In this document: one piece after another, positions 1 to 64,000 of the stretch | Layout: each line of letters begins with the position of its first letter | Position numbering within the stretch: position 1 is the stretch's first letter | DNA from: Bacteroidota bacterium | GTDB lineage: Bacteria > Bacteroidota > Bacteroidia > Chitinophagales > Chitinophagaceae | DNA length: 64,000 nt | Direction: 5' to 3' | Assembly (NCBI GenBank): GCA_947451115.1 | Contig: CANFXV010000004.1 | Span: forward strand, 1 to 64,000 | Made by a program: the position numbers and the translations under genes | The notes under the pieces: model-generated | The model's database searches: none | The model's input: the letters and a program-made list of their open reading frames with translations, nothing else | What the model was told of the DNA's origin: nothing

Positions 1-9
1 AGGGGGGCG

Positions 10-266
10 AGAAGGAACAAAAATGGCGAATAGCCATAGTTTCCATGCCCAAAACCAAATGGCTGCGCCATTTTAACGTCTTACTTCAAATCTTGCGCAT
101 TAAAGCAAGCTTTTTCTTCTGCCCTCAAATGGCTGCGCCATTTTAAATGCCTCGTTCGCATCAAAATCGAAGCAAGCTTCATTTTGTTGCTCCCTCTGCA
201 TTTGCTCACTCCGTTCGCTCTTGGGCATTAAAAAAGGGGCTTTTTAGCCCCTTTTTTGTTCCTTCT
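10..266. repeat. Hairpin-rich element with 14-bp inverted-repeat ends
   Basis: The outermost arms AGAAGGAACAAAAA (10-23) and its exact complement (253-266) bound a 257-bp non-coding stretch. Further inverted pairs are nested inside: ATGCCCAA 45-52 with TTGGGCAT 221-228, and CAAATG 56-61 with CATTTG 199-204. Local hairpins with an ATGGC/GCCAT core lie at 23-37, 57-73 and 127-143, and a 21-bp sequence at 56-76 is repeated exactly at 126-146. No convincing ORF lies inside. It abuts the 3' end of tRNA-Ser. It could be a MITE-like non-autonomous element or a structured RNA; which of these is inference. The window starts only 9 bases upstream, so the left context is unknown. Confidence 0.55.
230..257 (-). 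terminator. Rho-independent terminator after tRNA-Ser
   Basis: AAAAAAGGGGC (230-240), a six-base loop, and GCCCCTTTTTT (247-257) form an 11-bp stem with A and T tracts on both sides, so it can work in both directions. On the minus strand it lies just after the tRNA-Ser gene. It may also serve a gene left of the window. Confidence 0.75.
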
Positions 267-267
267 G

Positions 268-352
268 CGGAGAGTTAGGGATTCGAACCCCAGGACCTGT
301 TACAGTCAACAGTTTTCAAGACTGCCGCATTCGACCGCTCTGCCAACTCTCC
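268..352 (-). tRNA. tRNA-Ser (anticodon TGA)
   Basis: On the minus strand the sequence opens GGAGAGT and closes ACTCTCC, giving a perfect 7-bp acceptor stem. The anticodon loop carries TGA between complementary arms. The long variable arm and the GGTTCGAATCC T-arm are typical of serine tRNAs. The discriminator is G and no full CCA is encoded. It reads UCN serine codons, mainly UCA. Confidence 0.93.
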
Positions 353-463
353 GCGGCAAATGTAGGAAGGGAATGCCAATTTTGCAAAAATACTTGCATT
401 TAATGTGGTTAAACAATTGAGCTAATTTATTGACTACCATGTATCTTTACAAAAATGGCATAG

Positions 464-2281
464 GTGAAAGAATTATCGGCTTTAAATGTGTTTTTTTGGA
501 AGTATAGGTTTCGTTTCTTTACGGGTATCCTATTGGTTATAGCGACCAATTACTTGGCCGTTTTATCCCCACAAATCACTGGTTATGTAGTAGGCTTAGT
601 GCAAGCCAAACTTCCAGGAGGTCAACTACCTTCCTCTATGCACAATGATGCTATAGTGAGTTGGATAAGTAATTTGAGTAATAGCCATAATTTTAGCTTT
701 GCCTGGTTGATTACTTTTTGTAGCATCACCATTTTGGTTTTGGCCATTGTAAGAAGCATTTTTATGTTTTTTATGCGTCAAACCATTATTGTAATGAGTA
801 GGCATATCGAATACGACCAAAAAAACCAGGTCTATACTCATTACCAAAAACTAGACACAGAATTCTACAAAACACATAGCACGGGCGATTTAATGAGCCG
901 TATTACCGAAGATGTGAGTAGGGTGCGCATGTATACCGGCCCCTCTTTAATGTACTTGATTAATTTGGTTTCCTTGATTGGCTTTTGCTTGTACAATATG
1001 TTTAGTAAGGATGTGCGCTTAAGTTTATATGTGTTAGCGCCGCTTCCAATTTTAGCCATCACAATTTATTTTGTCAATAGCATCATCAATAAAAAAAGTG
1101 AAGAAATTCAAGGCCAACTTTCTGATTTAACTACCAATGCACAAGAATCTTATTCTGGTATTAGAGTCATCAAATCTTTTGTGCAAGAAAAAGCCATGCT
1201 TGGTTTTTTCAAAGCCAACAGTGAACTGTACCGTAAAAATGCAGTGAGCTTAGCTAAGGTGGAAGCTTTTTATGCGCCTACTATGGCATTGATGATAGGC
1301 TTAAGTACACTGCTCACTATTTATTTAGGTGGTTTGGAAGCATTGCATGATCCTAGAAAAGTGGGCACAGTCATTGAATTTGTGATCTATATTAACATGC
1401 TTACTTTCCCAGTTAGTGCCATAGGATGGACTGCAAGCATGATTCAGCGTGCGGCTGCATCTCAAAAAAGATTGAATGAATTTTTATCCATTCAGCCCAT
1501 CATCACCAATAAAAATACACAGGTCATTCCTGCCATTAAAGGCGATATACATTACAATAACGTTGACTTTGTTTATCCGCATTCTGGTGTGCATGGACTA
1601 TCTAAATTTGAATTGACGATTAAAGCCGGTCAAAAAGTGTTGGTACTTGGAAAAACTGGGGCTGGAAAAACATCCATTGCGCAATTACTTACTAGAATGT
1701 ATGAAACCAATGAAGGTACAATTAGCATAGATGGGGTAGATGTAAACAACATCAATGTGCAACAATTAAGAAAAGAAATTGGTTATGTACAACAGGATGT
1801 TTTCTTGTTTAGTGATTCTGTCGAAAACAATATACGATTTGGGTTGACGAATTTGGTGGGTAAAGAAGAAGTATACAAAGCAGCCGAAGCGGCCCATGTA
1901 TTGAATGAAATCAATAGCTTACCCAATCAATTTGACACCTTGGTAGGAGAAAGAGGCACTACTTTAAGTGGTGGTCAAAAACAAAGAGTAGCCATTGCAA
2001 GGTCTTTGATCAAAAATCCGAGCATTTATATTTTTGACGATTGCTTGAGTGCGGTGGATGCCAATACCGAACAAGCTATTTTGTTTAACTTACAATCCTA
2101 TATAAAAGACAAAACTTCCATTTTTATTACCCATCGTATATTTTTTAGCATGCCTTTTGATCTTATCATATATTTAGAAGACGGCCATATTGCAGAAATG
2201 GGCACCCACGAAAGTTTGTTAGTCAAAAATGGTTTGTATGCCGAATTGTATCGAGCTCAACAAACTAAGGAAATGCCTTAA
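464..2281 (+). CDS. ABC exporter, fused permease and ATPase (MdlA/MsbA-like)
   Basis: A fused ABC half-exporter of 605 residues, the usual length for MsbA/MdlA types. The N-terminal half holds about six membrane segments (the first near residues 19-41). The ATPase half has Walker A at G396-S404, LSGGQ at 501-505 and the H-loop histidine at 557. Walker B ends D525-D526, so the usual catalytic glutamate is an aspartate, as in the degenerate site of heterodimeric exporters (family knowledge). No second half-transporter lies beside it. The start is GTG; the ATG ten bases upstream stops at once. The substrate cannot be told from sequence; lipids or drugs are typical. Confidence 0.88.
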   Translation: MKELSALNVFFWKYRFRFFTGILLVIATNYLAVLSPQITGYVVGLVQAKLPGGQLPSSMHNDAIVSWISNLSNSHNFSFAWLITFCSITILVLAIVRSIFMFFMRQTIIVMSRHIEYDQKNQVYTHYQKLDTEFYKTHSTGDLMSRITEDVSRVRMYTGPSLMYLINLVSLIGFCLYNMFSKDVRLSLYVLAPLPILAITIYFVNSIINKKSEEIQGQLSDLTTNAQESYSGIRVIKSFVQEKAMLGFFKANSELYRKNAVSLAKVEAFYAPTMALMIGLSTLLTIYLGGLEALHDPRKVGTVIEFVIYINMLTFPVSAIGWTASMIQRAAASQKRLNEFLSIQPIITNKNTQVIPAIKGDIHYNNVDFVYPHSGVHGLSKFELTIKAGQKVLVLGKTGAGKTSIAQLLTRMYETNEGTISIDGVDVNNINVQQLRKEIGYVQQDVFLFSDSVENNIRFGLTNLVGKEEVYKAAEAAHVLNEINSLPNQFDTLVGERGTTLSGGQKQRVAIARSLIKNPSIYIFDDCLSAVDANTEQAILFNLQSYIKDKTSIFITHRIFFSMPFDLIIYLEDGHIAEMGTHESLLVKNGLYAELYRAQQTKEMP

Positions 2282-2347
2282 ATTAAAGCATTAAAATTTC
2301 AATATTTCAAGAACATTTTATATTTTTAGTATATACAGTAAAAGATT

Positions 2348-2866
2348 ATGGAGCAAGAAAATTACGACAACAGTAGCGACCGCAAAATTGAAAGTGTATT
2401 TAGTAGTCGTGTGCGTGCAGGCAAAAGAAGAACTTATTTTTTTGATGTAAGGGCTACTCGTGCAAATGATTACTTTTTAACCATTACAGAAAGTAGAAAG
2501 CGTTTTGACAACAATGGATACGATCGTCACAAAGTTTTTATTTACAAAGAAGATTTTAATAAGTTCATCAAAGCCATTACTGAAGCCATTGATTTTGTGA
2601 AAACTGAATTGATGCCTGATTTTGATTTTGACGCATTTAATCACGAGGGCGAAGAGCCTTATGAACCTAGTGTTAATACTGAAGCAAGCATAACACCATT
2701 ATCGCCAACTACTCCGGAAGCAGCTGCTCCAGCTCCAACACCTTCACAGGAAGATCATGATCATGATGAACAAATCGTGATCACCGAAAAGAAACCTTTG
2801 GAAGCAAGAGATACACCTGCTAGTGCTGGAGACAATTTAAGCACAGAGGAAGTAGACAAATGGTAA
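2348..2866 (+). CDS. PUR-alpha-like nucleic-acid-binding protein (DUF3276)
   Basis: 172 residues. The first ~95 match the DUF3276/PUR domain found widely in Bacteroidota and in Borrelia BpuR, with the typical stretch of basic and aromatic residues (RAGKRRTYFFDVR near residues 22-34). PUR domains bind single-stranded DNA or RNA, so a regulatory or nucleoid role is likely but not shown here. The remaining ~75 residues are an acidic, proline- and threonine-rich tail of low complexity, probably disordered. It follows the ABC exporter by 66 bases and may be co-transcribed. Confidence 0.85.
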   Translation: MEQENYDNSSDRKIESVFSSRVRAGKRRTYFFDVRATRANDYFLTITESRKRFDNNGYDRHKVFIYKEDFNKFIKAITEAIDFVKTELMPDFDFDAFNHEGEEPYEPSVNTEASITPLSPTTPEAAAPAPTPSQEDHDHDEQIVITEKKPLEARDTPASAGDNLSTEEVDKW

Positions 2867-2886
2867 TAAGCAGTTGCACGTTTTAC

Positions 2887-3375
2887 TTATAATTTTTTAA
2901 GCATCCAGATATCACAGCCGCAGTGGCCGCTATTGCCCATGGCTTGAGTCAATCTTTCAAATCCCACATTTTCATAGATAGCGACTGCCTTGGAAAGTTC
3001 GGGCATGGATTCTAAATATACTTGCGTGTATCCATTCTCTTTTGCCCATTGCATGGATTGTAACAATAATTTTTTACCTAGTCCTGTGCCTCTTGCTGTA
3101 TTGCTTAAGTACAATTTAACCAATTCACAAGTGCCTGTTGGTAAGCCTTCGGTAGGAAAAATACCACAGCCGCCCACGATGGTTCCATCAATTTCAGCAA
3201 TATAATAAACGGATCCTTCTGTTTGAAATAATTCAAATAAATGATCGGTGGTGGGATCGTAATAAACAGTGCCAGGTTTATTGGCGCCAAATTCTGTTAA
3301 TGCTGCACGAATCACTGCTGCAATGGCTACATTGTCTTTTAATTCAATATTTCTTATCGTAATAGTGGAGGCCAT
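2887..3375 (-). CDS. GNAT family N-acetyltransferase
   Basis: 162 residues with a GNAT fold. The acetyl-CoA pyrophosphate loop reads R95-G-T-G-L-G-K101 (the R/Q-x-x-G-x-G/A motif), followed by a helix. The C-terminal motif AIYENVGFE (132-140) is also typical. These enzymes move an acetyl group from acetyl-CoA to an amine; the substrate is not predictable. It is the last gene of a minus-strand run ltaE-pgi-GNAT, with only 5 bases between it and pgi, so it is probably in their operon. Confidence 0.85.
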   Translation of the reverse strand: MASTITIRNIELKDNVAIAAVIRAALTEFGANKPGTVYYDPTTDHLFELFQTEGSVYYIAEIDGTIVGGCGIFPTEGLPTGTCELVKLYLSNTARGTGLGKKLLLQSMQWAKENGYTQVYLESMPELSKAVAIYENVGFERLTQAMGNSGHCGCDIWMLKKL

Positions 3376-3380
3376 TTAAA

Positions 3381-5036
3381 TTATTTTTTCCAATTTTTAT
3401 ATTGGTTGATCAATCCATTGGTAGAACTATCGTGTCCGCTGACAGGTTGGTTGTTCACAAGTTCTGGTAAAATTTTATTGGCTAATTGCTTGCCTAATTC
3501 TACACCCCATTGGTCATAACTAAATATATTCCAAATTACGCCTTGCGTAAATATTTTGTGTTCGTAACAAGCAATTAAAAATCCTAAGGTATTTGGTGTA
3601 ATTTTTTTGATTAAAAAAGAATTGGTGGGTTTGTTTCCTGCAAATATTTTAAAGGGCGCAAGGAATTCAATTTCTTTTTCAGATTTTTTATTGGCTTTTA
3701 ATTCGGCGGTCACCTCGGCTTGTGTTTTACCATTCAATAAGGCTTCGGTTTGTGCAAAATAATTGCTCAACAATTTATCATGATGATCACCGATAGGGTT
3801 GTGACTGATCGCAGGTGCGATAAAATCACAAGGAATCACCAAGGTGCCTTGATGTATTAATTGATAAAAAGCATGTTGACCATTGGTGCCTGGCTCTCCC
3901 CAAATTACAGGACCAGTGCTATAATTCACAGCTGTTCCATTGCGGTCGATATATTTACCATTGCTTTCCATATTTCCTTGTTGGAAATAGGCTGCAAAAC
4001 GATGCATGTATTGATCATAGGGCAAGATGGCTTCCGATTGTGCACCAAAGAAATTGGTGTACCAAATGCCTAATAAAGCCATGACCACAGGTATATTTTT
4101 TTCGAATTTTTCTGTTTTAAAATGTTGGTCTGCTTGGTGTGCACCTTTCAATAAGGCTTCAAAATTTTCATAGCCAATGGTCAATGCGATAGACAAGCCA
4201 ATCGCACTCCATAAAGAATATCTACCACCCACCCAATCCCAAAACTCAAACATATTTTTACTGCTAATGCCAAATGCATTCACTGCTTTTTCATTGGTGC
4301 TTAAGGCCACAAAATGAGTAGCAATATGTTTTTCATCTACCGCATTTTCTAAAAACCAAGTTCTTGCCGTATGGGCATTGGTCATGGTTTCTTGCGTAGT
4401 AAAAGTTTTAGAGGCAATTAAGAATAAAGTTTCTTCTGCATTAATTTTTTTCAAAGTTTCTGCAATATGCGTACCATCTACATTGCTCACAAAATAAACT
4501 TGAATACCTTCTACCCAATAAGGTTTTAAGGCTTCAGTGACCATTACAGGACCCAAATCAGATCCACCTATACCAATATTTACAATAGTTTTAATTTTCT
4601 TTCCTGTATACCCTTTATGCTCGCCACTATGGATGGCATTACAAAAGGTTTTCATTTGTTGTTGAACTCTTTGAATTTCAGGCAATATATTTTCTCCATC
4701 CACTAAAATAGAACTAGCAGTAAAATCGCGCAGTGCGGTATGAAGTACGGCTCTGTTTTCTGTTTCATTGATGGCCTTTCCTTCGAACTGCGCTTTAATT
4801 GCTTTTTCTAGCCCACATTCTTTGGCCAATTGTAATAACAATTGTAAAGTTTTTTCGGTGATAATATTTTTGGAGTAATCAAATAATATATCGCTAGTGG
4901 CTATAGAATATTGATCAAATCTTGTTGGATCCGCAGCAAACAAATCTTTCATTTGCTTGCGATTCATCTCTTCTTCGAAATGCTTTTTTAATACGAACCA
5001 GGCCTGTGTGGATGTTGGGTTAATTCTTTCTAACAT
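3381..5036 (-). CDS. pgi: Glucose-6-phosphate isomerase
   Basis: 551 residues, close to the E. coli enzyme (549). It interconverts glucose-6-phosphate and fructose-6-phosphate in glycolysis and gluconeogenesis in the cytoplasm. The PGI signatures are visible: [16 protein letters not shown] near residue 269, the catalytic Glu in [10 protein letters not shown] near 357, the His in [13 protein letters not shown] near 385, and the catalytic Lys in [10 protein letters not shown] near 519. The gene begins 16 bases after ltaE on the same strand and overlaps nothing. Confidence 0.96.
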
Positions 5037-5052
5037 GTTTCTAATTTCTCTT

Positions 5053-6066
5053 TTATAATTTCTCTATGGTTTCTAATGTCTTGGCTAAATGTTCATTGGT
5101 AATGTCTAAGTGCACCACAAAACGAACTAGGGTAGGCGTCATGGCAATGACTAAAATATTTTTTTCTTTTAAAGCTGCCGCCAATTGAGTGGCATTGTAT
5201 TTTCCATCGATATGCGCAATCACAATATTGGTTTCTACTTCAAAAATTTCTTTTACAAATTCCTTTTTCAACAAAGCATTTTTAATTTCTAATGCCTTGG
5301 AATGATCTTCTTTTAATCTATCAATATGGTTATCTAATGCATAAATACCAGCAGCTGCCAAAGAACCAGCTTGACGCATGCCCCCTCCAAAAACTTTACG
5401 CCAACGTCTTGCTTTTTTTATAAATGGGGTAGATCCTAATAATACACTTCCTACTGGGGCGCCCAATCCTTTGCTCAAACAAATAGATATGGAATCAAAT
5501 ACTTTTCCATATTGTTTAGGGTCTTCTTTTTTATGCACCATCGCATTGAATAATCTGGCACCATCTAAGTGCAAGCCTAAGCCATGGGACTTGGTTATTT
5601 TTTGAATGGCTTCGATTGCTGAAAATTCATAACAAGCACCTCCGCCTCGGTTACAGGTATTTTCCAAGCTTACTAATCTAGAAATGGGCTTGTGGACATC
5701 TTCTGGATTAATGGCCGCTAAAACCTGGTCGGCAGTTATTCTGCCTCGGTCTCCTCGTAGTAATTTCACTGAACTACCCGAATTAGAGGCAATGCCTCCG
5801 CCTTCGTATTGGTAAATATGGGATAATTCCTCACAAATCACTTCGTCGCCTGCCTGGGTATGGGTTTTAATGGCCAATTGATTAGTCATGGTACCGCTAG
5901 GGCAGAATAAGCCAGCTTCCATCCCGAAAAGGGTGGCTGTCTTTGCTTCCAAGGCATTGATACTTGGATCTTCCCCAAACACATCATCTCCAACAGGGGC
6001 TGCTTGCATATAGGCCAACATGGCTGGGGTGGGAAGGGTTACGGTATCTGATCTAAAATCAATCAT
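5053..6066 (-). CDS. ltaE: Low-specificity L-threonine aldolase
   Basis: 337 residues of a fold-type I PLP enzyme that cleaves threonine or allo-threonine to glycine and acetaldehyde. It opens with [16 protein letters not shown], the hallmark start of threonine aldolases. DGARLFNA lies near residue 170 and the PLP lysine in [10 protein letters not shown] near 199. It is the first gene of the minus-strand group ltaE-pgi-GNAT. A TATCTTCG element ends 4 bases before the ATG, so the message may have almost no leader. Confidence 0.93.
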
Positions 6067-6070
6067 GCTG

Positions 6071-6078
6071 CGAAGATA
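6071..6078 (-). promoter_or_regulatory. Possible -7 element (TATCTTCG) of ltaE
   Basis: One mismatch from the Bacteroidota -7 consensus TAnnTTTG, 4 bases before the ltaE ATG. The TTCG variant recurs upstream of gyrA, tpiA and the DEAD-box gene in this window. No clear -33 element is seen. Confidence 0.4.
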
Positions 6079-6166
6079 AATCTTGAGGGGTGATTATCCT
6101 TATAAATTATAGAAAATGGGCTATTTTTTGGCTTAAAAAATGTGCATAAATGCTTTGTAATCAATA

Positions 6167-6198
6167 TTTGCAAAATTAATCTCAAAATCGTACCTTTG
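6167..6198 (+). promoter_or_regulatory. Promoter of the primary sigma factor gene
   Basis: TTTG at 6167-6170, a 20-base spacer, and TACCTTTG at 6191-6198 match the Bacteroidota -33/-7 consensus exactly. The spacing is inside the known 17-23 range. It leaves an untranslated leader of roughly 90 bases before the ATG at 6293. Confidence 0.75.
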
Positions 6199-6292
6199 CC
6201 GACTAACATTGGTTAATTTATTCCTAGATTAACTCCTTGTTAGCACACTTTTTTAGACATTTCAACGTTATACATTTAAATAAATTCTTTGC

Positions 6293-7150
6293 ATGAGGCA
6301 GCTTAAAATTGCTACACAGATTACAAACAGAGATTCTCAAGCGGTTGAAAAGTACTTACAAGAGATTTCTAAGATTTCAATGATCAATCCTGAAGAGGAA
6401 ACCACTTTAGCGCAACGTATTAAAATGGGCGATCAGCGTGCATTGGATAAATTGGTGCAAGCCAACTTACGTTTCGTGGTATCTGTGGCCAAACAATACC
6501 AACACCAAGGTTTGTCTTTGTCCGATTTAATCAATGAAGGAAACTTAGGTTTAATTAAGGCTGCACAACGTTTTGATGAAACCAAGGGGTTTAAATTTAT
6601 CTCTTATGCAGTTTGGTGGATTCGTCAATCTATCTTGCAAGCTTTAGCGGAGCAAGGTCGTTTGGTTCGTTTACCACAGAACAAAATTGGTACTTATAAT
6701 AAAGCCAACAAGGCCTATATGGCTTTTGAGCAAGAACATGAGCGTGAGCCATCCACTGAGGAATTAGCAGGTATCTTAGAAATGTCTGAGACCGAGATTA
6801 ACAATATTTTCCAGTCCAATACCCGTCATACTTCCTTAGATGCACCAGTGCATGAAGCAGAAGATGTGGCCATGGGAGATTTATTAAAAGGCGGAGATGA
6901 AACAGACGAAGATGTGATGAAAGATTCTTTGAGAGAAGAAATTCGTCGCGTACTTAAGTCATTGAGTCCTAGAGAGGCAGAGATAGTTAACGCCTATTTT
7001 GGTTTAGATGGAGAGAACGGCGTTACCATTGAGCAAATTGGAATTAAATACGATTTAACGAAGGAAAGAATAAGACAAATTAAAGAGCGTGCTATTAAAC
7101 GTTTACAGAAAGCAAGATATAGCAACGCACTAAAGGCTTATTTGGGCTAG
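6293..7150 (+). CDS. rpoD: Primary RNA polymerase sigma factor (sigma-70, RpoD/SigA type)
   Basis: 285 residues, the short Bacteroidota form that lacks region 1.1. It opens MRQLKIATQITNRDSQAVEKY, followed by region 1.2. Region 2 includes FISYAVWWIRQSI near residue 105, which melts and reads the -7 element. Region 3 follows, and region 4.2 has the helix-turn-helix around TKERIRQIKERAIKRL near residues 258-275. It directs RNA polymerase to housekeeping promoters, which in this phylum are TTTG / TAnnTTTG, the type seen throughout this window. It is monocistronic: own promoter upstream, strong terminator downstream. Confidence 0.93.
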   Translation: MRQLKIATQITNRDSQAVEKYLQEISKISMINPEEETTLAQRIKMGDQRALDKLVQANLRFVVSVAKQYQHQGLSLSDLINEGNLGLIKAAQRFDETKGFKFISYAVWWIRQSILQALAEQGRLVRLPQNKIGTYNKANKAYMAFEQEHEREPSTEELAGILEMSETEINNIFQSNTRHTSLDAPVHEAEDVAMGDLLKGGDETDEDVMKDSLREEIRRVLKSLSPREAEIVNAYFGLDGENGVTIEQIGIKYDLTKERIRQIKERAIKRLQKARYSNALKAYLG

Positions 7151-7166
7151 TAGTATACCATATTAT

Positions 7167-7206
7167 AAAGCCCCTTCAGTCTTAGGATTTGATGGGGCTT
7201 TTTTTT
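7167..7206 (+). terminator. Rho-independent terminator after rpoD
   Basis: AAAGCCCC (7167-7174) pairs with GGGGCTTT (7194-7201) across a 19-base loop, followed by a T run to 7206. Confidence 0.8.
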
Positions 7207-7295
7207 AGCCAAGATTTTGTTGGTAATTTGATAATGAAGAAAGTAAAAAGATTGAATAGGATAAAATAGAAATTTGAATAAGTAATATAAAAGTT

Positions 7296-8231
7296 ATGGA
7301 AACAGAAAAAGTAAGCATTTTAATTATAGGTTCAGGACCTGCGGGTTACACAGCGGCTATTTATGCGGCGCGTGCCAATATGAAACCATTATTGTACCAA
7401 GGTATACAACCAGGTGGTCAATTAACCATAACCACTGAAGTAGAAAACTATCCTGGTTTTCCAGAGGGTATTCAAGGACCTGACATGATGGTGAACTTTG
7501 AAAAGCAAGCAGCTAGAATGGGTGCCGATATTCGTTATGGTTTAGCCACAAAGGTTGACTTTAGTGGAGAAGTGAAAAAAGTATGGATTGATGATGAATT
7601 ATTAATTGAAGCGGACGCAGTCATTATATCTACAGGTGCGAGTGCAAAATGGTTGGGCATTCCAAGTGAAGAAAGATTAAATGGATTTGGCGTAAGTGCT
7701 TGTGCAGTTTGCGATGGATTCTTTTTTAAAGGAAAAGAAGTAGCCATTGTAGGAGCGGGCGATACAGCTGCAGAAGAAGCACATTATTTATCTAAAATGT
7801 GTACCACGGTGCATATGTTTGTGCGTAAAGAAGCCATGCGTGCTAGTAAGGTAATGCAAGATAGAGTGTTGAATACCCCGAATATTAAAGTGTACTTTAA
7901 TACAGAGACCGATGAAATTTTAGGAGAGAAGAAAGTAGAAGGCGTGCGTATTTTAAATACCAAAACAAATACCAAAGAAGAAATTCCAGTAAGTGCCTTT
8001 TTTGTGGCCATTGGTCACCAACCCAATAGTGGCATTTTCAAAGACTATATCACTATGGATGAAACGGGTTATATACTTACAGAACCTGGTACCACTAAAA
8101 CCAATGTGCCTGGTGTTTTTGCCTCTGGTGATGTGCAAGATAAAAACTACCGTCAAGCAGTGACTGCAGCGGGTAGTGGTTGCATGGCAGCCTTAGATGC
8201 GGAGCGTTATTTAACTGCAAAAGGACATTAA
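7296..8231 (+). CDS. trxB: Thioredoxin-disulfide reductase
   Basis: 311 residues, usual for bacterial TrxB. It uses NADPH and FAD to reduce thioredoxin in the cytoplasm. The FAD site GSGPAGYTAAIYAARA lies near residues 12-27. The redox pair is C136-A-V-C139. The NADPH loop GAGDTAAEEA begins at about 153, and the C-terminal FAD motif GVFASGDVQD is near 271. The stop codon overlaps the folB start (TAATG), so the two are probably translationally coupled. Confidence 0.96.
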   Translation: METEKVSILIIGSGPAGYTAAIYAARANMKPLLYQGIQPGGQLTITTEVENYPGFPEGIQGPDMMVNFEKQAARMGADIRYGLATKVDFSGEVKKVWIDDELLIEADAVIISTGASAKWLGIPSEERLNGFGVSACAVCDGFFFKGKEVAIVGAGDTAAEEAHYLSKMCTTVHMFVRKEAMRASKVMQDRVLNTPNIKVYFNTETDEILGEKKVEGVRILNTKTNTKEEIPVSAFFVAIGHQPNSGIFKDYITMDETGYILTEPGTTKTNVPGVFASGDVQDKNYRQAVTAAGSGCMAALDAERYLTAKGH

Positions 8232-8605
8232 TGTCTAGTCAAAATAAAATGCGCATTGAATTAAATGAGCTAGTGTTTTTGGGCTATCATGGTTTGTATG
8301 CCGAAGAAAAAAAATTAGGCAATACCTATAAAGTAAATGTACATATAGATTTTACGCCTAAAAATGAGTTAGTAGATCAATTAGAACAGACCATTGATTA
8401 TGTCCATGTATATGCCATCATTAAAAAATGGATGGAAATACCAACCCCTTTATTAGAAACCTTGGTGGGTAATATCGCAGAGGAGATTTTAGTCAACCAA
8501 GTGCTAGCAGATAAAGTGTTTGTAGCCATTAGAAAAGTACATATGCCCATCCCACAATTTGAAGGTAATATTTCTGTTTCTGTAGAGAAAACAAGAAACA
8601 AATAA
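8231..8605 (+). CDS. folB: Dihydroneopterin aldolase
   Basis: 124 residues. It converts 7,8-dihydroneopterin to 6-hydroxymethyl-dihydropterin and glycolaldehyde in folate synthesis. The family features are the early Glu of LNELVFLGYHGLYAEEK (residues ~10-26), TIDYVHVY (~50-57), LETLVGNIAEEI (~75-86), and a late basic VAIRKVHMPIP. The open frame continues upstream into trxB; I chose the ATG that overlaps the trxB stop by one base. An alternative ATG is at 8249. folP, another folate gene, lies at 41.4 kb, not adjacent. Confidence 0.88.
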   Translation: MSSQNKMRIELNELVFLGYHGLYAEEKKLGNTYKVNVHIDFTPKNELVDQLEQTIDYVHVYAIIKKWMEIPTPLLETLVGNIAEEILVNQVLADKVFVAIRKVHMPIPQFEGNISVSVEKTRNK

Positions 8606-8623
8606 ATCAACCCAATTCTTTTT

Positions 8624-9982
8624 TTAAATTTTCTTGTCCTTCCAGCGTTTGGATTGAATGTACCAGTAGGAGGGAACTAATAAAGTAATCCAATAAATGA
8701 TTTCACACATCCAACCAATGGTGATGGGCAATTGAAAGTATTCAATGGTGAGGTAAGCGTATATGACGTAAATGATAATGGCCACAAATTCAATGGCTAA
8801 ATTTATTTTTGATTGACCTGTTCCTGTAACTGCGTTCAGCCAAATAGTAGCAATAGACATAATCAATAAGGCAAAGGATACTACTCTTAATACTGGAATA
8901 CCTTCCTGCATAAAATCTTCACCTTGTCCATAAATGGATAAAAAAGGATGGGCAAAAACATTTAATAATAAACAGACCATTAAAGCAAAGCCCAGGCTCC
9001 ATTTAACAATTTTATTAATTAAAGGAATTACTTTATCCTGCATTCCTTGCCCAATAATATTGCTAACCATGGTATTGGATGTGGCTGCAAAAGCCCAGGT
9101 AAAGCTGCCAAAGAAGCCAAAAATATTGCGCATGGCATTGGACACGGCTAATGCTTGCTCGCCCCTATGTTCTATTAAAATGTAAAAGAATTCCCAACTG
9201 ATAATGCTAATCATGTATTGCATCATGATAGGAGCCGATTGCACTAAAATTAATTGTATGTATTCCCAACGTACCGAGAATTTCTTAAACAATTCAAACC
9301 TTGCCCCAATTTTTTGATAATGGATGACTAAGTAAATAACTAGTAAGCCCATCACTTCAGATATAATAGAAGCGTAGGCTGCACCATTTAAGCCCATTTT
9401 CATAAAACCAAAATGTCCAAAAATTAAACTGTAATCAAAAAAGATATTAAAAACTGCCTCTGTGGCGGTTCCAATAATCAAAAATTTACTTTGATTGGTG
9501 CCCACTAATAAGGCATTGCGCATTTGATAAATAAATAAAAAGGGGATGCCCCAAATTCTTATTTTTAAAAATTCGATAACCGTACTAGCCCTTTGTGTAT
9601 CGTGCAATAAACTATGAAATATACTAGGGGCTATAAAGTAAGTAAAAGAAATGCCTAGGATAGATAGGAATATCGAAATGATCACCCCTTGAGAAAATAA
9701 AATACCTATTTCATCCACTCTGTTTTCTCCCGCTCGTCTAGAAATAAGGGCTTGTAAGCCATTGTTCAAGCCTTGGCCCATGACCCCAAAAATCAAATAA
9801 AAAACCCCAGTAATGCCTCCAATGGCCAAGGCTTCGGTACTCAATGAACCTAAGAAAATATTGTTGATGACAAAATTTACCTGAGGCACCATAATGGCCA
9901 AAGCAATAGGCAGTGAAATAGCGAGTATTTGTTTACTGCTAATGTTCACTTGTAAAGAAGGTGTTGAAGGAGAGGAGCTCAT
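8624..9982 (-). CDS. MATE family multidrug/toxin efflux transporter
   Basis: 452 residues with about 12 hydrophobic segments in two similar halves, the size and pattern of MATE antiporters. The N-half reads SLPIALAIMVPQVNFVINN, and GGITGVFYLIFGVMGQGLN with the conserved GQ follows near residue 67. MATE proteins swap Na+ or H+ for drugs or organic cations across the inner membrane; the substrate here is unknown. It converges on folB with 18 bases between the stops. A perfect TAGATTTG element lies 7 bases before the ATG. Confidence 0.88.
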   Translation of the reverse strand: MSSSPSTPSLQVNISSKQILAISLPIALAIMVPQVNFVINNIFLGSLSTEALAIGGITGVFYLIFGVMGQGLNNGLQALISRRAGENRVDEIGILFSQGVIISIFLSILGISFTYFIAPSIFHSLLHDTQRASTVIEFLKIRIWGIPFLFIYQMRNALLVGTNQSKFLIIGTATEAVFNIFFDYSLIFGHFGFMKMGLNGAAYASIISEVMGLLVIYLVIHYQKIGARFELFKKFSVRWEYIQLILVQSAPIMMQYMISIISWEFFYILIEHRGEQALAVSNAMRNIFGFFGSFTWAFAATSNTMVSNIIGQGMQDKVIPLINKIVKWSLGFALMVCLLLNVFAHPFLSIYGQGEDFMQEGIPVLRVVSFALLIMSIATIWLNAVTGTGQSKINLAIEFVAIIIYVIYAYLTIEYFQLPITIGWMCEIIYWITLLVPSYWYIQSKRWKDKKI

Positions 9983-9989
9983 ATAATTG

Positions 9990-9997
9990 CAAATCTA
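9990..9997 (-). promoter_or_regulatory. Perfect -7 element (TAGATTTG) of the MATE gene
   Basis: Exact TAnnTTTG on the minus strand, ending 7 bases before the start codon. If used, the transcript would begin at or beside the ATG. No TTG is seen at the usual -33 distance. Confidence 0.45.
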
Positions 9998-10055
9998 CAA
10001 TTAGTTTTAGCAAAGAACTGCGCCTTTTTTTATATCATTGCATAAGAATTAGAGC

Positions 10056-10874
10056 ATGGCACAAAAGAAATTAAGCGTTTACGGAAATTTAGTGAGTACG
10101 GCTAATAATAAGGTGGAGAACCTTTATTTAGTCATAGGTCAAAACAGCATTGTTTTTGTTGTAAAAAATACGTTGATCAATGAATTTGTGGCCATTGAAC
10201 ATTTTGAGCGTAGTGAAGCGCAGCAAGGATGGAGTCAATTGATTGGCTTTTTGCAAAACAATTCCACTTTAATCCATTCTGTATTTAATAAAATATATTT
10301 TGTTTTAAATGTTCCAAGAATGCTTTTGACCAAGGAACATGCTTTGGAGGACAATCTTCAATACGCCAATGAACTTGATATGGTTTTTGGCAAAAAACCA
10401 GAGGAAGAAATTTATACCTCATTAATAGAGGCGAAATATAATTTAGTCTACAGTGTGCCCGATGAACTAAGTGCTTTGTTGTCCAGAACTTTCCCTACTG
10501 GCAAATGGCAACATTATGCTCAATTTTTATTTCAAAATGCGGGCAGCAGCGAGCTGCACTTAACCATCTTCGATCAGCATATTCTTGTGCACATCAAAGA
10601 TCAAGGCCAAACTAAGTTTTTGAATTATTTTAATTTGGGTGGAAAAGACCAAAACATTTATAGCATTTTAAATGCCTGTATTCAAGTGGGGGTGGATACC
10701 AATTTATTGCATTTGAAAATTAATGGATCCTCTGCAACCAATGCTAATTTTGTTAATGCCTTGTTGCCTTATTTTAAATCTTATGAACAAACAGCCATAG
10801 CGGATACAGGTATTGGACTTGAATTAAACAAAGCTTATCCTGATTTTAGTTACGCCCCTTATTTTATATTTTAA
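10056..10874 (+). CDS. DUF3822 family protein
   Basis: 272 residues, no signal peptide. It matches in length and position the Bacteroidota-specific DUF3822 family, usually found just before rsmD, as here. From memory, a structure in this family showed an actin/ASKHA-like fold, but I see no clear ATPase motif by eye. The function is unknown. It leads a tight operon DUF3822-rsmD-FTHF cyclo-ligase-lpxK-rnr and overlaps rsmD by one base (TAATG). Confidence 0.75.
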   Translation: MAQKKLSVYGNLVSTANNKVENLYLVIGQNSIVFVVKNTLINEFVAIEHFERSEAQQGWSQLIGFLQNNSTLIHSVFNKIYFVLNVPRMLLTKEHALEDNLQYANELDMVFGKKPEEEIYTSLIEAKYNLVYSVPDELSALLSRTFPTGKWQHYAQFLFQNAGSSELHLTIFDQHILVHIKDQGQTKFLNYFNLGGKDQNIYSILNACIQVGVDTNLLHLKINGSSATNANFVNALLPYFKSYEQTAIADTGIGLELNKAYPDFSYAPYFIF

Positions 10875-11407
10875 TGAGAATCATTTCCGGAAAATATGGT
10901 GGCAGGAGAATTCATCCACCTAATAATATGCCCCATACCAGGCCAACCACCGATGTGGCTAAGGAAGGGCTATTTAATATTTTGCAAACCAGGGTTCAAT
11001 TAGAAGGGGCTAATACTTTGGATCTATTTGGAGGCACAGGCTGTATTAGTTATGAATTGGCTTCCAGAGGTGCAACGCAATTAACGATTGTAGAAAAAGA
11101 CAATCAAATGTTGGAATTTATTAAAACGAACATAGCGCATTTGAAAATTGAAAATGCACAAATGGTTAGAATGGATGTATTTCAATATTTAAATAGTTGT
11201 ACGCAGCAATACGATATTATTTTTGCTGGACCTCCTTATGCTTTAAACACCATTGATGATTTGCCAAGGATTATCGTTGAGCGAAAATTAATATCTCCAG
11301 AAGGATATTTTATATTAGAACATACGCCACGCAATAATTATGAAAATTTTGCTGGTTTTAGTTTTCAAAGAAATTATGGGGCCACGGTATTTAGCTTTTT
11401 TGAATAG
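10874..11407 (+). CDS. rsmD: RsmD-type 16S rRNA (guanine966-N2)-methyltransferase
   Basis: 177 residues with the family start MRIISGKYGGRRI and RPTTDVAKEGLFNIL (residues 23-37). The SAM-binding motif I is D50-L-F-G-G-T-G56. The catalytic motif IV, normally (D/N)PPY/F, reads G119-P-P-Y122 (codon GGA). RsmD methylates the exocyclic amine of G966 in 16S rRNA using SAM. The lost acidic/amide residue could impair catalysis or be a lineage variant. It overlaps DUF3822 by one base. Confidence 0.87.
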   Translation: MRIISGKYGGRRIHPPNNMPHTRPTTDVAKEGLFNILQTRVQLEGANTLDLFGGTGCISYELASRGATQLTIVEKDNQMLEFIKTNIAHLKIENAQMVRMDVFQYLNSCTQQYDIIFAGPPYALNTIDDLPRIIVERKLISPEGYFILEHTPRNNYENFAGFSFQRNYGATVFSFFE

Positions 11408-11422
11408 CTAAAAAATTCAAGT

Positions 11423-11986
11423 ATGAACAAGTTAGCGGCTAGAAAACATTGGTTAGAACAAAGAAAAAATTTAACGGTTAATGATTGTCTAAAATTGGAT
11501 GATTTACTTCTAATTCAATTTCAAAAATTAGATTGGTCAAAAGTGCAATGCGTGGCCAGTTTTTATCCCTTAGAAAAACAGAACGAACCCAATACTTTAC
11601 TATTTGCCAATTACCTCAAAGCGTTCATTCTAGGTATTAGATTGGCTTATCCTATTGTGGATCCAATTAATTTAACCATGCAATTTTATGCCGAAACTGA
11701 AAGCTTGCAGCAAAATCAATATGGGATAATGGAACCTTTACCAACCAGGCCCATGGAAGCAGCAGAGATTAATGCCATACTAGTGCCTTTAGTTGCAGTA
11801 GATCAAAATGGGCATAGAATAGGTTATGGTAAGGGTTTCTACGATAAATATTTTGTAAACTTTCCTTCTAATAGGCCTAGAATAGGCATTTCTTATTTTG
11901 AGCCTATTGCAAATATCCAAGATACCCATGAATTTGACGTACCTTTGACCCATTGTATTACGCCTTGGAATAGTTATGAATTTTAA
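11423..11986 (+). CDS. 5-formyltetrahydrofolate cyclo-ligase
   Basis: 187 residues. This ATP-dependent enzyme turns 5-formyl-THF into 5,10-methenyl-THF in one-carbon metabolism. The signature G134-YGKGFYDKY143 near the C-terminus is the family ATP/substrate loop. The N-terminal basic stretch (KLAARKHWLEQRKN) fits the ATP-binding start of the fold. It begins 16 bases after rsmD and overlaps lpxK by 11 bases, so the group is almost certainly one transcript. Confidence 0.9.
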   Translation: MNKLAARKHWLEQRKNLTVNDCLKLDDLLLIQFQKLDWSKVQCVASFYPLEKQNEPNTLLFANYLKAFILGIRLAYPIVDPINLTMQFYAETESLQQNQYGIMEPLPTRPMEAAEINAILVPLVAVDQNGHRIGYGKGFYDKYFVNFPSNRPRIGISYFEPIANIQDTHEFDVPLTHCITPWNSYEF

Positions 11987-13064
11987 CAATGTATTTTTAA
12001 AATCCTTTAGAGTATTACTTTTACCATTTGCGCTTATCTATGGTTGGATTGTTTCTTTGAGAAATTGGATGTATGATAAAAAGTATTTGCACTCCGTTCA
12101 TTTTAATGTCCCTTTGATTTGTGTAGGCAATCTATCAATGGGGGGTACTGGAAAGTCTCCCATGGTGGAGCATCTTTTATCTATTTTAACTGAATCGTAT
12201 AAAATAGGCACTTTAAGCAGGGGGTATAAGCGAAAAACAAAAGGATATGCTTTGGCTGATCATTTAACCACCGCACTTGAAATAGGAGACGAGCCCATGC
12301 AGTTTCATATTAAATTTCCCAATGCAGCGGTTGCGGTTGGAGAAAGAAGAATTGAAGCCATTCCTCAACTCATTCAAGATGTGCCTAAAATTCAAGCCAT
12401 CATTTTAGATGATGCTTTTCAACATAGAGAAATTGAAGCAGACTTTAATATTTTATTGACCGAATACAATAATTTATACTGTGATGATTTTTTTATTCCA
12501 ACAGGAGATTTAAGAGATGATAGAAAATCTGCAAAAAGAGCAGACATTATCATTGTCACCAAATGTCCTGCGGATTTAAGCATAGCAGAAAGAGACGAAA
12601 TTGTAGAAAGAATAAACCCTGAACAACACCAGAGCTTATTTTTTACTACCATTAAGTACGAAACGCCTTATCACATTTACAATCCAGCCGATCAATGGAT
12701 TTTAACTTTGAGAGACGAGGTATTATTGGTTTGTGGAATAGCCAATCCTTTACCTTTAAAAAATTATATCCACGAAAATACTGATACTTATTATCAACTA
12801 AGTTACAGTGATCATCATATTTTTTCTATCGAAGACTTACATGAAATTAGAGATAAATTTGATCAAATTAAATCAAAAAGCAAACTAATATTAACCACCG
12901 AAAAAGATGCTGTAAGATTGGTCAAGTACACAGAAGAGTTAAACAATATCCCTTTGTATGTATTGCCCATTAAGCCAAAATTTTTATTTGATTCAGAAAG
13001 AAATTTCAATGAATTGGTGTTGAATTATGTTGCGCAATTTTATAAAAAAATAAATGGGAACTAA
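11976..13064 (+). CDS. lpxK: Tetraacyldisaccharide 4'-kinase
   Basis: 362 residues. It phosphorylates the 4' position of the lipid A precursor at the inner membrane, the sixth step of Kdo2-lipid A synthesis, which marks a Gram-negative envelope. An N-terminal hydrophobic helix (residues ~8-30) anchors it. The P-loop is G51-NLSMGGTGKSP62, and D145-DAFQHR151 is the family's second nucleotide-site motif. It overlaps both neighbours by 11 bases. Confidence 0.94.
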   Translation: MNFNNVFLKSFRVLLLPFALIYGWIVSLRNWMYDKKYLHSVHFNVPLICVGNLSMGGTGKSPMVEHLLSILTESYKIGTLSRGYKRKTKGYALADHLTTALEIGDEPMQFHIKFPNAAVAVGERRIEAIPQLIQDVPKIQAIILDDAFQHREIEADFNILLTEYNNLYCDDFFIPTGDLRDDRKSAKRADIIIVTKCPADLSIAERDEIVERINPEQHQSLFFTTIKYETPYHIYNPADQWILTLRDEVLLVCGIANPLPLKNYIHENTDTYYQLSYSDHHIFSIEDLHEIRDKFDQIKSKSKLILTTEKDAVRLVKYTEELNNIPLYVLPIKPKFLFDSERNFNELVLNYVAQFYKKINGN

Positions 13065-15042
13065 AAAGAACACAAAAAAAACAAAAACGACCACTAAACA
13101 TACACACTTGGTAACCACTTACAAAGGGGTGCTCGACATTGCCAAATCTGGGATGGGCTTTGTGATGGTACAAGGTTTAGAAAATGACATATTAATTTTC
13201 CCCAACGATTTCAATACCGCATTAAAAGGGGATGAAGTAAGCGTTAAAATAACAAAAATTCGACAAGGCTCTGGAAAGAAAGAAGGGAAAGTTTTAGAAA
13301 TATTAAAACGTAAACAAGTTTCCTTTGCTGGTACAATGCAAGTAAAAGAAAGAACTGCTTTCTTTATTCCTAGCTCGGTTTTCCCCATGCCCGATATTTA
13401 TATCCCCATGAATAAACTCAATGGGGCTAAGGACAACGATCGTGTGATGGTGCAATTGATTAAATGGGAAAAATCTACACGTAAACCAGAAGGCGAAGTA
13501 TTAAAAGTATTTACGCCTGAACAAGAGAACGATTTAGCCATGCAGTCTATTGTGGCAGAAGCCGGGTTCTCTTTGTCCTTTAGTGATGAAGTGATTGCTT
13601 TTGCAAAATCATTAACAGAAAAAATAGAGGCCACCGAAGTTGCCAAAAGAAAAGATTACCGTAAAGTACTAACCTTCACCATTGATCCTGTGGATGCTAA
13701 AGATTTTGATGATGCCATCTCCTATCAAAAATTAGCCAATGGTAATTTAGAAATAGGCGTGCACATTGCCGATGTAAGTCATTTTGTGCAACCAGGTACA
13801 GCCGTTGATAAAGAAGCGTATGAAAGAGCAACTTCCGTTTATTTGCCTGATAGGGTATATCCCATGTTGCCTGAACGTATTTCCAATGAACTTTGTTCCT
13901 TAAGACCTAAGGAAGACAAACTTACTTTTTCGGCCTGTTTTGAAGTAGATGCACATGGAAAAATAGTGGCAACCTGGTTTGGGAAAACTATTATTCATTC
14001 AGATAGAAGATTTACTTATGAACAAGTACAAGAAATTATTGATACCAAGCTAGGGGATCATTCCAATGAAATTTTATGGTTATTGGATTGGACACAGAAG
14101 CTACGCAAAGCCAGATTTGACAATGGGGCTATTAATTTCTCTTCACAAGAAGTGCGATTTACTTTGGATGAAAAAGGAAAACCAACGGGTATTACCATCA
14201 AAGAAAGTAAAGAATCACATCAATTGATTGAAGAGTTGATGTTAAAAGCCAATCAACTGATTGCGCAAAAAATGGGGCAGGTTAAAATTAAAAAAGAACC
14301 TATACCTTTTCCTTACCGTGTGCACGATCAACCCAATGAAGAAAAATTAAATCCATTTATCAGTTTTGCAAAAAAGCATGGTTATCCCTTTGATATATCC
14401 ACGCCTACGCATATAGCACATAGCTTTAATGATTTAATGCTAGCCTCCAAAGGGAAACCAGAACAACATGTAATGGAACAATTAGGCATCAGGACCATGG
14501 CCAAGGCGGTTTATACCAGCAACAATATCGGTCACTATGGTTTGGGCTTTGAACATTATTGTCATTTTACTTCACCCATTCGACGTTATCCAGATATTTT
14601 AGTGCATCGCATTGTTCAATCAGTTTTATTAGACCATCCAATGAATGATTCCGATTTAGAACAGAAATGTGTGCATTGCAGTGAAAGAGAACGCGCTGCG
14701 ATGGAATCAGAAAGAGCGGCCAATAAATACAAGCAGGTGGAATTCATGCGTGATTATTTAGGGCAAAGCTTTGAAGGTATCATTAGTGGGGTCTCTAGTT
14801 TTGGATTTTGGGTAGAAACCATCGAACACAAATGTGAAGGATTGGTAAGCATTACAGGTTTATCCAAATTTGATGATTTTAGATTGGTTGAATCTGATTA
14901 TGCCTTAGTAGGGATGCGCTCAGGACGCAAATTCAATATGGGGGATAAAGTGACCATTAAAGTGGTGGCAGCAAACTTAGAGAAAAGACAACTAGATTAT
15001 GAGTGGGATTCAGTTAAATCTACTCCTGCCGTTGTAAAATAA
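13054..15042 (+). CDS. rnr: Ribonuclease R (RNB-family 3'-5' exoribonuclease)
   Basis: 662 residues. RNase R degrades structured RNA from the 3' end and helps with rRNA quality control. The order is a lysine-rich N-terminus, cold-shock-like OB domains, the RNB domain with the metal-binding DAKDFDDAIS at about 214-223, and a C-terminal S1 domain beginning near residue 573. It is shorter than the E. coli enzyme (813) and lacks the N-terminal helix-turn-helix region. It ends the operon; its stop codon directly abuts the stop of the convergent gene with no base between. Confidence 0.92.
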   Translation: MGTKKNTKKTKTTTKHTHLVTTYKGVLDIAKSGMGFVMVQGLENDILIFPNDFNTALKGDEVSVKITKIRQGSGKKEGKVLEILKRKQVSFAGTMQVKERTAFFIPSSVFPMPDIYIPMNKLNGAKDNDRVMVQLIKWEKSTRKPEGEVLKVFTPEQENDLAMQSIVAEAGFSLSFSDEVIAFAKSLTEKIEATEVAKRKDYRKVLTFTIDPVDAKDFDDAISYQKLANGNLEIGVHIADVSHFVQPGTAVDKEAYERATSVYLPDRVYPMLPERISNELCSLRPKEDKLTFSACFEVDAHGKIVATWFGKTIIHSDRRFTYEQVQEIIDTKLGDHSNEILWLLDWTQKLRKARFDNGAINFSSQEVRFTLDEKGKPTGITIKESKESHQLIEELMLKANQLIAQKMGQVKIKKEPIPFPYRVHDQPNEEKLNPFISFAKKHGYPFDISTPTHIAHSFNDLMLASKGKPEQHVMEQLGIRTMAKAVYTSNNIGHYGLGFEHYCHFTSPIRRYPDILVHRIVQSVLLDHPMNDSDLEQKCVHCSERERAAMESERAANKYKQVEFMRDYLGQSFEGIISGVSSFGFWVETIEHKCEGLVSITGLSKFDDFRLVESDYALVGMRSGRKFNMGDKVTIKVVAANLEKRQLDYEWDSVKSTPAVVK

Positions 15043-16362
15043 TTAGTTTAATTCTTTTGTAATTTCTTCAAATACAATGCCTTCCTCCGCCAAAGTTTTT
15101 AGTATTGGAGTATAGATAGAAGGATGGGTAGGAATATGCAATCCAGTTAAATTAAAATCTCCTTTCAAATAAGCGCAAACACTCATGGCTAGGGGTAGTC
15201 CAACGGTAGTGGCCATGGCAGTATAATCTGCATCCAAGCCAATTTTGACCATACTACTTTGTACCAAGTATTTTTGTTGGTGGAGGGTATATTCAATTTC
15301 ATGCATCATGACCACCATATCCTTGTCTGTTGGCGCTAATTTCCATTGTTTTTCTAATATCCATTGAAGAATACTGGCATTGGATTTTAAATTTGAAGGA
15401 AGGATTGCGCCTGTATTGAATCCTAAATAGTCCAACTGCTTTTTCACGATTTCATTTTTTAATAGAGAATCGTACAAACTATTTAAGTGATGAGTGGCCA
15501 GGTGTAATTCAAGCCAGTCTTTGATGCTTGTATTTTCTTTTAAGTCTATTGGTTGTTCATTGGTTAAATCCAATTGCACAATGGCATTCCAGCCAAGAAA
15601 AAAATCAGGATGTCTTAAAGTAGTTCTAACAAAGTTCTTTAGGCCTTGTAAAGCATAGGTATCTATGTAATTTAATGAGTTTCTATTGGGGTAATAGCCA
15701 AAATAGCCCATACTTGGAACCATCAATAATGGGGCATTTTCGAACAAATGTAAATAGGGAATGGTTTTCTCTTGTCCATTTTCAAGATAAACCGCTCCAG
15801 CTTTTCCTGCCAACAGAATATTGTTGGCGTTCCAGCTAATTTTATAATGCCAAGGATTATTGTCCGACTCAGGGGCAATTAATCCACCACAATGCGATTT
15901 AAACCCAGTTATTTGGCCACCTTTTGCCTTTATTTTATCCATGAGTTCCATAGCACTCATGTGGTCAATACCAGGATCTAAGCCCATTTCACACAAGCAT
16001 AAAATATTTTTAGCTTTAAGACTTGGCTCCAGAGAACGCATGTTTTCATCAACATAAGAAGCAGTGAATAGCGATTTTGAAAATGCTAGACAATCTTGGG
16101 CTACTAAAAAATGTAAACTAGGAGGTAGCATAGAAACCACCACGGTCGCTTTTTGAATAAGCGCTTTCCTCGCTAGGGCATCGTTGACATCAATACCCAC
16201 AGCAATCCCATTGGGTGCTTGATTCCATTTTGCTTGAGCTGTTGCAAGGTCTCCATCCGCCAATACGATTTGCCAGTTGTTTTCAACGGCTTTGATCTTC
16301 AAATATTGAATTAAAACAGTAGCCGATTTGCCAGCCCCAATAATTAATATTTCTACACTCAT
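15043..16362 (-). CDS. Saccharopine dehydrogenase / reductase family protein
   Basis: 439 residues with an N-terminal Rossmann fold (ILIIGAGKSATVLIQYL, residues 4-20), then GLDPGIDHMSAMELMDKIK near 132-150 and the substrate loop FKSHCGGLIAPES. This is the LYS9/LKR-SDH arrangement. Such enzymes interconvert saccharopine and alpha-aminoadipate semialdehyde plus glutamate in lysine metabolism. Bacteroidota homologues are often labelled saccharopine dehydrogenase, but the physiological direction is not known here. No lysine-pathway partner is adjacent. It is divergent from gyrA. Confidence 0.85.
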   Translation of the reverse strand: MSVEILIIGAGKSATVLIQYLKIKAVENNWQIVLADGDLATAQAKWNQAPNGIAVGIDVNDALARKALIQKATVVVSMLPPSLHFLVAQDCLAFSKSLFTASYVDENMRSLEPSLKAKNILCLCEMGLDPGIDHMSAMELMDKIKAKGGQITGFKSHCGGLIAPESDNNPWHYKISWNANNILLAGKAGAVYLENGQEKTIPYLHLFENAPLLMVPSMGYFGYYPNRNSLNYIDTYALQGLKNFVRTTLRHPDFFLGWNAIVQLDLTNEQPIDLKENTSIKDWLELHLATHHLNSLYDSLLKNEIVKKQLDYLGFNTGAILPSNLKSNASILQWILEKQWKLAPTDKDMVVMMHEIEYTLHQQKYLVQSSMVKIGLDADYTAMATTVGLPLAMSVCAYLKGDFNLTGLHIPTHPSIYTPILKTLAEEGIVFEEITKELN

Positions 16363-16411
16363 TTTGGCCTATCTAAATCATTAAAAATCTGTGCTTTAAA
16401 GTTAAGATTTC

Positions 16412-16431
16412 TTACCCACAACTGTGGATAA
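16412..16431. promoter_or_regulatory. Pair of facing DnaA-box-like sites upstream of gyrA
   Basis: TTACCCACA at 16412-16420 is one mismatch from the DnaA box TTATCCACA. TGTGGATAA at 16423-16431 is its exact consensus in reverse. The two face each other with two bases between, in the intergenic region shared by gyrA and the saccharopine reductase gene. Confidence 0.5.
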
Positions 16432-16481
16432 ATCTGCTTAAAAATTAGGGTTCAAAAATAGCTAAAAAGGGCTTGAAAAGG

Positions 16482-16489
16482 TATCTTCG
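16482..16489 (+). promoter_or_regulatory. Possible -7 element (TATCTTCG) of gyrA
   Basis: TAnnTTCG, one mismatch from consensus, 59 bases before the gyrA ATG. No clear -33 TTG at the right distance. Confidence 0.35.
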
Positions 16490-16548
16490 TAAACCATCTA
16501 TTAGGGCTTTGAAAAACACCCCTTTTTGAGGTAAAGAAATTAAAACTT

Positions 16549-19146
16549 ATGGAAGATAATATCAACGAAAATTTAGGTACAGAAGCCACCCAAGACAATG
16601 ACCGTGTCATAAGAGTCAACATCGAAGAGCAAATGAAAACCTCTTACATAGATTATTCTATGTCGGTGATTGTTGGACGTGCTTTACCCGATGTAAGAGA
16701 TGGTTTTAAACCAGTACATCGCAGGGTTTTGTATGCCATGAATGAACTAGGCAACAACAGCAATAAAGCCTATAAAAAATCGGCACGTATTGTGGGTGAA
16801 GTGATGGGGAAATTCCATCCCCATGGAGATAGTGCTATTTATGATACTTTGGTGCGTATGGCTCAGGAATGGACCATGCGTTACAAATTGGTAGATGGTC
16901 AGGGTAATTTTGGTAACCAAGATGGTGATCCACCAGCTGCGATGCGTTATACAGAAGCAAGATTGCAAAAAATTTCTGAAGCCATGTTGGATGATTTGGA
17001 AAAAGACACCGTCGATTTCCAATTGAATTTCGATGATAGTTTGTCTGAGCCATCTGTATTACCTACACGTATTCCTCAATTATTAGTGAATGGATCTTCT
17101 GGTATTGCCGTAGGGATGGCCACCAATATGTTGCCGCATAACTTAAATGAAGTAGTAGATGGCTGTATTGCTTATATTGACAACAAAGACATTACAGTAG
17201 ATGAATTGATGCAATATGTGAAAGCGCCCGATTTCCCTACTGGTGGAGTAATTTATGGTATGGAAGGGGTAAGACAGGGATTAGCCACAGGTCGTGGTAG
17301 AGTGGTACTTCGTGGAAAATGCAATGTAGAAACAAAGGCCAATGGTAGAGAATTAATTGTGATCAATGAAATTCCTTATCAAGTTAATAGAGATAATTTA
17401 ACAGATAGAATTGGACAATTGGTGGTAGATAAAACCATCGATGGTATCACGCATGTCAACAATGAAAGTAACAAGCGTGAAGGAACACGTATTGTAATTG
17501 AGCTTCGTAAAGATGCGGTGGCACAAGTCATCATCAATCAATTATTTAAGTTTACTGAATTACAAACTAGCTATGGTATAAACAATGTGGCATTAAGCAA
17601 GGGCCGTCCTAAAATTTTAAACCTACGTGATTTAATCAGTGAGTTTATTGAATTTAGAATGGAAGTGGTCATTCGCCGTGCACAATTCGAATTAAGAAAA
17701 GCACAAGAACGCGCACATATTTTAGAAGGTTATTTAATTGCTTTAGATCATTTAGATGAAGTAATTCGTTTGATCCGCAATTCTGCCAATCCTGAAGCTG
17801 CCAAAGAAAGCTTAATGACTGCAGGTTGGGGTATTTCGGATATTCAAGCCAAAGCCATCTTAGAATTAAGATTGCAACGTTTGACGGGCATGGAGCGTGA
17901 GAAAATTAAAGAAGAGTTTGAACATTTGATGCAAGTCATCAAATCTTTGAATGAATTGTTAGGAAGTGAGCATTTGCGTTTTGAGTTGATCAAAACTGAA
18001 TTATTGGAAGTAAAAGAAAAATTCGGCGACGAACGTAAAACAGAAATCCAATATTTAGCAGATGAAATGAAATTGGAAGATTTGATTGAAGAAGAAGATG
18101 TGGTCATTACTATTTCTCATTTGGGCTATATCAAGAGAACTGCGGTTTCAGAATACCGTCAACAAAAAAGAGGTGGTAGAGGTGCCATGGGTACCAAAAC
18201 CAGAGATGAAGATTTTGTAGAGCATTTGTTTATAGCATCTACACATGATACCATGCTATTCTTTACTGAAAAAGGAAGATGTTTCTGGTTGCGTGTATAT
18301 GAAATTCCAGAAGGTGAAAAAACAAGTAAGGGTAGAGCAGTACAAAACTTAATTCAAATACCACCGGATGATAAAGTAAAAGCTATTATTGAAGTGCGTA
18401 AATTGGATGATAAAGAATATGTACAAAATCATTTCATCATTTTATGTACCAAGCGTGGTATTATTAAGAAAACATGTTTGGAAGATTTCAGTCGTCCAAG
18501 AGTAAGTGGTGTAAATGCTATTACTATTAATGAAGGTGATGAATTATTAGCAGCACGTTTAACCGATGGTAACAATGAAGTAATGATGGCAGTGAAGTCT
18601 GGAAGGGCCATTCGTTTCCCTGAAGAAAAAGTACGTCCAACTGGTCGTGGTGCCATAGGGGTGGCAGGGATTGAAGTAGACAATGAAAATGATGAGGTAG
18701 TTGGTTTGGTATGTGTGCACAAAGACGATAAAGACCGCACCATTTTAGTAGTGAGTCAACAAGGCTTTGGTAAAAGAACTGCTATCGAGGAATACAGAAT
18801 CACCAACCGTGGTGGTAAAGGGGTTAAAACCATTAATGTTACGGAGAAAACTGGAAGCTTAGTAGGGATCATGGATGTACTAGAAAAAGAAGATTTAATC
18901 ATCACCTGTAAATCTGGGGTGACCATCAGAACAAGAATCACCGACATTCGTGAAGCTGGTAGAGCAACTCAGGGCGTTACGCTGATTCGTTTAGATGAGG
19001 GAGATGAAATTGCAGCCACATCTAAAATTGAAGAACAAGAGGAAGCTGGGCCAGAGGCAGAAGGTGAGCAAACGGATGAAACAACGCCTAGCGCAGACAG
19101 CCCAAGCGATGAAACAGCCTCAAATCCAACACCAGAGGTTTCTTAA
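16549..19146 (+). CDS. gyrA: DNA gyrase subunit A
   Basis: 865 residues. With GyrB it introduces negative supercoils by passing one duplex through another. The active-site tyrosine is Y134 in [10 protein letters not shown]. The quinolone region reads [14 protein letters not shown] with Ser95 and Asp99 in the positions of E. coli Ser83 and Asp87, the sensitive type. The GyrA box QKRGGRG (539-545) in the C-terminal beta-pinwheel marks gyrase rather than ParC. The last ~40 residues are acidic and low-complexity. It has its own upstream region with DnaA-like boxes. Confidence 0.97.
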
Positions 19147-19206
19147 ACATTTAATCAACTAAATATGATAACTTTAACAGCAATAATTCATAATAAAAAA
19201 ATAGCT

Positions 19207-20580
19207 ATGAAAAAAATTATCGGGGCATTGGTCATCTTATTGAGCTTCCAAAGTATGCAAGCCCAGGATTTTGAAAAAGTAAAAACTAGTATTCTAATTG
19301 CAAAATTTGAAAACGCAAAAATGGAATACGATAAAGTAATCACTAAAAAGCCTACACTAAAGGAATCTGCAGAAGCCTATTATTGGAAATCTCGTATCTA
19401 TAGTGGTATCAATAAAGAAACAAGTTTAGCTTCTAAATATCCAGATGCTTATGATCAAATTAAAACTTCTTTAGACGAATACATTAAAGCAGACAAAACT
19501 TTAGCCATCGCCAAAGAAAACGGACAAGATCCATTTTTTGATATCTATGTAAAAAGTTTTAAGGATGGAGTAACTGCTTTTAATACAAAAAACTGGAAAG
19601 TAGCTGCGCAAAATTTTGATCAAGCGGTTTACTACAGTGATATTGTATTTGCTCAAGGATGGGCTGCCTCTAAACAAAAATTTGATACTACTTCTATTAT
19701 TTATGCAGGTTATTCTAACCAAAATGCAGGAAATGTAGATGCAACTATTGTTTATTACAGAAGATTGATAGATAGCAAAATTATGACGCCAGAGTTAGTC
19801 GAAGTTTATCGTTATTTATTATTGCAATTGACCCTGAAAAAAGACAAAGCAAATTTTGATACCTATTATGCAATTTCTGAAGCTACTTATCCTAAAGAGT
19901 CTTGGGTAGAATATAAAACAGAATACATCGATAAGAACTTAAATACAGATGAGAAAATAAAATTGTACGACGAAACAGCTGCCTCTGGTAAATTAACAGA
20001 ATTGGAATTGCAAATGTATGGTGACATGTTTATGGCAGGTAAAAATGCAGACGGAGTTAGCGCTGAAAAAGGAGATTACTATATTTCAAAAGCAGCAGAA
20101 GCCTATAAAAAAGCGTTTACATTGAATACTAAAAACTTTGCAGCTGCATTTAACGTGGGTATTAGTTATTACAATCAATTCACCATATTAGATGAAAAGG
20201 TAAGCGACAATATTCGTGCATTGCAAACATTGAATTCTAATAAACCTGCTCCTTCTAAAGATCCAAAGAAGAAAATTGCAATGGATGCGCAATTTAAAGC
20301 ACAACAAGATTCTATTAAAAAATTGAATGTGGTTTTAGAAGCGCCTATCAAAGAAAAAGTAGATGCCGCTATAGAGTGGATTGAAAAAGCCTATGCGGTG
20401 ATTAAAGACAAGGATAAGTTAGAAAGAGCAGAAAAAAATGTCGCTTCAAGATCTGTGGATTTCTTAGCTACTTTGTATGGATACAAAAGAGATAAAGTAA
20501 GAGGCAAAGATCAAAAAGCCTATGATGAATTTGATGCGAAGTACAATGCTTATGATAAATTACATGACAAGTATCAATAG
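19207..20580 (+). CDS. Exported tetratricopeptide-repeat protein
   Basis: 457 residues from the chosen start. An in-frame ATG 42 bases upstream would add a tail without sense; the start at 19207 gives a clean signal peptide (MKKIIGALVILLSFQSMQAQ) with cleavage after AQA or AQ. The rest is helical and rich in Lys, Ala and Tyr, with TPR-like pairs (for example AEAYKKAFTLNTKNFAAAFNVGISYYNQF). It is probably a periplasmic scaffold for protein contacts; no partner is evident. It follows gyrA by 60 bases and ends before a strong terminator. Confidence 0.75.
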   Translation: MKKIIGALVILLSFQSMQAQDFEKVKTSILIAKFENAKMEYDKVITKKPTLKESAEAYYWKSRIYSGINKETSLASKYPDAYDQIKTSLDEYIKADKTLAIAKENGQDPFFDIYVKSFKDGVTAFNTKNWKVAAQNFDQAVYYSDIVFAQGWAASKQKFDTTSIIYAGYSNQNAGNVDATIVYYRRLIDSKIMTPELVEVYRYLLLQLTLKKDKANFDTYYAISEATYPKESWVEYKTEYIDKNLNTDEKIKLYDETAASGKLTELELQMYGDMFMAGKNADGVSAEKGDYYISKAAEAYKKAFTLNTKNFAAAFNVGISYYNQFTILDEKVSDNIRALQTLNSNKPAPSKDPKKKIAMDAQFKAQQDSIKKLNVVLEAPIKEKVDAAIEWIEKAYAVIKDKDKLERAEKNVASRSVDFLATLYGYKRDKVRGKDQKAYDEFDAKYNAYDKLHDKYQ

Positions 20581-20618
20581 TATAATAAATAAGTAGGAGA
20601 GGCCTACAAATAAATATT

Positions 20619-20651
20619 AAAAAAGGATCCTAAAATTTAGGATCCTTTTTT
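20619..20651. terminator. Bidirectional terminator between convergent genes
   Basis: A near-perfect palindrome: AAAAAAGGATCCTAAA (20619-20634) then its complement to 20651, with A and T tracts on both sides. It serves the TPR gene on the plus strand and the MORN gene on the minus strand. Confidence 0.85.
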
Positions 20652-20693
20652 AATGAACTACTGGGAGACGAAATCATTGAAATCAATCTCCGG

Positions 20694-21425
20694 TTAATCT
20701 CTTAAGGTGACAAATATCTTATAATTCTTGGCCTCATTAAATTCAACTTGAATTTCTTCATTGTTGATTTTGAAAAGCACATGCGCTGGGTAAATTAAAT
20801 TTTGAAAAATATAGGTATTTCTTTTTTGTTGATTGGTGATAGGCATAATAATTTGATACGAGCCTTTTTGAAAAATAGCTTCCCCTAAAGTGGGCTTGGG
20901 GATTTCTCCATGTACATTAAAGGCGCCACCGGATACACTTTCCATACTTAATTCTATGGTACTATTGGGCGGTGTTGGATTTTCAAAGGTGACATCTACG
21001 GTACTTACCATAAAGGTTTTATTGACAATTTTAAATGCATGTTCATACTGACCTAAAAATGCATCATTTTTCCAAAAGCCACTTAATACACTATCTTCTC
21101 CATGGCTATTTTTGAAAAAACCTGTGCCTTCACCTTCACGTTTACCTTTCTTGAAACTTCCTTTATAATAATTTCCACTGTCAATAGTTAGTTTCCCTTT
21201 ACCTTCCGGAAGGCCATATTTAAATTCACCTTCATAAGTAAATTTTCCCTCTGCTTTTCCTATACCCGAAGCCTTTCCGCTTTTACAATCTCCTGTATAA
21301 GTGCCCACCAAATTTGGATCCAAGACTTTACAATCCTGCCCAAACAGTGAAGTAGTTCCAGCAATGGCTAAAACAGCAAATAGGAGTCTTGTAGTATTGC
21401 ATTTTTTTAAAGGGAATTGAATCAT
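20694..21425 (-). CDS. Exported MORN-repeat protein (paralogue 1)
   Basis: 243 residues. A signal peptide (about residues 1-30, ending FGQ) is followed by DCKVLDPNLVGTYTGDCK. About three MORN-type repeats follow (YEGEFKYGLPEGKGKL, YYKGSFKKGKREGEG and neighbours, residues ~40-100), then a ~130-residue C-terminal domain that I cannot assign. MORN repeats form beta-hairpins that can bind lipids or proteins. The next gene upstream is a close paralogue of equal length, so this is a tandem duplication. Function unknown. Confidence 0.8.
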   Translation of the reverse strand: MIQFPLKKCNTTRLLFAVLAIAGTTSLFGQDCKVLDPNLVGTYTGDCKSGKASGIGKAEGKFTYEGEFKYGLPEGKGKLTIDSGNYYKGSFKKGKREGEGTGFFKNSHGEDSVLSGFWKNDAFLGQYEHAFKIVNKTFMVSTVDVTFENPTPPNSTIELSMESVSGGAFNVHGEIPKPTLGEAIFQKGSYQIIMPITNQQKRNTYIFQNLIYPAHVLFKINNEEIQVEFNEAKNYKIFVTLRD

Positions 21426-21524
21426 AGTTTAAAATTTAAATGGTCTATTTGAATGATTAAGTAAAACTACAATCAAATAAGTTAATAAAAACTAGGCGCA
21501 GGCATCAATTTTATTAAAATTAAT

Positions 21525-22256
21525 TTAGTCTCTAATAGGTACAATTAATTTATAATTTTTTGCTTCATTAAAATCTATCTGAAGTTCTTCGTTATTAATT
21601 TTAAAAAGTAGGGTAGCTGGAAAGCTTATATTTTGAAATGTGTATATATTTTTTTTAGGATTGGTCGTAACCGCATTCATTACTTGATAACCGCCTTTGA
21701 TGATTAATACTTCCCCAATAGTTGGTTTGGGTACAATACCTTTTAATCCACCGCCTTCAGAGATATTCTCTAGGCTTAAAACGATGGAACTATTGGGTGG
21801 GGTTGGATCTTCATAGGATACGGAAATGGCACCCACATTAAAGGTTTTTTTAACCAAGGTATAAGGATTCTCATAGAGGCCTATATAAGCATCATTTTTC
21901 CAAAATCCATTCACGATACTGTCTTTGCCCTGAGCAGTTTTAAAATTTGTGATGCCTTCACCATTCTTTTTACCTTTCTTAAAATTGCCATTAAACACAT
22001 TGCCTAGGTCATCGGTCAATTGACCTTTGCCTTCGGGTAGGCCAGCTTTAAATTCGCCCTCATAAGTATATTTTCCTACTGACTTGCCTTGGCCTGAGGC
22101 TTTACCATTTTTACATTCACCAGTGTAAACCCCAGACAAATTAGGGTCTAAAACTTTACAATCTTGAGCCATCAATGTGGTGGCAGATAAAAAGGATAAA
22201 ACGACAAGCATTAGAGAAAATGGGATAAGACAATTGTATTTTATAGGACTGGTCAT
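21525..22256 (-). CDS. Exported MORN-repeat protein (paralogue 2)
   Basis: 243 residues, the same layout as its neighbour: signal peptide ending MAQ, then DCKVLDPNLSGVYTGECK, MORN repeats (YEGEFKAGLPEGKGQL, FNGNFKKGKKNGEG), and the same kind of C-terminal domain ending YKLIVPIRD. The two also share an upstream sequence GATTGTAG(T/C)TTTA on the minus strand (21462-21474 and 22297-22309), so the duplication seems to include the promoter region. The 99-base spacer suggests each copy has its own promoter. Function unknown. Confidence 0.8.
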   Translation of the reverse strand: MTSPIKYNCLIPFSLMLVVLSFLSATTLMAQDCKVLDPNLSGVYTGECKNGKASGQGKSVGKYTYEGEFKAGLPEGKGQLTDDLGNVFNGNFKKGKKNGEGITNFKTAQGKDSIVNGFWKNDAYIGLYENPYTLVKKTFNVGAISVSYEDPTPPNSSIVLSLENISEGGGLKGIVPKPTIGEVLIIKGGYQVMNAVTTNPKKNIYTFQNISFPATLLFKINNEELQIDFNEAKNYKLIVPIRD

Positions 22257-23962
<1,706 letters not shown>

Positions 23963-24007
23963 TCAATACAATTAGCGACAAGCCCTACTCTATTAAAAAA
24001 TAAATTT

Positions 24008-25468
24008 ATGCAACGACCTGCTTCCCTCCTATCAATTTTCGGTATTTGTTTAATGTCTTTTGTGGCGCATGCGCAGTTAGATCCGGCTGTTCAAAAAGCA
24101 AAAGATGAAGTAAAAACAATTTTGAATGCTGCTTACGAACAAGATAAAAAAACGAGTAGACAATTGTGGGAATATGCTGAAGTAGGATTTAAAGAATCTA
24201 AAAGTGCTGCCTTACATGTGCAACATTTACAAGATGCAGGATTTAAAGTTACTACAGGTGTAGGTGGAATGCCTACTGCTTTTATGGCAAGTTATGGTTC
24301 AGGTAAACCCATCATAGGAATTTTAGCAGAGTACGATGCATTACCAGGATTAGCTCAAGAAGGAGGCAATCCAGAAAAAGCCATCATCCCTAATAAAATT
24401 GCAGGACAAGGTTGTGGGCATGATATTTTTGGAACAGCTTCTGTGTCTGCAGGTATAGCTATTAAAAAATTAATTGAGTCAGGAAAAATAAAAGGTACCA
24501 TTCGTGTGTATGGTAGTCCTGCCGAAGAAGGCGGCGGCGGTAAAGTATATTTAGTAAGATCGGGTGTGATGGATGATGTTGATGTGGCCATTCATTGGCA
24601 TCCTGGTAATAAAAATGAAGTGACCATGAAAAGTGCTTTAGCCTATAAGTCGGCGAAGTTTAGATTTTATGGTGTATCAGCGCATGCTGCTGCTTCTCCA
24701 GAACAAGGTCGTTCTGCCTTAGATGCCGTAGAAGCCATGGACAATATGGTGAACATGATGCGTGAACATATTCCACAAGAAACAAGAATACATTATGTGA
24801 TTACCAATGGTGGTAAGGCGCCGAATGTAGTGCCAGATTTTGCCGAAGTATTTTATTATGTGCGTCATCCTAAAAGGGAAAAAGTCGTAGAAATATTTGA
24901 CAGAGTAGTGAAAACAGCCGAAGGAGCTGCCCTAGGTACTGGTACTTCAATGAAGTTTGAAGTGATAGATGGTACCCATGATTTATTATTGAATAAAACC
25001 TTAGCAGATCTAATGCAAATTAATTTAGAAAGCATTGGAGGTATTCCTTATTCAGAAGCTGAAAAAGAGTTTGCAAAAAAATTACAGAAAAGCTTTTTAG
25101 GAACGATCCCTCCTATTGAAGATGCACAGAAAGTTTTTCCAATGAAAATTGAATTAACAGCTGGTGGTGGTTCTACCGATGTGGGTGATGTAAGTTATAC
25201 CATTCCTACAGTGGGTTTAAGCACGGCTACTTGGGTGCCTGGCACACCTGCGCATAGTTGGCAAGCAGTTGCTTGTGGCACCACTGATATTGCAGCCAAA
25301 GGAATGATCAATGCAGCCAAAGTAATGGCCATGACTGCAATTGATTTGTATATGCAACCAATCACCATCCAAAAAGCCAAAGAAGAATTTTTGAAACAAA
25401 AAGGAGATTATCAATACAAGGCTTTATTGGGCGACCGTGCTCCTGCATTAAATTACAGAGACAACTAA
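24008..25468 (+). CDS. Exported M20 amidohydrolase (AbgB-like)
   Basis: 486 residues with a Sec signal peptide (MQRPASLLSIFGICLMSFVAHAQ). The M20D metal site shows C136-G-H138-D139, E173-E174 and H196-x-H198, as in AbgB-type p-aminobenzoyl-glutamate hydrolases and related aminoacylases. It would cleave an amide bond of an N-acyl amino compound in the periplasm; the substrate is not certain. E. coli AbgB works with AbgA, but no AbgA partner is here. It probably shares a transcript with the GH109-like gene. Confidence 0.83.
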   Translation: MQRPASLLSIFGICLMSFVAHAQLDPAVQKAKDEVKTILNAAYEQDKKTSRQLWEYAEVGFKESKSAALHVQHLQDAGFKVTTGVGGMPTAFMASYGSGKPIIGILAEYDALPGLAQEGGNPEKAIIPNKIAGQGCGHDIFGTASVSAGIAIKKLIESGKIKGTIRVYGSPAEEGGGGKVYLVRSGVMDDVDVAIHWHPGNKNEVTMKSALAYKSAKFRFYGVSAHAAASPEQGRSALDAVEAMDNMVNMMREHIPQETRIHYVITNGGKAPNVVPDFAEVFYYVRHPKREKVVEIFDRVVKTAEGAALGTGTSMKFEVIDGTHDLLLNKTLADLMQINLESIGGIPYSEAEKEFAKKLQKSFLGTIPPIEDAQKVFPMKIELTAGGGSTDVGDVSYTIPTVGLSTATWVPGTPAHSWQAVACGTTDIAAKGMINAAKVMAMTAIDLYMQPITIQKAKEEFLKQKGDYQYKALLGDRAPALNYRDN

Positions 25469-25481
25469 ACTTGCCCTTGAT

Positions 25482-26498
25482 TTAATTCAGTTGATTGTAT
25501 TGTTCTAATAAACGAATTTGATTTAAAGTGCGCACTAAATTTTGACCTTCATATTTTGCACCATAGTAGACATCATTGTTTAAATGATCGCTTAAAAACC
25601 TTAGTGCTTGCATGTATATCATAAACTGTCCTGCATAGAAAAAATGGTCCCTTTCAAAATTGGATAACTCATCTTTCATTAAATGCAAATAACCTTTTTC
25701 TAAAGCCTTCCATTTTGCGGAGTCTACCACTACTTTATTTAAATCTTTTTCTTCTTCTGAAACAGTACATAAACAAGTGCGGCACATATCTCCTACATCA
25801 CTGATAAAATAACCCGCCATGACCGTGTCTAAATCTATGACGCAAATAGCTTTTTCTATGCCTTCCTTTTTTTGAAATAGCACATTACTTATTTTGGTAT
25901 CGTGATGGGTAACACGTTTTTTTACTTCAGCATGCTCAATAAAATGATTATATATATCTACATATTTTTTATGAGAGGCTAGAAATGAAATGGCTTCTTT
26001 GGTGTCGGCAATTCTATGGGTGTTGCCTTTTATAATGGCCTCGGAAAATTGATGGTATCTTAAATTCAAATTATGAAAATCAGGAAGCGTATCTTTCAAT
26101 TGATTCACTTCAAAGTTTTTAAGTATAGCGGTAAAGCCCGCAAATTGTTGAGCGGCCTCTTTTACTTGGTTTTCATTGTCTAAAACACTTAAAGCATAGC
26201 CATCAATTTTAGGAAAGGCGCGATAAAAACCTCCCTCCCACTGCACTAGTGTATTTCCTTTTAAGGTGGGCACTAAATGGGTAAATAAATAATTGGGATG
26301 ATGCTTTTGCAAGTAATTTGAAATAACATTGATATTATCATCAATCGCAGCTGGTTTTTTAAAAATCTTATGGTTAATGGATTGCAAGATATAGGCACCG
26401 TTATTAGTTTGAATAGAATAAGTACTATTGATTAAACCTTGCTGAATGGGTTCGTAACTGCTTACCTGCCAGCCATATAAATTGAAAATTTCTTGCAT
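25482..26498 (-). CDS. APH-fold kinase, possible N-acetylhexosamine 1-kinase (NahK-like)
   Basis: 338 residues of the choline/aminoglycoside phosphotransferase fold. The catalytic loop is VTHHDTKISNVLF near residue 197 and the metal-binding loop is VIDLDTVMAGYFISDVGD near 220-237. The N-terminal GLINSTYSIQTNNGAYILQSIN resembles the nucleotide-binding start of NahK-like enzymes, which phosphorylate GlcNAc or GalNAc at C1. The position between a GH109-like gene and a glycosylasparaginase supports an amino-sugar substrate; that is inference. It converges on the M20 gene with 13 bases between the stops. Confidence 0.72.
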   Translation of the reverse strand: MQEIFNLYGWQVSSYEPIQQGLINSTYSIQTNNGAYILQSINHKIFKKPAAIDDNINVISNYLQKHHPNYLFTHLVPTLKGNTLVQWEGGFYRAFPKIDGYALSVLDNENQVKEAAQQFAGFTAILKNFEVNQLKDTLPDFHNLNLRYHQFSEAIIKGNTHRIADTKEAISFLASHKKYVDIYNHFIEHAEVKKRVTHHDTKISNVLFQKKEGIEKAICVIDLDTVMAGYFISDVGDMCRTCLCTVSEEEKDLNKVVVDSAKWKALEKGYLHLMKDELSNFERDHFFYAGQFMIYMQALRFLSDHLNNDVYYGAKYEGQNLVRTLNQIRLLEQYNQLN

Positions 26499-26559
26499 AA
26501 AATATTATAGTTAAAAGTACTAAAAATATGCGCATAGTTCGTACCTTGAAATCTATAAA

Positions 26560-27633
26560 ATGAAAGCATTTATGAGCATGGATAGAAGAAAGTTTTTGAA
26601 TTTAAGCAGTTTAGGAATTTCAAGTTTTACCATTACTGGGTTTATCCCTACTACGGCGCAAGAAATTGCTTTGGGTTCCAATCCTATGAGCAATATCAAT
26701 CCTGTGGTGGTGGCCACCTGGGATGCTGGTTTGGCTGCTAATTTAGCCGCATGGAAGGTGCTCGGTAATGGAGGAAAGGTATTGGATGCAGTGGAAAATG
26801 GCGTTAAAGTAACAGAAGATGAAATTAATTGTTGTGTAGGTTTAAGTGGAAATCCTGATAGAGATGGTCATGTAACTTTAGATGCTTCTATCATGGATCA
26901 TGAATTTAATTGCGGCAGCGTTGCTTTTTTAGAACGTATCAAACATCCAATTTCGGTTGCCCGAAGAGTGATGGAGAAAACACCTCATGTGATGCTTGTT
27001 GGGGAAGGCGCTCAACAATTTGCTTTGTCAGAAGGCTTTAGCTTAGAACCAGATACGCTTTCAGAAGATGCTAAAAAATCTTATGAAGGTTGGTTAAAAA
27101 AATCAGAATATAAACCTGTAATTAATATTGAAAGAAAACAAGCCACCAGTCAATTAGATCCATCACTGATGGCCCCACCTAAACTAAGCAATGGAGAATG
27201 GAACCACGATACCATTGGAATGATAGCTTTAGATAGTTTTGGAAACTTAAGTGGTAGTTGTACGACCAGTGGGGCAGGTTTTAAAATGAGGGGCCGTGTG
27301 GGCGACTCTCCTATCATTGGCGCAGGCTTGTATGTAGACAATGAAGTGGGTGCCGTGGTAGCCACTGGTCAAGGAGAAGATGTTATTCGTGTGGCTGGGG
27401 CGAGTGCCGTAGTGGAGCAAATGAGACAGGGAAAGTCTCCAGCAGAGGCTTGTAAATTTGTAGTGGAAAGAATTAGACGCATTAAAAAAGATAAAGCCAA
27501 AGACATTCAAGTATGTTTTATTGCCCTCAATAAAAAAGGAGAAGCTGGTGCGTTTGCTTTGCATAAAGGGTTTAACTATGCAGTACATACTAAGGACGGA
27601 AATAAATTATTTGAATCTTCTTCAATAGATTAA
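26560..27633 (+). CDS. N4-(beta-N-acetylglucosaminyl)-L-asparaginase (glycosylasparaginase)
   Basis: 357 residues. This N-terminal nucleophile hydrolase cuts the GlcNAc-Asn link left after protein digestion. Autocleavage is expected in NHD-T218-IGMIALDSFGN, freeing Thr218 as nucleophile. GSCTTSGAGFKMRGRVGDSP (~231-250) binds substrate. A twin-arginine signal (MDRRKFLNLSS) shows export. The start could be 26560 or the in-frame ATG at 26578, which places the RR motif nearer the N-terminus as is usual. It begins divergently from the NahK-like kinase and 5 bases before cutC. Confidence 0.92.
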   Translation: MKAFMSMDRRKFLNLSSLGISSFTITGFIPTTAQEIALGSNPMSNINPVVVATWDAGLAANLAAWKVLGNGGKVLDAVENGVKVTEDEINCCVGLSGNPDRDGHVTLDASIMDHEFNCGSVAFLERIKHPISVARRVMEKTPHVMLVGEGAQQFALSEGFSLEPDTLSEDAKKSYEGWLKKSEYKPVINIERKQATSQLDPSLMAPPKLSNGEWNHDTIGMIALDSFGNLSGSCTTSGAGFKMRGRVGDSPIIGAGLYVDNEVGAVVATGQGEDVIRVAGASAVVEQMRQGKSPAEACKFVVERIRRIKKDKAKDIQVCFIALNKKGEAGAFALHKGFNYAVHTKDGNKLFESSSID

Positions 27634-27638
27634 ATAGT

Positions 27639-28355
27639 ATGTCTACAAAACTAGAGATAGCAGTTTTTTCGGTCGAAGCCGCCCTTGAAGCCATTAAAGC
27701 GGGTGCCCATAGAATTGAATTTTGTGAAAACCCTTTAGAGGGAGGTACTACCCCCTCTTTTGGTAGTTTAGCTACCTTAATTGCTTTAACATCTAAGGCT
27801 ATATTTCCCATCATTCGACCTAGAGGGGGAGATTTTTTTTATACCGAATATGAATTTAATTCAATGAGGTCGGATATACTCATGGCCAGAAAATTAAATT
27901 ATCCCGGCATTGTGTTGGGTTTATTAAATGCAGATGGTACTATTGATACTGCAAGAACTAAAAGATTAGTGGATTTGGCTAGTCCAATGGAAGTTACTTT
28001 TCATCGGGCATTTGATAGATGCAAGGATCCATTCAAAGCATTAGAAGATATCATTGCAACAGGCTGTAAAAGAATATTAACCAGTGGTCAAGTGCCCAAT
28101 GCAGCAGATGCCCTTCCCTTATTAAAAAAATTAATAGAACAAGCTGGTGATAGAATTATTATTATGCCAGGTTCTGGCGTTCGATCCAATAATATTAAAG
28201 AAATAATTACAGCCACAGGAGCCAAAGAAATTCATAGCAGTGCAAGAAAAATGCAAGTAAGTCAAATGCAATATACCAAAGATTCCATGCAAGAAAATTT
28301 ACAAGCGACAGGTGTAGATACAGAAGAGATAAAAAAAATGTTGTCCGTATTATAG
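27639..28355 (+). CDS. cutC: CutC family protein
   Basis: 238 residues of a TIM-barrel: KLEIAVFSVEAALEAIKAGAHRIEFCENPLEGG in pieces across residues 3-36, then PIIRPRGGDFFYTEYE and VTFHRAFDRCKDPFKALE. These are the CutC hallmarks. The name comes from a proposed role in copper homeostasis in E. coli, which is disputed. Here it begins 5 bases after a glycosylasparaginase gene with no copper genes around, so a role in sugar or amino-sugar breakdown seems more likely (inference). Confidence 0.88.
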   Translation: MSTKLEIAVFSVEAALEAIKAGAHRIEFCENPLEGGTTPSFGSLATLIALTSKAIFPIIRPRGGDFFYTEYEFNSMRSDILMARKLNYPGIVLGLLNADGTIDTARTKRLVDLASPMEVTFHRAFDRCKDPFKALEDIIATGCKRILTSGQVPNAADALPLLKKLIEQAGDRIIIMPGSGVRSNNIKEIITATGAKEIHSSARKMQVSQMQYTKDSMQENLQATGVDTEEIKKMLSVL

Positions 28356-28365
28356 GCTTTTGCTA

Positions 28366-29604
28366 TTAATACAACATACGCACTCTAATCGTGTGTTTTA
28401 CTTCTTTCAATAAAGCAATGGCAGTTTTAGACAATTTAGAATCTACATCCAAAACTACATAGCCAATTTCATCATTGGTTTTTAAGTATTGTCCAACAAT
28501 GTTTATTTTGTTTTTAGACATCACCGTATTAATGGCGCTTAACACACCCGGTACATTGTTATGTATGTGTAAAATACGGTGTGCATTCTCCACCGGCGGT
28601 AAGCTAATACTTGGGATGGTGTGAGAACCATAAGAAACCCCACGTTCTAAATATTGGTACAATTTTATACTCACATCTTCACCAATGTTCTCTTGCGCTT
28701 CTTCGGTTGAACCACCAATATGTGGCGTTAATATAACATTGGATAAACCTTGTAATGGTGTAGTAAATTTATCGCCATTTTTTTCAGGCTCAATGGGAAA
28801 TACATCAATGGCAGCACCAGCTACTTGTTTGTCTTTAATGGCTTGACTCAAGGCTTCTAAATCTACAACTTCACCACGTGCATAATTGATTAAGATGGCT
28901 CCTTGTTTAAATTGTTTGATGACCGCTTTGCTGATTAAATTTTTAGTTTGATTGGTCTCAGGCACATGTAATGAAATAATGTCTGAACTACTTACTAAAT
29001 CTTTGATTGATTTTATAGCCACCGCATTACCCAAGGGTAATTTTGTTTCAATGTCATAAAACTTAACTTTCATGCCCATGGCTTCGGCCATCACACTTAA
29101 CTGAGTACCAATGTTGCCATAACCAATAATGCCAATGGTCTTGCCTCTTAATTCAAAACTTCCTTTGGCTTCTTTATTCCAAATACCATTGTGTGCAGCA
29201 ATATTTTTATCGGTTATTTTTCTTATCAGCATAATGGCCGCCCCAATTACTAGTTCCGCTACGCTTCTGGTGTTACTATAAGGTGCATTGAATAAAGCCA
29301 CACCTTTTTGTTTACAGGCTTTTACATCTACTTGATTGATGCCAATACAAAAACAGCCAATGGCTTGTAGTTTCTTTGCATTGTCTAAAACTTTTTTCGA
29401 AATAAAGGTTTTAGATCTTATGCCAAGAATATGAACATCTTTAATGACTTTGATTAATTCTTCTTCACTTAAAGCACCTGCAATTTTTTTTACATCTGTA
29501 TACCCTTGATCTTTGAAATATTGCACCGCTTTATCGCTGATGTTTTCAAGAAATAAAACCTTGATTTTGTCTTTGGGGTAACTGGTGGTATCTAGATTGC
29601 TCAT
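28366..29604 (-). CDS. serA: D-3-phosphoglycerate dehydrogenase
   Basis: 412 residues, the E. coli-type SerA. It makes 3-phosphohydroxypyruvate with NAD+, the first step of serine synthesis. The NAD site GKTIGIIGYGNIGTQLS lies near residue 154-170, and the catalytic His is in LTPHIGGSTEEAQENIG. The C-terminal ACT domain (~340-412) keeps the serine-site residues HIHNN and NIVGQYL that match the E. coli allosteric site, so feedback inhibition by serine is likely. A perfect TAACTTTG lies 4 bases before the ATG. Confidence 0.95.
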   Translation of the reverse strand: MSNLDTTSYPKDKIKVLFLENISDKAVQYFKDQGYTDVKKIAGALSEEELIKVIKDVHILGIRSKTFISKKVLDNAKKLQAIGCFCIGINQVDVKACKQKGVALFNAPYSNTRSVAELVIGAAIMLIRKITDKNIAAHNGIWNKEAKGSFELRGKTIGIIGYGNIGTQLSVMAEAMGMKVKFYDIETKLPLGNAVAIKSIKDLVSSSDIISLHVPETNQTKNLISKAVIKQFKQGAILINYARGEVVDLEALSQAIKDKQVAGAAIDVFPIEPEKNGDKFTTPLQGLSNVILTPHIGGSTEEAQENIGEDVSIKLYQYLERGVSYGSHTIPSISLPPVENAHRILHIHNNVPGVLSAINTVMSKNKINIVGQYLKTNDEIGYVVLDVDSKLSKTAIALLKEVKHTIRVRMLY

Positions 29605-29608
29605 AGTG

Positions 29609-29616
29609 CAAAGTTA
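29609..29616 (-). promoter_or_regulatory. Perfect -7 element (TAACTTTG) of serA
   Basis: Exact TAnnTTTG on the minus strand, ending 4 bases before the start codon, so the message may be leaderless. No -33 TTTG at the usual distance. Confidence 0.5.
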
Positions 29617-29719
29617 AAAAAAATTAACTGTTTGCTATTCATTAACAATAAATTATGTGATTATAGCGTTATTTTTGTACCTATTGGTTTCCACTGGGCT
29701 CCTTATAAAAAACTAACAG

Positions 29720-30934
29720 ATGATCGTACGATTGGCCTTATTTATTGCTTTCTTCTTTTTGACTAGTGCTTGTGGAACAAGCCAGGGGCCTAAATATTTA
29801 GAAAATCCCAATTTTACCGCCCTCAAATTAAGTTCAACTGAAAAAGAAAGACTGATTACTGAAGTAAAAGCCAAATATGATTTGCTATTGGGCAAAAAAG
29901 GATTTAGCGGAGAGATTTTAGTGGCAAAAAATGGCGAAATCATCTTTGAAGACTACCGTGGCTTTTCAAACTTTGGCAACAAATCGGCGATGGTGCCAGA
30001 AACCCCTATTCATTTAGCCTCTATTTCAAAAACATTTACAGGGATGGCAGCGCTTAAATTATGGGAGCAACATAAATTGGATTTAAAAGCACCTGTCACT
30101 AAATACATTTCCAATTTTCCTTATGCCGATGTTACTATTGAGCAATTATTATCTCATCGTAGTGGATTACCCGACTATACAGTTTTTATGGAGTCGCGTA
30201 AATACATCATGACCAAGGTGAAAAATAAAAGAGGTAGATGGGTTAAAAAAATTCAATTGCTAAAGTCTGAAGCCCCTTTCAAACAAGGGTTTTACAGTAA
30301 TCAGGATGTTTTAGATTTCATGGTGCGTAAAAGACCTGCCCCACAAAGCAATCCAGACAGAGTGTTTAAATATTGCAATACCAATTTTGTATTGTTGGCA
30401 TTACTCATTGAAAAAATTTCAGGGCAAGATTTTCCTACCTATATGGCAGAAAATATTTTCAAGCCCTTGAAAATGGACAATACCTTTATTTTTAGTGCTA
30501 ATACTATTGACAAGTATACCCCTTCTTACAATGCAAGAATGGTTCCTTATCGCATCGAAAAATTTGATTGTATTTATGGAGATAAAAATGTGTACAGTAC
30601 GGCAAGAGATATGTTGCTTTGGGATAAGGCATTGACCGAAGGAAAATTTTTGGCCCCAGCTACTTTAGAAATGGCCTATCAACCTCAAAGCCCTACCAAT
30701 AAATACTACCATAATTATGGCTTGGGCTGGCGTATTTTGACCAAACCCAATGAAGAAAAACTAATTTACCACAATGGATGGTGGCATGGCAATAACACTG
30801 TTTTCACCAGATTGATCAGTGAATCAGCTACCATCATCATTTTGGGCAATAAATTCAATAAATCCATCTATAAAGGCAAGGAAATTGCCTCTGTTTTCAC
30901 TGGTAAGGTGGATACGACCTCATTAGTGGAGTAA
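29720..30934 (+). CDS. Serine hydrolase lipoprotein (beta-lactamase class C / PBP fold)
   Basis: 404 residues. A short signal ends in a lipobox (LTSAC, Cys near residue 18), so it should be a lipid-anchored envelope protein. The serine nucleophile motif S-x-x-K is SISKTF near residue 109. YCNTN near 222 fits the Y-x-N motif. HNGWWHGNN near 354 fills the place of the third, KTG-like motif (H-x-G form). The family includes esterases, D-aminopeptidases and class C beta-lactamases; by sequence this is not a clear antibiotic-resistance enzyme. It stands alone. Confidence 0.83.
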   Translation: MIVRLALFIAFFFLTSACGTSQGPKYLENPNFTALKLSSTEKERLITEVKAKYDLLLGKKGFSGEILVAKNGEIIFEDYRGFSNFGNKSAMVPETPIHLASISKTFTGMAALKLWEQHKLDLKAPVTKYISNFPYADVTIEQLLSHRSGLPDYTVFMESRKYIMTKVKNKRGRWVKKIQLLKSEAPFKQGFYSNQDVLDFMVRKRPAPQSNPDRVFKYCNTNFVLLALLIEKISGQDFPTYMAENIFKPLKMDNTFIFSANTIDKYTPSYNARMVPYRIEKFDCIYGDKNVYSTARDMLLWDKALTEGKFLAPATLEMAYQPQSPTNKYYHNYGLGWRILTKPNEEKLIYHNGWWHGNNTVFTRLISESATIIILGNKFNKSIYKGKEIASVFTGKVDTTSLVE

Positions 30935-30944
30935 TGTTGAGCTT

Positions 30945-30979
30945 TTTGCACTTTTTTTGGCTTTTACCCCCTATTTTTG
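30945..30979 (+). promoter_or_regulatory. Probable promoter of the membrane pyrophosphatase gene
   Basis: TTTG at 30945-30948, a 23-base spacer, and TATTTTTG at 30972-30979. The spacing is at the long end of the range reported for Flavobacterium (17-23). Leader of about 30 bases. Confidence 0.5.
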
Positions 30980-31014
30980 CAGTCCTTAATTATAACTAAA
31001 GAATACACTTTTTT

Positions 31015-33426
31015 ATGAACGATTGTCTATTTTACGCCGTTCCGGCTATGGGAGTTGTAGGTTTACTATATACTCTATTGAAATTCAACTGGGTAGCTAA
31101 GCAAGATGCTGGTAATGCTAGAATGAAAGAGATTAGCACCTATATCGCTGAAGGTGCGATGGCATTCTTAAAAGCAGAGTGGAAAATCCTTGGCTATTTT
31201 GTGGTAATTGTGGCCCTTTTATTAGGGTTCATGGCTTCCAAAAATGCAACAAGTCACTGGAGTATCTCCATTGCATTTGTCATTGGTGCTGTATTTAGTG
31301 CCACTGCAGGATATATTGGAATGAAAGTAGCTACAAAAGCAAATGTAAGAACTGCAGAAGCTGCTAAAACTAGTTTAGCACGTGCATTAAAAGTTTCTTT
31401 TACAGGTGGATCTGTGATGGGCTTAGGCGTATCTGGTTTAGCTGTATTAGGATTGGGTGGTTTATTTTTAATTATCAAACATTTCTTCTCTCCTGATGGT
31501 GATGCAGAAGGTATGTTACGTACCATAGAAATTTTAACTGGATTCTCTTTAGGTGCTGAGTCTATTGCATTGTTTGCACGTGTGGGTGGTGGTATTTATA
31601 CCAAGGCTGCCGATGTGGGTGCTGATTTAGTAGGTAAAGTAGAAGCAGGTATTCCAGAAGATGATCCTCGTAATCCTGCAACTATTGCTGATAACGTAGG
31701 TGACAATGTGGGTGATGTGGCAGGTATGGGTGCCGATTTATTTGGTTCTTATGTGGCCACCGTTTTAGCAACGATGGTTTTAGGACAAGAAGTAACTGGA
31801 GCCAATGGTGCAAAATTAGTAGATGCCTTTGGTGGCTTGTCTCCTATTTTATTGCCTATGTTGATAGCTGGTGTGGGTATTTTATTATCCATCATTGGAA
31901 CTTTCTTTGTTCGTATCAGTGAGAACGCTGGATTAAATACGGCTACTGTTCAAAGAGCATTAAATATGGGTAATTATGGTTCTATGATTTTAACAGCCAT
32001 TGCTTGTTATTTCTTAGTAACTAATATTTTACCTGAAACCATGACTTTACGAGGTTTAGAATTTACAAGAAACGGAGTAATTGGGGCAATCGCCGTTGGA
32101 TTGATCGTTGGTACATTAATGAGTATCATTACTGAATATTATACTGCAATGGGTAAACGCCCAGTGTTAAGCATTATTAAACAATCTAGTACAGGACATG
32201 CCACTAATATTATTGGAGGTTTAGCAATTGGTATGGAATCCACCTTCTTGCCAATTTTAGTTTTAGCTGCTGGAATTTATGGTTCATTTGCTTGTGCTGG
32301 TTTGTATGGTGTTGCGATTGCAGCAGCAGGTATGATGGCTACTACTGCAATGCAATTAGCGATTGATGCATTTGGTCCTATCGCAGATAATGCGGGTGGT
32401 ATTGCGGAGATGAGTGAATTGCCTGCGGAGATTCGTGAGAAAACAGATATTTTAGATGCGGTGGGAAACACTACTGCTGCAAGTGGTAAAGGTTTTGCCA
32501 TTGCTTCTGCTGCTTTAACTTCATTAGCATTATTTGCTGCCTTCGTTGGTGTGGCTATGCCTAACAATCAACATATTGACATTTACAAAGCCGATGTATT
32601 GGCTTCTTTATTTGTAGGTGCAATGATTCCATTTATATTTTCTTCATTGGCTATTCGCGCGGTGGGTGAAGCGGCGATGGCTATGGTGGAAGAAGTACGT
32701 CGTCAGTTTAGAACCATTCCTGGAATTATGGAAGGTACGGGTAAACCAGAATATGATAAATGTGTGGCGATTAGTACAGAAGCTTCCTTGAAAAAAATGA
32801 TGTTACCTGGAGCTATCACCATCATCTCTCCTATTTTAATTGGATTTACATTAGGCCCTGAAGCCTTAGGTGGTTTCTTAGCAGGTGCTACTGTAAGTGG
32901 TGTGTTAATGGGTATCTTCCAAAACAATGCAGGTGGTGCTTGGGATAATGCTAAAAAATCTTTTGAGAAAGGGGTTGAAATAAATGGGGAGATGTTCTAT
33001 AAAAAATCTGAACCACATAAGGCTTCTGTCACAGGAGATACAGTGGGAGATCCATTTAAAGATACTTCTGGGCCATCTATGAATATCTTGATTAAATTAA
33101 TGTCAATTGTATCCTTAGTATTGGCGCCTACCTTAGCTAAAATGCATCCAACTGGAGCCTCTATAACTAAAACACAAACTGTTGAAATTTCAGTCGTTAA
33201 TACAGATTCAGCAGCTGGTGCTAAAATTGTTAATGATTCAGCAAATACAGTGACTATTACAGCGAATACCAAAACATTATTGCAAGCATTGCAAGAAGAA
33301 GGTATTGCGCCAATTGACAATGTGAATATTCAAATTAAAGATGGTAAAATCACAGTTAATGGAAAGGCATTGACGCCAGAACAAAATGCTAAATTTTCGA
33401 CTTATTTGAAGAAAGACAACAAGTAA
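31015..33426 (+). CDS. hppA: Ion-translocating membrane pyrophosphatase, probably K+-dependent
   Basis: 803 residues with about 16 membrane segments. It pumps H+ or Na+ across the inner membrane using pyrophosphate. The substrate site shows D200-VGADLVGK, then [27 protein letters not shown] (484-492) has Ala where K+-independent enzymes carry Lys, pointing to K+ dependence. Residues ~705-803 extend past the last membrane segment (SLVLAPTLA): a Thr/Asn-rich, beta-prone tail that would lie outside the membrane. Whether it moves Na+ or H+ I cannot decide by eye. Confidence 0.93.
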
Positions 33427-33443
33427 ATTTGTTTGAATATTTT

Positions 33444-33480
33444 AAAAAATCCGCTTCTGTTTTCAGAGCGGATTTTTTTT
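33444..33480 (+). terminator. Rho-independent terminator after hppA
   Basis: AAAATCCGCT and AGCGGATTTT pair around a TCTGTTTTCAG-type loop, followed by eight Ts. Confidence 0.8.
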
Positions 33481-33495
33481 ATACTTAAACTTTTT

Positions 33496-33512
33496 TTGTA
33501 GTTTGTCTACGA
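33496..33512 (+). promoter_or_regulatory. Possible BlaI-type operator
   Basis: An inverted repeat TTGTAG (33496-33501) and CTACGA (33507-33512) around five bases, 15 bases before the BlaI-family start. It resembles BlaI/MecI operators, which contain TGTAG/CTACA half-sites. Autorepression is inferred. Confidence 0.4.
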
Positions 33513-33527
33513 ATTCAATCGTAAACT

Positions 33528-33908
33528 ATGACTAAATTGGTAAAGCCCACAGAAAGTGAGTTAGACATCTTAAGTATCCTTTGGGAGAAAGAAAGGGCAA
33601 CTGTGAAAGAAGTGCATGAGCTCATTCTTAGCCATAAAAAAATTGGGTACACCACCACCCTGAAGCTCATGCAAATTATGCATGAAAAAGGTTTGGTTTC
33701 GAGGGATACTCAATTTAAAAAGCATAGCTATACGCCAGTAATTAAAAAGGAAAAGTTACAGACACAGTATCTTAGTAAAATGATTCAAACTCTTTTTGGT
33801 GGAAGTTCAACTGAGCTGGTCTTGCAGGCTATAGAAAAATATCCACACACGGAGAAAGGTTTAATATCCATTGCTTCCTTGGTGAAGCAGTTGCAAAAAA
33901 ATAACTAA
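33528..33908 (+). CDS. BlaI/MecI/CopY family transcriptional repressor
   Basis: 126 residues. The winged-helix domain fills residues ~1-75 (LVKPTESELDILSILWEKERATVKEVHELI; KIGYTTTLKLMQIMHEKGLV), followed by a short dimerising tail. These repressors bind paired TGTA-type half-sites and usually sit before a BlaR1-type M56 sensor protease; none follows here. The next gene, WbqC, is convergent. A candidate operator lies just upstream. Its regulon could include genes elsewhere. Confidence 0.88.
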   Translation: MTKLVKPTESELDILSILWEKERATVKEVHELILSHKKIGYTTTLKLMQIMHEKGLVSRDTQFKKHSYTPVIKKEKLQTQYLSKMIQTLFGGSSTELVLQAIEKYPHTEKGLISIASLVKQLQKNN

Positions 33909-33928
33909 TTAATTTTTATTAAAAATTA

Positions 33929-34540
33929 TCATTTTTTTAATTCAGCATAAAGCTGTTTACCTCCAGCAGAAAACAAAAAGTCTAGAATACTTACGTTGTT
34001 GATAAAGCCAATTTTGTCTTCAAAAACCTGTTGGTACTTGGGTGTAAGGATACATTGCTGATAGTTTTTCGGCAACCAAGGAGAAAAGTATTTTTGCTTT
34101 TGATCTAGCTCTTGATCTACCCTATCGGTGATTGAACTTATTTCCCAATTTGCTTTGAGTTGCCCATTGAGCCAATGCTGACAGGCCAATAAAAAATCAA
34201 TTAATTTTTCCTGCTTTTGGGTATATAAGTTGGATAGACTTTGCTCGTAATACTCAAAATAGGGGGCTCTTTTATACGCGGTAATGATTGCTTTAAAATG
34301 TTGTGTATTCCAAGGGCTTTCGTAATCAATGAAAATATCGCCAAGGGGCGTTTTCTGATCTCGACCTCCAATAATGGGGATGGATAAATTTAATGGGCCT
34401 TGCGCGGTAAGAATCACCATTCTATTTTTGAAGCTCATTTTAGTGAACGGGGCAGTTGTATCATAATTCACCTGTTGATGCTTTAAAAGTATTTTGATAA
34501 AGTCAATGGTCCCAAAGTATTGTAAATCCGTAAATAACAT
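33929..34540 (-). CDS. WbqC-like family protein
   Basis: 203 residues. The N-terminal LFTDLQYFGTIDFIKILLKH, the middle KMSFKNRMVILTAQGPLNLSIPI and the aromatic AYKRAPYFEYYE fit the WbqC family, often linked to O-antigen or glycan gene clusters; its biochemical role is not established. It converges on the BlaI-type gene and is divergent from the LEA-like lipoprotein gene. No glycan genes are adjacent. Confidence 0.78.
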   Translation of the reverse strand: MLFTDLQYFGTIDFIKILLKHQQVNYDTTAPFTKMSFKNRMVILTAQGPLNLSIPIIGGRDQKTPLGDIFIDYESPWNTQHFKAIITAYKRAPYFEYYEQSLSNLYTQKQEKLIDFLLACQHWLNGQLKANWEISSITDRVDQELDQKQKYFSPWLPKNYQQCILTPKYQQVFEDKIGFINNVSILDFLFSAGGKQLYAELKK

Positions 34541-34612
34541 GGCTTAACAAATAGTTGTGTAAATATATTTTTTCAAGCACCAAATAACTAATAATTTCAA
34601 CAAAATTTTCAA

Positions 34613-35077
34613 ATGAAGATCAATAAATATATTTTCAGCGCTTTGCTTTTCTTGGCCATGGCTTGTAGTTCGCCCAAGCCCTTTGTTTTTAAAGGCATCA
34701 AATCGATCAAAATGGAGAAAGCAAGCCTGGGTAAAAATATTTTTAATGCAGCCTTTGAATATCAAAATCCAAATAATTTCAATCTTGTTTTAAAAAATTT
34801 AGATTGTTCAGTTTTCATCAACGATGAAAGGTTCACTCAATACAAATTAGATACCCTGTATCAGATTCCAGCCAATGCAGATTTTATTTTGCCTGCAAAG
34901 ATGCAAGTAGAGCTAAGTATATTGCTAAAAAATAGTATTGATATTTTATTTAATAAACCAATGAAAATTAGTGTCAAAGGCATGGCTACTATTTCTAAAG
35001 GAATGTTTACCAAAACCATTCCCATTGCTTTTGAAACTACACAAAAATTAAATTTAAAAGAAGCGCTACAACGTTAG
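34613..35077 (+). CDS. LEA type 2-like lipoprotein
   Basis: 154 residues. The signal ends in a lipobox, LAMAC-S, with the lipid Cys near residue 18. The remainder has the LEA2/WHy beta-sandwich pattern: NAAFEYQNPNNFNLVLKNLDCSVFIN in pieces (residues ~45-70) with the conserved NPN, then repeated strands ending FETTQKLNLKEAL. Likely a periplasmic lipoprotein of unknown role, possibly for envelope stress. Confidence 0.75.
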   Translation: MKINKYIFSALLFLAMACSSPKPFVFKGIKSIKMEKASLGKNIFNAAFEYQNPNNFNLVLKNLDCSVFINDERFTQYKLDTLYQIPANADFILPAKMQVELSILLKNSIDILFNKPMKISVKGMATISKGMFTKTIPIAFETTQKLNLKEALQR

Positions 35078-35087
35078 TGGCCATGTC

Positions 35088-35717
35088 TTATTGATTCCAA
35101 GTACTTGGGCTTTCTCTCCATTGCATTAATGTTTCTTGGGTTTTACTATCCACCTCTCCCTTCTCTACTGCTAAATCTATTAAGCTTGCATAATTTGTTA
35201 AAGAATAATAAGGAACGCCAGCTGCTTTAAAAGCTTCATCTGCTAAAGCGAATCCATAATTAAAAATAGACACCATCCCTACTACTTCTAAACCAGCATT
35301 TCTTAAAACATCCACCACTTGTAAACTACTTTTTCCGGTAGAAATTAAATCTTCAATGACTAAAATTTTATTGGTCGTCGCATAAGCGCCTTCAATTTGA
35401 TTGCCTAAGCCATGCTCTTTGGGCTTGGGTCTTACATAGATATAAGGCAGCTTCAATTGATCGGCGGCCATGGCGCCCCAAGGAATCCCTGCTGTTGCTA
35501 CCCCTGCCAACATATCTGCGCCTTCAAATTTTTCAAATATGACATTGCACATTTCACTTTTGATAAAATCACGTACATAGGGAAAAGACAAAACTTTTCG
35601 GTTGTCACAATAAATTGGACTTTTCCAGCCACTTGCCCATGTAAATGGATTATTTGGGCTTAATTTTACAGCACCTACTTGAAGTAATTTTTCGGCAACG
35701 GCTTTTTGATTGGTCAT
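35088..35717 (-). CDS. pyrE: Orotate phosphoribosyltransferase
   Basis: 209 residues from the chosen ATG; the frame extends 33 bases upstream to a TTG, but the ATG giving MTNQKAVAEKLL fits the family. It joins orotate to PRPP to form OMP in pyrimidine synthesis. The PRPP loop ILVIEDLISTGKSSLQVV is near residues 106-123, and NPFTWASGWKSPIYCDNR in the N-terminal third is typical. pyrB and pyrR lie 1-3 kb away on the same strand, so this is a loose pyrimidine region. Confidence 0.94.
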   Translation of the reverse strand: MTNQKAVAEKLLQVGAVKLSPNNPFTWASGWKSPIYCDNRKVLSFPYVRDFIKSEMCNVIFEKFEGADMLAGVATAGIPWGAMAADQLKLPYIYVRPKPKEHGLGNQIEGAYATTNKILVIEDLISTGKSSLQVVDVLRNAGLEVVGMVSIFNYGFALADEAFKAAGVPYYSLTNYASLIDLAVEKGEVDSKTQETLMQWRESPSTWNQ

Positions 35718-35796
35718 AGGGATATTTTCTTGCTGCGAATTTAAAGTCAATTTGCTAGATATACTTCAGTACTTACTAAATACTATACACATTTTT

Positions 35797-36219
35797 ATGC
35801 CCAAACAAATTTTAGCGGCCGGTGGCCTAGTGACCAACCCTCGAGGTGAAATATTGTGGATCTTTAGAAGAGGCTTTTGGGATTTGCCTAAGGGTAAATT
35901 GGATGAGGGGGAAACCATACAATCCTGCGCGATTAGAGAAGTGCAAGAAGAAACGGGCATTCATGATATTCAATTGCATGAATTATTGAATTTTACCAAT
36001 CATCTTTATTTTGATCCCTATTTAAATGAAGAAGTAGTCAAAAGGACTTACTGGTTTCATATGACCATTGCTTCAGCACAGGATGGAACGCCTCAAAGTT
36101 CCGAAGACATTGAAAAAATTGAATGGCATTCTTTAGCTACGGCCAAAAAATGTTTGCAACAAACTTATCCCACTATTTTGGAAGTAGTGGAAGCTTATCG
36201 ATTAAAAATAAATCAGTAA
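35797..36219 (+). CDS. Nudix hydrolase
   Basis: 140 residues from the chosen ATG (MPKQILAAGGLV); the open frame upstream overlaps the divergent pyrE leader. The Nudix box is complete: G-KLDEGE, then REVQEETGI (GX5EX7REUXEEXGU, residues ~38-60). It hydrolyses a nucleoside diphosphate linked to some group; the substrate is unknown. Homologues in this phylum often have a similar DLPKGKLDEGE start. It converges on coaD with 5 bases between the stops. Confidence 0.88.
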   Translation: MPKQILAAGGLVTNPRGEILWIFRRGFWDLPKGKLDEGETIQSCAIREVQEETGIHDIQLHELLNFTNHLYFDPYLNEEVVKRTYWFHMTIASAQDGTPQSSEDIEKIEWHSLATAKKCLQQTYPTILEVVEAYRLKINQ

Positions 36220-36224
36220 GTAAT

Positions 36225-36695
36225 TTACTTTATCAAGCTTTGAATGACCGCTTCTGGTAAGAAAGGAGAAGCATCTCCCCCGTTTCTAATAATGTCTCTA
36301 ACAATGGTTGAAGCCACAGAAGTATATTTAGGTTCCCCTGTTAAAAAGATGGTTTCAATATGCCTGTCCATAGTACGATTGGCATCGGCAATGGTTTTCT
36401 CGTATTCAAAATCGCTCACATAACGAATGCCTCTTAAAATAAAGTTAGCACCAATAGATTGACAAAACTTAACCGTCAATCCATCGTAAATGGCTACTTC
36501 AACCTTTGGTTGATCTTTGTAAATTTGATCAAACCATTGTTTTCTTTGGTCTGCTGTAAACATGGGATCCTTAGATGCATTGATTCCAATGCCTACCACC
36601 ACTTTATCAAATAAGGGTAAGGATCTATTAATAATATCAATATGCCCTAAAGTAACAGGGTCAAAAGTTCCAGGAAATAAGCAGATTCTTTGCAT
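36225..36695 (-). CDS. coaD: Phosphopantetheine adenylyltransferase
   Basis: 156 residues. It makes dephospho-CoA from 4'-phosphopantetheine and ATP. The nucleotidyltransferase start GTFDPVTLGH (residues 9-18) and the YVSDFEYEKTIADANR segment with TSVASTIVRDI are the CoaD motifs. It lies 36 bases after pyrB on the same strand and may be in the pyrR-pyrB transcript. Confidence 0.95.
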   Translation of the reverse strand: MQRICLFPGTFDPVTLGHIDIINRSLPLFDKVVVGIGINASKDPMFTADQRKQWFDQIYKDQPKVEVAIYDGLTVKFCQSIGANFILRGIRYVSDFEYEKTIADANRTMDRHIETIFLTGEPKYTSVASTIVRDIIRNGGDASPFLPEAVIQSLIK

Positions 36696-36731
36696 GCAAT
36701 AAAAGTAAGAAAATTGTTAGAACAATAGTTA

Positions 36732-37664
36732 TTAAGCAGGATTAGTTCTTCCAGTAAGAAGGTACAAACAGGCCATTCTTACAGCTACCCCATTTTCAAC
36801 CTGGTCTAGAATGATGGAATGAGGGCTATTGGCCACCTCGCTGTCCATTTCCACTCCACGATTAATGGGGCCGGGGTGCATGATCAGGATTTCTTTATTA
36901 AGCTTATTAAGCCTATTCATAGTGATGCCATAAGCCAAGTTGTATTCTCTCAAAGAGGAAAATAAAGGCTGATTTTGCCTTTCTAATTGAATTCTAAGCA
37001 CATTGGCCACATCGCACCAAGCCAAGGCTTTGTCGATATTGTATTCAACTCTAATGTCCATGGCTTCTGCTAAAAATGTTGGAATTAGGGTTGGTGGCCC
37101 AGAAACCATTACTTCAGCCCCCATTTTCTTTAATAAATAAATATTACTCAAAGCCACCCTACTATGCATGATGTCTCCAATAATGGCCACTTTCAGTCCT
37201 GCCAATTTTCCCATTTTTTCTTGCATGGAAAATGCATCTAATAAGGCTTGTGTGGGATGTTCGTTGATGCCATCTCCAGCATTGATAATGGCCGCGTCTA
37301 TATGCTTGGCTAGATAGTGAGGTGCTCCTGAAGCGCTATGGCGCATGACCACCATATCTACTTTCATACTTAGAATATTATTGACCGTATCTAATAAGGT
37401 TTCGCCTTTGGCGGCAGAAGAATTGGAGACGGTGAAATTAACTACATCTGCCGATAAACGTTTTTCGGCTAGTTCGAAAGAAATTCTGGTTCGTGTAGAA
37501 TTTTCGTAAAAAAGGTTCACAATCGTAACGTCTCTTAAAGTGGGAACTTTCTTAACGGGTCTTTGTAAAACTTCTTTAAATTGAGTAGCTGTAGATAAAA
37601 TAAGTTGGATATCCTCGGTTTGGAGGTCCTTGATACCAAGAAGATGTTTGGTAGTTAGTGCCAT
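36732..37664 (-). CDS. pyrB: Aspartate carbamoyltransferase catalytic subunit
   Basis: 310 residues. It condenses carbamoyl phosphate and aspartate, the first committed step of pyrimidine synthesis. The carbamoyl-phosphate site FYENSTRTRISFE spans residues ~53-65 (S56-TRTR60), and GDGINEHPTQALLDAF follows. No pyrI regulatory subunit is next to it. It follows pyrR by 27 bases; a perfect TAATTTTG in that gap could also give it its own start. Confidence 0.95.
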   Translation of the reverse strand: MALTTKHLLGIKDLQTEDIQLILSTATQFKEVLQRPVKKVPTLRDVTIVNLFYENSTRTRISFELAEKRLSADVVNFTVSNSSAAKGETLLDTVNNILSMKVDMVVMRHSASGAPHYLAKHIDAAIINAGDGINEHPTQALLDAFSMQEKMGKLAGLKVAIIGDIMHSRVALSNIYLLKKMGAEVMVSGPPTLIPTFLAEAMDIRVEYNIDKALAWCDVANVLRIQLERQNQPLFSSLREYNLAYGITMNRLNKLNKEILIMHPGPINRGVEMDSEVANSPHSIILDQVENGVAVRMACLYLLTGRTNPA

Positions 37665-37671
37665 TAAAAAA

Positions 37672-37679
37672 CAAAATTA
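37672..37679 (-). promoter_or_regulatory. Perfect -7 element (TAATTTTG) before pyrB
   Basis: Exact TAnnTTTG in the 27-base pyrR-pyrB gap, ending 7 bases before the pyrB ATG. It could be an internal promoter or a chance match in AT-rich DNA. Confidence 0.35.
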
Positions 37680-37691
37680 ATACAATTTTTT

Positions 37692-38216
37692 CTAATCCAC
37701 CAATAAAATAACGTCATCCACCCCATCGTTCTCTTTCCATCTTACTTTTACTTTATAAGGGGTGATATCGACCATTTCCTTGCCCGTAAAATCTGGTTGT
37801 ATGGGTAATTCTCTACTTGGTTTGCGGTCTACTAATACACAAAGGCTAACCTTGGCTGGTCGACCAAAGGACAATAAGGCATCTAAAGCGGCCCTAATGG
37901 TTCTGCCGGTAAACAATACATCATCTATTAAAATGACTGTTTTACCCTCAATACTAAAAGGCAAATCGGTGGCTTTGGCCAAGTGTAAGTCTCTTCTAAT
38001 ATCGTCTCTGTAAAAGGTGATGTCTAATTTTCCATAATGTACTTGATCGGCATGTAATTCATGGTGCAATGCTGCTACAATACGGTCACTTAAATACACC
38101 CCCCTTGGTTGCAGGCCAACAATCACCGCATTGGTTAAACCAGGATAAGTTTCTAAAATTTGATGTGCCAGCCTTTTTACGATGCTGGGAAGTTGTTGCT
38201 CGCTGATAAGGGTCAT
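37692..38216 (-). CDS. pyrR: PyrR: pyrimidine operon regulator / uracil phosphoribosyltransferase
   Basis: 174 residues with the PRT fold; the PRPP loop is VILIDDVLFTGRTIRAAL near residues 97-114. In Gram-positive bacteria PyrR binds pyr leader RNA and also has uracil phosphoribosyltransferase activity. Here the leader before pyrR is short (80 bases to the recF start) and shows no attenuator hairpin, so RNA-level control at this site is not supported. It leads pyrR-pyrB and is divergent from recF. Confidence 0.92.
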   Translation of the reverse strand: MTLISEQQLPSIVKRLAHQILETYPGLTNAVIVGLQPRGVYLSDRIVAALHHELHADQVHYGKLDITFYRDDIRRDLHLAKATDLPFSIEGKTVILIDDVLFTGRTIRAALDALLSFGRPAKVSLCVLVDRKPSRELPIQPDFTGKEMVDITPYKVKVRWKENDGVDDVILLVD

Positions 38217-38296
38217 TCCTTAAAATTTTAATAAAATTACATCCTTTTCTTGAATTATATATAGGCGTTAAACCATTCCCTTTGTATTTTGCACCC

Positions 38297-39379
38297 ATGG
38301 TGGGTATTCAACAACTTAAATTAGTCCAATTTAGGAATTATGTTCAAATGAATTTTGAATTCACCCATCGTATTGTGGGCATTGTGGGCAGTAATGGAAC
38401 TGGGAAAACCAATTTATTGGATGCTTTGTATTATTTATCTTTTACCAAAAGCTATTTTAATCGTCCAGATGCACAAAATGTACATCATGCGTATGAAGGT
38501 TTAAGAATAGAAGGATGGTATAATTTTCATAACCAACCCACCCCCATTACTTGCATCATTAGAGAAAATTTAAAAAAGGAATTTTATTTTGATGAGGAAT
38601 TGTATACCAAGATGTCACAGCATATTGGTAAAATACCCTGTGTAATGATTGCTCCAGATGATGTGCAAATTATTACTGGATCGAGCGAAGAGCGAAGAAA
38701 ATTAATGGACAGCTTGCTTTGTCAAATTTACCCACCCTATTTAAAATTTTTAATTCAATACAATAAAATCTTATTGCAAAGAAATAGCTTGTTAAAAAAT
38801 GCTGCAGAAACGGGCCAATTGGATATGGTATTGCTAGAAACATTAAATGGGCAGTTAACAGAAAATGGGCAACCCATATATAGTTACCGAAAAAAATTAA
38901 TGAATGAATTGTTGCCAGAGATTATAAAATTATACAATCACTTAGCGCAAAACAATGATCAGATTGACATTCAATATCAAAGTCAATTGGACCAAGACTC
39001 CTTTGAAAATTTATTGAACTATTCTTTGCCAAAAGATAAGGCAGTTCTAAGAACCAGTGTGGGCATTCACAAAGATGATTTGATCATTACCATACAAGGG
39101 CAATCCTTTAAACAAGAAGCATCGCAAGGACAAAGAAAAAGCTTATTGTTTGCAATTCGTTTTGCAGAATGGCAGTTGATTAAAAATAATAAAGGGTTCT
39201 CTCCTATCTTGTTGATGGATGATATTTTTGAAAAATTAGATGAGCAAAGAATGATTCAATTGTTAGATTGGGTAAGTAACTCCACGGATGGACAAGTATT
39301 TATTACAGATACCCATAAAGAAAGGGTGGCTGATTTATTAGGAAAATATTTAAGCGCTTATCAACTCATAGAGTTATAA
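38297..39379 (+). CDS. recF: DNA replication and repair protein RecF
   Basis: 360 residues from the ATG at 38297; the frame is open back to a TTG at 38282, but the ATG gives the family start MVGIQQLKLVQFRNY. It is an SMC-like ATPase that helps load RecA at gaps. Walker A is G31-SNGTGKT38; the signature is SQGQRKSLLFA, and Walker B is ILLMDDIFEKLD near residue 310. A TATTTTG sequence ends 5 bases before the ATG. The next gene is the DUF721/DciA-like protein, a common order in this phylum. Confidence 0.95.
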   Translation: MVGIQQLKLVQFRNYVQMNFEFTHRIVGIVGSNGTGKTNLLDALYYLSFTKSYFNRPDAQNVHHAYEGLRIEGWYNFHNQPTPITCIIRENLKKEFYFDEELYTKMSQHIGKIPCVMIAPDDVQIITGSSEERRKLMDSLLCQIYPPYLKFLIQYNKILLQRNSLLKNAAETGQLDMVLLETLNGQLTENGQPIYSYRKKLMNELLPEIIKLYNHLAQNNDQIDIQYQSQLDQDSFENLLNYSLPKDKAVLRTSVGIHKDDLIITIQGQSFKQEASQGQRKSLLFAIRFAEWQLIKNNKGFSPILLMDDIFEKLDEQRMIQLLDWVSNSTDGQVFITDTHKERVADLLGKYLSAYQLIEL

Positions 39380-39398
39380 TATATTGTAAATTGCCCCT

Positions 39399-39680
39399 AT
39401 GGCTACATTTAAAATTGGTGATGCGTTGAAGCAGTTTGTGCAAGGGAGCAGGTTAAAAAATGGAATTCAATCTGCCCAAATTGAAGCCGTGTGGTTAGAA
39501 ATTATGGGCGTCACCATTGCCAAGTATACCGACAAAATTTACATCTTTAATCAAAAGCTTTTTATAGAAACCAGTGTGGGCCCTTTGAAAAATGAATTAG
39601 GCTTTCAAAAAATTCAAATCATTGAAAGAGTCAATGAAAAGATGGGGGCCAATACCATTTCAGAAGTAATTATTAAATAG
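39399..39680 (+). CDS. DUF721 (DciA-like) protein
   Basis: 93 residues, a compact DUF721 domain: IGDALKQFVQGSRLKNGI, then AVWLEIMGVTIAKYTDKIYI and LFIETSVGPLKNELGFQKIQIIERVN in parts. DciA of this family loads the replicative helicase where DnaC/DnaI are absent (established for other bacteria). Its place 19 bases after recF supports a replication role. Confidence 0.85.
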   Translation: MATFKIGDALKQFVQGSRLKNGIQSAQIEAVWLEIMGVTIAKYTDKIYIFNQKLFIETSVGPLKNELGFQKIQIIERVNEKMGANTISEVIIK

Positions 39681-39691
39681 TAGGTTTATAC

Positions 39692-40762
39692 CTATTTGTC
39701 TAAATAATCGATGTAGCTTTTCTTTTGCATAATGGTAGCGCCATTCATAATCATTACCGTAGGCCAAACCCTAGCAGCCGTTTTGATCATGGTAATATCT
39801 CCAATTAAGATAGATTCTTTAGCTAAACTATTTTTTGTGCCTTCTTTATCAGCAGTTACGATGTAAACATTTTTGTACTTCTCGTGTAATTTTTTAAGCA
39901 ATTCTTCCCAGGGAACGGCATTTTCAATCTTGCCTGCAAAAACAAGTACATAAGGAATTGGGAGCGCAAAAATGGCTTGGGTGCTGTCTTCTCCATTCAT
40001 GGTATTCAATCCAAATTCTGGAATGGCCGCTACTAGACCATTGCCTTTGGTAACCACAACTTCTTTTCTATTTTTGTAAACATAGGTAGAATCAAAATTT
40101 TCAGGCAAATGATTGGCGTCATAGGAGACCAGTTTCCCCTCCTTCTCAAATTCCATTTGTATAGAAATGCTATCTGGAATGGCTCCTGCTGGTTGCTTCA
40201 TCTTTTCAATAATATCATTCCCGGTTTTGTAAGGCAAACAATCAATGATAGGCAAATGCTTCAAAACATAATCTTGACCATAGCCTACGCCAGCGATGGA
40301 AAGTATAAGTACAAAAATGCCTAAGCCTTTAGGTATTGTCGTTTTATTTTTTTTCTGATTGAATAGCAAAATCACAATGGCGATAAATAATATAATATCC
40401 TTAATAAAGGAAGTTTTTGGCGTGAGTGGAATACAATCTCCAAAACAGCCACAGGTTTTTATTTTGCCAGATAAAAAAGCATAACCAGTTAAAAAAGTAA
40501 AGAAAACAATCAGCCCCAACAACAACCAAAGGGTTTGTTTGTAGGGAAATTGAATAAGTAAGGCTATGCCTGCCACAATTTCAAGGGTATTCATTACCAG
40601 GGCCAATGCTAAGGTGTAATCGGAAAAGAAATTCATTCCCCATACATCAAAAAATTCTTGCATTTTGTAGCTGAGTCCTAAGGGGTCATTGGCTTTAATT
40701 AAACCAGAAAAGATAAAAAGCAATCCAACACTCCATCTTAGAATTTTCAAGAAGGTTTGCAT
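39692..40762 (-). CDS. BT_3928-family membrane protein (DoxX/MauE-like)
   Basis: 356 residues. The N-terminal third has four or five membrane segments of the DoxX/MauE kind, starting LRWSVGLLFIFSGLIKANDPLGLSYKM. It also has a cysteine motif KTCGCFGDCIPLTP (~residues 108-121), typical of this family. A fifth segment precedes a ~200-residue globular part. It lies 10 bases after the DUF1599 gene on the same strand, a pairing conserved in Bacteroidota. A redox role is suggested by the MauE likeness; not proven. Confidence 0.8.
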   Translation of the reverse strand: MQTFLKILRWSVGLLFIFSGLIKANDPLGLSYKMQEFFDVWGMNFFSDYTLALALVMNTLEIVAGIALLIQFPYKQTLWLLLGLIVFFTFLTGYAFLSGKIKTCGCFGDCIPLTPKTSFIKDIILFIAIVILLFNQKKNKTTIPKGLGIFVLILSIAGVGYGQDYVLKHLPIIDCLPYKTGNDIIEKMKQPAGAIPDSISIQMEFEKEGKLVSYDANHLPENFDSTYVYKNRKEVVVTKGNGLVAAIPEFGLNTMNGEDSTQAIFALPIPYVLVFAGKIENAVPWEELLKKLHEKYKNVYIVTADKEGTKNSLAKESILIGDITMIKTAARVWPTVMIMNGATIMQKKSYIDYLDK

Positions 40763-40772
40763 AGGTGTATTT

Positions 40773-41318
40773 TTAATGTTTGCCTTCTGCCATTTGTATT
40801 AAAGCAAAAGCAGCATAATTTAATATGTCTACAAAATTAGCATCAATGCCTTCGCTAATTAAAGTTTTGCCGTCGTTGGTAATAATTTGTCTTATTCTCA
40901 ACAGCTTCATTAATATTAAATCGGCATAACTTTCTTGGCTCATATCTCTCCATGCTTCACCATAGTCATGATTCTTGTCTAGCATGGTATTTTTTGCAAA
41001 AAGCACATTGGCCTGGTATAAGTCTTGTACTTCTTGAACAGGTAATTCTTCTACTTTAGGATCCCCTAATTTAAGTTGAATTAAACCTATCACTGCATAA
41101 TTCAAAATACCTTTAAATTCTGATTGTATATCGTCTTCCACTTTTTGACTTCCGATGTCTTGAATGGTTCTGATGCGCAACGCTTTAATGAAAATCTGGT
41201 CAACCACGGAGATGATTCTTAATACGCGCCAAGCAGTACCATAATCCTTGGTTTTTTTAATAAATATATCACTGCATGATGCAATGGCTTGATCAAATTG
41301 TGTGGAAGTTTGACTCAT
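40773..41318 (-). CDS. DUF1599 protein with internal duplication
   Basis: 181 residues. Two repeats align well: IKKTKDYGTAWRVLR ... FKGILNYAVIGLIQL (residues ~20-80) and LDKNHDYGEAWRDMS ... FVDILNYAAFALIQM (~113-176). The DYG-AW and ILNYA blocks are the core of the domain, described as nucleotide-modification associated in some databases; the function is unknown. It starts the DUF1599-BT_3928 pair and is divergent from folP. Confidence 0.82.
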   Translation of the reverse strand: MSQTSTQFDQAIASCSDIFIKKTKDYGTAWRVLRIISVVDQIFIKALRIRTIQDIGSQKVEDDIQSEFKGILNYAVIGLIQLKLGDPKVEELPVQEVQDLYQANVLFAKNTMLDKNHDYGEAWRDMSQESYADLILMKLLRIRQIITNDGKTLISEGIDANFVDILNYAAFALIQMAEGKH

Positions 41319-41322
41319 TAAA

Positions 41323-41356
41323 TTTGGCCTAGTTACTTGGTTAATTAATATCTTTG
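41323..41356 (+). promoter_or_regulatory. Promoter of folP
   Basis: TTTG at 41323-41326, a 22-base spacer, and TATCTTTG at 41349-41356, both exact matches. About 40 bases of leader before the ATG. Confidence 0.6.
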
Positions 41357-41397
41357 AACCACTGCAAGATAATCAATAACGTGCTTAAAATAAAACT

Positions 41398-42222
41398 ATG
41401 TTTAAAATTCCTGCGAAGGATTTAGAATGGGCTATTGCAGGCCCTCAGGTAATGGGAATTATCAATTGCAACAGCGATTCTTTTTATGCAGCCAGCCGTC
41501 AAGAAAATGCAGAAAAAGTATTATTAAAACTAGCCCAATTTATAAAGGAAGGAGCTACATTAGTGGACATAGGGGCGCAAAGTACTAGGCCTAATGCAAA
41601 TCTATTAGGCGCAGAAACTGAAATAGCGCAACTAATTCCAATGCTAAAAATAATTAGATCAACCTACCCTAGTTTACTAATTTCTGTAGATACTTTTTAT
41701 GCCTCTGTAGCAGCAGCTGCACTGGAGGCAGGCGCAAATATCATCAATGACATTAGTTGTGGAAGTTTTGATCCTGAAATATTAAATGTAGTTACCTCTT
41801 ATAAGGCAGGGTATATCGGTATGCATCTTACAGGTGGGCTTCATCATATGCATGAAATAGCTCCTAGAGAAAATTTAATGGAAGAACTAGTCGCTTATTT
41901 CGAAGAAAAAAAGAAATTATTAGCTAAAGCAGGTATCCATCAATGGGTGCTAGATCCAGGATTTGGATTTGGGAAAACAGTAGAAGAGAATTTTGAATTA
42001 GTAAAACAAATTGAAAAATTGAAATCTATAGGTCTTCCCATTTTATTAGGGGCCTCACGAAAATCTAGTATTTATAAAACATTAGGCATTAAGGCGGAGG
42101 ATGCTTTAAATGGCACCACCATAGTTAATACGGTGGCTTTAATGGGTGGGGTGAATGTGCTTCGGGTGCATGATGTAAAAGAGGCTGTAGAATTGTGCAA
42201 ACTGATCCCCTATTTAAATTAG
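41398..42222 (+). CDS. folP: Dihydropteroate synthase
   Basis: 274 residues of a TIM-barrel enzyme that joins p-aminobenzoate to hydroxymethyl-dihydropterin diphosphate in folate synthesis, the sulfonamide target. Loop 1, usually N-x-TPDSF, reads N23-CNSDSF29: Thr and Pro are replaced by Asn and Ser. Loop 2 keeps STRP (DIGAQSTRPN), LDPGFGFGKTVEEN is typical, and GASRKSS closes the phosphate site. It stands alone between a promoter and a terminator. Confidence 0.93.
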   Translation: MFKIPAKDLEWAIAGPQVMGIINCNSDSFYAASRQENAEKVLLKLAQFIKEGATLVDIGAQSTRPNANLLGAETEIAQLIPMLKIIRSTYPSLLISVDTFYASVAAAALEAGANIINDISCGSFDPEILNVVTSYKAGYIGMHLTGGLHHMHEIAPRENLMEELVAYFEEKKKLLAKAGIHQWVLDPGFGFGKTVEENFELVKQIEKLKSIGLPILLGASRKSSIYKTLGIKAEDALNGTTIVNTVALMGGVNVLRVHDVKEAVELCKLIPYLN

Positions 42223-42230
42223 TACATAAA

Positions 42231-42264
42231 AAAATCCCCCCGAAAACTCGGAGGGATTTTAAAA
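42231..42264. terminator. Bidirectional terminator between folP and the FKBP gene
   Basis: A stem of AAAATCCC... and ...GGGATTTTAAAA around a CCCGAAAACTCGGA core, with A and T tracts on both sides, 9-15 bases from both stop codons. Confidence 0.75.
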
Positions 42265-42278
42265 TATAATTAATTATT

Positions 42279-43166
42279 TTATTTTTTTGGAGCAGCAGGT
42301 GCAACGGTTACATCTTTAACCTCAATATCAAAAGCTAAATTTTCATAAGCCTTGATACCACCATTCGCTTGAGGGCCATATGCCAACATCGCTGGAATAT
42401 ATAAGCTTCCTTTACCACCTTTAGCAAAATATTTAAGACCAATGTCCCATCCTGGGATCACAGAACCAGTGCCTACCTTAACATCATAAGGTTTAGCAAT
42501 AGAATCTTTAGCGCTTAAATTTGAATCAAAAACATCGCCTTTGAAAGTGTAGCCTTTGTAAAATACGCTAGCAATTTTTCCAGAGTCTACTTTATTAGTA
42601 GCATCTCCAGCTTCTTTGATGGCAATAAATACTCCTTCAGGAGATTTGATGGCAGTGATTTTATTCTTTTCCAAATAAGCAGCAATCGCAGCTACTTCTT
42701 TGTTTTTCTCTGTGTCTTGTTCTTTTTTGTAATCGGCATCAACCAATTTAACATCATTAAAAACGTTGACGATTTCAGCTTTACCTAAAATTACATCGTT
42801 GGCTTTGAATACGCTGTTGATTTGTAATGCACCCATTTTAACAAGGGTATCGATACTTAAAGAAAATTCAACTTTATCTCCTTTTCTACATTTTAAAATA
42901 ATTTCTGTAAAAGTGTATTTACCTAAACGTGCAGTATCTACTGGAAAGTAGACAGGGATAACTCCATAGGTAGAACTTAAAATACTGTCTTTAGATTTTA
43001 ATTTGTACTCGATGTTTAATTTTACGTATTCGCCTTGTACTAATTGTTTTTCATTACCACTTCCGTGTGTAATTTTATAAGGCATACCTGATGGGGCTTT
43101 TTCGTATTGATTACAACTTGCAAATAATACAATAGCAGCCACTAACTTTAACGTTGATTTTATCAT
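42279..43166 (-). CDS. FKBP-type peptidyl-prolyl isomerase lipoprotein
   Basis: 295 residues. The lipobox LFASC puts the lipid Cys near residue 18, so it is an envelope lipoprotein. The C-terminal FKBP domain (~185-290) has GKIASVFYKGYTFKGDVFDS, GSVIPGWDIGLKYFAKGGKGS and PAMLAYGPQ. An N-terminal FKBP-like region (~40-115) is degenerate. It likely helps fold exported proteins. The nrnA-like gene is immediately upstream (3 bases), so the two form an operon. Confidence 0.88.
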   Translation of the reverse strand: MIKSTLKLVAAIVLFASCNQYEKAPSGMPYKITHGSGNEKQLVQGEYVKLNIEYKLKSKDSILSSTYGVIPVYFPVDTARLGKYTFTEIILKCRKGDKVEFSLSIDTLVKMGALQINSVFKANDVILGKAEIVNVFNDVKLVDADYKKEQDTEKNKEVAAIAAYLEKNKITAIKSPEGVFIAIKEAGDATNKVDSGKIASVFYKGYTFKGDVFDSNLSAKDSIAKPYDVKVGTGSVIPGWDIGLKYFAKGGKGSLYIPAMLAYGPQANGGIKAYENLAFDIEVKDVTVAPAAPKK

Positions 43167-43169
43167 TTT

Positions 43170-44183
43170 TTATAATTGTGTTAATTGTGATTTATAGTTT
43201 TCTATTATGGTTTTAAAATCATTAAATGTTTCTTCTACACTTTTTTTAGAGTTTCCTCCTGCGGCATTGGCATGTCCTCCACCGTCAAAATGTGTTCTTG
43301 CAAATATATTGACATCAAAGTTACCTTTGCTTCTAAAACTCCATTTTCTTTCTTCTTCTCTATCAATGACAATGGCGGCAAATTTTATTCCTTCTATCGA
43401 TAATAAGTAATTCACCAATCCTTCCGTATCCCCTGTTTTCAATTCAAATTTATAAATATCTGTTTTGGGGATGGCCATCACAGCGGTTTTTAAAGCGGGA
43501 AAAACATGCATCCTATTTAAAAAGGCATTGCCCATAAACTTCAATCTTCCTTCAGTTGAATTGTCATATATATGCTCATGGATGATGGAATGTTGTAGTC
43601 CAAGCTCTTTTAAATGAGCCACTATTTTATGAACAGAAGCGGTGGTAGATGGGAATCTAAAAGAACCTGTATCGGTCATTAATCCAGTATACAAGCAAGC
43701 CGCAATGTCTAAATTAATCAAATTGCTATGTCCTGATTGAACGATAAGATCATAAATCATTTCACAGGTAGAGCTCATTTTTACATCACTAATTCCATAG
43801 CCAAAAGACGGAGTATCAGGCTGTTGATGATGGTCAATGAGAATTTTTATGGCCTTGGCTTCTTTGATGATGGGTTCTAAATGCTTGGTTCTATGAAGGA
43901 TGTTGAAATCCAAACAGAAGATATAATCTGCCTGCTGCACAATTTTAGTCGCTTTTTCTTTGTTGGCCTCAAAATCGACCACTTCCTCAGTGCCTGGCAT
44001 CCAATCTAAAAAAGCAGCCCAATTGGTGGGAGAAACAACTGTTACTTCATGGCCCAAGCCCTTTAAAAAATGATATAAGGCCAAACTTGACCCCATGGCA
44101 TCTCCATCTGGTTTCTGGTGCGCCGTAATAACCGCCTTAAAAGGTTGATTAAGAAAGGGGTAAAATTGATCAATTGCTTGCAT
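43170..44183 (-). CDS. DHH/DHHA1 phosphoesterase (NrnA-like)
   Basis: 337 residues. The DHH domain has AHQKPDGDAMGSSLAL (D26, D28 metal ligands), LDFN near 87, and DHHQQPDTP near 118. The DHHA1 domain near the C-terminus has FRSKGNFDVN and GGGHANAAGG. NrnA enzymes degrade very short RNAs and may dephosphorylate pAp. It is divergent from ndk, with a perfect TAAATTTG 7 bases before its start. Confidence 0.88.
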   Translation of the reverse strand: MQAIDQFYPFLNQPFKAVITAHQKPDGDAMGSSLALYHFLKGLGHEVTVVSPTNWAAFLDWMPGTEEVVDFEANKEKATKIVQQADYIFCLDFNILHRTKHLEPIIKEAKAIKILIDHHQQPDTPSFGYGISDVKMSSTCEMIYDLIVQSGHSNLINLDIAACLYTGLMTDTGSFRFPSTTASVHKIVAHLKELGLQHSIIHEHIYDNSTEGRLKFMGNAFLNRMHVFPALKTAVMAIPKTDIYKFELKTGDTEGLVNYLLSIEGIKFAAIVIDREEERKWSFRSKGNFDVNIFARTHFDGGGHANAAGGNSKKSVEETFNDFKTIIENYKSQLTQL

Positions 44184-44190
44184 AGATTTG

Positions 44191-44198
44191 CAAATTTA
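44191..44198 (-). promoter_or_regulatory. Perfect -7 element (TAAATTTG) of the nrnA-like gene
   Basis: Exact TAnnTTTG, 7 bases before the ATG on the minus strand; the transcript may be leaderless. It lies 23 bases from the divergent ndk element, so polymerases at the two could interfere. Confidence 0.45.
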
Positions 44199-44220
44199 GC
44201 ACAAATCAGATGTTTTTCAG

Positions 44221-44228
44221 TAAATTTG
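44221..44228 (+). promoter_or_regulatory. -7 element (TAAATTTG) of ndk
   Basis: Exact TAnnTTTG, 28 bases before the ndk ATG. The -33 position holds only TTTA (44195-44198). Confidence 0.45.
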
Positions 44229-44256
44229 CGGCTTCAATTACAAACTGATACCATTT

Positions 44257-44673
44257 ATGAGCAATAGAACTTTTACCATGATTAAACCAGATGCCACTTC
44301 AAAGGGTTATACTGGTGCCATTTTAGACCAAATAATTAAGACTGGATTTTCTGTAAAAGCCATGAAATGGACAAAATTGACGGTGGAACAAGCAGGTCAG
44401 TTTTATGAAGTGCACAAAGAGCGTCCTTTTTATAACGATTTAGTTGCTTTTATGAGCAGTGGCCCCATTGTAGCAGCCATTCTTGAAAAAGAAAATGCAG
44501 TAGCCGATTTCAGAAAATTAATTGGGGCAACCAATCCTGCTCAAGCAGAAGAAGGCACCATTAGAAAGAATTTTGCGGCATCGATGGGTGAAAATGCAGT
44601 ACACGGAAGTGATAGCGATGAGAACGCGCAAATTGAAGGCAATTTCTTCTTTGCGGCTACAGAAAGATTTTAG
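44257..44673 (+). CDS. ndk: Nucleoside-diphosphate kinase
   Basis: 138 residues, the usual size. It moves the gamma phosphate between nucleoside triphosphates and diphosphates through a phospho-histidine, His116 in [12 protein letters not shown]. The start [17 protein letters not shown] with the MIKPDA motif is canonical. Monocistronic: own -7 element and a terminator right after. Confidence 0.97.
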
Positions 44674-44686
44674 TAAATATAAATCT

Positions 44687-44714
44687 GCCCTTAAGAAAAT
44701 GTAAGGGCCTTTTT
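44687..44714 (+). terminator. Rho-independent terminator after ndk
   Basis: GCCCTTA and TAAGGGC pair around AGAAAATG, followed by CTTTTTATTTT. Confidence 0.8.
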
Positions 44715-44733
44715 ATTTTGTCTACTATTTTTT

Positions 44734-46062
44734 TTATTTCTTAGCGCCTCTTGAAATAGGCTTACCATATTTTTTTTGCATGATCTCTTTTCGATTTTTG
44801 CGCACATTGACTTTGCTATTTTTTGCAGACTTTTCATGAAACGACGCACCTACTTCTTCTTTTTTAGGAAGTTTGATTTGAATGATCTTCATGCGCACTT
44901 TAGGCTTCTCGTCTTCTGTCAATACATCAGAAATCTCCAAAGTTTCAGGCAAGTCCAACATAGGAATGGGTTGCTTCATTAATTCCTCAATGGCTTTTTG
45001 CAAAGGTTTTTCTTTCTCTGTGATAAAAGTAATCGCAATTCCTTTTTTATCCGCTCTACCGGTTCTTCCAATTCGGTGAATATAATTCTCTGGCACATCC
45101 GGCGTATCAAAATTAATTACATGGGTTACTTCTGCAACATCAATACCTCTGGCCATTACATCGGTGGCAATAATATATTTATATACCCCTGCTTTAAATT
45201 GTTTCACCGTATTAAAACGATGATTTTGTTCTTTGTTAGAATGGATCACGCCTACTATCTCAGGAAATTTTGTTTCTAATTGTTCATACAATTGATCGGC
45301 CAAAGCCTTGGTGGCAGCGAATATTAAGACCTTGGTCATGGCTTCGTTGGCGCTCAATAACAGTTCTAATAAATTAACTTTTGTATTAAAATTAGGCACA
45401 GAATAAGCAGTTTGAATAATATTTTCCAAAGGAGTTCCAGTGGGTGCTGCTTCTACACGTACCGGTGCACTAAAATATTCATTCATCAATTTTTCAACTT
45501 CTTCGGTGATGGTGGCAGAGAAAAGTAAGTTTTGTCTTTTGGCTGGAAGCAATTCTAAAATATTGGTAATTTGTTTTCTAAAACCTAGGTTTAACATTTC
45601 ATCCATTTCATCTATCACTAATTTTTTGATCGTCTTTGTTTTAAACGCACCATTCATAGCAAGGTCAAATAACCTACCTGGTGTGGAAACCAAAACGTCT
45701 ACTCCTTTTTCTAATTCTAATTGTTGAGTATTGATATTTACGCCTCCATAAACACCAACAGTTACCACACTCATGTAAGGGGTTAGTTTTTTTGCTGCTT
45801 CGACAACTTGTACGACCAACTCTCTAGTAGGGACTAAAATTAATATTTGAGGATCTTTGCTTTTGTCAAATTTCCATTGTCTCAGACAGGGCAATAGGTA
45901 GGCAAAAGTTTTTCCAGTTCCGGTTTGTGCAATGCCGCATACATCTCTACCCGACATCACAATGGGGAAAACACGGTGTTGTATCGTGGTTGGTTTTGTA
46001 AATCCTAATTCCTCCACTGCGCGCAGTAAGGGGGTGTTGATATTTAAATCTTGAAAGGTCAT
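44734..46062 (-). CDS. DEAD-box-type ATP-dependent RNA helicase
   Basis: 442 residues. Motif I is A45-QTGTGKT52. Motif II reads DEMD (VIDEMDEMLNLGF near 150) instead of DEAD; motif III is SAT near 182, and motif VI is HRIGRTGR. The C-terminal tail is basic (KKEEVGASFHEKSAKNSK and on), like RhlE/CsdA-type helicases that act on rRNA or cold-stiffened mRNA. A TACCTTCG element lies 17 bases before the start. The array of hairpin repeats begins 41 bases upstream. Confidence 0.92.
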   Translation of the reverse strand: MTFQDLNINTPLLRAVEELGFTKPTTIQHRVFPIVMSGRDVCGIAQTGTGKTFAYLLPCLRQWKFDKSKDPQILILVPTRELVVQVVEAAKKLTPYMSVVTVGVYGGVNINTQQLELEKGVDVLVSTPGRLFDLAMNGAFKTKTIKKLVIDEMDEMLNLGFRKQITNILELLPAKRQNLLFSATITEEVEKLMNEYFSAPVRVEAAPTGTPLENIIQTAYSVPNFNTKVNLLELLLSANEAMTKVLIFAATKALADQLYEQLETKFPEIVGVIHSNKEQNHRFNTVKQFKAGVYKYIIATDVMARGIDVAEVTHVINFDTPDVPENYIHRIGRTGRADKKGIAITFITEKEKPLQKAIEELMKQPIPMLDLPETLEISDVLTEDEKPKVRMKIIQIKLPKKEEVGASFHEKSAKNSKVNVRKNRKEIMQKKYGKPISRGAKK

Positions 46063-46103
46063 AGTGTGAAAATGTGCTACGAAGGTAGTTTATTTAAAAT
46101 GGA

Positions 46104-46381
46104 GGTAAAAAGGATGGCCGTCGCTTTGCTCCGGCATCCTCTATACCCTAGTTTTTCAAACAAAGTAAAGAGGATTACCTCACTTCGTTCGGTGATCCTA
46201 CCTACCCTTGTTTTTCAAACAAATTAAAGAGGATTACCTCACTTCGTTCGGTGATCCTACAAACCCTATTTTTATAGAATTAAAAAGGATGGCCGTCGCT
46301 TTGCTCCGGCATCCTCTATACCCTAGTTTTTCAAACAAAGTAAAGAGGATTACCTCACTTCGTTCGGTGATCCTCTTTACC
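46104..46381. repeat. Array of alternating hairpin repeats
   Basis: A 94-bp sequence at 46106-46199 is repeated exactly at 46281-46374, with a shorter near-copy between (46201-46258). Each full unit holds hairpin type 1 (GGATGGCCG ... CGGCATCC) and type 2 (GGATTACC ... GGTGATCC), joined by a T/A-rich linker, so the order is 1-2-2-1-2. The ends, GGTAAAAAGGAT (46104-46115) and ATCCTCTTTACC (46370-46381), are inverted copies with one mismatch. Every type-2 hairpin contains CTCACTTCGTTCG. It lies between the DEAD-box gene and tRNA-Pro. No supported ORF lies inside. Confidence 0.8.
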
Positions 46382-46406
46382 CTCAGTGCAAAAGCATAAA
46401 AACAGT

Positions 46407-46428
46407 AGCCCGCTTCGCGGGCTTTTTG
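46407..46428 (+). terminator. Terminator-like hairpin
   Basis: AGCCCGC, TTC, GCGGGCT then TTTTTG. A strong short stem just after the hairpin array. Confidence 0.6.
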
Positions 46429-46473
46429 TTATTTCACTTATTCGCTATTCCAAGCGAGCTTGAATAGCTCAAT

Positions 46474-46508
46474 CGTAAAATAACAAAGCCATCTCTAATC
46501 GAGATGGC
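46474..46508 (-). terminator. Terminator downstream of tRNA-Pro
   Basis: On the minus strand GCCATCTC and GAGATGGC pair around five bases, followed by TTTGTTATTTT, 16 bases after the encoded CCA end of tRNA-Pro. Confidence 0.7.
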
Positions 46509-46523
46509 TGCTGTTTTCTTTTT

Positions 46524-46600
46524 TGGTCGGGTGAACAGGATTTGAACCTGCGACCACACGCCCCCCAGACGTGTACGCTACCGGACTGCGCTACCACCCG
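46524..46600 (-). tRNA. tRNA-Pro (anticodon GGG)
   Basis: 77 bases on the minus strand. The acceptor stem is CGGGTGG with TCACCCG, then ACCA, so the CCA end is encoded. The anticodon stem CACGT/GCGTG frames the loop CTGGGGG, giving GGG. The T-arm contains GGTTCAAATCC. It reads CCC and CCU codons. Confidence 0.92.
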
Positions 46601-46718
46601 ATGAGCCAATTTCATACCTATTTGGCTGATTTTGAACCTAAAAACTAAGGATTTTGGCTGCAAATATAACCCTAAATAGAAAAATGGAGGTATATTGCAT
46701 CAAAATATTATTGACCTG

Positions 46719-47984
46719 ATGACAATTCTTCTAAGACAAGTCAAAATTGCAGATCCAAGGTCGCCACACAACGGGTTGGTAAGGGACATTTTAATCAAAG
46801 ACGACAAGATCGATTCCATTGCTGAAAAATTTACTGGTAAAGCAGATCAAATAGTAGAACTTTCTAATGCTATTGTTAGTCCAGGTTTTGTAGATCCATT
46901 TGTACAATTCTGCGATCCTGGAATGGAACACAGAGAAACGCTAACGACCGGTGCGGCAGCTGCTCAAATGGGAGGCTTCACAACTGTATTTGCGCTACCC
47001 AATACACAACCTGTAGTAGACAATAAATCTCAAGTCACCTACATCAAACAACATAGTCAAGATTTACCCATACATGTTTTACCCATTGGTGCCTTATCTA
47101 AAAAAGTAGAAGGCAAAGACTTGGCAGAAATGATTGACATGCATTCTAATGGAGCAGTTGCCTTTAGTGATGGTTTATATCCAGTGCAGTCTACCCTATT
47201 ATTTTTAAAAGCACTTCAATATGTGAAAGCATTTGATGGTGTAGTCATTCAAATGCCGATTGATAAAAGCTTGGGAAGTTTGGGTTTGATGAACGAAGGA
47301 ATTTTATCTACTAAATTAGGTTTGCCCGGTATACCCGCTATCGCAGAAGAATTAATTATATCAAGAGACATTGAATTGTTAAAATACACGAATTCTAAAT
47401 TGCATATTACTGGGGTAAGTACCGCCAAAGGTATTGCGCTCATTACTGCAGCAAAAAAAGAAGGATTGAATCTTACCTGTAGTGTTACACCGTATCATTT
47501 ATTTTTTACTGAAGACGATTTGAAAGATTATGATACCTTGTTAAAAGTATTCCCTCCACTTCGCACTAAGCAAGATCAAAAAGCTTTGTTGATGGCAGTA
47601 GAATCAGGTATTGTGGATTGCATCAGCTCCCACCATATGCCACAGGATTGGGATGGCAAAACCATTGAATTTGAAAATGCTAAAGCAGGCATCGCCGCTA
47701 TTGAAACTAGCTTTGCTACAATTCATCACTTATTGCCAAAATTATCGGAGCAACGTTTTGCCGAATTATTTTCTACTAACGCTCGACATATTTTTGGATT
47801 AAATACTGCCACCATTGATGCTGGAGCCAATGCAGAGCTTACTATATTCAGTAAAAAAGAAATTACAAAACTTTCGAAATCAGCTTCAAAAAGTAAATCG
47901 GCCAATTCCCCTTTTTGGGACATTAGTTTAACAGGTAAAATTTTAGCTACCCTTACTAAAGGGAAAATCAATATCAATCATTAA
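46719..47984 (+). CDS. Dihydroorotase-like protein lacking metal ligands
   Basis: 421 residues from the ATG at 46719; the frame also opens at a TTG 24 bases earlier. The amidohydrolase fold and dihydroorotase-like blocks are clear (GFTTVFALPNTQPVVDN, FPPLRTKQDQKALL). The HxH metal motif is F61-V-Q63, the substrate Arg is C65, the PHH motif reads PYH (258-260), and the catalytic Asp of TDHAPH is H305. It is therefore probably inactive, like the PyrC' homologues that help ATCase assemble. pyrB lies 9 kb away. Confidence 0.85.
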   Translation: MTILLRQVKIADPRSPHNGLVRDILIKDDKIDSIAEKFTGKADQIVELSNAIVSPGFVDPFVQFCDPGMEHRETLTTGAAAAQMGGFTTVFALPNTQPVVDNKSQVTYIKQHSQDLPIHVLPIGALSKKVEGKDLAEMIDMHSNGAVAFSDGLYPVQSTLLFLKALQYVKAFDGVVIQMPIDKSLGSLGLMNEGILSTKLGLPGIPAIAEELIISRDIELLKYTNSKLHITGVSTAKGIALITAAKKEGLNLTCSVTPYHLFFTEDDLKDYDTLLKVFPPLRTKQDQKALLMAVESGIVDCISSHHMPQDWDGKTIEFENAKAGIAAIETSFATIHHLLPKLSEQRFAELFSTNARHIFGLNTATIDAGANAELTIFSKKEITKLSKSASKSKSANSPFWDISLTGKILATLTKGKININH

Positions 47985-47994
47985 TAACATCAAA

Positions 47995-48516
47995 ATGGAA
48001 ACTAAAGTAACTACACATATTGTTAAAGGGTTAATGTTAAGTGGTGTATCTATCATGTTTAGCATTGTCGTATATGTATTTAATTTGTATGAAATATCTT
48101 GGCTCAATTGGATCAATACAGCCATTTTAATGGGCGGGTTAATTTATGGTAATATTTTGTATGCCAACCAAAGCAACAATAATGTCACTTTTGGTAATTT
48201 GTTTGCACATGGTTTTAAAACCACTGCAGTGGTGATAGTCATTACTACTATATACACTTTCATTGCTTTCAAATTATTGTTTCCAGACATGATTGATAAA
48301 ATTCTTGATATGTCTAGAAAGCAAATGGAGAAAAATCCAAAGATGACCGATGAAATGATTGAACAAGCAATGACCATGACCAAGAAATTCTTTATGCCCT
48401 TTGCTATAGGCGGAACCATACTTGGCACTGGATTTATGGGTGCCATTGCTTCTTTAATTGGTGCAGGTATCGCTAAGAAAAATCCAGTAGATCCTTTCAA
48501 TACGCCTACTGCCTAA
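47995..48516 (+). CDS. DUF4199 membrane protein
   Basis: 173 residues with four hydrophobic segments (about 10-30, 36-56, 72-95 and 138-160) around a Lys/Met-rich amphipathic stretch (LDMSRKQMEKNPKMTDEM). It fits the Bacteroidota DUF4199 family, whose function is unknown. It starts 10 bases after the dihydroorotase-like gene and 9 bases before a GT2 gene, an order I recall as common in this phylum. It may aid the glycosyltransferase in the membrane (inference). Confidence 0.8.
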   Translation: METKVTTHIVKGLMLSGVSIMFSIVVYVFNLYEISWLNWINTAILMGGLIYGNILYANQSNNNVTFGNLFAHGFKTTAVVIVITTIYTFIAFKLLFPDMIDKILDMSRKQMEKNPKMTDEMIEQAMTMTKKFFMPFAIGGTILGTGFMGAIASLIGAGIAKKNPVDPFNTPTA

Positions 48517-48525
48517 TTTATACTT

Positions 48526-49476
48526 ATGCAAATTTCTGTTGTAATACCACTTTTGAACGAAGCCGATTCATTGCCTGAATTAATGCAATGGATACATCGT
48601 GTAATGGACGCCCACCATTTTACTTATGAAGTAATCATGGTGGATGATGGTAGTGATGACAATAGCTGGGAGACCATTGCAGGTTTAAGGGTTCAATACC
48701 CTAGTTTAAAAGGGATTAAATTTCAGCGCAATTATGGCAAGTCTGCAGCATTGAATGAAGGCTTTAAATTAGCGCAAGGCGATGTGGTGATTACCATGGA
48801 TGCCGATTTACAAGATTCTCCTGATGAGATTCCTGAGTTTTATGAAATGATTACAAAACAAGGATTTCATTTAGTAAGTGGATGGAAGAAAAAAAGATAT
48901 GACAATACTTTTACTAAAAATATTCCTTCTAAAATTTACAATGCAGTAGCAAGAAAAAGTTCTGGTATTGTTTTACACGACTTTAATTGTGGTATCAAAG
49001 CATATCAATTAAAAGTCATTAAAAGCATTGAAGTTTTTGGCGAAATGCATCGTTATATTCCTATCCTAGCTAAATGGGCTGGCTTTAAGAAAATTGGAGA
49101 AAAAGTAGTGGTGCATCAAGCTAGAAAATACGGAACGACTAAATTTGGATGGGAAAGATTTGTAAACGGTTTCTTGGACTTAATGACCATTCAATTTTTA
49201 TCAAAATTTGGGAAAAAGCCAATGCAACTTTTTGGATTGGTGGGTACTTTATTTTTCTTAATAGGTTTTGCAGCTTTTGGTACCATCATATTTGATAAGT
49301 TCATGAATCCTGAATATTCAGTGACCAATAAGCCCGCCTTCTTCATTGCCATTACCACCATGATCATTGGGGTACAATTATTTTTAGCAGGTTTTATTGC
49401 TGAATTGGTCAATAGAAATGCACCAGATAGAAACACTTATTTAGTGTCAGATAAAATTGGCTTCACGCATTCATAG
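48526..49476 (+). CDS. GT2 family glycosyltransferase, polyprenyl-linked type
   Basis: 316 residues. The GT-A domain starts QISVVIPLLNEADSLPEL, has VDDGSDDNSW near 41-50, and a metal-binding DxD in MDADLQDSPDE (residues 92-94). The C-terminal 90 residues hold two membrane helices (FGLVGTLFFLIGFAAFG; FFIAITTMIIGVQLFLAG). This DPM1/GtrB/ArnC-like design transfers a sugar to or from undecaprenyl phosphate. It heads the run of envelope-glycan genes up to gmhB. Confidence 0.88.
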   Translation: MQISVVIPLLNEADSLPELMQWIHRVMDAHHFTYEVIMVDDGSDDNSWETIAGLRVQYPSLKGIKFQRNYGKSAALNEGFKLAQGDVVITMDADLQDSPDEIPEFYEMITKQGFHLVSGWKKKRYDNTFTKNIPSKIYNAVARKSSGIVLHDFNCGIKAYQLKVIKSIEVFGEMHRYIPILAKWAGFKKIGEKVVVHQARKYGTTKFGWERFVNGFLDLMTIQFLSKFGKKPMQLFGLVGTLFFLIGFAAFGTIIFDKFMNPEYSVTNKPAFFIAITTMIIGVQLFLAGFIAELVNRNAPDRNTYLVSDKIGFTHS

Positions 49477-49490
49477 CCATCCCAAATTCA

Positions 49491-50612
49491 ATGAAAAAGA
49501 AAGTCATCATAATTGGACCGGCTTGGCCCTTGAGAGGTGGTTTAGCAACTTTTGACGAGCGTTTGGCCAAACAATTTTTATTGGAGGGGTATGAAGTGAC
49601 CATTTATACTTTCAGCTTACAATACCCTAACTTTTTATTTCCAGGAACTACACAGTTTTCCGCTGAACCAGCTCCTGCCAATTTAAACATTAAGGTTTGT
49701 ATCAATTCCATCAATCCATTCAATTGGTTCAAAATTGGCAATGAATTAAGAAAATTAAAGCCTGAGTATATTGTGGTTAGGTTCTGGATGCCTTTTTTTG
49801 GCCCCTGTTTAGGTACCATTCTTAGATTAGTTAAACGAAATAAAATCACGCAAAATATTTGTATTGCAGACAATATCATTCCACATGAAAAAAGATTAGG
49901 AGATACTTTACTTACAAAATATTTTATCCAACCTATTCATAGGTTCATCACAATGAGTGAATTAGTGAACAAGGATTTAGCCAGTTTCACTACTACCCCT
50001 TCGACCAATTTGGTGCATCCCATCTATGATAATTTCGGAGACATTTTATCTAAAGAGGAAGCCAGAAAACATTTACAGTTGCCTATCAATGATAAAATAA
50101 TTTTGTTTTTTGGCTTCATAAGAAAATATAAGGGATTAGACTTATTATTAGAAGCAATGAATGATGCAAGAATAAAAGGCGCTCATATCAAATTACTGAT
50201 TGCTGGTGAATATTATGATGATCCTAATTTTTACAATGAAATCATACAAGAATACCAACTTCAAGATTCGCTTTTTTTAAGCACAATTTTTATCAATGAC
50301 AGCGAAGTAAAATATTATTTATGTGCTGCAGATTTTGTGATTCAACCCTATAGATCTGCCACCCAAAGTGGCGTAACCCCTTTGGCCTATCATTTTGAGA
50401 AACCCATGTTGGTGACCAATATTGGTGGCCTACCCAATTTGGTTCCACATTTAGAAGTGGGTGTTGTTACAGCACCCAATCCAACCGCTATTGCAACGGG
50501 TATTATGACCTTGTATGAATTAGGCGAAACCCATTTTTTAAAGCATCTTTGTGAAGAAAAAAAGAAGTACAGTTGGGACAAACTCACTGCCGCTATCTTA
50601 CAAAAAAATTAA
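49491..50612 (+). CDS. GT4-like (group 1) glycosyltransferase
   Basis: 373 residues with a GT-B fold. The N-terminal domain starts KKVIIIGPAWPLRGGLATFDERLA, where the glycine-rich stretch follows the first strand. The C-terminal domain has ILFFGFIRKYKGLDLLLEAM, then ATQSGVTPLAYHFEKPMLVT and NIGGLPNLV, the donor-binding E-x7-E region in variant form. The donor and acceptor are not known; the next four genes make GDP-heptose, which is a candidate donor. Confidence 0.85.
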   Translation: MKKKVIIIGPAWPLRGGLATFDERLAKQFLLEGYEVTIYTFSLQYPNFLFPGTTQFSAEPAPANLNIKVCINSINPFNWFKIGNELRKLKPEYIVVRFWMPFFGPCLGTILRLVKRNKITQNICIADNIIPHEKRLGDTLLTKYFIQPIHRFITMSELVNKDLASFTTTPSTNLVHPIYDNFGDILSKEEARKHLQLPINDKIILFFGFIRKYKGLDLLLEAMNDARIKGAHIKLLIAGEYYDDPNFYNEIIQEYQLQDSLFLSTIFINDSEVKYYLCAADFVIQPYRSATQSGVTPLAYHFEKPMLVTNIGGLPNLVPHLEVGVVTAPNPTAIATGIMTLYELGETHFLKHLCEEKKKYSWDKLTAAILQKN

Positions 50613-50621
50613 GTAGTCAAC

Positions 50622-51650
50622 ATGCTGTTTAGAAGTAAAGCCCCTTTAAGAATTGGACTCGCTGGCGGAGGAACAGATGTAAGTCCTTATAGCGATGAAT
50701 TTGGTGGTGTTATTTTAAATGTGACTTTATCCCTATACGCACATACCACCATTGAGTTATTAGAGGAGCCTATTATTGTCCTAGAATCTATAGATAAAAA
50801 CGAAACCCAAAGTTTTGAATTAACCAACCATCTTCCTATTGATGGCCAATTGGATTTAGTTAAAGGAGTTTACAACCGTATTCAAAAAGATTATCCCTTT
50901 GCTTTAAGAGGATTTAAAATTTCTACTAAGGTAGATGCACCAGCTGGAAGTGGCTTAGGGACATCTTCTACTTTAGTAGTTTCAATTTTGGGTGCCTTTA
51001 AAGAAATGTTGAAATTCAAATTGAATGAATATGAAATAGCACATTATGCTTATGAAATAGAGCGCGTAGACCTAGCCTTGGCAGGTGGTAAACAGGATCA
51101 ATACGCAGCCACTTTCGGTGGTTTTAATTTTATGGAATTTTCATCCAACAATAAAGTGATTGTGAATCCATTGCGCATTCGTCAGGATTACATCAACGAA
51201 TTAGAAAACAATTTGGTTTTATATTTTACTTCCTCTACTAGAGAGTCTGCTACCATCATTAAAGAACAACAAAAGAATGTAGTAGAAAAGAATGTCAAAA
51301 GCATCGAAGCCATGCATCATTTAAAAGATCAAGCAAAACGAATGAAAGAGGCATTGTTGATGGGAAAGATTGATACCATTGGTGAAATATTAGATTATGG
51401 CTTTCAACAAAAAAAAGACATGGCTTCCAATATCTCCAATGAAAGAATTGAAGACATCTATCAACAAGTTAAAAAGGCAGGTGCCACAGGAGGTAAAATT
51501 AGTGGCGCTGGCGGTGGTGGATTTATGATATTTTACTGTCCAAAAAATACTAAACATAAAGTAATAGAGACTTTGGAAAATTTAGGTGGAACCATCAAAC
51601 AATACAGTTTTACTGAACATGGATTAACCACTTGGACCATTTCAGATTAA
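50622..51650 (+). CDS. hddA: D-glycero-alpha-D-manno-heptose 7-phosphate kinase
   Basis: 342 residues of the GHMP kinase family. It phosphorylates D-glycero-alpha-D-manno-heptose 7-phosphate at C1. The N-terminal KAPLRIGLAGGGTDVSPYSD is the HddA hallmark, the GHMP loop is APAGSGLGTSSTL near 107-119, and the C-terminal GGKISGAGGGGFMIFYC is typical. It is the first of four GDP-heptose genes in a row, starting 9 bases after the GT4 gene. Confidence 0.92.
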   Translation: MLFRSKAPLRIGLAGGGTDVSPYSDEFGGVILNVTLSLYAHTTIELLEEPIIVLESIDKNETQSFELTNHLPIDGQLDLVKGVYNRIQKDYPFALRGFKISTKVDAPAGSGLGTSSTLVVSILGAFKEMLKFKLNEYEIAHYAYEIERVDLALAGGKQDQYAATFGGFNFMEFSSNNKVIVNPLRIRQDYINELENNLVLYFTSSTRESATIIKEQQKNVVEKNVKSIEAMHHLKDQAKRMKEALLMGKIDTIGEILDYGFQQKKDMASNISNERIEDIYQQVKKAGATGGKISGAGGGGFMIFYCPKNTKHKVIETLENLGGTIKQYSFTEHGLTTWTISD

Positions 51651-51681
51651 TCTATTTATCTTTACTTAGAAATCAATAAGC

Positions 51682-52257
51682 ATGAGTACAAAAATTAATG
51701 AAATTATAGCCGCTTCTATCGAAGTTAAAAGTCAAATCTTACAAGATGCGCAATTTTCAGCCACCATCGAAAAAGCCATTGTTTTAATTACTGAAGCCTT
51801 TCAAAGAGGCAATAGTGTTTATTTTGCAGGGAATGGTGGCAGTGCGGCTGATGCACAACATTTGGCTGCGGAATTTTCTGGCCGTTTTTACAAGGATCGT
51901 AAAGCATTACCTTCTGAAGCCTTGCATTGCAATACTTCTTATTTAACCGCAGTGGCCAATGATTATAGTTATGAGGTCATTTATTCAAGATTGATTGAAG
52001 GTTTAGCCAAACCAGGAGATGTATTGGTGGGCATTAGTACCTCAGGCAATTCTGGAAACATTGTGAAAGCCTTTGAAAAATGTAGGGAATTAAAAGTAAG
52101 TACCATCGGATTCACAGGAGCTCATGGTGGTAAGATGAAAGAGCTAAGTGATTTACTTTTAAATGTACCCTCAACAGATACCCCAAGAATTCAAGAGTCA
52201 CATATTTTGATTGGGCACATCATTTGTGAATTGGTAGAGAAAAACATTTTTGGTTAA
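51682..52257 (+). CDS. gmhA: Sedoheptulose-7-phosphate isomerase
   Basis: 191 residues with a SIS fold. It turns sedoheptulose 7-phosphate into D-glycero-D-manno-heptose 7-phosphate. GNGGSAADAQHLAAEFSGRF spans residues ~51-70 and GISTSGNSGNIVKAFE follows near 113. The stop TAA overlaps the ATG of hddC by one base, implying coupled translation. Confidence 0.94.
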   Translation: MSTKINEIIAASIEVKSQILQDAQFSATIEKAIVLITEAFQRGNSVYFAGNGGSAADAQHLAAEFSGRFYKDRKALPSEALHCNTSYLTAVANDYSYEVIYSRLIEGLAKPGDVLVGISTSGNSGNIVKAFEKCRELKVSTIGFTGAHGGKMKELSDLLLNVPSTDTPRIQESHILIGHIICELVEKNIFG

Positions 52258-52943
52258 TGGAAGCCATTGTATTAGCTGGCGGATTGGGTACAAGATTAAG
52301 ATCGGTGGTTCCTGATTTGCCCAAATGTATGGCCCCTATTAATGGTATTCCTTTTTTAGCATATTTAATTGATCATTTAACTGCGCAAGGCGTGACCCAT
52401 TTTGTATTTGCGCTTGGCTATAAATCTGATGAATTCTTAGATTTTTTAAACGCTAAACTTCCTCAAAATAATTTTAGCATTGTCATTGAAGAAGAACCCT
52501 TGGGTACTGGAGGAGCCATTAAGTTAGCTATGGGCAAAACAAGTGCAGAAAATATTATTGCATTAAATGGAGATAGTTTATATAAATTAGACTTAACGCA
52601 GTTGATGCATTTTCATCAAGTCAATCATTCCCATTGTACCTTGGCATTAAAACCCATGCAATCATTTGAAAGGTATGGTTCGGTAGAAATTAATGAACAT
52701 TCCAATATTGTTTCTTTTAAAGAAAAACAATTTATGGAAAATGGACTAATCAATGGCGGAGTATATGCCATCCATGTGGCTTCTTTTTTAGCCCTACCCT
52801 TGCCTACTAAATTTTCTTTAGAAAAAGATTATCTAGAAAAATATGCGCAAGATTTTAAATTTTATGGAAATGTTCAAGAAGCCTATTTTATTGATATTGG
52901 CATTCCCGAAGATTATGCCAAAGCACAAATTGAATTTAAATAA
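52257..52943 (+). CDS. hddC: D-glycero-alpha-D-manno-heptose 1-phosphate guanylyltransferase
   Basis: 228 residues of a nucleotidyltransferase: L6-AGGLGTRL14 and PKCMAPI (22-28) bind the nucleotide, NGDSLY near 102 holds the metal Asp, and GGVYAIH and EKDYLEKY follow. Alone it could pass for another sugar nucleotidyltransferase, but its place between gmhA and gmhB with hddA before points to the GDP-heptose pathway. Confidence 0.88.
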   Translation: MEAIVLAGGLGTRLRSVVPDLPKCMAPINGIPFLAYLIDHLTAQGVTHFVFALGYKSDEFLDFLNAKLPQNNFSIVIEEEPLGTGGAIKLAMGKTSAENIIALNGDSLYKLDLTQLMHFHQVNHSHCTLALKPMQSFERYGSVEINEHSNIVSFKEKQFMENGLINGGVYAIHVASFLALPLPTKFSLEKDYLEKYAQDFKFYGNVQEAYFIDIGIPEDYAKAQIEFK

Positions 52944-52948
52944 ATAAC

Positions 52949-53497
52949 ATGTTTGATATTAAAGACATAGATCAAAGTTGGACTTTATTTTTAGATAGAG
53001 ATGGGGTCATTAATTTTGAACAACGCAATGATTATGTGAAACATTGGGGGGAATTCAAGTTTTACAAGGAGAGTTTAGCGGCCCTACCCATTTTAGCCAA
53101 TCAATTTTCTACCATTGTTATTACGACCAATCAAAAAGGAGTAAGTAAAGGTTTGATGACAGAAGCTGATTTGATCCATATTCATCAAAATATGGTGATC
53201 GAAATAAATAAAGTGGGCGGAAGAATCGATCATATATTTTATTGTACCGATTTTGACAACGAATCTTATAATAGAAAACCACAACCTGGGATGGCTTTTC
53301 AAGCCAAGGAGCAAATTCCTACTATTGATTTTGCAAAGTCAATTATGGTAGGTAATAGAACCAGCGATATGGAATTTGGAAGAAATGCAGGACTGCATAC
53401 GGTGTTTTTAGCTACTACCCATCCGGAGACTGCATTCCCCGATCCAAGCATTGATTACAGATTCAATCACTTATTGGAATTTGCGGAAGCTTTATAA
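52949..53497 (+). CDS. gmhB: D-glycero-D-manno-heptose 1,7-bisphosphate 7-phosphatase
   Basis: 182 residues of a HAD phosphatase with D16-x-D18 in LFLDRDGVIN, TTNQKGVSKGLM near 52-63 and KSIMVGNRTSDMEFGRNAG near 130-148. The zinc-binding cysteine cluster of E. coli GmhB is not visible (only FYCTD), so it is the Cys-poor form. It completes hddA-gmhA-hddC-gmhB and converges on lepA with 2 bases between the stop codons. Confidence 0.9.
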   Translation: MFDIKDIDQSWTLFLDRDGVINFEQRNDYVKHWGEFKFYKESLAALPILANQFSTIVITTNQKGVSKGLMTEADLIHIHQNMVIEINKVGGRIDHIFYCTDFDNESYNRKPQPGMAFQAKEQIPTIDFAKSIMVGNRTSDMEFGRNAGLHTVFLATTHPETAFPDPSIDYRFNHLLEFAEAL

Positions 53498-53499
53498 AC

Positions 53500-55284
53500 C
53501 TAGTCTAATTTAAGTACCGCTAAGAATGCTTCTTGTGGAATTTCCACATTACCAATCTGACGCATTCTCTTCTTACCTTCTTTTTGCTTCTCTAATAATT
53601 TACGCTTACGGCTAATATCACCACCATAACATTTAGCGGTCACATCCTTACGCATGGCAGATATATTTTCTCTAGCCACTACTTTGGCACCAATGGCAGC
53701 TTGAATTGCAATTTGGAATTGTTGTTTGGTTAAAAGCTCTTTTAACTTTTCACAAAGTCTACGACCAAAATCGGAAGCCTTGCCTCTATGTATTAAAGCA
53801 CTTAAGGCATCTACTTTTTCTCCATTCAATAAAATATCCATCTTCACAATATCGGCGTCTCTAAATCCAATTTGAGAATAATCAAATGATGCATAGCCTC
53901 TTGTTTGACTTTTTAATTTATCATAAAAATCAAATACAATTTCTGTCATCGGCATTTCAAAGATTAATTCCACCCTAGTTGGTGTCAAATAACTTTGATT
54001 CATTAAAATTCCACGCTTACTTAAACAAAGTGTAATGATATTACCAATATAGTCAGGAGAAGTAATAATTTGCGCACGAATATAAGGCTCTTCAATATGC
54101 TCAATTTTTACAGGATCGGGCATTTCAGAAGGGTTGTTCACGATTATTTTTTCACCTCTTGTCGTATAGGCAATAAAACTTACGTTAGGAACAGTGGTAA
54201 TTACGGTTTGATTAAACTCTCTTTCTAAACGCTCTTGGATAATTTCCATATGCAGCAATCCTAAGAAGCCGCATCTAAAACCAAAACCCAATGCCTGAGA
54301 TGTTTCTAATTCGAATGTTAAAGAAGCGTCGTTCAATTGTAATTTTTCCATACAATCTCTTAACTCTTCAAACTCATCGGTGTTCACTGGATAAATTCCT
54401 GCAAATACCATGGGTTTAACTTCTTCAAAACCATTGATCATTTCACCTGGGTTATTCGCCAAGGTAATGGTATCTCCTACTTTAACTTCTTTAGCCACTT
54501 TAATCCCAGTTATAATATAGCCCACATCTCCTGCTCTCACTTCAGCCTTGGGGGTCATGGCTAATTTTAATACACCTACTTCATCTGCATTGTAATCTCT
54601 TCCCGATGCCACAAAACGAATTTTATCATTCTTCTTTAATACCCCATTCATAATACGGTAGTATACAATAATACCACGGAAGCTATTAAAGACACTATCA
54701 AAAATTAAGGCTTGTAGTGGTGCTTCCGGATCTCCTACTGGAGCTGGAATCCTTTCTGCAATGGCTTGTAAAATTTCTTCAATACCAATACCTGATCTTC
54801 CACTTGCTAGTAAAATATCTTCTTGCTTACAGCCTATTAATTCAATAATTTGATCGGTGACTTCTGGAATTTTGGCCCCATCCATATCAATCTTATTGAT
54901 CACTGGTATAATTTCTAAATTATTTTCCAATGCTAAATATAAATTGCTAATCGTTTGTGCTTGTATACCTTGAGAGGCATCTACTAATAATAAAGCCCCT
55001 TCGCAAGCAGCTAAGGCTCTACTTACTTCATAACTAAAGTCAACATGACCAGGTGTATCAATTAAATTATAGGTATAGGTGGTGCCTTTATGTATATAAT
55101 TAATTTGAATCGCGTGACTTTTAATGGTAATCCCTTTTTCACGCTCCAAATCCATATCATCCAAAACCTGATTCATCATTTCACGTTCGGTGATCGTTTT
55201 AGTATGTTCTAATAAACGATCGGCCAAGGTACTTTTACCGTGATCGATGTGTGCGATGATACAAAAATTTCTAATATTCTTCAT
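53500..55284 (-). CDS. lepA: Elongation factor 4 (LepA)
   Basis: 594 residues, the usual length. This ribosomal GTPase back-translocates or helps initiation and 30S assembly under stress. G1 is A11-HIDHGKST19; [16 protein letters not shown] (G3) and NKIDMDGA (G4) follow. The C-terminal domain special to LepA is present ([21 protein letters not shown]), which separates it from EF-G. tpiA lies 22 bases upstream on the same strand. Confidence 0.97.
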
Positions 55285-55306
55285 GTAAGTGAAACTAGGC
55301 TTTTAA

Positions 55307-56068
55307 TTAAGAAAGTGCGTTGATGATCGCAGTAAATTCAGTAGTTACTAAAGAGGCACCCCCTACTAATCCTCCATCCACATCTGTTTGAGAGAATATT
55401 TCTTTTGCATTAGCAGCTTTTACACTTCCACCATACAATATAGAAATTTCATTCGCTACTGCTTCGCCATATTTTGCAGCAAAACAGGTTCTAATGTAGG
55501 CATGAATTTCTTGTGCTTGTTCACTGCTTGCTGTTTTACCAGTACCAATGGCCCAAATAGGTTCATAGGCAATCACTACTTTTACGATAGCTTCTGCAGA
55601 TAAATGAAACAAAGAATTTTTTAATTGCGCTTCTACAAATGCATTTTGAGTTGCAGCTTCTCTAATAGATAAAGGTTCTCCGCAACAAAATATAGGGGTA
55701 CTGCCAATAGCTAAAATTGCATTTACTTTTTCTGCTAATAAAGCGTCTGACTCAGCAAAATATTCACGACGCTCAGAATGTCCTACTATAATATGCTTCA
55801 CGCCTATTGATTGCAACATGGAAGCTGAAACTTCACCCGTATAAGCACCAGCTTCTTTTTGGTGACAATTTTGAGCAGCTACATAAAAATTGGTATGATT
55901 GGCAAGCTTTGCTAAAGCTAATGGAATATATATGGCAGGCACTGCAAAAATAGCTTCTTGATGCGCCTCTAAATTAGGGGCACTAGCTACTAATTCGTTT
56001 AATAAGGTCTCTGCTTGAGCAAGAGATAAGTTCATTTTCCAGTTGGCTGCGGCTATTTGTTTTCTCAT
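55307..56068 (-). CDS. tpiA: Triosephosphate isomerase
   Basis: 253 residues. It interconverts dihydroxyacetone phosphate and glyceraldehyde 3-phosphate. The catalytic residues are Lys11 (AANWKMN), His97 (VGHSERR) and Glu169 (AYEPIWAIGTG); LYGGSVKAAN binds phosphate. A TACCTTCG element lies 45 bases before the start. Probably co-transcribed with lepA. Confidence 0.97.
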   Translation of the reverse strand: MRKQIAAANWKMNLSLAQAETLLNELVASAPNLEAHQEAIFAVPAIYIPLALAKLANHTNFYVAAQNCHQKEAGAYTGEVSASMLQSIGVKHIIVGHSERREYFAESDALLAEKVNAILAIGSTPIFCCGEPLSIREAATQNAFVEAQLKNSLFHLSAEAIVKVVIAYEPIWAIGTGKTASSEQAQEIHAYIRTCFAAKYGEAVANEISILYGGSVKAANAKEIFSQTDVDGGLVGGASLVTTEFTAIINALS

Positions 56069-56168
56069 AAAATGGTCAAAATGGATTAAATAATGGCTAT
56101 TGATTTAGCGCTGCGAAGGTAATCAAATTTTGGGGCCAAAATCTGCAATTTTGCTTTCTGTTTAAGCT

Positions 56169-57338
56169 TTAGTGCTGATGGGTTTCCTTATATAGATGCT
56201 TCAAAACCAATTTCTCTGCTTCAGTGACCGTAAATCCTTTCAGTTTTTTCCAATTATTTAAATCACTTACTGCTTTTTCATATTGATATCCTGGTAAGGT
56301 ACCCCAGGTGAAATTGGGTAAATTTTTAGGCAAAAGGCCATTGCCAAAAATATTGGCACTCACCCCAATATAGGAACCTGTATTGATACTAGATTGAATA
56401 GCAAAACGACTATAATCGCCCATTAACATTCCCATTTTTTGGCCTACTTCCCCCCATTCTTGTTTGAACTCATTCCACATTTGCACTTTGCCAGCTGTGT
56501 TCTTAATATTGCTATTGCAGGTACCTGCACCTATATTGCACCAATGTCCAACGATGCTATCTCCTAGATAACCCTCATGTCCTTTATTGGAATATCCCAT
56601 CAATACAGAATTTTTGATCTCTCCACCTGCCAAACAATAGGGCCCAATCGTGGTGGCACCATAAATACTTGTATTCATTTTCACTACTCCTTTTTGGCCG
56701 AGTACAAAGGGCCCTCGAATAGAAGTTCCTTCCATTACAATCGATTCTTTCCCAATATAAATGGGCCCTTCACTTGCATTTAAATTAGCACATAAAACAG
56801 TAGCCCCAGCTTCGATAAAAATATTTTCTGCATGAACTACTCTATTACTAGGGTCAATTGTTTGAGTGCTTCTAATGTTTTTTATCCAAGCAATGTCTCT
56901 TTCTATCCACCTGGCATGCAAGGAAAGTAGGTGTATTTGGTCTTGAACAAAGCTTACCTCCTTTAAAGTGATGGGTGGCAAGCTGGCCAATAAAATTTTT
57001 TGAAATGATCGCTCTGTTGTTTTTGTTGCTATCCATTTTCCCGTTTCGCTCATTAATTTTTCACCTTCCTGGAGCTGATTGATTTTTGAAATAATTTCTT
57101 CTGTGGGTAGGCAGGTGATATTAATAAAATAAAGGGATTCATTGTGCTTTAAAAAATCGCTATGCTCAAACAATACTTGTAGATAACTGGCGGTATAAAC
57201 ACCAGTGGTATTATTTAGTAATTGTTCCCATCTTTCTTGTAATGTAAATACCCCTACTCTAATACTTGCCAATGATTGAGTAAGACTAAATGGATAGAAA
57301 TTACCCCGGTCTGCGATGTCTACTAGGATGTATTGCAT
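56169..57338 (-). CDS. GlmU-like protein: degenerate nucleotidyltransferase plus left-handed beta-helix
   Basis: 389 residues from the ATG at 57338; a TTG 30 bases upstream is a less likely start. The N-terminal ~170 residues occupy the place of a sugar nucleotidyltransferase, but the G-x-G-T-R loop is missing; instead it reads DIADRGNFYPFSLTQSLASIR. The C-terminal part (~170-370) has hexapeptide repeats of a left-handed beta-helix (IYIGKESIVMEG; GVVKMNTSIYGATTIGPYC). This is the family called GlmU-like in Bacteroidota; the real reaction is unknown. Confidence 0.78.
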   Translation of the reverse strand: MQYILVDIADRGNFYPFSLTQSLASIRVGVFTLQERWEQLLNNTTGVYTASYLQVLFEHSDFLKHNESLYFINITCLPTEEIISKINQLQEGEKLMSETGKWIATKTTERSFQKILLASLPPITLKEVSFVQDQIHLLSLHARWIERDIAWIKNIRSTQTIDPSNRVVHAENIFIEAGATVLCANLNASEGPIYIGKESIVMEGTSIRGPFVLGQKGVVKMNTSIYGATTIGPYCLAGGEIKNSVLMGYSNKGHEGYLGDSIVGHWCNIGAGTCNSNIKNTAGKVQMWNEFKQEWGEVGQKMGMLMGDYSRFAIQSSINTGSYIGVSANIFGNGLLPKNLPNFTWGTLPGYQYEKAVSDLNNWKKLKGFTVTEAEKLVLKHLYKETHQH

Positions 57339-57415
57339 TTTGAAGGATTGTATCGTAAAATTAGACAAAGTTTTATCAAATTATAGAACTTCCTAACGCG
57401 TGTTCATTTTATGCT

Positions 57416-57423
57416 TATTTTTG
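57416..57423 (+). promoter_or_regulatory. -7 element (TATTTTTG) of pruA
   Basis: Exact TAnnTTTG 19 bases before the pruA ATG. No TTG at the matching -33 position. Confidence 0.45.
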
Positions 57424-57442
57424 ATATCTAATACTTAACACT

Positions 57443-59074
57443 ATGCAATTTGGAACATTCAACTATCCTAGTCCAATCAATGAACCTGTATTAAGCTATG
57501 CCCCTGGTTCAGCAGAAAAAATAGCCTTAAAAAAAGCCATTGCCGATTTAAAGAGTAAGTCTTTGGATATTCCCATGGTCATCCATGGTAAGGAAGTAAG
57601 AACTGGTGTAAAACAAGCCATTCATCCACCACATGAAATAAAACATACCCTAGGACATTTTCATATTGGTACCAAAAAAGAAGTCAATTTAGCCATTGCA
57701 TCTGCCTTGAAAGTGAGAACTGCATGGGCCAATATGAATTGGGAAGCAAGGGCCCATATTTTTTTAAAAGCAGCCGATTTATTGGCGACCAAATATCGTT
57801 TTGAAATGAATGCCGCCACCATGCTTGGACAAAGTAAAAATGCTTTCCAAGCAGAAATTGATGCGGCCTGTGAATTGATTGATTTTTTAAGATTCAATGT
57901 ACATTTCTTAAGCGAAATTTATCAACAACAACCTATCTCAGGGCCGGGCATTCACAATAGAATGGAATACCGCGGACTGGAAGGATTTATTTTGGCCATT
58001 ACTCCATTTAATTTTACCGCGATTGGTGGAAACTTACCAGCCTCTGCTGCCATGTGTGGCAATGTGGTCGTTTGGAAACCAGCCAATACACAAATTTATT
58101 CCGCACAATTATTTATGCGCATATTGAAAGAAGCAGGTTTGCCAGATGGTGTTATTAATATGGTGTATGTAGATGGACCAACTGTAGGTGCGGCTTGTTT
58201 TACGCATCCTGATTTTGCAGGGGTGCATTTTACAGGAAGTACGGGGGTATTCAATTACATGTGGAAACAAATTGGAGAAAATATTTCTAACTACAAATCT
58301 TATCCAAGAATTGTTGGAGAGACCGGCGGAAAAGATTTTGTGATGGTGCATGAATCTGCCGATGTGGATACCGTGGTTACAGCACTTGCACGTGGTGCTT
58401 TTGAATACCAAGGACAAAAATGTTCAGCAGCTTCTCGAGCTTATTTGCCCTCTAATCTTGCCCCTGCCATCAAAGAAAAATTGGTAAAGGCCATCAAATC
58501 AATGAAGATGGGCACCGTTGAAAACTTTTCTAATTTTGTCAATGCAGTGATTGATGAAAAATCATTTGACAATATTGCTACTTACATTGATCGTGCAAAG
58601 AAAGATAAAAAAGCAAAAATTTTAGTAGGTGGAAATTACAATAAAAAACAAGGTTATTTTATTGAGCCCACTGTGATTGAAACTACCGATCCAAATTACA
58701 CGACCATGTGTGAAGAAATATTTGGCCCAGTGTTGACCATCTATACCTACCCTGCAGCTGCTTATGAAGCCACTTTAAAAATATTGGACAGTACTTCCAA
58801 ATATGCACTTACCGGAGCCATCATTGCACAAGACAGAAAAGCCATTGAATTGGCAACGGTTAAACTAAGACATGCCGCTGGTAATTTCTACATCAATGAC
58901 AAACCAACTGGTGCGGTGGTGGGACAACAACCTTTTGGGGGTGCAAGAGCTTCTGGAACCAATGATAAAGCGGGCAGTATGCTGAATTTATACAGGTGGT
59001 TAAGTGCCAGAACGATTAAGGAAACCTTTAATCCACCTACCGACTATCAATACCCATTTTTAAAAGAAGCTTAA
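57443..59074 (+). CDS. pruA: L-glutamate gamma-semialdehyde (P5C) dehydrogenase
   Basis: 543 residues of an aldehyde dehydrogenase. It oxidises glutamate semialdehyde to glutamate in proline and arginine breakdown. Catalytic C327 is in GQKCSAASRAY and the general base E293 is in VGETGGKDFV. The length and the P5CDH-type N-terminus (ALKKAIADLKSKSLDIPMVI) fit the stand-alone enzyme rather than PutA, whose proline dehydrogenase domain is absent here. Confidence 0.93.
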   Translation: MQFGTFNYPSPINEPVLSYAPGSAEKIALKKAIADLKSKSLDIPMVIHGKEVRTGVKQAIHPPHEIKHTLGHFHIGTKKEVNLAIASALKVRTAWANMNWEARAHIFLKAADLLATKYRFEMNAATMLGQSKNAFQAEIDAACELIDFLRFNVHFLSEIYQQQPISGPGIHNRMEYRGLEGFILAITPFNFTAIGGNLPASAAMCGNVVVWKPANTQIYSAQLFMRILKEAGLPDGVINMVYVDGPTVGAACFTHPDFAGVHFTGSTGVFNYMWKQIGENISNYKSYPRIVGETGGKDFVMVHESADVDTVVTALARGAFEYQGQKCSAASRAYLPSNLAPAIKEKLVKAIKSMKMGTVENFSNFVNAVIDEKSFDNIATYIDRAKKDKKAKILVGGNYNKKQGYFIEPTVIETTDPNYTTMCEEIFGPVLTIYTYPAAAYEATLKILDSTSKYALTGAIIAQDRKAIELATVKLRHAAGNFYINDKPTGAVVGQQPFGGARASGTNDKAGSMLNLYRWLSARTIKETFNPPTDYQYPFLKEA

Positions 59075-59084
59075 AGGACTGTTT

Positions 59085-59119
59085 TTTGCTCTATTTTATG
59101 AGAGAAATCAGTATATTTG
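59085..59119 (+). promoter_or_regulatory. Promoter of pdhA
   Basis: TTTG at 59085-59088, a 23-base spacer and TATATTTG at 59112-59119, followed by the GTG start 20 bases on. The spacer is as long as that before hppA. Confidence 0.55.
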
Positions 59120-59139
59120 CTGCTCAAAATTAAAGGACT

Positions 59140-60135
59140 GTGGCCCAAAAATTTTCAAAAGAAACCTACCTGTATTGGTACGAACTGATGCAGTTAATCC
59201 GCCAATTTGAATTAAAATCGGAGGAAATGTATAAAATGGCGGGTAAAATCCGTGGATTTTACCATGCATATGTAGGCCAGGAAGCCATTGCTGCAGGATG
59301 TATGACAGCCACCAACCAAGAAGACCCTTTTATTACCGGCTACCGTGACCACGGTTTAGCCTTGGCCAAAGGAGTAAGTCCAAATGCTGGTATGGCTGAA
59401 TTGTACGGAAAAGCAACGGGTGTCTCTAAAGGTAAAGGGGGCAGCATGCACTTTTTTAGCAAGGAGCATTATTTTTATGGTGGTCATGGCATTGTGGGGG
59501 CACAAATTGGAACAGGTGCTGGATTGGCTTTTGCAGAACAATACCGTGGTTCAAAAAATGTAGTGGTTTGTTTTTTTGGAGATGGTGCTGCAAGACAAGG
59601 CATGCTACATGAAGTATTTAATTTAGCCATGCTTTGGAAATTGCCAGTCATTTTTGTTTGTGAAAACAACAACTATGCCATGGGAACCTCAGTAGAAAGA
59701 ACAAGTAATGTCATAGATATTTATAAATTGGCTGATGGTTATGAAATGCCAGCTGATAAATTAGATGGGATGTCTCCAGAAGCGGTGCATGAAGGAATTG
59801 CGAGAGCTGCTAAAAGAGCACGTGAAGGAGATGGACCTACTTTAATTGAAATGAAAACTTATAGATACAAAGGACACTCTGTATCAGATCCACAAAAATA
59901 TCGTTCTAAGGACGAAGTAGAAGAATACAAAGACCAAGACCCTATCACAAAAGTGTCTAAAACCATTATAGAAAACAATTATGCAACTGCTGCAGAATTA
60001 AAAGCCATTGATGATAAAATTGCTGTAATTGTTGATGCCTCCGTAAAATTTGCAGAAGAAAGTCCTTGGCCAGATGACAGTGAGTTATTAAAAGATGTTT
60101 ACATTGATTCATCTTATCCATTTATTGTAGATTAA
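59140..60135 (+). CDS. pdhA: Pyruvate dehydrogenase E1 component, alpha subunit
   Basis: 331 residues. With the beta subunit it decarboxylates pyruvate using thiamine diphosphate and acetylates the E2 lipoyl group. The ThDP motif starts at G147-D-G (GDGAARQGMLHEVFNLA) and ends CENNNYAMGTS. YRGHSVSDPQ-like YKGHSVSDPQKYR is the active-site loop. The start is GTG. E1-beta and E2 are not adjacent. The next gene, a TPR protein, begins 15 bases later and may be co-transcribed. Confidence 0.93.
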   Translation: MAQKFSKETYLYWYELMQLIRQFELKSEEMYKMAGKIRGFYHAYVGQEAIAAGCMTATNQEDPFITGYRDHGLALAKGVSPNAGMAELYGKATGVSKGKGGSMHFFSKEHYFYGGHGIVGAQIGTGAGLAFAEQYRGSKNVVVCFFGDGAARQGMLHEVFNLAMLWKLPVIFVCENNNYAMGTSVERTSNVIDIYKLADGYEMPADKLDGMSPEAVHEGIARAAKRAREGDGPTLIEMKTYRYKGHSVSDPQKYRSKDEVEEYKDQDPITKVSKTIIENNYATAAELKAIDDKIAVIVDASVKFAEESPWPDDSELLKDVYIDSSYPFIVD

Positions 60136-60150
60136 TATTAATATAAAAAC

Positions 60151-60804
60151 ATGAGCGAATTACAACACGAGCAACATCCATTTTTAGATTTTGTAAAAAA
60201 GAACCAAAAAGCACTTACTTATGCCTTAAGCATTGTGGTAATTGTTATTGCTGCTTATTTTGGCTACACCGAATTGTATCAAAATCCTAGAGAAGCAAAA
60301 GCTGCTGATGCGATGTATGCGGCGGAAAGATATTTTGCTGTAGATTCTTCAAATTTAGTTTTAAATGGAGATGGATCAAGTAAAGGGGTTTTGTATGTCA
60401 TCAAACAATTTGGTGGTACAAAGGCAGCCAATTTAGCAAAATATTATGCTGGTATAAGTTATTTCAGATTGAATGATTTTAATAAATCAATTGACTTTTT
60501 AAAAGACTTTTCTACTTCTTCTAAACAAGTTCAAGCCATTGCTTTTGGAACCATTGGAGATGCTTATTCAGAATTAAAGAATAACGAGGAAGCCGTTAAC
60601 TATTATAAAAAGGCAGGTGGCCATTTCCCTGAAGATGAAGCTATTTCCTCTGAATATTTATTTAGAGCAGCTGCCCTATTAGAATCAAATGGCAAAGCGG
60701 ATGAGGCAATTGCTATTTATAAAGACATCAAATCAAAATATCCTAAATCTGAGAAAGGATTTAGTGCTGATAAATACATTAATAGATTGAAGGTTCAGCC
60801 CTAA
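60151..60804 (+). CDS. Membrane-anchored TPR protein (YfgM-like)
   Basis: 217 residues. A short cytoplasmic start, one membrane helix (ALTYALSIVVIVIAAYFGYT, about residues 22-41), then helical pairs resembling TPRs (AKYYAGISYFRLNDFNKSID; AIAFGTIGDAYSELKNNEEA). The layout is like YfgM, which works with SecYEG and periplasmic chaperones; that role is inferred only. It lies between pdhA and a strong terminator. Confidence 0.8.
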   Translation: MSELQHEQHPFLDFVKKNQKALTYALSIVVIVIAAYFGYTELYQNPREAKAADAMYAAERYFAVDSSNLVLNGDGSSKGVLYVIKQFGGTKAANLAKYYAGISYFRLNDFNKSIDFLKDFSTSSKQVQAIAFGTIGDAYSELKNNEEAVNYYKKAGGHFPEDEAISSEYLFRAAALLESNGKADEAIAIYKDIKSKYPKSEKGFSADKYINRLKVQP

Positions 60805-60823
60805 GTTGCTCCTAAAAACTAGT

Positions 60824-60864
60824 AAAAAGGCATTCTCCACCAATTGTGGAGAATGCCTTTTTAA
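60824..60864. terminator. Strong bidirectional terminator
   Basis: A 17-bp perfect stem, AAAAAGGCATTCTCCAC (60824-60840) and its complement (60846-60862), with a five-base loop CAATT and T/A tracts. Confidence 0.9.
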
Positions 60865-60892
60865 TTTAAGCTATAAATTAGCGCACAATTCC

Positions 60893-60900
60893 TATTTTTG
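60893..60900 (+). promoter_or_regulatory. Perfect -7 element (TATTTTTG) of the LutA-like gene
   Basis: Exact TAnnTTTG ending 4 bases before the ATG at 60905. The start is secure because LFVPCF follows at once, so the mRNA would be leaderless if this element is used. Confidence 0.5.
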
Positions 60901-60904
60901 ATTT

Positions 60905-61624
60905 ATGACCGTTCAGTTATTCGTTCCCTGTTTTATGGATCAGTTGTATCCAACTGCTGCTTACAATACCATTAAAGTATTAGAAAAAGCAGGATGCACT
61001 GTTAAATACAATGACCAACAAACCTGTTGTGGTCAACCTGCATTTAATGCTGGTTTTTGGAGTGAATCAAAAGATGTATGCACCAAATTTGTACAAGACT
61101 TTTATGGCACTGATTATATTGTGAGTCCAAGTGCAAGTTGCACAGGCTTTGTTCGCAATAATTATGGAAAATTATTTGAAAACAATGCTTTTCAAAGTCC
61201 GGCAAAAAAGGTAGCCACCCGCATGTTCGAGTTGTCAGAATTTTTGGTGAAAATTTTAAATGTGACAGATTTGGGTGCGCAATTTGAGGGCAAGGCTACT
61301 TACCATGATAGTTGTTCAGGTTTAAGAGAATGCAATATTAAACAAGAACCTCGCAGCTTACTTGCAGCAGTCAAAGGATTGGAATTAATTGAAATGAATG
61401 AAACAGAAACCTGTTGTGGTTTTGGTGGAAGTTTTGCTGCAAAATTTGATACGATTAGCGTTTCGATGGCCGATCAAAAAATACAAAATGCCATTCAAAC
61501 CCAAGCGGAGTATTTAATTAGCACCGATTTAAGTTGTTTGATGCATATCGAAGGTAGATTGAGATTCAATGGACAACATTTAAAAATAATGCACTTGGCC
61601 GATGTACTAGCCAGTGGTTATTAG
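60905..61624 (+). CDS. LutA/YkgE-like (Fe-S)-binding CCG-domain protein
   Basis: 239 residues with two CCG domains: C41-C42-G (TCCGQPAFNAGF) with SASCTGFVRNNY, and DSCSGLRE with TCCGFGGSFAAKF. These Cys sets bind an unusual Fe-S cluster, as in heterodisulfide reductase and LutA. LutA acts with LutB and LutC in lactate oxidation; neither is adjacent, so the partner is unknown. It is followed 34 bases later by the EVE gene. Confidence 0.88.
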   Translation: MTVQLFVPCFMDQLYPTAAYNTIKVLEKAGCTVKYNDQQTCCGQPAFNAGFWSESKDVCTKFVQDFYGTDYIVSPSASCTGFVRNNYGKLFENNAFQSPAKKVATRMFELSEFLVKILNVTDLGAQFEGKATYHDSCSGLRECNIKQEPRSLLAAVKGLELIEMNETETCCGFGGSFAAKFDTISVSMADQKIQNAIQTQAEYLISTDLSCLMHIEGRLRFNGQHLKIMHLADVLASGY

Positions 61625-61658
61625 TTTTCAATATTCATATTAAATACCACCACCCTTT

Positions 61659-62069
61659 ATGGCTTATTGGTTAATCAAATCAGAACCTTTTAAATATTCT
61701 TGGGATCAATTCAACAAGGATAAAAAAACATTTTGGGATGGCGTAAGAAATTATGGTGCACGCAATAATTTAAGATCTATGAAAAAAGGAGATCTTGCAT
61801 TTTGGTACCATAGCAATGAAGGCATGGAGATTGTGGGAATTGCCAAAGTAATTAAAGAAGCCTATCAAGATCCTACCACCGAAGAAACTGCATGGTTGGT
61901 AGTGGACTTTGCCCCCCACCAAAAATTAAAACATCCAGTTAAATTATCGGATGTTAAAGCCAATACCAATCTGTCCAATATGGCACTCGTAAAATTAGGT
62001 CGTTTATCAGTTCAACCTGTTACCGAACAAGAATGGAAAGAAGTGATGAAAATGAGCGAGGGTAAATAA
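61659..62069 (+). CDS. EVE domain protein (YTH-like nucleic-acid binder)
   Basis: 136 residues that make one EVE/PUA-like domain: MAYWLIKSEPFKYSWDQF, then WDGVRNYGARNNLRSMKKGD and WYHSNEGMEIVGIAKVIKEAYQDP. EVE domains resemble YTH folds and may bind modified bases in DNA or RNA. Found alone in many bacteria; EVE proteins are sometimes part of restriction islands, but no restriction gene is near. It converges on spmAB with one base between the stop codons. Confidence 0.9.
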   Translation: MAYWLIKSEPFKYSWDQFNKDKKTFWDGVRNYGARNNLRSMKKGDLAFWYHSNEGMEIVGIAKVIKEAYQDPTTEETAWLVVDFAPHQKLKHPVKLSDVKANTNLSNMALVKLGRLSVQPVTEQEWKEVMKMSEGK

Positions 62070-62070
62070 T

Positions 62071-63303
62071 TTATTTAAAAAACACATAGCCAATAAGTAT
62101 GGCTATGACAACTCCTATCAAGTCTGCAAATATTCCTGCCCATAAAGCGTATCTAATTTTTTTAATGCCAACACTACCAAAGTATAGTGCAATAATATAA
62201 AAAGTGGTATCTGCAGAACCTTGAAAGATGGAGGCTAGTTTTCCTACAAAAGAATCAGGCCCTTGGTTTTGAAAAATGTCCAACATCATTCCTCTTGATC
62301 CACTCCCACTCAATGGTTTCATAATGGCTACTGGTAAGGCTCCAATAAAATCGGTATTCATTCCAGTGATTTGAATCAAATAAGTAAATCCACTGATGAT
62401 ATAGCCCATGGCACCACTGTCTCTGAATACACGAATGGCGACTAGCATCGCTACTAAATATGGAATGATTTTTACAATGACCTCAAAGCCATTTTTAGCG
62501 CCTTCAATAAATGCATCAAAAACTGAAATCTTTTTATAGGCCCCACCTAAAATAATCCCAACAATAATGACCATGAGTAATCCATTGCCTACAACTTTTG
62601 AAAAAACTTCTTTATGGGCAGTGGATAAAGCACTCACCCCTATCATTACGCCTACTAATAAAACTACTAAACCCAATAACCAACCAATCAATACTTTATC
62701 CCATTTTAGTTTTTGATACCAACCTACCATGATAATAGAGGCTAGTGTAGTGCCAATAGTGGCTAAAACACAGGGAATAAATATACTGGCAGCATCTTGA
62801 GAATTGGCTGCCAATCGATAAGAAATTATGGTCAAAGGAATAATGGTGAGTCCACTGGTATGCAAAACCAAAAACATGATTTGTGCATTGGTGGCTGTTT
62901 CCTTTTCAGGATTCAAAGTTTGTAGGCTTTCCATAGCTTTTAAACCAAATGGTGTAGCTGCATTGTCTAAGCCTAACATATTGGCGCTAAAATTCATTAC
63001 CATATGCCCCATGGCTGGATGATTGGCGGGCACCCCAGGGAACAACCTACTTAAGAAAGGATTCATCCATTTGGCTAGTTTTTGAATGGCTCCCGCTTTT
63101 TCTGCAATATTCATCAATCCTAAAAAGAAGACCATGGTGCCTGCTAAGGGTAATGCGACATCCATCACCGAGGATTTAGCAGCATCAAATAGACCATCGG
63201 CCAAGAGCTTAAAGATGCTGGTATCGCCTAAGATGATCAATTTAAACAGGGCAATTACAAAGGCAATCACAAAAAAAGCCATCCAAATTATATTCAAAGC
63301 CAT
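62071..63303 (-). CDS. SpmA-SpmB fused nucleoside-recognition (Gate) membrane protein
   Basis: 410 residues with about ten membrane segments. The N-half has the SpmA-like MVMNFSANMLGLDNAATPFGLKAM and the C-half the SpmB-like IMKPLSGSGSRGMMLD and FQGSADTTFYIIALYFGSVG. In Bacillus these are two spore-maturation proteins; here one fused chain in a lineage that makes no spores. The function is probably transport or gating in the inner membrane; the substrate is not known. Confidence 0.85.
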   Translation of the reverse strand: MALNIIWMAFFVIAFVIALFKLIILGDTSIFKLLADGLFDAAKSSVMDVALPLAGTMVFFLGLMNIAEKAGAIQKLAKWMNPFLSRLFPGVPANHPAMGHMVMNFSANMLGLDNAATPFGLKAMESLQTLNPEKETATNAQIMFLVLHTSGLTIIPLTIISYRLAANSQDAASIFIPCVLATIGTTLASIIMVGWYQKLKWDKVLIGWLLGLVVLLVGVMIGVSALSTAHKEVFSKVVGNGLLMVIIVGIILGGAYKKISVFDAFIEGAKNGFEVIVKIIPYLVAMLVAIRVFRDSGAMGYIISGFTYLIQITGMNTDFIGALPVAIMKPLSGSGSRGMMLDIFQNQGPDSFVGKLASIFQGSADTTFYIIALYFGSVGIKKIRYALWAGIFADLIGVVIAILIGYVFFK

Positions 63304-63351
63304 ATTCTATTGTTTGTGCTACTAATATAGCCCATTTTGAGATTAGAATTG

Positions 63352-63359
63352 TATTTTTG
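63352..63359 (+). promoter_or_regulatory. -7 element (TATTTTTG) of ychF
   Basis: Exact TAnnTTTG 22 bases before the ATG at 63382. The -33 element is not clear. Confidence 0.45.
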
Positions 63360-63381
63360 CGCTCTTAAAACAACACAATTT

Positions 63382-64000
63382 ATGGCTTTACAGGCAGGCA
63401 TCGTGGGATTACCAAATGTGGGAAAATCAACTTTATTTAATGCGGTAAGTAATAGTGCAAAAGCACAGGCAAGCAATTATCGTTTTTGTACCATCGAACC
63501 CAATGTAGGTTTGGTAGATGTACCCGATCATAGAATGCAACAATTGGCCGATTTAATCATTCCTCAAAGAATTGTACCTACCCAATTAGAAATTGTAGAC
63601 ATTGCTGGTTTGGTTAAGGGCGCAAGTAAAGGCGAAGGTTTAGGTAATAAGTTTTTAGCCAACATAAGAGAAGTGAGTGCCATCATTCATGTAATTAGAT
63701 GTTTTGAAGATGAAAATGTTTTAAGAGAAGAAGGCATCATTAATCCTATTGGTGACAAAGAAATTATTGAGACTGAATTACAATTGAAAGATTTAGACAG
63801 TGTAGATAAAAAAATTCAACGTTGTGAAAAGATGGCCAAGACCGATCCCAAAGCAAAAGTTGAGTTAGAGGTTTTAATAAAATGTAAAGCCCATTTAGAA
63901 CAAGGCAAAAGCATACGTTCTTTGAATTTATCTAAAGAAGATGCTGTTGCCATTGCGGATAGTTTTTTATTGACGGAGAAGCCGGTGATGTATGTAGCCA
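63382..64000 (+). CDS. ychF: Redox-regulated ATPase YchF, 5' part
   Basis: The first 206 residues; the gene runs off the window edge with no frameshift. YchF is an Obg-family P-loop protein that prefers ATP and binds ribosomes. G1 is GLPNVGKST (residues 9-17), the switch region FCTIEPNVGLVDVPD follows, and DIAGLVKGASKGEGLGNKFL is G3. The usual FPF before CTIEPN is YRF here. The coiled-coil region begins near 140; the TGS domain is not in view. Confidence 0.95.
   Translation, partial: MALQAGIVGLPNVGKSTLFNAVSNSAKAQASNYRFCTIEPNVGLVDVPDHRMQQLADLIIPQRIVPTQLEIVDIAGLVKGASKGEGLGNKFLANIREVSAIIHVIRCFEDENVLREEGIINPIGDKEIIETELQLKDLDSVDKKIQRCEKMAKTDPKAKVELEVLIKCKAHLEQGKSIRSLNLSKEDAVAIADSFLLTEKPVMYVA

What the first reader, a model, noticed from the sequence alone, without database searches (positions are those of the whole stretch)
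46104..46381. Array of alternating hairpins with an exact 94-bp direct repeat
Two hairpin types alternate as 1-2-2-1-2 over 278 bp with near-identical linkers, and the outer ends are inverted copies. The 94-bp exact repeat implies recent duplication or gene conversion. The pattern recalls REP/BIME repeats, but the source family is unknown.
Basis: partly seen in the sequence, partly recalled or inferred. Interest (0 to 1): 0.6.

Follow-up and report, generated by a model that had tools for sequence, protein, structure and literature searches.

The report
Gene-less tRNA-end mini-element with hairpins
The hairpin array is the far end of a short, gene-less, strongly folded DNA element that sits directly behind certain tRNA genes in Bacteroidota bacteria and that, in relatives, can be caught as an insertion between duplicated tRNA ends.

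Summary
In detail: five hairpins (1-2-2-1-2) and an exact 94-bp repeat, 46106-46199 = 46281-46374. The REP/BIME reading is only partly right: the hairpins are not dispersed and not linked to RAYT transposases. They lie 3' of tRNA genes, on the tRNA strand: in 119 stretches from a capped scan of species genomes, 141 of 176 hairpins are within 1 kb of a tRNA, 141 of 141 on its strand. Here the array ends a 177-bp unit behind tRNA-Pro(GGG), a four-way junction plus hairpin; 26 of 42 stem pairs show two-sided compensatory change in 19 units of the genus. In Christiangramia such a unit (160 bp) lies between perfect 18-bp copies of the tRNA 3' end, and another species has the empty site. Nine of 233 hairpins are followed directly by a displaced tRNA 3' end (0.25 expected). 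I read it as a gene-less integrative mini-element at tRNA 3' ends, most like a cis-mobilizable element but far smaller and with conserved folding. Shown in relatives: location, structure, insertion. Inferred: that the window copy arrived this way, and which recombinase moves it. No displaced tRNA end survives in the window.

The parts
46524..46600 (-). tRNA-Pro(GGG); its 3' end ATCCTGTTCACCCGACCA (46524-46541) would be the integration core by analogy with relatives
   Evidence: ARAGORN; Rfam; core position
46347..46523 (-). unit from tRNA end to first hairpin (177 bp): four-way junction plus type-2 hairpin; sense strand = tRNA strand
   Evidence: fold of the own trailer; covariation in 19 genus units; homologous unit behind tRNA-Gln (L138)
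46511..46515 (-). P1 stem, 5' strand AACAG (pairs with 46401-46405)
   Evidence: A1 columns 9-13/142-146; letters checked
46486..46510 (-). arm 1: terminator-like hairpin of the tRNA
   Evidence: A1 columns 14-38
46427..46485 (-). arm 2: long bulged palindrome with apex CAAGCTCGCTTG
   Evidence: A1 columns 39-99
46406..46424 (-). arm 3: short hairpin with GCCCGCGAAGCGGGC
   Evidence: A1 columns 102-141
46401..46405 (-). P1 stem, 3' strand CTGTT
46347..46373 (-). hairpin T2 (GGATCACCGAACGAAGTGAGGTAATCC), first after the tRNA
46287..46314 (-). hairpin T1 (GGATGCCGGAGCAAAGCGACGGCCATCC)
46231..46257 (-). hairpin T2
46172..46198 (-). hairpin T2
46112..46139 (-). hairpin T1, last of the array
46106..46199 (.). 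first copy of the exact 94-bp repeat
46281..46374 (.). second copy of the exact 94-bp repeat

Best explanation
The array is the outer end of a gene-less integrative mini-element at the 3' end of tRNA-Pro. The unit is 160 bp in the cleanest relative and 177 bp here up to the first hairpin. It starts right behind the tRNA, supplies the tRNA with a terminator, folds as a four-way junction and ends in a hairpin that usually has a C.A mismatch or a bulge in its stem, two G.A steps and a GNA-type triloop. SHOWN in relatives: location behind tRNAs on the tRNA strand; structure kept by compensatory change; a unit between direct repeats of the tRNA 3' end; an empty site in another species; homologous units behind different tRNA isotypes; units in tandem with tyrosine-recombinase islands that use the same tRNA end. 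INFERRED: the unit enters by site-specific recombination between its end hairpin (ends in AATCC) and the tRNA T-arm (AATCC + 3' end), by a tyrosine recombinase supplied in trans (island-borne or host), or hitchhikes by accretion with islands; folding of the tRNA-sense strand serves recognition, perhaps as single-stranded DNA. In the window the end hairpin has been multiplied in tandem, most recently by the 94-bp duplication, and the displaced tRNA end has decayed.
For: Location: 141 of 176 exact T2 hairpins in 119 scan stretches lie within 1 kb of a tRNA, 141/141 on the tRNA strand; of the 35 others 26 have under 1 kb of upstream sequence held. Of the 9 remaining, six are at island junctions: L073 (2), L098, L121 and L165 (2) lie behind a tRNA 3' fragment, with a recombinase ORF between tRNA or stretch start and hairpin (Pfam for L073, L098, L121, the L165 ORF by resemblance only). 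Structure: 26/42 pairs with two-sided change, 94.7% of cells paired against 79.0% shuffled and at most 47.6% slid; across the phylum P1 strands pair with their own partner (run of 7 or more in 50 of 53 loci, 8.4% across loci, 0 of 2000 permutations; some loci are close relatives). Insertion: L270 unit of 160 bp between perfect 18-bp repeats, followed by the terminator and flank that directly follow tRNA-Pro in the unit-less G565/L279 (91% over 46 nt, 85% over 245 nt); L161 unit between 20-bp repeats with one mismatch, and 166/170 identical behind tRNA-Pro TGG and GGG. Displaced tRNA ends of 10/12 or more after 9 of 233 hairpins (8 loci), 0.25 expected from shuffles. In 24 Christiangramia genomes the L076 unit is found in 6; in 17 others the tRNA-Pro loci shown have a plain terminator, an island end or another tandem family, and 1 had no match. 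Homologous units: own tRNA-Leu against a relative's tRNA-Arg, 75% over 171 columns; window tRNA-Pro against tRNA-Gln, 68% over 193.
Against: No displaced tRNA end is recognisable after the window array (6/12, as by chance), and 224 of 233 hairpins in the scan set lack one of 10/12 or better. In the genus the tRNA-Pro unit is found in many genomes at the same place, and the Flavobacteriia tRNA-Tyr unit keeps its place in at least eight named genera, so most copies look vertically inherited. No recombinase was tied to the unit; the island ends that I read at the same tRNA core lack the hairpin. L270's unit is bounded on its left by an island end, not by the intact tRNA, and the empty site is in another species. 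The mismatch is not absolute: C.A in 18 of 25 T2-type hairpins of the genus, paired in 3, and inner pairs are complementary in only 3 of 5 Christiangramia hairpins. A 170-bp double-stranded circle would be strained (inference).
Confidence: 0.6

Rival explanations
1. A native, non-mobile tRNA trailer structure: terminator plus structured RNA or cruciform that insulates strongly transcribed tRNA genes or aids processing; arrays are replication slippage.
For: Arm 1 reads as an intrinsic terminator directly behind the tRNA (by reading); 1x1 mismatches on the tRNA strand are 17 G.T against 4 A.C (14:4 after removing near-duplicates; 16:4 and 13:4 when the other strand is folded), which favours pairing of the tRNA-sense strand; long conservation of place at tRNA-Tyr and tRNA-Pro.
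Against: Few tRNAs per genome carry the hairpin: 2 of 25 in 23 own tRNA loci, 2 of 51 counted in 30 of 38 tRNA loci of a complete Bacteroidales genome (overlapping loci count some tRNAs twice); a unit between tRNA-end repeats with an empty site; homologous units behind different isotypes; arm 1 would end transcription before the rest is made (inference).
Confidence: 0.22
2. A cis-mobilizable element in the strict sense: the shrunken relic of a larger integrative element that lost its genes but kept its two ends.
For: Tandem order with islands at one tRNA core (L269, L270, L165, own C19) is the accretion pattern described for CIMEs (passage of PMC5704250); L096 has a 2.7-kb stretch with ORFs between two hairpins.
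Against: A similar compact architecture recurs across the phylum and behind several tRNA isotypes, so the unit itself is what is kept; I came across no larger element with both ends and an integrase, though no survey for one was made.
Confidence: 0.12
3. REP/BIME repeats moved by a RAYT (Y1 HUH) transposase.
For: Size, imperfect palindrome, tandem types; two of the five window hairpins happen to read GTAG across their foot.
Against: No PF01797 match in the own genome; 13 of 29 hairpin-bearing genomes have none; no hairpin near any of 30 Y1 loci examined, of 46; GTAG or CGTC at the foot of 0 of 176 scan hairpins; not dispersed.
Confidence: 0.03
4. Assembly artefact of the metagenome bin.
For: Exact 94-bp repeat in a fragmented bin.
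Against: Such hairpins in tandem at the same tRNA in other genomes and in named isolates and a complete genome.
Confidence: 0.02

Closest known systems
CIME (cis-mobilizable element) and site-specific accretion at tRNA genes
   Same: No integration genes, lies between copies of the target-gene end, stacks with integrase islands at one tRNA core (definition in a passage of PMC5704250).
   Different: Only about 160-180 bp, no genes at all, conserved folded architecture across a phylum; origin by decay of a larger element not shown.
tRNA-borne genomic islands (tyrosine integrase islands)
   Same: Target is the tRNA 3' end from ATCC of the T-arm; displaced tRNA fragment at the far side; the tRNA end is restored.
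   Different: No integrase, no cargo; its outer end is the hairpin, which the island ends that I read at the same core lack.
REP/BIME and RAYT
   Same: 20-40 bp imperfect palindromes, tandem, two types.
   Different: At tRNA 3' sides, single orientation, no RAYT link, no GTAG/CGTC foot in 176 scan hairpins.
Integron attC sites
   Same: Analogy only: a folded single strand with mismatched or bulged bases could be the recognised form.
   Different: The T2 ends GGATCACC/GGTAATCC do not read as RYYYAAC/GTTRRRY (motif recalled, comparison by eye); no integron integrase was sought.

Membership tests
REP/BIME | short imperfect palindrome | tested here: met
REP/BIME | many copies dispersed in intergenic DNA of one genome | tested here: not met
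   own genome (89% complete): 3 places in all, each at a tRNA or tRNA fragment
REP/BIME | cognate RAYT gene, flanked by the repeat | tested here: not met
   (30 of 46 Y1 matches examined)
REP/BIME | GTAG or CGTC tag at the foot (PMC3733652: title, abstract start, passages) | tested here: not met
   0 of 176 scan T2 hairpins; 2 of the 5 window hairpins read GTAG across the foot
CIME | flanked by copies of the target (attL/attR-like) | tested here: met
   met in relatives L270, L161, L096, L090; not recognisable in the window
CIME | no integrase or transfer genes of its own | tested here: met
   160 bp in L270, 177 bp here: no room for a gene
CIME | derived by decay from an ICE/IME | tested here: inconclusive
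   no parent element seen and none systematically sought; compact architecture recurs across the phylum
CIME | excision or mobilization by an adjacent element | not testable with these tools
   needs experiment
tRNA genomic island | integrase gene inside | tested here: not met
Known structured RNA family | match in Rfam 15 | tested here: not met
   window at gathering score: two tRNAs only; 8 related loci at E up to 0.5: 12 tRNA matches and five sub-threshold matches to other families, of which BjrC68 (L096) and Leu_leader (L117) overlap the tRNA/unit
Integron attC | R''/R' core motifs | not tested
   only compared by eye with a recalled motif; no attC search run

The most novel reading that the evidence does not exclude
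Bacteroidota carry a family of gene-less, 100-180-bp integrative elements that insert at tRNA T-arms as folded single-stranded DNA: the tRNA-sense strand folds into a four-way junction plus a GNA-capped end hairpin, a tyrosine recombinase supplied in trans joins the end hairpin to the tRNA, and each insertion gives the tRNA a new 3' end and terminator. They would be among the smallest integrative elements known and an integron-like principle outside integrons.
Probability: 0.28. Interest if true: 0.85.

Novelty: new variant of a known kind. Interest (0 to 1): 0.62.

Why it matters
tRNA and tmRNA genes are the usual landing sites of bacterial islands (abstract start of PMC4383910, listing). A conserved, folded, gene-less unit that uses the same sites in a whole phylum would change how tRNA trailers, island junctions and hairpin repeats are annotated, and gives a concrete test of whether folded single-stranded DNA is a substrate for recombination at tRNA genes. 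It may also contribute to contig breaks at such sites in metagenome bins.

Tried and rejected
REP/RAYT: rejected. Known RNA family: none at gathering score, only weak matches elsewhere. Phage-borne: 0 exact T2 matches in IMG/VR. CRISPR-like array: considered because of 27-28-nt units with 29-32-nt linkers; rejected because linkers resemble each other and unit lengths vary from 33 to about 160 bp between loci. A target-site duplication at every unit: rejected; a first test found only two loci (L090, L096) with 12 nt or more of the tRNA end after a hairpin, the anchored test 9 of 233 hairpins. A link between the bases after T2 and the cognate tRNA T-stem rests mainly on three loci with full matches; I do not use it beyond them. 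Literal T2 is a poor marker of the family: with one mismatch it is in 2 of 391 other genomes of a phylum sample, because stem sequences vary. A plain MAFFT alignment of 35 phylum-wide units recovered in its consensus only arm 1, the arm-2 apex and the hairpin; the covariation claim therefore rests on the 19 genus units (one small predicted hairpin and the end hairpin left out of the count; L217 and the other trailers without a parsed hairpin were not in the alignment) and on the P1 test. The RNA-parameter repeat gave the same counts as the DNA run, so it is no independent check. The shape detector also finds 33 hairpins outside 400-nt trailers in 532 kb of the 80 listed scan loci and 3 in the complete Bacteroidales genome; I did not sort them (some loci have no tRNA in view, and arrays run past 400 nt). 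Early counts used the 80 listed of 119 scan stretches; one search repeats location and displaced-end counts on all 119. The scan preset the loop to GNA and the mismatch to C.A; the counts without that preset are (49 genus hairpins: triloop GNA 40, AAA 7, other 2; inner pairs complementary in 49, one of them with G.T).

Literature: ten searches. None of the papers in their lists, several of which were cut at 8-20 entries, was seen to describe tRNA-trailer hairpin units in Bacteroidota; only open-licence PMC papers are held, so absence is weak. Seen as passages only: PMC5217627 (a palindrome about 10 bp behind tRNAs in Methanopyrus, not this), PMC6006769, PMC3733652, PMC5704250, PMC6479982 (its reference list has the titles of Yoshizawa 1997 and Hirao 1994 on very stable DNA minihairpins; those two not read). 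Abstract starts in a search listing only: PMC1762012 (phage integrating in a tRNA T-loop), PMC4383910.

Full report
OBSERVATION. The window is the first 64 kb of contig C4 of a 2.12-Mb, 59-contig, 89%-complete bin. Four contigs of its genus sample have the same lengths as public contigs (193,015; 586,252; 50,970; 42,283 bases) titled Sediminibacterium sp., Bacteroidetes, Chitinophagia and Chitinophaga pinensis MAGs; I take the genus to be Sediminibacterium or close to it, which is tentative. The five hairpins and the exact 94-bp repeat are there, far beyond shuffles (longest 11 bp; fold z -6.3 and -8.0).

SURROUNDINGS. Read on the tRNA strand the order is tRNA, 150 bp of structured DNA, then hairpins T2-T1-T2-T2-T1. 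Beyond is a gene on the same strand (44734-46062; a DEAD-box helicase by my reading of the translation).

RELATIVES. The array sequence matches 31 of 100 genomes searched, the own genome counted: 30 of 61 of the genus and 1 of 39 from elsewhere in the order. Of 21 matched loci fetched there besides the window's own, 17 have a tRNA at most 400 nt upstream on the hairpin strand; L002 has a tRNA 3' fragment instead, and L006, L010 and L016 have no intact tRNA in view. In all 119: 176 exact hairpins, 141 within 1 kb of a tRNA, all 141 on its strand, 126 on its 3' side and 15 on the 5' side of the nearest tRNA; 26 others have under 1 kb upstream held. The nine remaining: L073 (two), L098, L121, L165 (two), and distal copies in L096, L106 and L160. 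L073, L098, L121 and L165 sit behind a tRNA 3' fragment that starts at ATCC of the T-arm, with a tyrosine-recombinase-like ORF upstream (Pfam for L098, L121, L073; the L165 ORF by resemblance of its N-terminus to that of L121). The own genome has the same arrangement on C19 (recombinase 2927-4390: Arm-DNA-bind_5 over its cut-off, Phage_integrase under it). tRNAs concerned are Pro, Ser, Arg, Tyr, Met, Val, Gln and Leu.

STRUCTURE. From tRNA end to hairpin the unit folds as P1 closing three arms (terminator-like hairpin, long bulged palindrome with an AAGCTTGCTT-like apex, short hairpin), then a linker, then the end hairpin; Flavobacteriia tRNA-Tyr units are simpler, with one long palindrome (not every predicted fold shows all parts). 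In 19 genus units 26 of 42 pairs change on both sides, 121 cells, 94.7% paired, none of 500 shuffles as high on any measure, slid controls at most 47.6% (alignment, structure, with one small predicted hairpin dropped before counting). Across the phylum P1 strands fit their own partner (50 of 53 loci, against 8.4% across loci). The end hairpin keeps its core GA-xy-RNA-zw-GA while stems change between genomes (GGATCACC, GGATGCCG, GGATAAAGC and others). In 49 genus hairpins found without presetting the loop, inner pairs are complementary in 49 and the triloop is GNA in 40 and AAA in 7; the stem mismatch is C.A in 18 of 25 T2-type ones. DNA hairpins with GNA triloops are reported to be very stable (Yoshizawa 1997 and Hirao 1994, titles and a passage in PMC6479982). 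With the G.T over A.C bias on the tRNA strand (17:4; 14:4 without near-duplicates) this points to folding of the tRNA-sense strand, as RNA or single-stranded DNA. I favour DNA because arm 1 is a terminator in front of the rest; this is inference.

SPORADIC PRESENCE. The shape detector finds the end hairpin behind 2 of 25 tRNAs in 23 own-genome tRNA loci: 6 hairpins on the tRNA strand, none on the other, none in 51 kb elsewhere. In 30 of 38 tRNA loci of a complete Bacteroidales genome it is behind 2 of 51 tRNAs counted (overlapping loci count some twice), with 3 further hits outside the 400-nt trailers. In the 80 listed scan loci: 66 of 127 tRNAs, 81 hairpins on the tRNA strand, 0 on the other, 33 elsewhere in 532 kb, not sorted further. 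By eye, four more own trailers (Leu, Ser, Ser, Gln) fold in a related way.

INSERTION. Among 24 Christiangramia genomes the L076 unit is found in six, in one of them (G557) cut off within its hairpin; in 17 others the tRNA-Pro loci shown (one or two each) have a plain terminator, an island end or the second tandem family instead; one had no match. In G574 (L270) the unit is 160 bp between two perfect copies of ATCCTGCCACCCCGACCA; what follows the second copy is what follows the tRNA directly in G565 (L279): 91% over 46 nt, then 85% over 245 nt. In G560 (L269) the unit lies between two tRNA ends, the second followed by a left end resembling that of islands in other species. In L161 units behind tRNA-Pro TGG and GGG are 166/170 identical, the second between 20-bp repeats with one mismatch. 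In the scan set 9 of 233 hairpins, in 8 loci, are followed at the exact ATCC junction by 10 or more of 12 bases of a tRNA 3' end, 0.25 expected from shuffles. Units behind different isotypes are homologous over their length: own tRNA-Leu against a relative's tRNA-Arg (75%, E 5.5e-25), window tRNA-Pro against a tRNA-Gln unit (68%, E 7e-11).

MECHANISM. I conclude that the unit is, or descends from, a gene-less integrative element specific for tRNA 3' ends, with the hairpin as its outer end; the hairpin ends in the same AATCC as the tRNA T-arm, which would be the crossover. Which recombinase acts is unknown; islands at the same core are candidates, but the island ends that I read lack the hairpin. 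In the window the displaced tRNA end is gone and the end hairpin was multiplied, last by the 94-bp duplication; tandem multiplication occurs at the same kind of site in relatives, with unit lengths of 41, 112, 122 and 159 bp. Much of the history is vertical: the best match to tRNA plus trailer spans 147 or more query bases in 25 of 88 matching genomes by my count of the list; the others match less, mostly the tRNA only, and some of these carry a diverged unit.

COMPARISON AND NOVELTY. It works most like a CIME stacked with islands at a tRNA (definition seen in a passage of PMC5704250) but is far smaller, gene-less and structurally conserved; it fails the REP tests. My ten literature searches listed no description, in a library limited to open-licence PMC papers and with cut lists.

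Noticed in passing
L281 (G571), tandem copies of the tRNA-Pro 3' end 91-93 bp apart; similar in L273, L292, L267: A second, simpler gene-less tandem unit: tRNA 3' end + terminator + hairpin GGTTCTCCCGATGTTTCGGGA, five 91-93-bp units behind tRNA-Pro.
   Followed up: partly
window 1-352: The 3' flank of tRNA-Ser(TGA) also folds as a multi-arm structure with a second AAGCTTGCTT arm, cut by the contig start (L042).
   Followed up: partly
L198 (G000:C19) 2927-4800: An island junction in the own genome: tyrosine recombinase, tRNA-Pro fragment and the same kind of trailer with T1/T2-like hairpins.
   Followed up: partly
L121, L165, L275, L276, L285, L286, L288: Islands in tRNA-Pro; L275, L276, L285, L286 and L288 share a left end like that of L121; L121 and L165 carry ORFs beginning MPxxTTFSVLFFVRK; repeats like TTTGGTGAATCATTCGGTGAA lie near both L121 ends.
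   Followed up: no
L096 3118-5901: About 2.7 kb with HxlR-like and SDR-like genes (by reading) between two T2 hairpins behind tRNA-Pro of Olivibacter domesticus, the tRNA end repeated after each hairpin, degenerate after the second.
   Followed up: partly
L081: A 6.5-kb contig titled Deltaproteobacteria carries T2 followed by a tRNA-Pro-like 3' end and a terminator; possibly misbinned Bacteroidota.
   Followed up: no
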